A stretch of DNA of 26,122 bases from a virus: positions 1-26,122 of the IMG/VR virus record IMGVR_UViG_3300025327_000143, one strand, 5' to 3'. The stretch's first letter is position 1. Every line of letters begins with the position of its first letter. Positions 1 to 26,122 of the stretch are shown one piece after another. The notes beneath the pieces were generated by a model that was given only the letters and a program-made list of their open reading frames with translations, was not told where the DNA came from and ran no database searches. The translations under genes were made by a program, and so were the position numbers.

Positions 1-2
1 AT

Positions 3-221
3 CGCCCGATTCGGTTGAAAGGTAAGGCGATGAGCAGATTACGCCAGCAGGCTATGGACCGGGACAGGTGCTGCGTAGATTGCGGATCGGCTTGGTGGCT
101 GGAACTGAGCCACGACGTACCCAGGGGGCGAGGCGGGTCAGACGTGCTTTCTAATGTCAAGATGCGCTGCAAAAAATGTCATATCCGCCGCGATCTCCAC
201 GGCCAGGATGGACACTACTGA
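3..221 (+). CDS. HNH endonuclease, 5' end cut by window edge
   Basis: Small HNH nuclease that would nick or cut DNA; in phages such genes often sit near packaging genes or act as homing-type nucleases. The reading frame is open to the left edge. Translating from base 3 gives RPIRLKGKAMSRLRQQ, a typical lead-in to the HNH core, so the real start probably lies upstream and the ATG at 30 is internal. Two CxxC knuckles (CVDC and CKKCH) bracket the ELSHD motif that carries the catalytic His, and a second His follows in the last knuckle. The stop overlaps the next start (TGATG at 219-223). The family call is firm; its role is inferred. Confidence 0.85.
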   Translation, partial: RPIRLKGKAMSRLRQQAMDRDRCCVDCGSAWWLELSHDVPRGRGGSDVLSNVKMRCKKCHIRRDLHGQDGHY

Positions 222-586
222 TGGGCATAAAGGACTTAGCGAACGCAAACAGGCTCCGTTACCGGCTGGATGGGTGCCTAGACCCTATCATCCAGGGCAA
301 GTTCGGGCACCTGTACGAGCACAGTCCCTCTCAGTTGGGAGTTTGTCTGGAGCATCCGGTAAATTCCAAGGTAGGCATATGCACCATGCGGCGTCGGATG
401 CGCCAATTAGACGCCTTGGGGCTCCAGAATCGCCAGAAAGCAGAGTCGGAGGGTACATGGCTACTGCCATTGGATTCGGACGCTGAAAGGGCCTTGGTGG
501 CGCAAGTTCTCAAGATTGCAGGCATACGGAAGATTCGCAAGGCGACTGGCAGGCCATTCCAAAAGGTGGTGCAGGCATGTACGTAA
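221..586 (+). CDS. Hypothetical protein, 121 aa
   Basis: Unrecognised small protein. I chose the ATG at 221 because it overlaps the HNH stop (TGATG); an in-frame start at 176 would run 45 bases into the HNH gene. The C-terminal half is basic (KIRKATGRPFQKVV), and an Arg-rich patch (MRRRMRQ) sits near residue 50, which would suit nucleic-acid binding, but no family is visible. The downstream start at 577 overlaps its end by 10 bases, as expected for a translationally coupled string. Confidence 0.6.
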   Translation: MGIKDLANANRLRYRLDGCLDPIIQGKFGHLYEHSPSQLGVCLEHPVNSKVGICTMRRRMRQLDALGLQNRQKAESEGTWLLPLDSDAERALVAQVLKIAGIRKIRKATGRPFQKVVQACT

Positions 587-732
587 CGATTCGCAGGTGC
601 GAGCTGATGTACCGTGCCGTCCGTATGTGGCCGAGTCTGGACCGTTCCGGCAACGGCGACTTCATCCTGGACATCGGCAGGGTCAGGATTCGGGTCAATG
701 TCAGCCTGCGAAGGTGGCGATCATGGGCATGA
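577..732 (+). CDS. Hypothetical basic mini-protein, 51 aa
   Basis: ATG at 577 lies inside the end of the previous gene and the frame runs to TGA at 730-732. The product is short and Arg-rich (MYVTIRRCELMYRAVRMW at the start, SLRRWRSWA at the end) and is probably a beta-strand protein with a central GNGDFILDIGRVRIRV stretch. It fills an otherwise empty gap between two overlapping genes, which supports it. I recognise no family. Its end overlaps the start of the next gene by 10 bases. Confidence 0.5.
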   Translation: MYVTIRRCELMYRAVRMWPSLDRSGNGDFILDIGRVRIRVNVSLRRWRSWA

Positions 733-971
733 AGCGCATCACACGTAGTTACGTCGAGCAGCTAGAATGGCTCCTGTACGAATGTTTGGTGGAGCTGTCC
801 TATGCCCAGGAAGCCGAAATCTTAGAATTGGTGGCGAGTGCAAAAGGCAAGGAATTGGTTAGCATGGGCATGGGCGTACTAGGGCTGACCGATCTGAGCG
901 CCGACAGTATCAAGATGGCCGAACGGAACGCGCCTCTGCCAGACGCGACCGGATTTAGCGGAGAGGAATGA
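723..971 (+). CDS. Hypothetical protein, 82 aa
   Basis: Starts at ATG 723 with AAGGTGG just upstream; ATG 729 is an alternative. The protein looks helical in its first half (RSYVEQLEWLLYECLVEL), with a Met/Gly segment in the middle and an acidic tail ending SGEE. No family recognised. It is the last gene of the first overlapping string: a 141-base gap with a strong hairpin (973-1007) follows its stop. Confidence 0.6.
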   Translation: MGMKRITRSYVEQLEWLLYECLVELSYAQEAEILELVASAKGKELVSMGMGVLGLTDLSADSIKMAERNAPLPDATGFSGEE

Positions 972-972
972 G

Positions 973-1007
973 TTTGCAGCGCGGCCTTGCACAGGCCGCG
1001 CTGTGAA
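973..1007 (+). terminator. Strong GC hairpin after the first gene string
   Basis: A perfect 10-bp stem, CAGCGCGGCC at 977-986 with GGCCGCGCTG at 994-1003, closes a 7-base loop (TTGCACA). G-U and A-U pairs can extend it to about 14 pairs. It begins two bases after a stop codon and is followed by a 100-base gap, as a transcript end or RNA-processing site would be. There is no U-run after it, so a classic intrinsic terminator is not proven. Confidence 0.5.
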
Positions 1008-1112
1008 AGGCCGGGCTGGAGCCGACAGAGATCGGATAACGCCAGTGATGCGGGTCAGGCTACCCGCCACGGCTTCGCAGCCGACCAGCCCCTAGCCGAT
1101 TAGGAGGATGAG

Positions 1113-1307
1113 ATGAACCCTGACGATAAAGCGTGGATAGACAGTGCCTCGTATGAATCGCTATTGGACCGATGGAGAAACGCGCCCATCGGAAGCCGCT
1201 GGTTTATCGGCGACTTGGGCACCTATTTGGCCGCAGTGTTGGCCCGCAAACGCGAGGAAGTTGGTAATGCGGAGCACGTTCGGGCAAGTAAGAACATCGG
1301 ATGGTGA
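1113..1307 (+). CDS. Small conserved phage protein, 64 aa
   Basis: Excellent start site: TTAGGAGGATGAG ends directly at the ATG. The protein has the pattern W-I-D-x-A-S-Y-E-x-L-L-x-R-W-R near the N-terminus, G-D-x-G-x-Y in the middle and a C-terminal H-V-x-A-S-K-x-I-G-W. I know this arrangement from many small unannotated phage and bacterial proteins, usually 60-70 aa, of unknown function. Length is complete for that group. The same start-site block is reused at 1322. Confidence 0.8.
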   Translation: MNPDDKAWIDSASYESLLDRWRNAPIGSRWFIGDLGTYLAAVLARKREEVGNAEHVRASKNIGW

Positions 1308-1335
1308 ATGGCCCTACCCTGATTAGGAGGATGAG

Positions 1336-1551
1336 ATGGCGAAGTTTCAGAAACCAAGGCTTCTGTCTGATAAGGAAATGAACATCATCCGAGGCAAGGC
1401 AATTGTGGGCCACGCCAGCGCAACCGAGTTGATGTCCGCATTTAGTCATTGGGACATCATTGAAATGAGGATGGATGAAATGGACGGTGAGGACTTCTTT
1501 GGCACAGAAGGCTGGCGACACTATTTCGATATACCAGAGCACGATAAATGA
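1336..1551 (+). CDS. Hypothetical protein, 71 aa
   Basis: Starts behind GATTAGGAGGATGAG, an exact copy of the block before the gene at 1113. The product is Met-rich in its second half (MRMDEMDGED) and acidic towards the end, and shows no family I recognise. It is a separate cistron with a 28-base gap upstream and a 41-base gap downstream, unlike the overlapping genes further right. Confidence 0.6.
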   Translation: MAKFQKPRLLSDKEMNIIRGKAIVGHASATELMSAFSHWDIIEMRMDEMDGEDFFGTEGWRHYFDIPEHDK

Positions 1552-1592
1552 GCGCAGCCTCTACCCGACCAGGGAGAGAGTGAGATGAGACG

Positions 1593-1850
1593 ATGGGTGA
1601 ATATACGGTAGCAACCGTTGCTTTTGAAACGCATGTAGACCGTGGCTTTGCAGTCAAAGCTAGTTATCTAAAGGAGCCGAATCAGGCGGATGCGCTGGTC
1701 GAGCTTTTTAAGGATGGGCAACTCCATCGTCAGTTTTTCTTCCCGGCTTATAAGATTTGGAACATTGCTGCCCATCTCAGCGACATTGTGGATTCAGAGT
1801 TAGGCGGAAACGAAGACGGTTACGGTATAGCAGCATCGCACGGATTCTAA
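1593..1850 (+). CDS. Hypothetical protein, 85 aa
   Basis: ATG at 1593 follows GGGAGAGAGTGAG with rather long spacing. A nearer ATG at 1585 gives only a 9-codon frame, so 1593 is preferred. The product resembles a small alpha/beta fold: strands YTVATVAFETH and FAVKASYL, then a helix-rich end with DALVELFKDG and IWNIAAHLSDIVDS. No family recognised. The stop overlaps a possible ATG of the next gene (TAATG at 1848-1852). Confidence 0.6.
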   Translation: MGEYTVATVAFETHVDRGFAVKASYLKEPNQADALVELFKDGQLHRQFFFPAYKIWNIAAHLSDIVDSELGGNEDGYGIAASHGF

Positions 1851-1897
1851 TGGACCAGCCCCGACCCACTCTGCCAGCAAGTAAGAAAGGTGACCAA

Positions 1898-2245
1898 GTG
1901 AGCATCCTGTCGAAAGAAGCATGTGAGCTTCTACGGGTATTTGTAGAGAGTGGCAGTCAATTCGCCGGTTCTAGGGCTAATGCGAAAGATGCGCTTGACA
2001 CTATAGACACCCTCCGCACTGAGAACGAGCAGCTAATCGAGGCTGGCAAACAGTTGGGCTTAGAACTTGCCCAGGCGAACGAGCGCATCGCGCTAGAAGA
2101 TAATTTCATCAGGAATTGCACAGATGAAGTCACGCGCCTGACTATGGGAGACGAACAACGGGTGCGAGACATCGCCAAACGAGACATGCGAATTGGGGAA
2201 TTAGAAGTGGAGATTGCTACGCTGCGAGGCTCCGATGGCGCGTAA
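1898..2245 (+). CDS. Coiled-coil hypothetical protein, about 115 aa
   Basis: Long helical protein with heptad-like stretches (IDTLRTENEQLIEAGKQLGL; ELEVEIATLR), likely a coiled coil over most of its length. I prefer the GTG at 1898, which has AAAGGTGA seven bases upstream. An ATG at 1850 would add 16 residues but lacks a Shine-Dalgarno sequence, and bases 1850-1897 resemble the gene spacers at 1082 and 1568. Proteins of this build are common in phage early regions. No function can be assigned. Confidence 0.6.
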   Translation: MSILSKEACELLRVFVESGSQFAGSRANAKDALDTIDTLRTENEQLIEAGKQLGLELAQANERIALEDNFIRNCTDEVTRLTMGDEQRVRDIAKRDMRIGELEVEIATLRGSDGA

Positions 2246-2441
2246 TCTAGGGATGCATTTCTATCGCACGGATGCGATAACGCACCAGCAGGCCCGTGAA
2301 GCGGCACAACGATTTATAGATGCGGCGTTTCGCAATTCACACAAGCCTCAGCCTCGGTTTACCATTCCAGTCGAGGCCGACAATGACGATGTGCTGCTCA
2401 TGGACTACATTACGCAGCGGGAGATGAGTGATGGCACGTAA
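2235..2441 (+). CDS. Hypothetical protein, 68 aa
   Basis: ATG at 2235 lies inside the end of the previous gene with GAGG eight bases upstream. The product has a helix (HQQAREAAQRFIDAAF) followed by RFTIPVEADNDDVLLMDYI, perhaps one strand pair. No family recognised. Its last codons overlap the next start at 2431 by 11 bases. Confidence 0.55.
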   Translation: MARNLGMHFYRTDAITHQQAREAAQRFIDAAFRNSHKPQPRFTIPVEADNDDVLLMDYITQREMSDGT

Positions 2442-3102
2442 ACCACAAACAGAATGGGAGAGGTTCATCAGCGATGCGCGCAGGCGTAAGCTGGAGGCTA
2501 AGGAATATAACAAGTTGGCTGCCCAGGAGAAGAAGATATTGGCGACACGAAGGTTCGGGAAGGAAGCCATGACTATCGAACAGCGGCGTCAAGAACTTCT
2601 ACCCTGCACCTGTGGCGTCACGTTTAAGGACGGCAGCCATGCGCACGACTGCGCCAGTAACTTCCGTGACGATGTGGCAGAGTTTGTACAGGCGGCGATT
2701 GCAGCCGAACTGAGGGCGGCGGCTGACTGTGTGCCATTACAGGCCAGCCGTTGGCCTGGATGGTCCAATGACAAGTTAGAAGGCTGGAAGCATTACGCTA
2801 TCGCAAAAGCACGCGAGTTCATTCTCGCCCGCATCTCCCCCGACGCGTACCTGGCGCTTTATAAGATGCTGACAGAAGCACGCAACGAAATGTTGCGTTC
2901 AGTTACGGCCAGCATACGAGAATATCCGAATGGTGCCTGTGACATTGAGGTAGGAAAGGCGCTTGATGGAATGCTCACTGAGGTCCGGTTGGAAGAAGCG
3001 AAGTGGTGGAAGTTCAATGTTGTGTTGGATGTTCTCAGCCATGACCGCATCGTCGTAGAGCGTATCGCCCAACTAGAGGCCGGCGTGAAGGAGAAAACAT
3101 GA
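2431..3102 (+). CDS. Hypothetical protein with central Cys/His cluster, 223 aa
   Basis: The largest gene of the left region. ATG 2431 follows GGGAGATGAGTG. Residues 1-50 are highly charged and helical. A Cys/His cluster follows near residues 56-75 (LPCTCGVTF, then HAHDC), which could bind a metal. The remainder is helical, with SPDAYLALYKMLTEARNEML and a C-terminal VERIAQLEAGVKEK. An internal ATG at 2569 could start a shorter form just before the Cys cluster. Function unknown. The stop overlaps the next ATG (ATGA). Confidence 0.6.
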   Translation: MARKPQTEWERFISDARRRKLEAKEYNKLAAQEKKILATRRFGKEAMTIEQRRQELLPCTCGVTFKDGSHAHDCASNFRDDVAEFVQAAIAAELRAAADCVPLQASRWPGWSNDKLEGWKHYAIAKAREFILARISPDAYLALYKMLTEARNEMLRSVTASIREYPNGACDIEVGKALDGMLTEVRLEEAKWWKFNVVLDVLSHDRIVVERIAQLEAGVKEKT

Positions 3103-3497
3103 ACGACCCGATAGAACAACTAGACGCCCTGCGAAGCTGCATACTAAACGCGGCGTGTAGGACCGGCGATAAGGACGAGGCATTAGAGCGGCTGAACAAT
3201 TTTGAATCGGAACTCCAATCCCGTCTGGAGCAGGTGAAGGCAGCGGGGTGTGCGGCGACGATTGAGGAGTGCATTGACGCGGCGGTAGGATGGCTCAACC
3301 TAAACCACAGCAACCCACTGGAAGTACGTCCATCTCTTGTAGCCGAGATGCGCCAGCGCGCATACCATGACCACTCGGCCTTGGACGCGGAGATTGAACG
3401 TGCCGTGAAGCCGCTGCGGGGGGCGCTGAAAGAAATACGTCGGCGAACTGATGAGGCTAAAACCATAGCTTATATTGATTTAATCCTGCGCCCGTAG
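3099..3497 (+). CDS. Helical hypothetical protein, 132 aa
   Basis: ATG 3099 overlaps the previous stop and follows GGAG. It is mostly helical and carries the segment ESELQSRLEQVKAAG, closely matched by ESNLQARLTQVKAEA in the next gene, so the two share a module. A second helical block (LDAEIERAVKPLRGALKEI) lies near the C-terminus. No family recognised. Such mix-and-match helical proteins are common in phage early regions and tell little about function. Confidence 0.6.
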   Translation: MNDPIEQLDALRSCILNAACRTGDKDEALERLNNFESELQSRLEQVKAAGCAATIEECIDAAVGWLNLNHSNPLEVRPSLVAEMRQRAYHDHSALDAEIERAVKPLRGALKEIRRRTDEAKTIAYIDLILRP

Positions 3498-3520
3498 ACC
3501 GGAGCTAAGGAGGGAAAGCT

Positions 3521-3853
3521 GTGAGCGACAAAACTTTCAAGATAGATGCAGAAGGCGACACGGTTTACGTGATGGATAACACACACTACTGTGAGAACGT
3601 GAAAGCAGTTGTGCTGTTCCCGGAGTCTGCTTGCATATGCGGCGATGAGCTAGTGTACACCGAATCCAACCTCCAAGCCCGCCTCACCCAAGTAAAGGCG
3701 GAGGCGTATCGACGGTGTGCCGCCGAAATCTTTTGGAATTGGGTGGACAAACTCCCCAATGACACAGCGTTCCAAGTGCAAGTAACTATTGAAGGATGGG
3801 CTAATGACGCCGAGCGCCCGCAGACCGCCAGCGCGGGGGAGGAGGAACGGTGA
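3521..3853 (+). CDS. Hypothetical protein, 110 aa
   Basis: GTG start at 3521 behind a very good AAGGAGGG. The first 45 residues look beta-rich (TFKIDAEGDTVYVMDN) and contain CICGDE. The middle holds the module ESNLQARLTQVKAEAYRRCA shared with the gene before it. The tail (PQTASAGEEER) is encoded by a spacer-like stretch carrying the GGAGGAGGAA ribosome site of the next gene. No function assigned. Confidence 0.6.
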   Translation: MSDKTFKIDAEGDTVYVMDNTHYCENVKAVVLFPESACICGDELVYTESNLQARLTQVKAEAYRRCAAEIFWNWVDKLPNDTAFQVQVTIEGWANDAERPQTASAGEEER

Positions 3854-4065
3854 GTATCCGCAGCAATACAAAACTGATTCCATTTAGCCGTAAGATTCCA
3901 CCGTGCAGCAAGTGTGGGTCGCTCAAAGTCAAACGCTCATTCTGCACCGGCGATTACGGAGATTGCAGTGATGTGCTGTACGCTGATGAGACGAGGGGCA
4001 AAGAGCATCACGACCTGAATTGCCAAGAATGCGGCCACGAACGCTACATGCGAGTGAAGCCATGA
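3850..4065 (+). CDS. Zinc-ribbon mini-protein, 71 aa
   Basis: GTG start overlaps the previous stop (GTGA) and follows GGGGGAGGAGGAAC. Two knuckles, C19-x2-C22 and C58-x2-C61, flank a central loop with two more Cys and a His pair, which is the pattern of a zinc ribbon with a long insert. The protein is probably a small metal-stabilised fold that binds nucleic acid or protein. No specific family. It is the first of a run of such proteins in this region. Confidence 0.65.
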   Translation: MSIRSNTKLIPFSRKIPPCSKCGSLKVKRSFCTGDYGDCSDVLYADETRGKEHHDLNCQECGHERYMRVKP

Positions 4066-4265
4066 CCCACCCATCCAAACCGGCGCGGCGAGGGCGGGGT
4101 AAGTGTAGCTGTCCGATCTACTGCAAATACTGCGGGGCCAAGCTACGGAGAGATTTAGTCGGCCATCTATGTCCGACACGGAATTGCCAGTGGGAGCATG
4201 GAGTGAGGGGCTGCGATCTATACAAGAGCGCCGCCCAGCAACGCGGTGGAAGGAAGGGGAAGTGA
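4062..4265 (+). CDS. Cys-rich zinc-binding mini-protein, 67 aa
   Basis: ATG 4062 overlaps the previous stop. The N-terminus is basic (MTHPSKPARRGRGK), then six Cys at 15, 17, 21, 24, 37 and 42 with nearby His suggest one or two zinc sites. The C-terminus AAQQRGGRKGK is encoded by a 30-bp stretch that recurs exactly at the end of the gene at 4745, and the two genes also match at their N-termini, while the middles differ. The basic ends suggest nucleic-acid binding; function unknown. Confidence 0.6.
   Translation: MTHPSKPARRGRGKCSCPIYCKYCGAKLRRDLVGHLCPTRNCQWEHGVRGCDLYKSAAQQRGGRKGK
4228..4257 (+). repeat. 30-bp gene-end repeat, copy 1
   Basis: Bases 4228-4257 are identical to 4926-4955. Each copy encodes the last residues of one small gene (AAQQRGGRK) and also supplies the GGAAGGAAGG ribosome site for the gene that follows, so the repeat is both a protein tail and a translation-start element. 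Confidence 0.9.
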
Positions 4266-4501
4266 GGAATCACTACCCATTGGCTGTAATTGCTGGAAAT
4301 TGGCATCAGTTTAGAATGTACTGCCGGGACAACAATATTGGCCCGCAAGATGCCGTGTACGTCGAGAGCAAACAGGCTATTGCTGGCTACCGTTTCCGTG
4401 AAGTCATCACGATTGGAACTTACTTTACCCGCGACGATTGGCGTGAACTTATGGATTATGCACAGGCCTGCCCCGACCCCCGACGCCAGGAGCAGCAATG
4501 A
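4262..4501 (+). CDS. Hypothetical protein, 79 aa
   Basis: I place the start at GTG 4262, which overlaps the previous stop (GTGA) and has GGAAGGAAGGGGAA upstream; the longer frame back to 4169 would overlap that gene by almost 100 bases. The product is probably alpha/beta: HYPLAVIAGNWHQFRMYCRD, then DAVYVES and a strand plus YFTRDDWRELMDYA. The tail PDPRRQEQQ comes from the shared linker DNA. No family recognised. Confidence 0.6.
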   Translation: MRNHYPLAVIAGNWHQFRMYCRDNNIGPQDAVYVESKQAIAGYRFREVITIGTYFTRDDWRELMDYAQACPDPRRQEQQ

Positions 4502-4752
4502 GTGAGTGGGGCGAAGAGTTCTACGATGACGAGGATGTTACCGACCCCGATTATGAAGAGGACAACGAAGAGTTTGAATGTGGGGCCTATCGTGGCATGG
4601 ATCACAAGCTGCTCGGATGTTCAATGGCGGGCTCGGAAGAATGCGACTTCGAGTGCTCGTTCAGAGAAACCGTTGAGCGTTCACTAAGAGCGCAAGCTGG
4701 ATGGCAGAAGAGAAAGGCTCGCGTGCGTGACACCAGGAGCAGCCATGAGTGA
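4498..4752 (+). CDS. Acidic hypothetical protein, 84 aa
   Basis: ATG 4498 overlaps the previous stop (ATGA) and has CAGGAG upstream. The first 30 residues are extremely acidic (EEFYDDEDVTDPDYEEDNEE), followed by a Cys-containing middle (CGAYRG, LLGCSM, CDFECSF) that may bind metal, and a basic end. A strongly acidic small phage protein can mimic DNA or bind basic host proteins, but that is only a possibility here. No family recognised. Confidence 0.6.
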   Translation: MSEWGEEFYDDEDVTDPDYEEDNEEFECGAYRGMDHKLLGCSMAGSEECDFECSFRETVERSLRAQAGWQKRKARVRDTRSSHE

Positions 4753-4963
4753 GCCATCCAGCCCAAAGCGGCGAGGGCGGATCGGCAGGATATGGGTAGA
4801 GTGCCCGAAGCAACATGTGAATCTGCGAGCAACATTAAGAGAAACTGGAGACAAGTGTCCGCAATGCGGCTCCCGTAAGTTTCATTATGTCGTTAGTCCT
4901 GAGTTTGGAGTGAGAGTAATCGGGCGCGCCGCCCAGCAACGCGGTGGAAGGAAGGCGAAATGA
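4745..4963 (+). CDS. Zinc-ribbon mini-protein with basic ends, 72 aa
   Basis: ATG 4745 follows CCAGGAGCAGCC. The basic N-terminus MSEPSSPKRRGRIGR resembles that of the gene at 4062, and the C-terminus AAQQRGGRKAK is the same module. Between them lie C20, H24, C38 and C41, a plausible zinc ribbon. The gene seems to share its end modules with 4062 while carrying a different core. Probably a nucleic-acid-binding protein; not assigned to a family. Confidence 0.6.
   Translation: MSEPSSPKRRGRIGRIWVECPKQHVNLRATLRETGDKCPQCGSRKFHYVVSPEFGVRVIGRAAQQRGGRKAK
4926..4955 (+). repeat. 30-bp gene-end repeat, copy 2
   Basis: Identical to 4228-4257. It encodes the same protein tail and is followed by CGAAATGAG where copy 1 has GGAAGTGAG, so the downstream genes start with ATG and GTG respectively at the same distance. 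Confidence 0.9.
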
Positions 4964-5190
4964 GAGTTAGGAAGTGCAAGTTGTGCGGCCTAGCCAGCAA
5001 TAAAGGCGGTCACAGACCTGGCTGGCACCGGAAGCTAAAGGGGCACGTCCATCTGTTCTGCCTGAGAATGTATCGCAAGGGTTACGAAGATGCGGGCGTG
5101 AATGCGCTAATGGGCATCATCACGAGGAAATCCATTTGGCGGCCCGTGACCCCCGACGCCAGGAGCAAGGAGGAGAGCGATCAGCCATGA
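4960..5190 (+). CDS. Cys/His mini-protein, 76 aa
   Basis: ATG 4960 overlaps the previous stop and uses the GGAAGGAAGG of the 30-bp repeat. Residues 1-40 contain C6-x2-C9, several His (18, 23, 29, 31) and C34, which can make a small zinc finger of the CC-HC kind. The body is basic (GWHRKLKGH). The tail PDARSKEESDQP is linker-encoded and matches the ARSKE tail of the gene at 5411. Function unknown, nucleic-acid binding likely. Confidence 0.6.
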   Translation: MRVRKCKLCGLASNKGGHRPGWHRKLKGHVHLFCLRMYRKGYEDAGVNALMGIITRKSIWRPVTPDARSKEESDQP

Positions 5191-5414
5191 GTGACCTATA
5201 TGTTGATGCGAAGTGCAATCCAAAAGGCGTAGACAGTACATTGAATCAAATGGGTGCAGCCCTGATTCAGAATTCAGACGGCAGCTATCTATTGGAAAAT
5301 GGCTGCTATGTTATGCGGATTCTAGGCGACCCCGGTTACGTGCGATTCGCCTGTGAGCATCAAGGCTATTGCAGGATTATTGGTGAGCGGCCCGTGCGCC
5401 AGGAGCAGCCATGA
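5187..5414 (+). CDS. Hypothetical protein, 75 aa
   Basis: ATG 5187 overlaps the previous stop and follows AGGAGCAAGGAGGAG with long spacing. The product appears to be a small beta protein (GAALIQNSDGSYLLENGCYV, then VRFACEHQGYCRIIG) with four Cys that could bind metal. The tail RPVRQEQP comes from the shared linker. No family recognised. Confidence 0.6.
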   Translation: MSDLYVDAKCNPKGVDSTLNQMGAALIQNSDGSYLLENGCYVMRILGDPGYVRFACEHQGYCRIIGERPVRQEQP

Positions 5415-5560
5415 GCGCAAGCTTTAGTTGGCAAGGATTCGGATTTGGACTCTGGCGCAATCGTGTCTACCCGGAGCTGGTCATTTGGACACTGGCCATT
5501 GGTCCGCTTACGATTCACATACAGCGTTACGCCAGGAGCAAGGAGGCCTACGATCAATGA
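5411..5560 (+). CDS. Hypothetical mini-protein, 49 aa
   Basis: ATG 5411 overlaps the previous stop (ATGA) behind CCAGGAGCAGCC; the frame ends at TGA 5558-5560, which overlaps the next ATG at 5557. The protein begins with an aromatic/Gly stretch (MSASFSWQGFGFGLW) followed by LVIWTLAIGPLTI, a short hydrophobic segment that could touch a membrane. It ends in the linker tail ARSKEAYDQ. The perfect fit between two overlapping neighbours is the main support. Confidence 0.6.
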   Translation: MSASFSWQGFGFGLWRNRVYPELVIWTLAIGPLTIHIQRYARSKEAYDQ

Positions 5561-5754
5561 CATCAGGGATGGTATTTGAGATGTGTGAGGGGAACGGGGA
5601 TGTCTGGGAACATCCTCCAGCGAAGATGCAACTTCTTGGCCCAAACAAAGGGAATGTCATTGGCTGGTGGTATGTGTGCCCATTCCCATTGTGCACCATT
5701 AGCCGCTGTGTGCTCACGATTCCCGCAAAGGAGGCTGAAGATTCGTTGCCCTGA
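5557..5754 (+). CDS. Hypothetical protein, 65 aa
   Basis: ATG 5557 overlaps the previous stop and has AAGGAGG about 10 bases upstream. The sequence contains GNVIGWWYVCPFPLCTIS, beta-like with two Cys, and a further Cys pair at either side (MCEG, SRCVL). It could be a small metal-stabilised beta fold. No family recognised. Its end overlaps the NrdR-like gene. Confidence 0.55.
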   Translation: MTSGMVFEMCEGNGDVWEHPPAKMQLLGPNKGNVIGWWYVCPFPLCTISRCVLTIPAKEAEDSLP

Positions 5755-5956
5755 CTGCCGTGCCCCGCATGTGCGAACGATAGACACCCGCGAGCGGTGC
5801 GGGGGAGCCATCATCAGGCGCAAGCATAAGTGCCGCAAGTGCGGAGAGAAGTTTGTCAGCTTCGAGCGAATCATCGGCAAACGTCAACCTATAGACGTTT
5901 CAGACGATAAGTCATTGAAAGCGCTTGACCCGCCCGCCAGTCCACGCCGAAACTGA
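5708..5956 (+). CDS. NrdR-type zinc-ribbon protein without ATP cone
   Basis: The core reads IRCPDCRAPHVRTIDTRE, then AIIRRKHKCRKCGEKFVSFE: two CxxC knuckles, D-T-R, I-R-R and F-x-x-F/Y-E-R in the order seen in the N-terminal zinc ribbon of NrdR, the repressor of ribonucleotide reductase genes. The ATP-cone domain that follows in NrdR is absent, so this is a stand-alone DNA-binding ribbon, as known from some phages. The start is uncertain: GTG 5708 is in frame, but the AAGGAGG at 5728-5734 would better serve a rare start at ATT 5741. Probably a transcription regulator. Confidence 0.65.
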   Translation: MCSRFPQRRLKIRCPDCRAPHVRTIDTRERCGGAIIRRKHKCRKCGEKFVSFERIIGKRQPIDVSDDKSLKALDPPASPRRN

Positions 5957-5970
5957 CCTTGGACGTAGGG

Positions 5971-6279
5971 ATGTGTGTTTCCGACGCGCAGCGGCTCCCG
6001 GATGTACACTACTGCGTTGTGAAGGCAGGCCGGTTGCTAGAGCAGTCTCCCGCCCAGAAAGCCAGAGCACAACTCAAACAAAAAGCAGACGCGGATCGTG
6101 TCGCTATGCGCAGTCGCGGTGAGATTCGCGGGTGGCAGCAGATCGACTGCGAGTGCATGCCCGTCTGGCAGTTCATTCCAGGCGGGCGAATGATGCCCGC
6201 GGTATCACCTGGCAGCTATCAGCGGTGGAAGATGCGCAATAGGACTCAGTTACGTTCCTTGGCGCTGAGTGCCGCGTGA
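5971..6279 (+). CDS. Hypothetical protein, 102 aa
   Basis: ATG 5971 preferred over TTG 5959; both have only weak ribosome sites (GTAGGG). The product has a basic helical middle (QKARAQLKQKADADRVAMRS) and a C-terminal part with CECMPVWQFIPGGRM. No family recognised. The stop overlaps the next GTG (GTGA). Confidence 0.55.
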   Translation: MCVSDAQRLPDVHYCVVKAGRLLEQSPAQKARAQLKQKADADRVAMRSRGEIRGWQQIDCECMPVWQFIPGGRMMPAVSPGSYQRWKMRNRTQLRSLALSAA

Positions 6280-6482
6280 GCAAGCCGAGGCGTTTCCGTG
6301 AGGTAAAAGCCGGAAAGTGGACACAGCCCAACCAGCGGTATTACTACATGCAGTGCTGTGATTGCGGGCTAGTTCACAAGACAGAGTTCCGCGTGGTTCA
6401 GGGGCGCGCCCAGCTAAGGGCTTGGCGAGCCAACGGGATGACAGCCCAAGTCAGGCGCAAGCGCCACATCACCGTGCGATGA
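6276..6482 (+). CDS. Conserved small phage protein with CCDCG motif, 68 aa
   Basis: GTG 6276 overlaps the previous stop. The sequence has the order R-E-V-K-x-G-K-W-x-x-P-N-Q-R-Y, then M-Q-C-C-D-C-G-L-V-H and F-R-V-V-x-G-x-x-Q-x-R-A-W-R, a pattern I know from many unannotated small phage proteins of similar length. C27/C28, C30 and H34 may form half a zinc site, and the C-terminus is strongly basic (RRKRHITVR), pointing to nucleic-acid binding. Function undetermined. Confidence 0.75.
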   Translation: MSKPRRFREVKAGKWTQPNQRYYYMQCCDCGLVHKTEFRVVQGRAQLRAWRANGMTAQVRRKRHITVR

Positions 6483-6718
6483 ATCTCCCGCCTGAAGCCC
6501 TCAATGTCCTGGTCAACCTTCGAGCGGCGCTGCTAAGCCCGCCTGAGACTGGAGGCACTGACTCGATGCCTGTAAATGCATCATTTGAGCAGCAGCCGGG
6601 GGAATGCGCATCCGGCCGACAAACACGCATGCGGCACGCCAGAGTCAAGCACCGGGCATTCCAGCAGGGCTGCCGGCGGGGAGACTGGTGGGCGCCGAGA
6701 TGTATCAGGCCGAGTTAG
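6479..6718 (+). CDS. Hypothetical protein, 79 aa, doubtful
   Basis: ATG 6479 overlaps the previous stop (ATGA). An internal ATG at 6566 with GGAGG upstream is an alternative start. The N-terminus (LPPEALNVLVNLRAALLSPP) looks like a real helix; the second half is Arg-rich and low in pattern. Another frame (6576-6773) is also open here, so the true coding frame of 6566-6720 is not settled. Confidence 0.4.
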   Translation: MNLPPEALNVLVNLRAALLSPPETGGTDSMPVNASFEQQPGECASGRQTRMRHARVKHRAFQQGCRRGDWWAPRCIRPS

Positions 6719-6724
6719 TGAGCC

Positions 6725-6949
6725 GTGCAAAGGCTTGAGCACACAGCACCTTGCGGACCAGGGATACACCTGATAGCCTTCACCGCCTGCAAAGCTAAGT
6801 GCCCATCGTGCGGCCGAAGATGCGAGAAGTACTCAGGGCACCGCGACGCCCACCACTGCTGCTTACCACATCTACTCAAGCGCAGGCAGACCGATGGAGA
6901 TAGCTGGAGACGCACCTCGGGGATCACAGCGAGATACGATGGCAACTGA
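6725..6949 (+). CDS. Zinc-ribbon mini-protein, about 74 aa
   Basis: The core CKAKCPSCGRRCEKYSGH followed by HHCCLPH holds C22, C26, C29, C33 and a His/Cys group, a clear zinc-binding pattern. GTG 6725 is the first start; the N-terminal 15 residues are uncertain. The C-terminal part is basic. It overlaps the next frame slightly. The metal site is well supported by spacing, the function is not known. Confidence 0.5.
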   Translation: MQRLEHTAPCGPGIHLIAFTACKAKCPSCGRRCEKYSGHRDAHHCCLPHLLKRRQTDGDSWRRTSGITARYDGN

Positions 6950-7259
6950 CACTAATACCATCGCCGGGCTGCGCGAGAACAAGGCTGCGGTGGTCGAATA
7001 CCTCCGGGGAAGGTCGCAGCTCCCGAGGATTCAGTTTTCCAGTTTGCCAAACCCTATAGGCTGGAAAACTGAAAAACTGGCAAAGGAGCCGTCGTTCGAT
7101 GCCGAGCGGCGGTTCGGTAGTGCATCAGTTTGCCAACCGCACGTGACCGCTCACGTATGTCAAGCGAAATCTGTATTGACACTTCCAGTCTCATCAGCAA
7201 ACCAGGGAAAATGCAGCGCAAATCACGGGAAAGTCCAGTGCAAATGTTTGTCTCGCTGA
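6939..7259 (+). CDS. Hypothetical protein running into repeat DNA, doubtful
   Basis: ATG 6939 follows GAGATAC. Residues 1-30 (TIAGLRENKAAVVEYLRG) look like a normal helical protein start. From about residue 31 the frame passes through the 13-bp inverted repeat and then the iteron-like repeats, giving a Cys/Asn/Gly-rich end (SANQGKCSANHGKVQCKC) that mirrors the DNA repeats. Either a short real gene has lost its proper end here, or the frame is open by chance across control DNA. Confidence 0.35.
   Translation: MATDTNTIAGLRENKAAVVEYLRGRSQLPRIQFSSLPNPIGWKTEKLAKEPSFDAERRFGSASVCQPHVTAHVCQAKSVLTLPVSSANQGKCSANHGKVQCKCLSR
7030..7084 (+). promoter_or_regulatory. 13-bp inverted repeat with nested second pairing
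   Basis: TTCAGTTTTCCAG at 7030-7042 and CTGGAAAACTGAA at 7061-7073 are perfect inverted copies around an 18-base loop. The loop starts with TTTGCCA (7043-7049), which is complementary to TGGCAAA at 7078-7084 just past the stem. CAGTTTGCCAA at 7040 recurs at 7126. It may be a protein-binding site (operator or replication site) or an RNA hairpin. Confidence 0.6.
7141..7156 (+). repeat. 6-bp inverted repeat ACGTGA-ccgc-TCACGT
   Basis: Perfect 6-bp arms around a 4-base centre, shortly after the second CAGTTTGCCAA copy. Size and symmetry fit a dimeric regulator site, but arms this short also arise by chance. Confidence 0.35.
7197..7246 (+). repeat. Iteron-like tandem repeats
   Basis: Two adjacent units, GCAAACCAGGGAAAATGCAGC (7197) and a 22-base unit at 7218 of the form GCAAATCACGGGAAA then GTCCAGT, are followed by a partial third (GCAAATG at 7240). 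A looser copy starts near 7287 (GCAAACGCAGG). Unit length of 21-22 bases equals two helical turns, as for iterons bound by initiator or partition proteins. Confidence 0.45.
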
Positions 7260-7520
7260 TTCTACGGCATTTAGCGCCAGTTTATGAGCAAACGCAGGCG
7301 AATGAACTGCGAAAGTCTGAGGATTGAGCGACAAAGCGCCACAATGCGCCCGAACGCGCGTAGAGGCCCTTCCTGGGCGATATGAGCGATGCAGAGCGGA
7401 TCGTGCTATGGGTACAGCAGGCTTGCAGACTTCGCGCTACGGCCACTGCCAATCAAAAGCAAGCGACCGATAAGATTGTTTATGTAACGTAGATGGCTCA
7501 AAACTAACAAAACAAACGAA
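7260..7520 (+). other. Mostly non-coding gap
   Basis: No convincing gene covers this stretch apart from a possible 36-aa frame at 7382-7492. A frame entering from 7130 ends at 7327 but crosses the repeats and has no good start. Bases 7490-7520 are clearly A-rich (AAACTAACAAAACAAACGAA) compared with the GC-rich surroundings, as often seen next to promoters or start sites. Confidence 0.5.
7382..7492 (+). CDS. Possible 36-aa mini-protein
   Basis: ATG 7382 opens a frame MSDAERIVLWVQQACRLRAT and onward that ends at TAG 7490-7492. It looks like a plausible helix, but the ribosome site is weak (CCTGGGCGAT) and the length gives little statistical support. Confidence 0.25.
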   Translation: MSDAERIVLWVQQACRLRATATANQKQATDKIVYVT

Positions 7521-7667
7521 ATGGACGAGAACGCACGCAATAATCTAGTTGCAAGTAGCTGTAAGCGCAACTCCTGCATAGAGATACAAGGCACAGAGTT
7601 CCGCGATCTGTGCGGTCCAGGCGTGTACATCTACCTAAAAACCGAGAAGGTTCTCAATGCCAAGTAA
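7521..7667 (+). pseudogene. Truncated GIY-YIG nuclease-like fragment
   Basis: ATG 7521 gives 48 residues ending EFRDLCGPGVYIYLKTEKVL then NAK and TAA (7665-7667). GPGVYIYLK-x-x-KVL is the usual first strand pair of GIY-YIG nucleases (as in UvrC), where YVG or YIG should come next. Here that motif is replaced by NAK and a stop. The same frame continues after the stop with LSMSSGTALLGELESM, similar to the MSS-type segment that follows YVG in related proteins. This looks like a nuclease gene lost by mutation; the family call rests on one motif. Confidence 0.4.
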
Positions 7668-7834
7668 CTCTCGATGAGCAGTGGAACGGCCTTGTTGGGA
7701 GAGCTAGAAAGCATGCTTTTTAGTCAGGCCGGGGGTGGACCGACCCCTGCCGGCGCCCATGTGCGTGTGCATCCCCCCTCACATGACACAAAAGATTTCG
7801 TGGTGAAGCCTTTTTCGCTTGACGCTAAGTCCGT

Positions 7835-7850
7835 TACGGTGTACACCGTA
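7835..7850 (+). promoter_or_regulatory. 16-bp perfect palindrome before a start codon
   Basis: TACGGTGTACACCGTA is its own reverse complement and ends four bases before ATG 7855. A -35-like TTGACG lies at 7819-7824 and TACACC at 7842-7847 would be a weak -10 at 17-bp spacing, overlapped by the palindrome. No Shine-Dalgarno sequence precedes the ATG. The layout fits an operator over a promoter, with a possible leaderless message. Confidence 0.55.
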
Positions 7851-7854
7851 GTGC

Positions 7855-8178
7855 ATGGCAATCAGGGAAATCACGGTTGTGGAATGCACGTGCGGGAGAT
7901 GCAGTCATGTTTGGATAGCGCGGTTGAAGCCGCTGCGGTGTGCGCGGTGCAAGAGTCCGTATTGGGACAGCGTGATCGGAACGGTAAAGGAGAGCAAGAT
8001 TACGCAACCTGAGATTCCGACAGAGGCTTCGAGCAACACATTTAGCCTAAATCATCTTATCTCTCACCAACCTCGGCGCGACAGGGCTCAGATGCTGACT
8101 GACCCGACAGAGGCTCACCATCCGCGCTGTCCATGTTTGCAATGCAAGCCGGTGCAACAGAAACCATGCCACAATTGA
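7855..8178 (+). CDS. Zinc-ribbon protein, 107 aa
   Basis: N-terminal zinc ribbon: C11-T-C13-G-R-C16, an aromatic W20, then C29-A-R-C32 with S-P-Y-W-D after the second knuckle. This is the classic shape of short phage and bacterial ribbon proteins starting with MAIRE. The remaining 65 residues are low in pattern but hold another CPCLQC knuckle near the end, so a second metal site is possible. It has no ribosome site but a 16-bp palindrome just upstream. It probably binds nucleic acid or a polymerase; role unknown. Confidence 0.65.
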   Translation: MAIREITVVECTCGRCSHVWIARLKPLRCARCKSPYWDSVIGTVKESKITQPEIPTEASSNTFSLNHLISHQPRRDRAQMLTDPTEAHHPRCPCLQCKPVQQKPCHN

Positions 8179-8408
8179 TGATTGAGCAGCACCAGAAGGT
8201 TGTGGCGACATTCCTTCCGAAACGTTTTGATGATCTCCAGGAATGGGCTAAGCCGCTTATCGGTAAGCGGTTGGAGTTGTATGCTGCATGGCCTATCGAA
8301 GAAGGGCAATTTGCCGCCGAGATGGCATTTATCTCAACTGCCGATCCACCGACGTTTCACGGATGGGTGCCAGAATCCGACCTTGTAGCGGTGGAAGTCA
8401 TTGTCTAG
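8178..8408 (+). CDS. Hypothetical protein, 76 aa
   Basis: Four in-frame ATGs exist (8133, 8142, 8166, 8178). I take 8178 because it overlaps the previous stop (TGATG), though none has a good ribosome site. The protein reads as a compact alpha/beta fold (DDLQEWAKPLIGKRLELYAA, then AEMAFISTADPP and VPESDLVAVEVI). No family recognised. Its end overlaps the next TTG start. Confidence 0.6.
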   Translation: MIEQHQKVVATFLPKRFDDLQEWAKPLIGKRLELYAAWPIEEGQFAAEMAFISTADPPTFHGWVPESDLVAVEVIV

Positions 8409-8859
8409 GACTCCAGGAGCCAGGAACATCGGCACAGCCCGGCAGCGGATTGACGGGATCATTCACGACATGCGGGCCAAGGGCGCCGCAGTAAAGAACG
8501 AAGACATTGGGAACATGGCCAAGGGGATTCTGGTTACCCGCTTGGCGGAGCATGAAAGAATCACGCACAGGGAGCTGGGTCCGCTGTTGACGATGGGCTT
8601 GCAGGCCGGAGGCATAATCGGGCAGCAGCGCGTGGCGGTCGAGCACATGCACAAGCACGCGCATTTGCACGCTCATGCCAATATCGAGATGCCCGAAGTG
8701 GTGCAGATGGCGGTAGCCAACCGTGTAGCGGAGCGATTGCGGGAGCGCCAAGCCAGCAATGAACTGGTGATTGACGGGGAGATAGTCGGGCCGCCGGAGC
8801 TGTGCGCTGTAAACCCGGAGCGGGAGGTACTGGATGCCGTTACCGTACCCCAGGAATAA
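8401..8859 (+). CDS. Probable terminase small subunit, 152 aa
   Basis: Two small genes before the large terminase, in the usual place and size for a small subunit, which recognises phage DNA and loads the packaging motor. TTG 8401 has GGTGGA upstream and overlaps the previous stop. The N-terminal half is basic and helical (ARNIGTARQRIDGIIHDMRA), suited to DNA binding. Residues 82-92 have His at every second position (HMHKHAHLHAH), which is very unusual and may bind metal. The C-terminal helix (VAERLRERQ) precedes an acidic tail. Assignment is by position and build, not by a recognised domain. Confidence 0.55.
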   Translation: MSRTPGARNIGTARQRIDGIIHDMRAKGAAVKNEDIGNMAKGILVTRLAEHERITHRELGPLLTMGLQAGGIIGQQRVAVEHMHKHAHLHAHANIEMPEVVQMAVANRVAERLRERQASNELVIDGEIVGPPELCAVNPEREVLDAVTVPQE

Positions 8860-9001
8860 GGCCAAGATGGGCAAGGTCTTGGGCGAATGGAAGCGCGGGA
8901 AGCTGCATTCCGGCTCGAAGCGCGGCCCTATGGTCAAAAACCGCGCACAGGCTTTGGCTATTGCCTTTTCGGAAGCACGCCGAAAGTCCAAGAAACCCTA
9001 A
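8834..9001 (+). CDS. DUF6496-like basic protein, 55 aa
   Basis: ATG 8834 follows GGGAGGTACTGG. The pattern K-V-L-G-E-W-K-R-G-K-L-H-S-G-S-K-R-G-P, then V-K-N-R-A-Q-A-L-A-I-A-x-S-E-A-R-x-K, is the signature of the DUF6496 group, found in many bacteria and phages and sometimes called DNA-binding. The protein is very basic throughout. It sits exactly between the probable small terminase and the large terminase and overlaps the former by 26 bases, so a role in handling DNA during packaging is a fair guess. The family match is confident, the role is not. Confidence 0.8.
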   Translation: MPLPYPRNKAKMGKVLGEWKRGKLHSGSKRGPMVKNRAQALAIAFSEARRKSKKP

Positions 9002-10555
9002 TTGCCTGCACAGCTAGTTGTCACCACCGATTTGATCCGCGAATCGGAAGCGGAGCTGCGTTCGGAATGTCAGACTGACCTATGGCGGCTGATCCACATT
9101 CTCTACCCGCCCCCAGCATACCAGTGGAGTGAGCGGGTACACCGGCCAATCTGCGACCGGATGTTTATCCGCAAGAATCCAGCCCTGGCCATTGCCGACT
9201 CGCATCCGTGCAAAAAGCGGCTGTGGCTCGATCCGCGCAATCACTTCAAAACCACCATAGACATTGCCGATCTCGTTCAGTGGATTCTCTGCTACCCGGA
9301 CGTGCGCATCCTGATTGCTTCGGGCACCAGGGACAACGCCATCAAGATGCTCAAGGCGGTCAAGGCCCATTTCCAGTACAACGAGTATCTCCGCTACTTC
9401 TTCAAGGAGTTGTGCCCCAACGCCAAGAACGTAGAGGATTTCGGCACGCTGGACGCCTTCACCTGTCCTGGCCGCAAAGATAAGACTTTGCGCGAGCCTA
9501 CCTGTTCGGTTGCTTCGCCCGATTCAACCGTGGCCGGCATGCACTATGAAGTGTTGAAGTTCGACGACCTGGTGAATGAAACCAACTCCCGCACCAAGGA
9601 AGGCATCGCCCAGGTCAACAACTGGTTCAAACTCACGAATCCGCTGCTCGAGCGCGGCGGATACCGCGACGTGATCGGAACTCGTTACGATTACAGTGAT
9701 CTGTACGGGGAAATCCTGGGTGACAGCTTCCAAAAAGATTATTGCCTAGCCGAATTGCACAAGGATTATCTAGTTACCAAGCGGTCGTTTTTCCTGCCGG
9801 ATGGTTCCGTGCTGTTTCCTGAGCGGTACGACCGGGAGTTTTACGAAGCAGAGCGGCGGGAAATGGGTTCCTACAACGCATCTGCACAATACCTAAATGA
9901 GCCGGTGCCGGATTCAAGCGCCTTTTTCCCGCGCGATGTGGTCGAGAAGTCCATGATCTCCCGTGACAAGCTGCCCAAGCAGCGCTCCTATTTCCAGACA
10001 CTCGATCTGGCTGCCAGCCAGTCCGACGACAGCGACAACAACGCTCTGGTTACTTGCTCCGTTGGCTGGCTCAAGGACGCCAAAGAAGCCACGCTGTTTG
10101 TCGAAGATATTTATGCGGGGCACATCCTGCCGGAAACCTTGGTCGAGTATATGTACAAGAAATACGCCAAGTTCAAGCCCGCGCAGATACGCACCGAGGA
10201 AGTTGCGTTTACCGTACTGCTTAGGCCCATTGCGCACTTGATGGCCCCGCGTTTCGGCTTTCATCTGCCGCTGGTGTGGATACCGCGCGACACCAAGCAG
10301 AGCAAGGAAGCCCGCATTGCCGCGTTGCAGCCATTCTTCGAGCGCGGGCAGATCAGGATTGTTGAGGACTGCCCGCACCGGGACGCGCTGTTTAATGAGC
10401 TGGTACGCTTCCCGAAATACAAGCGCCGCGACATTGCCGACGCGCTGGCGGACCACTTGGCATTTCTGGAAATGTACAGTTACGCACCGGAGGAACAGAG
10501 TTTGCCGGAATTGACCAGCCGTTGCGGAAACCCGCGGTTGGGTCTGGTTGCTTGA
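9002..10555 (+). CDS. terL: Terminase large subunit, 517 aa
   Basis: ATP-driven packaging motor and headful nuclease. ATPase part: an unusual Walker A, P78-R-N-H-F-K83-T-T85, and a Walker B at VLKFDD (D188, D189). Nuclease part: acidic residues in TLDLAAS (about D335), EEVAF (about E400) and DIADALADHL (about D477-D480), the RNase H-like arrangement of this family. Length is normal. It starts at TTG 9002 directly after the previous TAA, with only a weak ribosome site, so coupling to the upstream gene is likely. The late genes follow. Confidence 0.93.
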   Translation: MPAQLVVTTDLIRESEAELRSECQTDLWRLIHILYPPPAYQWSERVHRPICDRMFIRKNPALAIADSHPCKKRLWLDPRNHFKTTIDIADLVQWILCYPDVRILIASGTRDNAIKMLKAVKAHFQYNEYLRYFFKELCPNAKNVEDFGTLDAFTCPGRKDKTLREPTCSVASPDSTVAGMHYEVLKFDDLVNETNSRTKEGIAQVNNWFKLTNPLLERGGYRDVIGTRYDYSDLYGEILGDSFQKDYCLAELHKDYLVTKRSFFLPDGSVLFPERYDREFYEAERREMGSYNASAQYLNEPVPDSSAFFPRDVVEKSMISRDKLPKQRSYFQTLDLAASQSDDSDNNALVTCSVGWLKDAKEATLFVEDIYAGHILPETLVEYMYKKYAKFKPAQIRTEEVAFTVLLRPIAHLMAPRFGFHLPLVWIPRDTKQSKEARIAALQPFFERGQIRIVEDCPHRDALFNELVRFPKYKRRDIADALADHLAFLEMYSYAPEEQSLPELTSRCGNPRLGLVA

Positions 10556-10569
10556 AATAGGAGGACAGT

Positions 10570-10893
10570 GTGCATTTGAAAACAGCAAACTACAGCAGCA
10601 GCACCATAAACGAAAATCAAGTGGCCGCAGCGGTCACGGGGTCTAGGCACAAGGTCTATCGCCTGGTATTGCTTAACGGCGCAGCCAGCGCGATGACTGT
10701 CAGCGTCAAAGATGCCGCCAGTGGAACGACGCTGGGCACGTTCGCGCTGCCCTCGAGCATCGGCGGCGGCATTGTGCTGTCGGCAAACACCGATCAAGAA
10801 CCGTGGTTTGAGACAGCGACCAGCGGGGCGCTGATTATCAACCAGTCTGTCGGCACGCTCGTTACCGGCTACGTTCAGTACCTCACAGTCTAA
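10570..10893 (+). CDS. Small virion-type beta protein, 107 aa
   Basis: GTG 10570 with an excellent ATAGGAGGA. The sequence is rich in Thr, Ser, Ala and Gly with alternating strands (YRLVLLNGAASAMTVSV, TTLGTFALPSS, GALIINQSVGTLVTGYVQYL), as in small decoration or neck proteins of tailed phages. There are no enzyme motifs. Its place between terminase and portal genes fits a structural role. Not assigned to a named family. Confidence 0.6.
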   Translation: MHLKTANYSSSTINENQVAAAVTGSRHKVYRLVLLNGAASAMTVSVKDAASGTTLGTFALPSSIGGGIVLSANTDQEPWFETATSGALIINQSVGTLVTGYVQYLTV

Positions 10894-11045
10894 TGTTGGC
10901 TTCTGTGATTCGTTACGCAAACGATGCCGATTGGCCCGATGAAGCAGCGGGGCCGCCGTCCGCCGCATACATCGGGAACAGCAATCCGCACGCCATTTTT
11001 CCAGCTATGGTGCTCATATCACTTCTCTTGTTTCTATCTTTCTAG
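10893..11045 (+). CDS. Small protein with C-terminal membrane segment, 50 aa
   Basis: ATG 10893 overlaps the previous stop (TAATG). A soluble N-terminal half (MLASVIRYANDADWPDEAAG) is followed by a hydrophobic end, IFPAMVLISLLLFLSF, that could span a membrane. The frame stops at 11043-11045. Shortly before this point another frame carries on with its own membrane segment and a zinc ribbon (to 11242) but lacks a usual start codon, so this may be the first half of a frameshifted product. Confidence 0.5.
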   Translation: MLASVIRYANDADWPDEAAGPPSAAYIGNSNPHAIFPAMVLISLLLFLSF

Positions 11046-11242
11046 CCTGCTTCGCGGCTTGCCTGCTGGCGCAGTTTGTTTTCCAGCGCGGCTGGCGCGG
11101 CTTTCGCCGCCTCGGCGTAAAGGCGGGCATTGCTGCGGGCGAAGGCGAGATGCGCTGCAATCACTGTGGCGTGACGCGGCTGGTTAGTCCATGCCGCCAC
11201 GGAAACATCTGCCTGGCATGTTCAAAACTAGGTAAAGACTAG
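10943..11242 (+). CDS. Membrane plus zinc-ribbon frame lacking a start codon
   Basis: Frame open from 10943 to TAG 11240-11242. It encodes LVSIFLACFAACLLAQFVF (membrane segment), then basic RGWRGFRRLG and a zinc ribbon MRCNHCGVTRLVSPCRHG followed by CLAC. No ATG, GTG or TTG precedes the membrane part; the first is the ATG at the ribbon (11153). The frame is -1 relative to the gene at 10893, and a T5 run at 10996-11000 lies where both are open. Read-through by frameshift, an indel, or a short ribbon-only gene are all possible. Confidence 0.45.
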   Translation, partial: SSGAAVRRIHREQQSARHFSSYGAHITSLVSIFLACFAACLLAQFVFQRGWRGFRRLGVKAGIAAGEGEMRCNHCGVTRLVSPCRHGNICLACSKLGKD

Positions 11243-11243
11243 A

Positions 11244-13037
11244 ATGGCTGATGCCCTCTTAAAACTGCCTGACGATTCAGCAAATACCGGGAAGCAGCTC
11301 GATACCACCAGCTTGACGGTGGCTGCCCAGACTGTCCACCGTGAGCGCATGACCGTTGCGGGCGCGACTGATGTAGCACTAGCTGCGGTGCTCAATGCCG
11401 CACCGACCACTGACTATGGCTTGGTGGTACGCGCCGCAGGCACTGCATTGGTGCGCGAGAATGACGGCACCAACTCTGAAACGACCCTCTTTGATCTCGA
11501 TTCCGGCGGCGGCGCGCAATACGCGCAGGGCGTCAGTATTCGCAAGGCCGCATCCGGTGGCTCGGTAGAATACGGCACCAGCACCGACCCACTCCGCACC
11601 GATCCCACGGGCACGACTACACAACCTGTCAGCGGAACCGTTACGGCTAACCTCTCCGCCACAGATAATGCCGTGCTGGACACGATTGCAACTCCGGTTG
11701 CGACCATCGGTGCCACACCGCTGCAACGGGTCGCTATCTTCGACGCTGCCGACGCTCAAATTACCAGCTTCGGCGGGGGCACGCAATATACCGAAGATGC
11801 CGCTGCTGCCGCTGACCCGGTTGGCAACGCAACTATCCTGGTTCGTAAAGACGCTCCGGCCACAATCACCTCCCTGGATGGAGACAACGTGGCCCAGCGC
11901 GGCACCAACTACGGGGCTGCTTTTGTCCAGGTAGTCAGCTCTGCCGGGGCGCTGATTGACAGCTTCGGCGGCTCTGGCGGCACAGCCCAAGCCGACGAAT
12001 CGGCCTTTACTGAAGGCACCACCACCATGACACCCATCGGCGGGGTGTTGAACGATACCATCGTCAGCGACCCTACCGAGGACCAGGCTGCTGCTGTCCG
12101 TATTACTGCCAAACGCGCTCTGCATGTCAACCTGCGAAACGTCGCAGGCACTGAAATAACCACCTTCCCCACCACCGGGGTAGCACAGGTTGATGCCTCT
12201 GGCGGCACCGACACCAATGTTGGTTACGACACCGGCAATCTCAACATGCCCACGCAGGACGTGGCCGGGATAATTGATGATGCGGCATTCACCCCAGCAA
12301 CTAGCGCGATTCAGATGGTGGGGTTTGAGTTTGATGATGCCTCTCCAGACTCAGTTAATGAAGGTGATGGCGGCGCGGCCCGCATGTCCGCCAACCGCAA
12401 TATCTACACCAATATCCGCGACAATGCAGGCAACGAACGTGGATTGAATGTAGATACCAACGGGGAAATCGGCATCGGGGCCATCCGTACCTCAGTCACA
12501 CCCGGCACCGCTGCCGCCAACCTGGGCAAAGCAGAAGATGTTGCACACGCATCTGGCGACGTGGGTGTGTACGCACTGGCGGTGCGGGACGATACGCCCG
12601 CCGCGCACAGCGGCACAGACGGCGACTACGAATCACTGCATGTCAACGCCGACGGTGGTCTATGGGTCAGCTCCACCCCTTGCACCACCGGCGGACTGAC
12701 AATCTTCCGCAGCCTTGACCTCGATGAGACTGAAGAAGAAGTTAAAGCCACTGCGGGGTGCGTCTTCTCTCTATGGTTCACCAACACCGCCACGTCAACG
12801 CGCTGGCTCAAGTTCTACAACGCCACTGCCGCCAATGTGACGGTAGGCACCACAACTCCTGTCCTCACCATCGGCTTGCCGGGTAACGCCTCAGACGACA
12901 TCTCAGGCATGTTTGGCGGCGCGTATGGCTGGATGTTCGGCACCGCCATCACTGTCGCCGCTACAACCGGCGTTGCAGATGCAGATACCGGCGCTCCTGG
13001 TGCAAACGATGTTATCGTCAACATCGGTTATCGGTAG
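11244..13037 (+). CDS. Fibre or decoration-like structural protein, 597 aa
   Basis: A Thr/Ala/Gly/Asp-rich, beta-repetitive protein typical of phage fibres or capsid-surface proteins. Recurrent units combine L-H-V-N or I-Y-x-N-I-R with G-x-E and G-T (RALHVNLRNVAGTEI, RNIYTNIRDNAGNE, YESLHVNADGGLWVS). The last 110 residues form a separate globular domain (SLWFTNTATSTRWLKFYN, then VNIGYR). No enzyme motif is visible. ATG 11244 has AGGTAAAG upstream. It lies before the portal gene, a less common place for a fibre, so a head-decorating or neck role is possible. Confidence 0.7.
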   Translation: MADALLKLPDDSANTGKQLDTTSLTVAAQTVHRERMTVAGATDVALAAVLNAAPTTDYGLVVRAAGTALVRENDGTNSETTLFDLDSGGGAQYAQGVSIRKAASGGSVEYGTSTDPLRTDPTGTTTQPVSGTVTANLSATDNAVLDTIATPVATIGATPLQRVAIFDAADAQITSFGGGTQYTEDAAAAADPVGNATILVRKDAPATITSLDGDNVAQRGTNYGAAFVQVVSSAGALIDSFGGSGGTAQADESAFTEGTTTMTPIGGVLNDTIVSDPTEDQAAAVRITAKRALHVNLRNVAGTEITTFPTTGVAQVDASGGTDTNVGYDTGNLNMPTQDVAGIIDDAAFTPATSAIQMVGFEFDDASPDSVNEGDGGAARMSANRNIYTNIRDNAGNERGLNVDTNGEIGIGAIRTSVTPGTAAANLGKAEDVAHASGDVGVYALAVRDDTPAAHSGTDGDYESLHVNADGGLWVSSTPCTTGGLTIFRSLDLDETEEEVKATAGCVFSLWFTNTATSTRWLKFYNATAANVTVGTTTPVLTIGLPGNASDDISGMFGGAYGWMFGTAITVAATTGVADADTGAPGANDVIVNIGYR

Positions 13038-13044
13038 AGGATAA

Positions 13045-13443
13045 ATGGCCTGGACAACTGAAATCATCGAGAAGACCAAAGACGCAAGGATGTTGGTGCG
13101 TTTTAGCGAGGACGTAACAGGCTTCTCTGCGGATCAGGTTATTGACCCGCGTTTCATAGACGCCGAGATTCGCGCGGCCATCATTCGCTATGACGCCTTA
13201 ATCAGTAAGACCCTTGGCAGTTATACGCCAGCGCCGCTGCCCCCACCTCCTTCTCCTGATCCCGACCGCAGCAAACTAGACATATTCATCGCCCAAGTCG
13301 GCTTGCTGCGAAACTATCAAGAACTGATTAACATGGGCGGGTTGGCAAGCAATGACTCTGATGCTGCCGCGCTCCGTACACAGATTCGTGACTTCATCGC
13401 CACTAATCCAGCCATCAAGACCAAACTGGTGCGTAACATCTAA
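13045..13443 (+). CDS. Hypothetical protein with proline linker, 132 aa
   Basis: ATG 13045 follows GTAGAGGATAA. The N-terminal 55 residues look globular (LVRFSEDVTGFSADQVIDPR); then the linker PAPLPPPPSPDPDRS near residues 57-73 leads into a helical C-terminal domain (LDIFIAQVGLLRNYQELI). A two-domain tether fits a structural or assembly protein. No family recognised. The stop overlaps the next ATG (TAATG). Confidence 0.6.
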   Translation: MAWTTEIIEKTKDARMLVRFSEDVTGFSADQVIDPRFIDAEIRAAIIRYDALISKTLGSYTPAPLPPPPSPDPDRSKLDIFIAQVGLLRNYQELINMGGLASNDSDAAALRTQIRDFIATNPAIKTKLVRNI

Positions 13444-14129
13444 TGGCTTTTAGCATCACCACAGCCACATCATCGCGGGCCTCCAACAGCGATCCCGACT
13501 CGGTGACGCTGCCAGCCAGTGTTTCGGCGGGTGATTTGTGTTTGGCGTTCCATGTTTCAGATAGCACACTGACGCGAACATTTCCTAGTCCCTGGGTGGA
13601 AATACTTGACCAAGCAACATCCAATCACAATATCGGCATAGCTTATCTGATAGCCAGCGGAGGAGAAACTGCCGTATCAGTTACCAAGAGCGGGACGGAG
13701 CGGTTTTCAGCTATTGCTATGCGTATCACTGCTGCCACGTGGCACGGCACAACAGCGCCAGAGGTTGCCGCATTTGCTACCGGCACAAGCAATGTTCCCA
13801 ATCCCAGCGCCGTCAACGCAAGTTGGGGGTCGGAGGCTAACTTATTCATTGCGGTTGGCGTGTGGGACAGTTCTGACGGCGCAGTGACTGTCTCCGCATA
13901 CCCCACAAATTATTCGTCCAACAACACGGCATCTCCGGTTATTAGCTCCTCCGGCCTATGTGCGCTTGGAACCTTTGAAACGACGGCTGCGTCAGATGAC
14001 CCCGGCACGTTCACGATTTCCGCATCAGATGAATGGATGGGCGGGACTGTAGTAGTCAGACCGGCTGGCGGTGCGCCCCCGGCCTTTAGCCCGCCGCACA
14101 ACCTAATGACCCTGGGAGTTGGCCGCTAA
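13443..14129 (+). CDS. Beta-sandwich structural protein, 228 aa
   Basis: Beta-rich Ser/Thr/Ala protein with a pattern known from many phage virion proteins: SVSAGDLCLAFHVSD, then a W-x-E-I strand, a strand NIGIAYLIASGGE and WGSEANLFIAVGVWD. The next gene has the same order (GNWLAAFVYWE, VDVWVVAST, FVAQYSSD), so the pair are likely paralogues. Both are probably displayed on the virion surface, as lectin- or Ig-like domains often are. ATG overlaps the previous stop. Confidence 0.6.
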   Translation: MAFSITTATSSRASNSDPDSVTLPASVSAGDLCLAFHVSDSTLTRTFPSPWVEILDQATSNHNIGIAYLIASGGETAVSVTKSGTERFSAIAMRITAATWHGTTAPEVAAFATGTSNVPNPSAVNASWGSEANLFIAVGVWDSSDGAVTVSAYPTNYSSNNTASPVISSSGLCALGTFETTAASDDPGTFTISASDEWMGGTVVVRPAGGAPPAFSPPHNLMTLGVGR

Positions 14130-14860
14130 TGGCTGGCACGTTCATCAACATTGACCAGGCCGACGGAGCGGCGTCTGCCGCCAGCATCGCCACTCCCGGC
14201 ATCAGCCACACGGCAGGGAATTGGCTGGCAGCGTTTGTCTATTGGGAAGTGGACACTGGAACCGTTACCGGGGTCACCAACGCCGCTGGAGACACTTGGA
14301 CGCAGGTAGCCGGTGCACTCACCCGCTACCCGGACACTTACGGCGGCTCTGTTGATGTCTGGGTAGTTGCAAGCACTATCGGGCACGCTACCGACGTGGT
14401 GACAGCCGCATTTAGTCCCAATCAAGGTAGCCGCGCCATCTTTGTCGCTCAATACTCCAGCGACAACGGCATTCCCACCACCAAAGAAACGATTGCATCC
14501 GGCCAAGATACCAACACCAGCATTACCAGCGCCAGTTTCAGTCCAGCCGCATCCGGCAACCTGAATATCTCGTTGTTGTTGTCCGACCCGCCCGATTTGA
14601 CGTGGACAGCCGATGCTAACTATGTCAAACGCGGGGTGGATGGCGTGCACAACGCCTATCAAGACCGTATCGGAGCGCCTTCCGGGGCGCAAACGGCCAG
14701 TGGAACAATGTCAGCATCAGATCATATAGGCGTTCTAGTGCTGTCGTTTGTACCCACTGCGGCAGCGGGAGTACAAACCCCGCGAGGCTTGCAGACGGCC
14801 TTGGGACTGCAAACAGCTAGATTACTTCAAGTGCCGCTTGGTTTACAGGTGCCTAGATAA
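14129..14860 (+). CDS. Beta-sandwich structural protein with hexapeptide tail, 243 aa
   Basis: Likely paralogue of the gene before it, with the same strand order through residue ~213. The last 30 residues are five hexapeptides: GVQTPR, GLQTAL, GLQTAR, LLQVPL, GLQVPR. Their codons differ between copies, so the repeat is kept at the protein level. A regular hydrophobic/Gln tail of this type could form a beta-helix, trimer or attachment peg. ATG 14129 overlaps the previous stop and the stop overlaps the portal ATG. Confidence 0.6.
   Translation: MAGTFINIDQADGAASAASIATPGISHTAGNWLAAFVYWEVDTGTVTGVTNAAGDTWTQVAGALTRYPDTYGGSVDVWVVASTIGHATDVVTAAFSPNQGSRAIFVAQYSSDNGIPTTKETIASGQDTNTSITSASFSPAASGNLNISLLLSDPPDLTWTADANYVKRGVDGVHNAYQDRIGAPSGAQTASGTMSASDHIGVLVLSFVPTAAAGVQTPRGLQTALGLQTARLLQVPLGLQVPR
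14768..14857 (+). repeat. Five hexapeptide repeats encoded in tandem
   Basis: Five 18-base units encode [G/L]-[V/L]-Q-[T/V]-[P/A]-[R/L]. Leu uses TTG, CTG, CTT and TTA, and Gln uses CAA and CAG among the copies, so the DNA has diverged while the peptide pattern has not. Confidence 0.75.
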
Positions 14861-16941
14861 TGGCCATAGGCGACGCTCCAGATAAACTGATCGCTCTGAC
14901 CTACACAGACGGGCGCGCTCCCGGTGCTACGGACTATGAGAGCGAATCGCTCAAGCCCCCGGATCGCACTGACAAAGCCGATATTAAGCCTGCGCCGTCC
15001 AAGTGGACAGACGCCTTCGCGCTGCGCGCCGTACTGGCCGATTTCAGCAAGTTCAGCCAATTCAGGATGCAGCATTGGGACCAGCGATGGACGGACAATG
15101 ACCGCATCCTGCATGCCAACGTCGAGCAGAAAACATGGCCCGGCACAGACGTTCCCCGCGCGAGCATCGGCGTAAAGCTCGAACAGCAGCAGCTTGAAAG
15201 TCTGCTGCCGTACTTGCATGAAGGCATCTTTTCCGCGCCCGACGGTATTTGGTTTGATCTGTTTCCGCGTCCGACTACGCCGCCGGATGCTGCGATTGCC
15301 GCCAGGGAGTTTATGGCGATGCAAACGGACTACGCTGAAGTGGAAGCGCAGTTCCAGCATGTGTTCCGATCGCTGGGGCATCACGGCACGGGCTGTATCA
15401 AGGTCAGTTGGTGCAAGAAGCGATACGACCGGGCGGAATGGAAGCCCGCCACGGTTGCGAACAGGAGCGGTTACGGCGGCCAGAGCACCATGCAGCGGAG
15501 CAGCTACACTGAATACCAGGGTTACCCAGAAGCAACCTACGTCAGCCTGCGCGATCTGTATGTGGACTCCTCGCTCAAGGTGCCGGATCTCCAGAAGGCC
15601 CAAGTCGTCATTCAGCGCGGATTCATAGGTTATGACGAACTACTGCGCATGGCCGAATCAGACAAGGACTACAAAATACCCGGCAAAGCAGAATTGCAGC
15701 AGTATATGTCCAGCAGGTCAACACCCAAGGAAGCTCCGGCAGACAGTGAGCGCCGCCAGTCGCTATCAGAGGCTGGGCAGACCGAGATTCACATGCAAGG
15801 CACGACCGACCCGGCCCGCGCTCGCTTTGAGGTGCTGGAATACTGGAGCCAGGACCGCTTCGTGGTTGTGCTGGAACGCAAATGGCTCATCTGCAACAAG
15901 AAGAATCCATACGGCTTCATCCCGTACCGTAGTTGCAACTTTCAGGACGTGCTCGATTCGCTCTACGGCAAGGGCTTGGCCGAGATTCTGGAATACGAGC
16001 AGATGCTGCAACAGGGGTTGATTAATAGTCACTTAGACGAAGTGGCGCTGATTATTCACGGGGCCTTAGTAGTGCAGGTTGGCTCCGTGCAGAACAAGAA
16101 CGAACTCCGTCCTCGGCCCGGCCAGGTCATCTTTAGCACCAATGCGGAGACGGGCATCCGCGAACTGAAACGTTCCGCCGTCACGCAAGACTGGTTCATC
16201 GCCTTGCAGCAATCTCAGATGCGGGCGCAACAGTACACAGGCCTGTCCGACATCATCACGCAGGGCGCGCCTGGGGTTGCCAGTAGCGTCACGCGCACGG
16301 CCAGGGGCGTAAGCGCATTGGCTGGAGCTGCCCACAGCCGTATCCAGTACGTTATCGAACGCATCGAGAACAGGATGATCGTGCCCATGCTTGGGGACTT
16401 CATCAAGCTCAATAAGCTATTCCTCGATCCTCAGAAGCGTATCCCGGTGCTCGGACCAAATGGCGCGCAGGCGCTGTTTGATCCGTTGGCGATCCTCAAC
16501 CACGAGTTTCGCGTTGAACTCCGCGCCGGGAGCAAGATGGCCGCTAAGTCCGCCATGCAGCAGACCTTGCCCATCGTGCTGCAAACCGTCATGGCGGCAA
16601 TCGAGCCGATGCGGCAGCAGGGTGTAAAGACCAACATCCCTGCGATTGTGCGGGACATGCTGGAAGCCTATGGTTGGCGCAACCGCAACGATTGGTTTAA
16701 GGCCATGTCGCCCGAAGAAATGCAGGCCATGCAGCAGGAGCAGCAAGGCCCGGAAGTACAGAAACAGCAGTTCAAGGCGGAACGGGAGGAAGCGCGATTT
16801 GACGCGCAGCACGCCAAGATGGAGGAGCAGGCAGGGTTGGACATTCTCAAGGATGTGCTGAGTAAAGCCTTGGAGGGCAAGCCCGCCGCCGCCAACACGC
16901 TGCGAATGGCTCTGGCCTCGATAGGAGCGGAAGATGCCTGA
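14860..16941 (+). CDS. Portal (head-tail connector) protein, 693 aa
   Basis: Forms the ring at the capsid vertex through which DNA enters and leaves. Length, position after terminase and before scaffold and capsid, and the core (FQDVLDSLYGKGLAEILEYE, QMLQQGLINSHLDE, PGQVIFSTNAE, TGLSDIITQG) match large podovirus-type portals. The C-terminal 75 residues are Gln/Glu-rich and helical (MQAMQQEQQGPEVQKQQFKA), like the barrel or clip tail of such portals. An internal low-complexity region near residues 285-310 is probably a surface loop. ATG 14860 overlaps the previous stop; the end overlaps the next ATG by 8 bases. Confidence 0.85.
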   Translation: MAIGDAPDKLIALTYTDGRAPGATDYESESLKPPDRTDKADIKPAPSKWTDAFALRAVLADFSKFSQFRMQHWDQRWTDNDRILHANVEQKTWPGTDVPRASIGVKLEQQQLESLLPYLHEGIFSAPDGIWFDLFPRPTTPPDAAIAAREFMAMQTDYAEVEAQFQHVFRSLGHHGTGCIKVSWCKKRYDRAEWKPATVANRSGYGGQSTMQRSSYTEYQGYPEATYVSLRDLYVDSSLKVPDLQKAQVVIQRGFIGYDELLRMAESDKDYKIPGKAELQQYMSSRSTPKEAPADSERRQSLSEAGQTEIHMQGTTDPARARFEVLEYWSQDRFVVVLERKWLICNKKNPYGFIPYRSCNFQDVLDSLYGKGLAEILEYEQMLQQGLINSHLDEVALIIHGALVVQVGSVQNKNELRPRPGQVIFSTNAETGIRELKRSAVTQDWFIALQQSQMRAQQYTGLSDIITQGAPGVASSVTRTARGVSALAGAAHSRIQYVIERIENRMIVPMLGDFIKLNKLFLDPQKRIPVLGPNGAQALFDPLAILNHEFRVELRAGSKMAAKSAMQQTLPIVLQTVMAAIEPMRQQGVKTNIPAIVRDMLEAYGWRNRNDWFKAMSPEEMQAMQQEQQGPEVQKQQFKAEREEARFDAQHAKMEEQAGLDILKDVLSKALEGKPAAANTLRMALASIGAEDA

Positions 16942-17284
16942 CCCCAAGAGCGTCAATCAAGCGTTGCGGTGGTTTCGCAACAAGCTGGGCGTTTACGGAA
17001 TAGACGGAGAGATTCTATTCGTCGGAAAGTGGCAGGCATCATGGCGCAGGGATTTCCCATCCCACGTAATCCCGAACAGGAAAGCCAAGGCCATGCTGTC
17101 TCTTTATACCGATGCCGCCGCAGAGGCCCAGGCGAAGCTGGACCACCTAGCGATATATCTGGAAGTCACCACTGACGAAGTGCTGGCCGCACGCAAGCGC
17201 GTGACCCAGGCCGGATTCGGAGATGTGACTATCGAAGCCGACAACAAACAGCGGTATGTGATCGCCAGGAAGGTGGGCAGATGA
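16934..17284 (+). CDS. Hypothetical protein, 116 aa
   Basis: ATG 16934 overlaps the portal end and has AGGAGCGGAAG upstream. The product has an N-terminal part with FRNKLGVYGIDGEILFVGKW and a helical C-terminal half (AAAEAQAKLDHLAIYLEVTT, then DEVLAARKRVTQAGF). It lies where phages often encode a small head-assembly or connector protein. No family recognised. The stop overlaps the next start (ATGA). Confidence 0.6.
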   Translation: MPDPKSVNQALRWFRNKLGVYGIDGEILFVGKWQASWRRDFPSHVIPNRKAKAMLSLYTDAAAEAQAKLDHLAIYLEVTTDEVLAARKRVTQAGFGDVTIEADNKQRYVIARKVGR

Positions 17285-17589
17285 ACTTGCCATTCCTCAA
17301 GCCTCGTAGTGCCAGAAACGTTTCCACTACAGTGCCGCACGTCCGCCCGGCCGCTGATGACAAAGAGTGCGCAGAGCGAGCCGCTGCATTCATCATGCAG
17401 CCTTTTTGGCCGGAAATGCTGTCCATGCTGGCCGAGACAAGGGCGATGGCGCTAGAAGAAATGCGCAAGCGGCATGATACGTGGGATGAAGACGCCCGCG
17501 CCCTGGAGTATTGGCGAGCCATTGACGAACTGGCCATGCGCATTGAAACGTATCCGCAGTCCATCATCGAACAAGGAGAACAGTCGTGA
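17281..17589 (+). CDS. Helical hypothetical protein, 102 aa
   Basis: ATG 17281 overlaps the previous stop; upstream AAGGTGGGCAG is a fair ribosome site. Mostly helical from residue 28 on (ECAERAAAFIMQPFWPEML, then TRAMALEEMRKRHDTW). Small helical proteins between portal and scaffold genes are common and usually assist head assembly. No named family. The stop overlaps the scaffold GTG. Confidence 0.6.
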   Translation: MNLPFLKPRSARNVSTTVPHVRPAADDKECAERAAAFIMQPFWPEMLSMLAETRAMALEEMRKRHDTWDEDARALEYWRAIDELAMRIETYPQSIIEQGEQS

Positions 17590-18311
17590 GCGAGACAGCC
17601 ACACAGGAACAAAAGAAAGTGCGCATCGAGATACCGGGAGTAGATGGCAGTGGTGCCCAAGTATTCGAGGGCGAGACCGAAACGGAAGTGCTTGGCAAGC
17701 TCCAGCAAGCCCAGGAGCATGCCAGCAAGAAGATACGCGAACAGCAACAGCAGTTGGACGATTTACAGGCCCGCTACACGCCAGCTCCAGCCGCACCGGA
17801 GGCCGATGGGTTTGATCGCAACGGTTACTTCAACGTACTGTATGAAGACCCGCGCAAAGCTTTCGACCAGATGTTTGAGCAGCGATTCGGCATGAGCGTC
17901 AAGGACGCTGCAACCGAATGGCAGAGCATGCGCGAGGCCAGCGACTTTATCAACGTCAACAAGGTTGGGCATGCGCTTATTGCCAAGCACCCGGAACTGC
18001 GCCAGGTGACGCCGGAAGACAGCAACGAAAACGCCAAGATGCTCGACAAGATCATGGCCGAGAACAAGTGGGAATACACTCTGGGCAACTTGGAAGCCGC
18101 CTACGCTGTGGCAACTACGCAGGGGAAGATGCGGCTCCCAGCCAAGCCGAATACGGAGGCCGATGTGCCGCCACATCCCCCCGCCACGCTAACCGGACAT
18201 TCCGGCGGCGGGGAACCGGCCGACGAAAAAGAATTGCTGCGCACCATGAGCACTGACCAGGTGCGTGAGTACTACATCAACAAGCACAAGAACGCACAGC
18301 GCAGCACCTAG
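17586..18311 (+). CDS. Probable capsid scaffolding protein, 241 aa
   Basis: Lies between portal and major capsid genes, the standard place of a scaffold, which shapes the procapsid and leaves before DNA packaging. GTG 17586 follows AAGGAGAACA. Residues ~32-62 are a Gln-rich coiled coil (LQQAQEHASKKIREQQQQL), followed by a Pro/Ala linker, a helical domain (PRKAFDQMFEQRFGMSV) and a short basic helical C-terminus (REYYINKHKN) of the kind that contacts the coat protein. Identification is from position and build. Confidence 0.7.
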   Translation: MSETATQEQKKVRIEIPGVDGSGAQVFEGETETEVLGKLQQAQEHASKKIREQQQQLDDLQARYTPAPAAPEADGFDRNGYFNVLYEDPRKAFDQMFEQRFGMSVKDAATEWQSMREASDFINVNKVGHALIAKHPELRQVTPEDSNENAKMLDKIMAENKWEYTLGNLEAAYAVATTQGKMRLPAKPNTEADVPPHPPATLTGHSGGGEPADEKELLRTMSTDQVREYYINKHKNAQRST

Positions 18312-18316
18312 TTTTC

Positions 18317-18387
18317 TCCCCGGATTGGGGAACAGCCAAGGGCGGATTGCCCGCAGGCAGCAACAAACCCGACTCTACGGATTGTAG
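18317..18387 (+). promoter_or_regulatory. Three tandem hairpins with identical GGATT loops
   Basis: In the 117-base leader of the capsid gene three short hairpins share the loop GGATT: TCCCC-GGATT-GGGGA (18317-18331), GGGC-GGATT-GCCC (18340-18352) and CTAC-GGATT-GTAG (18375-18387). The stems differ but each pairs perfectly, which is what selection for structure plus loop would leave. They precede AAAGGAGG and the ATG by about 40 bases. A protein- or RNA-binding element that controls capsid translation or message stability is plausible; it could also be a site in DNA. Confidence 0.6.
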
Positions 18388-18428
18388 CGAAGGGCCAGTG
18401 AAGACCTCTAAAACAAAGGAGGCCATCA

Positions 18429-19406
18429 ATGGCCTATACAGCAGCGAGCGTCTTAACTTCCAGCGCAACCATTGTCCACGACGCTTCGGCGTACTTTGAC
18501 AGGGTAGCGCTGGACAACGTGAAGAAGGCATTACGCTTCACCACGTTATGCACACCCAAGCGCCTGCCCAAACAGAGCGGCTTGGTGCACCAGATGTTCC
18601 GTTATATCCCGTTTACCACAACCTCTGCTAGCATCACTACCGCCGGCACGCAGGGCGCTGTGGGAACGGGCTTGGCAATCACCAGCGAAACCGTACAGGC
18701 TACGATTGTGCAGTATTTCGACTTCGTAAACCTGTCGGACCTGTACGTTGAAACCATCATTGACAGCGACTCCGCGCAATCCATTGCGACTGAGATGGGC
18801 TACCGGGCCGGATTGGCCGTAGACATCATCACCCGCACTGAGTTTGATGCTGGGTCAGCAACTACCTCTACTGCACTTGTTGGTTCGGCATTGGGTGCAG
18901 CCGACTTCCGCAAGGCGGCCAGCCTGCTGCGGGGCACAGATGTACGGCCCCACACCGGACCCGACTATCTCTCGTTGTCGCATCCCTATGTCCAATATGA
19001 CCTCATCAGCGACAACACGTCTGGCGGGTTCATTGACATCAACAAGTACACCGGCCCCAGCAATCCTGCGCTTTTTGAGGGCGAGGAACTGGGCAAGATT
19101 GCCGGCGTGCGTCTCGGCACATCCACCAACGTTGGAGTATCCGGCGAGGGTGCCACCACGAAGTACTGGACGTATGTGGTTGGCAAGGGTGCGGTTGCGG
19201 CGGTCAACCTGGGCGATGGCACCATCGGCGGCGGGTCTAACCCGAACGTCTGGGTGCTCGATCACAGCAAGGACAAGGCCGATCCGGCTGGCGTCATCAA
19301 GACCAGCATCGCGTACAACTTCAAGTTTGACGCGAAGCGTTTGCTGACCACCAATGACGTGGAGCGGTACAGGCAAGTTGCGGCAGACTCAACCATCGCC
19401 TCCTAG
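18429..19406 (+). CDS. Major capsid protein, N4-gp56-like, 325 aa
   Basis: Main shell protein. The sequence follows the N4-gp56 layout: an N-terminal helix, LVHQMFRYIPFTTTSASITT with the T-x-x-G segment, ATIVQYFDFVNLSDLYVETI, a long helix (TEMGYRAGLAVDIITRTEF), an ADFRKAASLLRG helix (A-domain region) and a C-terminal WVLDHS and IAYNFKFDAKRLL. Length is slightly short of many members but complete. Excellent AAAGGAGG before the ATG. As the most expressed late gene it has its own long leader with structured RNA on the upstream side. Confidence 0.85.
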   Translation: MAYTAASVLTSSATIVHDASAYFDRVALDNVKKALRFTTLCTPKRLPKQSGLVHQMFRYIPFTTTSASITTAGTQGAVGTGLAITSETVQATIVQYFDFVNLSDLYVETIIDSDSAQSIATEMGYRAGLAVDIITRTEFDAGSATTSTALVGSALGAADFRKAASLLRGTDVRPHTGPDYLSLSHPYVQYDLISDNTSGGFIDINKYTGPSNPALFEGEELGKIAGVRLGTSTNVGVSGEGATTKYWTYVVGKGAVAAVNLGDGTIGGGSNPNVWVLDHSKDKADPAGVIKTSIAYNFKFDAKRLLTTNDVERYRQVAADSTIAS

Positions 19407-19413
19407 CTGGGGG

Positions 19414-19455
19414 TGGAGCGACCTGGGCGCGTCGTAAAACCGCCCAACATCTCCA
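19414..19455 (+). promoter_or_regulatory. Bulged hairpin before the decoration-like gene
   Basis: TGGGCG at 19424-19429 pairs with CGCCCA at 19441-19446, and outer arms TGGAG (19414) and CTCCA (19451) can also pair, leaving small bulges. The structure ends right at the AAGGAGGAG ribosome site of the next gene. With no U-run, an RNA-processing or translation-tuning hairpin after the capsid gene is likelier than a terminator. Confidence 0.45.
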
Positions 19456-19467
19456 AGGAGGAGACAC

Positions 19468-19764
19468 ATGGCTACCATCGGCACGATTACTCAGGCACCA
19501 ACGGCTTTATTTGCACGCATGAGCGTTCAGGCGACTATCACGGCTGATTCCGTAGCGGCAACTGTCGTTGCCAATCAGACATTCACGGTTCCGGGGCTTA
19601 CAACGGACATGATTATCTCTGTCGAGCAAGTTGCCCCGGCCACGAATGCCTGCTGTATTGGCGGGCGTGTGTCTTCTGCGGATACTTTGCAGTTGACCTA
19701 CATCAACCCCACGGCTGCGGGCGTGACTCCGACTGCGGGAACGTACAAGATTCTCGCCTTCTGA
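19468..19764 (+). CDS. Capsid decoration-like protein, 98 aa
   Basis: Small beta protein next to the capsid gene, with the pattern A-D-S-V-A-A-x-T, N-Q-T-F-T-V-x-G-L, D-M-I-I-S-V, G-R-V-S-S-A-D-T-L-Q-L-T-Y-I-N-P-T and T-P-T-A-G-T-Y. I know this arrangement from many phage genomes directly after the capsid gene, where it is annotated as a structural or head protein. Strong AAGGAGGAGAC upstream. A role as capsid-surface decoration is inferred from position. Confidence 0.7.
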   Translation: MATIGTITQAPTALFARMSVQATITADSVAATVVANQTFTVPGLTTDMIISVEQVAPATNACCIGGRVSSADTLQLTYINPTAAGVTPTAGTYKILAF

Positions 19765-20405
19765 TGATACACATAGCCGAAGAAGGCTACAGACTTCGCG
19801 TCCAGCACGAAGCGCCCGCCTTCTACTGCACTGGTTGCCTGTACACGACCAAGCTACTACTGCCGCTGTGCCCCAAGTGTGGGCAGGTTGGCACAATGTT
19901 GCCGGTTGCAACGCCGGAGAAATATCACGACGAAACCAAGGCAATCAAACGGGCCAGGGCCGTGAGGGACTTTAGCCCCGGCTTCGACAGCACAGCTCCC
20001 GAAGCCCAGCACGGGCGGCTCATGCTACCAGGGCAGCTATTCCCTATTCTGCGTGCAGCAGTGTCGGGTCTAGTAACCAAACGCCAGCACAATTCGGCGC
20101 TTGGGCGGGACCAGTATTCCCTGTTCGTCCCGTTTCGCGGCAAGGTGGCAGACCAGATATTTCTCTCCCCGGCAGAGCAAATGGACAGCCTGCAATTCAT
20201 CTGCAACTGCGAGGCGGGAGTAATGCCGGAGTGGGACATCATTCTCAAGAACCAAGACCAGGCACCGACCGGGCTTATTCGCGGCTGGCGCTCGGTGCTG
20301 GGCATTTTCTACAGGGCAGGCTTGATTCCCTGGGTGCCTGACGACGGACGGCGCAAGAGTGCTTGGGAGATACGCAATTCGCCAATTAAAGGAGCAACAC
20401 AGTGA
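19764..20405 (+). CDS. Hypothetical protein with N-terminal zinc ribbon, 213 aa
   Basis: Starts at ATG 19764, overlapping the previous stop (TGATG). An N-terminal ribbon is made by CTGC near residue 22 and CPKC near residue 36 with G-x-V-G after it. The rest (ARAVRDFSPGF, QLFPILRAAVSGL, DQYSLFVPFRGKVADQIFLS) is a mixed fold I do not recognise. It lies in the late operon, so it is expressed with virion genes; whether it is in the virion cannot be told from sequence. Confidence 0.6.
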   Translation: MIHIAEEGYRLRVQHEAPAFYCTGCLYTTKLLLPLCPKCGQVGTMLPVATPEKYHDETKAIKRARAVRDFSPGFDSTAPEAQHGRLMLPGQLFPILRAAVSGLVTKRQHNSALGRDQYSLFVPFRGKVADQIFLSPAEQMDSLQFICNCEAGVMPEWDIILKNQDQAPTGLIRGWRSVLGIFYRAGLIPWVPDDGRRKSAWEIRNSPIKGATQ

Positions 20406-20899
20406 GCATGACACAAGAAGAAATCCTGCAACTGATCAATACGGTAGTAGCGGCTAATGCTGAGTCGCAGAAGGAGTTTGCACGTGAGCTGGCGCAGCAA
20501 ATCGCCAATCCGCCGAAAACGGAAGAAGAACTCAAGGCACAAAAGGTTCTATGGGAAGCCCGCTGTGAAGCGGCCAGCATGGATGAAGCTGCCCGCGCAC
20601 GCAAGCGGGACTTCTGCGTCCCGTCCATGACCGACCGGCCACATCGCAGGCCCATGAATATCTTTCAGGGTTTGCACGCTGGACAGTCAGTCATCGTATG
20701 GAAGATGACGCAATACAGTTCCCGCGACCCGGAAACCAAGCAGACACTTCTCAGTAACCCGACCCCAGTTGGCGTCTGCCAATGGTGCCTCACGGAGTTC
20801 AAGCCCGGCGACCCGGATTATGCCGAGGCATTGTCCTGGGGCACGAATCAGATGGCTCACAAGGCCGACATGAACGTGCATACGGGGGATTGGGCCTGA
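20402..20899 (+). CDS. Hypothetical protein, 165 aa
   Basis: GTG 20402 overlaps the previous stop (GTGA); ATG 20408 is an alternative, and AAAGGAGC lies upstream. Residues 1-65 are helical and charged (QEEILQLINTVVAANAESQ). A C-terminal domain contains CQWCLTEF, a single Cys pair that could be half a zinc site, and a final MAHKADMNVHTGDW with two His. No family recognised. Confidence 0.6.
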   Translation: MSMTQEEILQLINTVVAANAESQKEFARELAQQIANPPKTEEELKAQKVLWEARCEAASMDEAARARKRDFCVPSMTDRPHRRPMNIFQGLHAGQSVIVWKMTQYSSRDPETKQTLLSNPTPVGVCQWCLTEFKPGDPDYAEALSWGTNQMAHKADMNVHTGDWA

Positions 20900-21027
20900 T
20901 GAGCTACATAGACCATGACGATATACCGCCCTATCGCACGTTTCCGTTGTGGGCGAAAATCGCCGTTCCAATCCTAGCGGTGCTGCTTACGATAGGCCCG
21001 GTAGTTCTAGTGATATATCTGAGGTAG
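20899..21027 (+). CDS. Single-pass membrane mini-protein, 42 aa
   Basis: ATG 20899 overlaps the previous stop (TGATG). A short polar N-terminus (MSYIDHDDIPPYRTFPLW) is followed by KIAVPILAVLLTIGPVVLVI, a clear membrane helix, and the protein ends YLR. It directly precedes the glycosyltransferase genes, so it may anchor or partner them at the inner membrane. Small one-helix proteins can also be holins; nothing here decides this. Confidence 0.6.
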   Translation: MSYIDHDDIPPYRTFPLWAKIAVPILAVLLTIGPVVLVIYLR

Positions 21028-21030
21028 GCT

Positions 21031-22431
21031 GTGCTGAAAGTTTACTTCTTCGGCTCGCAGAATAACGGTTGTGGGTTTTACAGAATTTGGCAACCTGCCG
21101 CCGCACTGGAGAGGCTTGGGCTGGCGGAAGTGCGCCGGGAGCCTGACCAGCCTGGCGACATAACGGCCAATCGCGCGCGCGACATCTTCGATTGGGCTGA
21201 TGTGGTGGTCTGCCAGAACTTTTCGGCGCTGTGGTCTGCCTGCATATTTGCTGCCGCCCGCGACCGTTGCGGCAAGAAGCTAATCGTGGACTTGGACGAT
21301 TCAATCTGGGACCTCCATCCCATGAATATAACTAGAACGAAAGAAGGCAAGGCGCTTTCCAGGCATTTCTCGGATGACCCACACCTGTTTTGGAGAATTA
21401 GCGATGTCAGCCCGCAGGATTGGGAGAAGGTGCAAGCGACCGTGAGTGACGAAGATCGCCAGATGTCCGACAAGCCGCTCTACAAAGACGGAACGATACT
21501 CGAACTGGAACCTGGCAAGCGCATCTTCGCGCATCAGATAAGCGCCGACGCACTGTCCAGCGCACATTTTCTGCTAGGAGCTGCCGATGCCGTTACTACC
21601 ACCAACCTACTTCTTGCAGATCGCATCCGCAAGAAATCTGGCCAGCGAAATATCCACGTCCTGCCCAACTGCCATACCGGAAGCGACTGGCCCATCAAGC
21701 AGCGACCCCCCAACGATGATGGCACTGTCTGGATTGGATGGTGCGGCTCCGTCAGCCACTATCCCGACTTCCGCGAGATTCTGCCAGTCCTGGACAGGCT
21801 GATGGCCAAGTATCCACAACTGCGCATTCAGGTGATGGGCAGCAGTTTTGATTATCTGTTCCCTCCCGCCAAGGATGCCAAGATGAAGCGCATTGGTGGT
21901 TATGGCGGTGATAACAACGACCTGGAGTGCTACGAATTTGACAAGAGCGGCGCACGGTATCCGGGCAGGATGGAGTTTCACCCACCCGTCCCCATCAGGG
22001 CATACGCCAAATGGATGTGCGACACCTGGCACGCCGACATCGGCATCGCGCCACTGGAAAATCATCCATTCAACGCGGCCAAAAGTGAACTGAAGTGGGT
22101 TGAGTATTCGCTTCTAGGAGTGCCTACCGTAGCCAGCAAAGTGGGGCCATTCAAACGAACGATCAGGCATGACCAGGACGGAAAGCTGTGCGGCAGTCCG
22201 AAGGCGTGGGGCTACGCGCTGGAGGAACTAATCGAATCGCCCGAACTCAGGCAGTCGCTGGCTGCCGCAGCTCACGCACGGGTGCGCACCGACTACGACG
22301 CCGACAAGCAAGCGCATCGCTGGATACAGAGCTATGAGAGTGTTGTTCACGAATCGGATGCTGGCCAGCCCTGCGGGTACAGAAACGCAGACCTATGCGC
22401 TGGCAGTGGAACTCAAGCGGCTGGGGCATGA
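21031..22431 (+). CDS. Glycosyltransferase, GT-B fold, 466 aa
   Basis: Transfers a sugar from a nucleotide donor. The N-terminal domain opens with GCGFYRIWQPAAAL, followed by CGKKLIVDLDDSIWDLHP (VDLDD at 86-90), a motif I associate with a group of phage and bacterial transferases. The C-terminal domain has the GT4-like donor site: VWIGWCGSVSHYPDF, then ADIGIAPLE, and KWVEYSLLGVPTVAS. GTG 21031 follows GAGGTAGGCT. The last 32 residues overlap the next gene by 98 bases in another frame and show no pattern, so the end looks like read-through after a lost stop. Acceptor and sugar are unknown. Confidence 0.75.
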   Translation: MLKVYFFGSQNNGCGFYRIWQPAAALERLGLAEVRREPDQPGDITANRARDIFDWADVVVCQNFSALWSACIFAAARDRCGKKLIVDLDDSIWDLHPMNITRTKEGKALSRHFSDDPHLFWRISDVSPQDWEKVQATVSDEDRQMSDKPLYKDGTILELEPGKRIFAHQISADALSSAHFLLGAADAVTTTNLLLADRIRKKSGQRNIHVLPNCHTGSDWPIKQRPPNDDGTVWIGWCGSVSHYPDFREILPVLDRLMAKYPQLRIQVMGSSFDYLFPPAKDAKMKRIGGYGGDNNDLECYEFDKSGARYPGRMEFHPPVPIRAYAKWMCDTWHADIGIAPLENHPFNAAKSELKWVEYSLLGVPTVASKVGPFKRTIRHDQDGKLCGSPKAWGYALEELIESPELRQSLAAAAHARVRTDYDADKQAHRWIQSYESVVHESDAGQPCGYRNADLCAGSGTQAAGA

Positions 22432-23146
22432 GGTTTGGTGTTATTCGCCAGTGCTGGGCATGACAGCCGAACGGTTGGGTGCGGCCGGCATTCAGGTGCG
22501 CGACAAGTTGCAATTCATTGATAAGCCACACGTGATCCACGGACAGCACACAGAGGCAGTACGGGCGTCCCAATTCTTCCAGGTGCCGTGGATATTCGTT
22601 TGCCACGGACCGGAGCACGAATTGGAGCGCCCCCCGGCGGGCGCGAATGCGTATGTGGCCGTCAGTCACGAGGTTGCCAGAATGATGCCGTGCGCCTCCA
22701 TTATCGCCAACTCTATAGACCTAGATAGATTCGCATTCTGTCCCACGGGCACCAAGCCGGGAAAGACGCTCCGTCTCAGCCATCACACAGGTGCGACGCC
22801 GGTATGGGACGTAGAACGATTGATCCGCGATGCTGACGTTGTGGTAACAATTGGCCGTGGCGTGTTGGAAGCGGCGGCGATGGGCAAATACGTTGTGGTG
22901 TGTGACCGTGGCCGCATGGATGGACTGTTGACATCGGAGAACTTCACGGAGTTAGCGTCCTGCAACTTTTCCGGCAGGCGGCATGGACTCGCGGACACGC
23001 CGGAGAATGTGGCGCTGCAAATCACCGCGCACAAAGCGGCTGACTTACAGGCGATACGCAAACGGGTCCAGGCGGACCATGATGTTAAGGCGGCGGCGTT
23101 GCGATACGTCGCTGTCTATGAACGGGCGGCGGGAACGCAGGTATGA
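22334..23146 (+). CDS. Glycosyltransferase, GT4-like, short form, 270 aa
   Basis: The N-terminus has the sugar-transferase pattern SPAGTETQTYALAVELKRLG, and a later segment VVVTIGRGVLEAAAMGKYVV matches the donor-binding helix of GT4 enzymes. At 270 aa it is about 100 residues shorter than typical, with the middle reduced, so it may be a minimal or weakened enzyme. ATG 22334 lies 98 bases inside the previous gene; the conserved N-terminal motif makes this start convincing. The next gene overlaps its end (ATGA). Substrates unknown. Confidence 0.7.
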   Translation: MRVLFTNRMLASPAGTETQTYALAVELKRLGHEVWCYSPVLGMTAERLGAAGIQVRDKLQFIDKPHVIHGQHTEAVRASQFFQVPWIFVCHGPEHELERPPAGANAYVAVSHEVARMMPCASIIANSIDLDRFAFCPTGTKPGKTLRLSHHTGATPVWDVERLIRDADVVVTIGRGVLEAAAMGKYVVVCDRGRMDGLLTSENFTELASCNFSGRRHGLADTPENVALQITAHKAADLQAIRKRVQADHDVKAAALRYVAVYERAAGTQV

Positions 23147-24105
23147 CAACCGTACTGTTGACGGGCGGGGCTGGATTTATCGGCTCTCACATGGTCGAGC
23201 ATCTAGTCGTCAACACAGACTGGAACATTGTTGTGCTGGACCGCCTGAGCTATGCCGGATCACTTGACCGCCTAGCGCAATATCGCGCCCATCCCCGCGT
23301 GCGATTTCACTTTCACGACATACGGGCGGCACTGCCGTCTCAACTGCTGAAACGCCTGGGCGAAATATACTTCATCATCCACGCGGCCGCCGAGACGCAT
23401 GTTGATAACAGCCTGGCCGATCCGCTCCCATTTATCGAGACGAATGTGCTGGGCACCTACAATGTGCTGCAAGCGGCCCGGCAACTATCCGTGTCGCGCT
23501 TTGTCCACATCAGCACAGACGAGGTATTCGGCCCGGCCCCGCGGGGGGTGTACTATGCCGAGGAAGACAGCCTTTCTCCGTCCAACCCCTACAGCGCATC
23601 CAAGGCTGGGTCTGATTGTCTGGCGATGGCCTGGGCCACAGGCTACGGCCTGCCGGTCGTGCTGACCAGGACCATGAATAACTTCGGGGAACGGCAACAT
23701 CCCGAAAAGTTTGTGCCACTGGTCATGCGGGCTGTACTGTGGGGCGAAACAGTTAGGATACATGCCAGCAGTGAGGGGGCCATTGGAAGCCGCAAGTGGC
23801 TGCATGCCAGAAACCACGCCGATGCAGTGCTGCACCTGCTAGTCCGTGGCGCGCTGGGCAAATATCACATTGGCGGCGACGAACACTCCAACCTGTCCAT
23901 TGCCCAGGCCATCGCGGACATCATGGAGAAGCCGTTAGCCTGCGAATTGGTAGATGCTTGCCTGAACCGGCCCGGCCACGACCTGCGCTATTCGCTGGAT
24001 GACAGCAAACTGCGTGCAACCTGGACTCCGCCTGTGCCATTCGCGGATTCGCTGCGCCGGTGCGTGCAATGGACGATGGCCCACAAGGAATGGCTGGAGG
24101 GATAA
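23143..24105 (+). CDS. NAD-dependent dehydratase, RmlB type, 320 aa
   Basis: Extended short-chain dehydrogenase that makes 4-keto-6-deoxy sugar nucleotides, most likely from dTDP-glucose. NAD site GGAGFIGSH at 8-16. Catalytic residues of dTDP-glucose 4,6-dehydratase are in place: T125-D126-E127 in STDEVFG, and Y150-x3-K154 in YSASK. The C-terminal RPGHDLRYSLDDSKL also fits RmlB. Length is normal. No nucleotidyltransferase or reductase accompanies it, so it would depend on host dTDP-glucose, feeding the two transferases before it. A related UDP- or GDP-sugar enzyme cannot be excluded. Confidence 0.85.
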   Translation: MTTVLLTGGAGFIGSHMVEHLVVNTDWNIVVLDRLSYAGSLDRLAQYRAHPRVRFHFHDIRAALPSQLLKRLGEIYFIIHAAAETHVDNSLADPLPFIETNVLGTYNVLQAARQLSVSRFVHISTDEVFGPAPRGVYYAEEDSLSPSNPYSASKAGSDCLAMAWATGYGLPVVLTRTMNNFGERQHPEKFVPLVMRAVLWGETVRIHASSEGAIGSRKWLHARNHADAVLHLLVRGALGKYHIGGDEHSNLSIAQAIADIMEKPLACELVDACLNRPGHDLRYSLDDSKLRATWTPPVPFADSLRRCVQWTMAHKEWLEG

Positions 24106-24807
24106 ATGGCATCCACTAAACTGGTGAGCGATGCCGTAACCCGCGCCCAAAACGAACTCAAAGGCATCACCCTGAGCACGACCGATGCGCTGGACTTCGC
24201 CAATGAGATATATCAGATTGTGGGCACCGCTACATTCTTTGACTGGCGGCTCGCCACCGGAACGGCGTTTGGCACTACTGCCGGCACACAGGACTATGCC
24301 AATGTCCCAGCAGACTTTGCGGCACTCAAGCAGGACCGGGCATATATCCAAGACGATTCAGTATCCACCAATCCACTTATCCCTCTAACTGTCTTTGAGT
24401 CGCTTCCGACGGCAACGCAGCCGCGCAGCCGCCCGCTATATATCAGCGTCGAAAACGGAAACTTCCGGCTATTGCCAGTGCCTAACGTCACCCGCAGCGG
24501 CAGCGGACAGTGGGCCGTCAAGTTCGAGTATTGGAAACGCCCCAGCAGGCTTACCACGGTGGATGACGATTTTGAGTTTGACGATGTGTGCTTCGAGACG
24601 TTTGCGGCAGGCATGATTGCCAGGGTCGCACAATTCTGTGATGACGACCGCACGGGAGAATGGCTGGGCAAGGATGCCTCGGGGCAATATCGCGGCACCG
24701 GACTGTGGGGCCGGTTTGCCGCCCAACTCAACAACATGCTCACACAGGAAACCGTAGCCAGCGGGCAGATCGTGTACGCGCCTGCGTCGGGCTTGCTCAG
24801 AGGATAA
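24106..24807 (+). CDS. Head-tail adaptor-like protein, 233 aa
   Basis: ATG 24106 directly follows the previous TAA and has GGAGGGATAA upstream. The N-terminal helices (TKLVSDAVTRAQNEL, then TDALDFANEIYQIV), the W near residue 47, and the central SRPLYISVENGNFRLLPVPN with a later EYWKRP and ETFAAGMIARVAQF fit the adaptor or tail-tubular-A type proteins that bind beneath the portal. A recurring order of a sequence like P-x-x-Y and L-P-x-P is usual in this group. Function is inferred from pattern and position. Confidence 0.65.
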   Translation: MASTKLVSDAVTRAQNELKGITLSTTDALDFANEIYQIVGTATFFDWRLATGTAFGTTAGTQDYANVPADFAALKQDRAYIQDDSVSTNPLIPLTVFESLPTATQPRSRPLYISVENGNFRLLPVPNVTRSGSGQWAVKFEYWKRPSRLTTVDDDFEFDDVCFETFAAGMIARVAQFCDDDRTGEWLGKDASGQYRGTGLWGRFAAQLNNMLTQETVASGQIVYAPASGLLRG

Positions 24808-24808
24808 T

Positions 24809-25303
24809 ATGCCATTAGACCCCAGCGGAAGTTTTGTCAGCACAGATGGCGACAACATGCTGCGCGGACTCTACCGCGACAACAGCGATCACGTCACGGT
24901 GGGCACGGGCGAGGATGATCTTGCCAGTACCACCGTCACGGCTAATACCGTCGGTGCAACAGGCACCTTATTTGTCACCGCCGCCGGCACCACCACCGCC
25001 GGCAATGAAACCAAAACCATCAAACTCTACCTGGGCACCACTGCAATCGCCACCGTGGTTCGCGCCACTACCAACGCGCAAGATTGGCTCATCTGGGCCA
25101 AGATCAGCAATACTTCCGCCAGCGCACAGCGGATCGAGGTCATCTACTCGGTCACCGATGCGGCAACATTGTCTTTTGACTACATCACCGCAGCCGAAAA
25201 CACAGCCACTAACCTGACGCTCAAGATTACAGGAACCTGCTCGACCGGCACTGCGGTCATCACGCAGGCCAAGTTTGAGGCTTTTATAGTGCAGATACAA
25301 TGA
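24809..25303 (+). CDS. Beta-rich structural protein, 164 aa
   Basis: ATG 24809, one base after the previous stop with AGAGGATAAT upstream. A Thr/Ala/Gly-rich beta protein (TVTANTVGATGTLFVTAAGT, KTIKLYLGTTAIATVV, WLIWAKISNTSASAQRIEVI) of the size and style of small virion or neck proteins. It resembles the gene at 10570 in fold style, not in clear sequence. No enzyme motif. Stop overlaps the next ATG. Confidence 0.6.
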   Translation: MPLDPSGSFVSTDGDNMLRGLYRDNSDHVTVGTGEDDLASTTVTANTVGATGTLFVTAAGTTTAGNETKTIKLYLGTTAIATVVRATTNAQDWLIWAKISNTSASAQRIEVIYSVTDAATLSFDYITAAENTATNLTLKITGTCSTGTAVITQAKFEAFIVQIQ

Positions 25304-25497
25304 AACCCTTTCCTGCGAAACTGTACGTGCTGCGCAAGGCAGCCGAATCCGGCCAGGAAGACACCTTCACCTTCCACGAATCCGAGGTTACGGTTGGTGC
25401 GCCCGTTGACGGCGTGGCCGAGATGGCTACCTACACGCTGGACAAGGTAGAGGACGTGCAGCGCGTCATCACGCTGTCCAAGAAGGCCAAGCCGTAA
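25300..25497 (+). CDS. Hypothetical protein, 65 aa
   Basis: ATG 25300 overlaps the previous stop (ATGA). A small protein with a beta-rich middle (EDTFTFHESEVTVGAPV) and a basic end (SKKAKP). It lies in the tail or neck gene block. No family recognised. The stop overlaps the next ATG (TAATG). Confidence 0.6.
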   Translation: MKPFPAKLYVLRKAAESGQEDTFTFHESEVTVGAPVDGVAEMATYTLDKVEDVQRVITLSKKAKP

Positions 25498-26122
25498 TGG
25501 CGCTGCGTAACGCCCAACAGCTCGACATCACCGACATCCTGCTGCGGGACAAGACTGACGGCAATCCTTTTACGTCCGGGCCGGAAGGCGGAGCGTTGGA
25601 GAACGCCTACATCGACCAAGGCAAGCTGGTGCGGGCGACATTTCAACCGCAGTTCCATACCAGCGCCTCGGACGATCCGGTGTGGGCAACCAAGGAGTTC
25701 AACTTCGCCCGCGATGGTGCCACAGAGAAACAGCTTCTCATCTTCAAGTCCAACGGGAGAATCTATCGCAGGCGGGGCGGGGAGGAGTCGCAAATATACC
25801 CCGCAACTGACGTGCTGGCATCCGGCAGTTCACCGGATTCAGGATTTGCCAGCACCGGCGGCACAACGGCAGGAAACGGCACCGATTGGTCCAATCCCAC
25901 CAATATTCAAGGTGCCGCAGATGCAGTCTACGCCACGTCTGCAAGCACTGGCAGCGGACTTAGTTCCGGCCCTAACTTCCCAGATACCGCCGCAGACCAG
26001 GGAGATGCCGCCGATCCGTGGACCAGCACTGGAAATGTCGTCTCTGAAAACGGCAGTGGAGCGCTCAATAGCTTCAATTCAGAAGACACCACAAATTGGC
26101 TGCACATCACCGATTATGACTT
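25497..26122 (+). CDS. Tail or neck structural protein, 3' end cut by window edge
   Basis: ATG 25497 overlaps the previous stop, and the frame stays open for 208 codons to the window edge. The N-terminal part (LDITDILLRDKTDGNPFTSG, KEFNFARDGATEKQLLIFKS, NGRIYRRRGG) is beta-rich and reminiscent of tail proteins that bind below the adaptor. From residue ~110 a Ser/Thr/Gly-rich domain begins (YATSASTGSGLSSGPNFPD), a type common in phage tail and adhesin proteins. The full length and domain order cannot be seen here. Confidence 0.7.
   Translation, partial: MALRNAQQLDITDILLRDKTDGNPFTSGPEGGALENAYIDQGKLVRATFQPQFHTSASDDPVWATKEFNFARDGATEKQLLIFKSNGRIYRRRGGEESQIYPATDVLASGSSPDSGFASTGGTTAGNGTDWSNPTNIQGAADAVYATSASTGSGLSSGPNFPDTAADQGDAADPWTSTGNVVSENGSGALNSFNSEDTTNWLHITDYD

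Follow-up and report, generated by a model that had tools for sequence, protein, structure and literature searches.

Regulatory hairpins that act as operators at the start sites of phage genes are already known. The coat operator of MS2/R17 is a conserved-loop hairpin with a tolerant stem, located at the SD sequence of a phage gene, and the P22 scaffolding protein is autoregulated post-transcriptionally, with feedback on head assembly genes. Among double-stranded DNA phages, T4 gp43 protein binds a conserved-loop hairpin upstream of an initiation region (PMC3014915), and the Mu protein Com alters ribosome access through a hairpin-loop motif just upstream of the mom start codon (PMC6483171). 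CsrA requires ANGGA (324 of 328 targets), with CANGGANG hexaloops (PMC4894983).

Here we describe an element in which a GGATT loop (GGAUU in RNA) is closed by stems of different sequence and which precedes several head genes of one genome across a large, uncultured soil-phage family. Like the MS2/R17 operator, it is often predicted to fold with 7 pairs above an unpaired G and with the SD sequence paired to CC, whereas MS2 has an ANYA loop, a bulged A, an RNA genome, and one copy per genome. The head-assembly gene feedback that we propose is shared with P22 scaffolding protein, for which we know of no RNA motif in common with the present one. As with Mu Com, the hairpin is directly upstream of the start codon in relatives, and in the window studied here it is so placed only relative to a doubtful GTG; Com, however, reads CC(N)2-3GAG rather than a GGATT loop (43 of 43 sites) and serves a single DNA-modification target gene rather than head-assembly genes. 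No match to the Com family was found among the proteins scanned. The T4 gp43 operator differs in having a UAAC loop and one autoregulated gene, compared to several structural genes here. CsrA/RsmA sites likewise present GGA in hairpin loops near SD sequences, often in multiple copies (PMC4894983), but the present element does not follow the ANGGA rule and has an invariant UU 3' of the GGA.

The window, meaning the whole 26,122-nt stretch of DNA that was analyzed (IMG/VR record IMGVR_UViG_3300025327_000143), is a tailed-phage genome fragment of 26 kb. Its relevant features are as follows:

9002-10555: TerL gene (phrog_38)
14860-16941: SU10-type portal gene
17586-18311, + strand: scaffold-like gene, homologous to a hairpin-led gene of relatives
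18312-18428, + strand: capsid leader carrying the element, a 117-nt gap from the scaffold-like ORF to the capsid ORF
18317-18331, + strand: hairpin 1, UCCCC-GGAUU-GGGGA, which alone folds at -7.6 kcal/mol
18340-18352, + strand: hairpin 2, GGGC-GGAUU-GCCC, alone -5.8 kcal/mol
18368-18371, + strand: CCCG box, at -11 to -8 of the hairpin 3 loop
18375-18387, + strand: hairpin 3, CUAC-GGAUU-GUAG, the weakest alone at -1.4 kcal/mol
18392-18400, + strand: GGG followed by GTG (18398-18400), 3' of hairpin 3
about 18416-18422: capsid SD sequence, within the capsid leader
18429-19406, + strand: major capsid protein (MCP) gene (phrog_1357, E 6e-21)
18806-18818: fourth hairpin, GGCC-GGATT-GGCC, inside the capsid gene

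The scaffold-like ORF is related to ORFs of the family members L075 (25% over 182 aa, E 7e-5) and L132 (E 2e-11), and the genes 3' of the MCP gene include an SU10-type adaptor. Glycosyltransferase and nucleotide-sugar epimerase genes occupy positions 21031 to 24105, with the head genes on one side and the adaptor gene on the other.

A first-pass annotation, made from the sequence alone, had reported three GGATT-loop hairpins with different stems at 18317-18387, and these are present exactly as described. Its characterization of the leader as GC-rich did not hold (55.6% GC versus 56.7% for the window). It had also named a permutation test as a check, and by that test the triple is not expected by chance: none of 20,000 dinucleotide-shuffled leaders, and none of 60 whole-window shuffles, held three hairpins with stems of 4 or more and one common 5-base loop. 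When the GGATT loops were fixed and the remaining leader bases were shuffled, three stems arose in 0 of 20,000 cases; the same procedure applied to the leader of the nearest independent relative, L009, likewise never produced them. The collected loci were scanned for groups of at least three hairpins that share a loop but not a stem within 120 to 150 nt. Those that stood out were the window with a nearly identical sister record (L008/L039/L048) and L009; the other matches were AT runs or overlapping or imperfect repeats. Across the window, GGATT-loop hairpins number five on the + strand and none on the - strand. The fourth hairpin is absent from L009, which has GGTTT at the position of its loop, and is probably a coding coincidence.

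The window hairpins are situated 50 to 110 nt upstream of the capsid start and do not touch the capsid SD sequence. Downstream of hairpin 3, the GGG and GTG are placed like the SD sequence and start codon of relatives; the CCCG box has the same register as in SD-proximal copies of relatives, and in the predicted fold of 18367-18400 its CCC is able to pair with the GGG at 18392-18394. The ORF that begins at this GTG is short, lies in another frame than the capsid gene, and is probably not a gene; as a real start codon the GTG was rejected, as it is not kept in L009.

The capsid leader of L009 (IMGVR_UViG_3300027061_000016; MCP about 60% and TerL 58% identical) contains three hairpins: GAGCC-GGATT-GGTTC, the stem of which contains one G-U pair; GCCTT-GGATT-AAGGC; and ACTCACT-GGATT-AGTGAGT. 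Compared to the window, GGATT alone is constant and all stems differ, the closing pair having changed from C-G to T-A in two of the L009 hairpins. This contig carries four GGATT-loop hairpins on the + strand and none on the - strand. The capsid leaders of L010, L012 to L014, and L052 (MCP identity 36 to 42%) are without the element, and those of more distant MCP relatives, L010 and L012 to L014 among them, are short and lack it. Four other MCP relatives (L022, L023, L029, and L031) have a long terminator-like hairpin and a T run in the capsid leader.

A wider soil-phage family was reached through TerL and portal. In TerL relatives, GGATT hairpins stand immediately before SD sequences. Portal alignment yielded 71 loci (45 after dereplication; 667 kb), in which a loop census was taken without asking for GGATT. 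In this unbiased count over the 45 dereplicated loci, GGATT was the top sense-strand pentaloop (44, with 27 for the next loop), and among SD-proximal hairpins it occurred 37 times in 22 loci versus 6 for the next loop. The layout in relatives is CCCG (-11 to -8), a stem of 5 to 7 pairs closing GGATT (pentaloops) or NGGATT (hexaloops), AGGAG, and ATG, with a nearly fixed register of 5 to 8 nt from the loop to the GGA of the SD sequence. Sense-strand copies of the hairpin lie immediately 5' of the SD sequences of a few morphogenesis genes, namely, the post-portal gene, the scaffold gene, and a further-downstream gene for a Cys/His-rich protein. It occupies the same place relative to homologous genes for these three, and for the MCP leader in the window and L009. 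Long contigs contain few SD-proximal copies, mostly in the head gene cluster and at a gene about 10 kb further on.

The Cys/His-rich proteins (C-x-H ... H ... C-x2-C) form an uncharacterized family (A6) encoded downstream of the MCP gene across the wider phage family; members include those of L115, L112, and L099, the match at 20402-20899 of the window is weak (E 1e-4), and some phages have paralogues in the post-portal gene. Profile matches at E < 1e-30 have the hairpin in all 15 distinct gene leaders, while weaker matches have it in L149 only, with a terminator-like stem. In L110, near-identical leaders at 3715 and 4199, about 480 nt apart, include one with a stem mismatch (GTGCT/AACAC) that may be a duplicate in decay.

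Several phages have an additional copy inside the 3' part of the scaffold ORF, 200 to 390 nt before the MCP gene. The valine codon in these copies is GTT where GAA precedes it, and GTG (twice GTA) where xCA does; the GTT and GTG choices are those that pairing would require, in a comparison not corrected for shared ancestry. Two hexaloop copies occur in the MCP leader of the isolate Tunturi_3, whose host is Tunturiibacter (Acidobacteriota); its close relatives L061 and L058 have not kept them. Given this and the absence of the element from the capsid leaders of L010, L012 to L014, and L052, the distribution of the trait is patchy.

Covariation was evaluated on 43 SD-proximal sites that were picked by flanks and loop, with pairing disregarded, and aligned without gaps (A5). 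Stem covariation was 0.976, versus 0.245 ± 0.028 in shuffled alignments and at most 0.231 in slid controls. Double-changed cells numbered 125, versus 43.1 ± 5.3 after shuffling, and double changes affected 7 of 7 stem pairs. Compensatory change of the kind expected of a conserved, structured cis-regulatory RNA is therefore present beyond both types of control. The GGATT loop is found at all 43 sites and the CCCG box at a fixed register, and internal G-U pairs occur at 7 sites. Shuffles do not fully control for kinship; in view of the slid controls and the effect size, we have little doubt that the covariation exceeds what relatedness would produce.

A check of specificity came from strings: the pattern CCCGT-N6-GGATT-N6-AGGAG occurs in 55 stretches of 2.9 million viral contigs. 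The stretches with 5 to 7 pairs are located before a start codon, except for one unrelated sequence without a start codon that appears three times (L220, L234, and L241), and, of those so placed, the ones on contigs already known belong to this phage family. The remaining stretches have 0 to 4 pairs, nearly all 0 to 3, so beyond this soil-phage family the string is found but the hairpin is not. No sequence of the window went into model R1, which scores most canonical phage sites at 24 to 36 bits. Its sole match in the window is hairpin 3 (18367-18395), which is weak (17.3 bits, E 0.35), and in 61 bacterial genomes, none of them acidobacterial, nothing scored above 23.2 bits. As R1 has no match in the family genomes G022, G031, and G032, the element in its R1 form is not universal in the family.

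Our main reading, to which we assign a probability of roughly 0.68, is that these hairpins belong to a previously undescribed family of cis-acting RNA stem-loops through which translation initiation of head genes is influenced. Such an element, made up of a variable stem and a GGAUU penta- or NGGAUU hexaloop, would operate at the mRNA level; most family members have a single copy adjoining the SD sequence on its 5' side, flanked by a CCCG box able to pair with SD bases. Occurrence on the sense strand only, G-U pairs, and near-fixed SD spacing favor mRNA and translation, and the internal G-U pairs at 7 sites favor RNA over DNA. An invariant loop on a free stem argues that a protein recognizes the element from its loop bases and hairpin shape. 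This binder would probably be phage encoded, possibly a head-assembly protein giving feedback, and its binding at the hairpin would change ribosome access, either repressing translation or activating it as Mu Com does. The three stacked capsid-leader copies of the window phage and L009 could allow multivalent binding. We infer the function of the window copies at one remove further than that of the relatives' SD-proximal copies, because the tandem triple is located well upstream of the capsid start and not at the SD sequence.

The first-pass annotation had held that loop and pairing are kept while stem bases vary, and both the different yet paired stems of L009 and the family-wide covariation bear this out. 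Its suggestion of a recognized RNA element, with translational control as the leading idea, gains support from the same two observations together with the sense-strand bias and the SD position in relatives. Predicted folds often resemble the MS2 outline, with CCC paired to SD bases beneath an unpaired G. Predicted SD pairing shows a modest excess (0.65 versus 0.57 in 181 other gene starts, p = 0.02) and falls to 0.58 when the CCCG bases are masked. These folds weakly support SD sequestration through CCCG as a plausible mode of action.

As a tentative extension, possible rather than probable, one phage RNA-binding protein might read GGAUU stem-loops before scaffold, capsid, and associated genes, its feedback setting head-protein stoichiometry within a post-transcriptional regulon. 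Candidates for the binder are perhaps the scaffold protein and the Cys-rich protein, each encoded by a gene that is itself hairpin led. The Cys-rich family has no significant Pfam domain, its protein model is poor (mean pLDDT 67) with no PDB match, and divergent members are mostly without the hairpin.

Repeated hairpins can stabilize late mRNAs, and an mRNA processing or stability element, either a RegB-like nuclease site (GGAG/GGAU) or a decay-blocking hairpin, is the alternative to a translational operator that survives best, though we consider it unlikely. Every loop of the SD-proximal sites contains GGAU, in keeping with RegB sites in initiation regions; yet no RegB homologue (PF10715) was found in 9 phage records, strong RegB sites have an A-rich 3' consensus, RNA structure protects from RegB, and a pure stability hairpin would need no invariant loop.

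It is quite improbable that the hairpins are sites for host CsrA/RsmA, either repressing translation or titrating the regulator by phage mRNA. The GGA lies in a hairpin loop, copies are multiple and 22 to 35 nt apart, and placement in relatives is SD proximal as in CsrA leaders (PMC4894983). However, A at -2, as in ANGGA, is present in only 9 of 43 sites and one of three in the window, most sites have no base between the closing pair and the GGA, the UU after the GGA is invariant though not required by CsrA, and csrA was not found in 9 phage records.

Conserved pentaloops are also a feature of boxB-type hairpins, and stems such as these could extrude in DNA. Even so, there is little to commend an RNA element that acts on transcription (nut/put-like antitermination with an N-like protein), a DNA operator, or a cruciform: the near-fixed loop-to-SD register and placement before individual genes fit translation better, and the one-strand bias and G-U pairs speak against a DNA element. 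Single GGATT hairpins do exist in coding DNA (18806-18818), but a chance or codon-driven origin is contradicted by the shuffles, loop-fixed shuffles, unbiased loop census, and stem covariation, and for the leader triple it is already refuted.

At the gathering threshold, Rfam gave no match in the window and only tRNA and group I introns in six relatives, and the literature searched held nothing relevant on GGAUU loops or phage head-gene RNA operators. As the ANGGA rule is not followed, csrA and RegB were not found, Rfam gives no match, and the Com motif is different, the GGAUU element is assigned to none of the CsrA, RegB, Rfam, or Mu Com families. It points to an undescribed RNA switch that may control phage head making. 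Should it prove to be a translational operator, it would reveal how these tailed phages keep scaffold, capsid, and accessory head proteins in balance. It would also provide a new RNA-protein recognition pair, for which a related isolate, Tunturiibacter phage Tunturi_3, exists.

Several other features of these genomes were recorded. A 15-bp palindrome, GTCC-N7-GGAC (mostly GTCCA/G-N5-TGGAC), lies a short way upstream of many of the GGATT sites and was considered as a second leader hairpin of the element; it was rejected, being dispersed genome-wide and absent from the window and L009. The palindrome occurs within and between genes, like a dispersed operator or stoperator, with 60 copies in 105 kb of G014 (L173 to L178; 5 of the 60 have spacers of 6 or 8), 53 in 93 kb of G016 (L198 to L202), and only 9 in G018. 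In G013, G015, G016, G019, G023, and G024, the capsid gene is matched in separate pieces with about 1 kb between them. Rfam group I introns are located downstream of the portal gene in L099 (16408-16593), L112 (15672-15854), and L114 (17127-17309), and L068 has an HNH endonuclease ORF after its scaffold gene. Upstream of the structural genes, tRNA genes are densely arrayed in the first 3 kb of L099, L101, L114, and L128.
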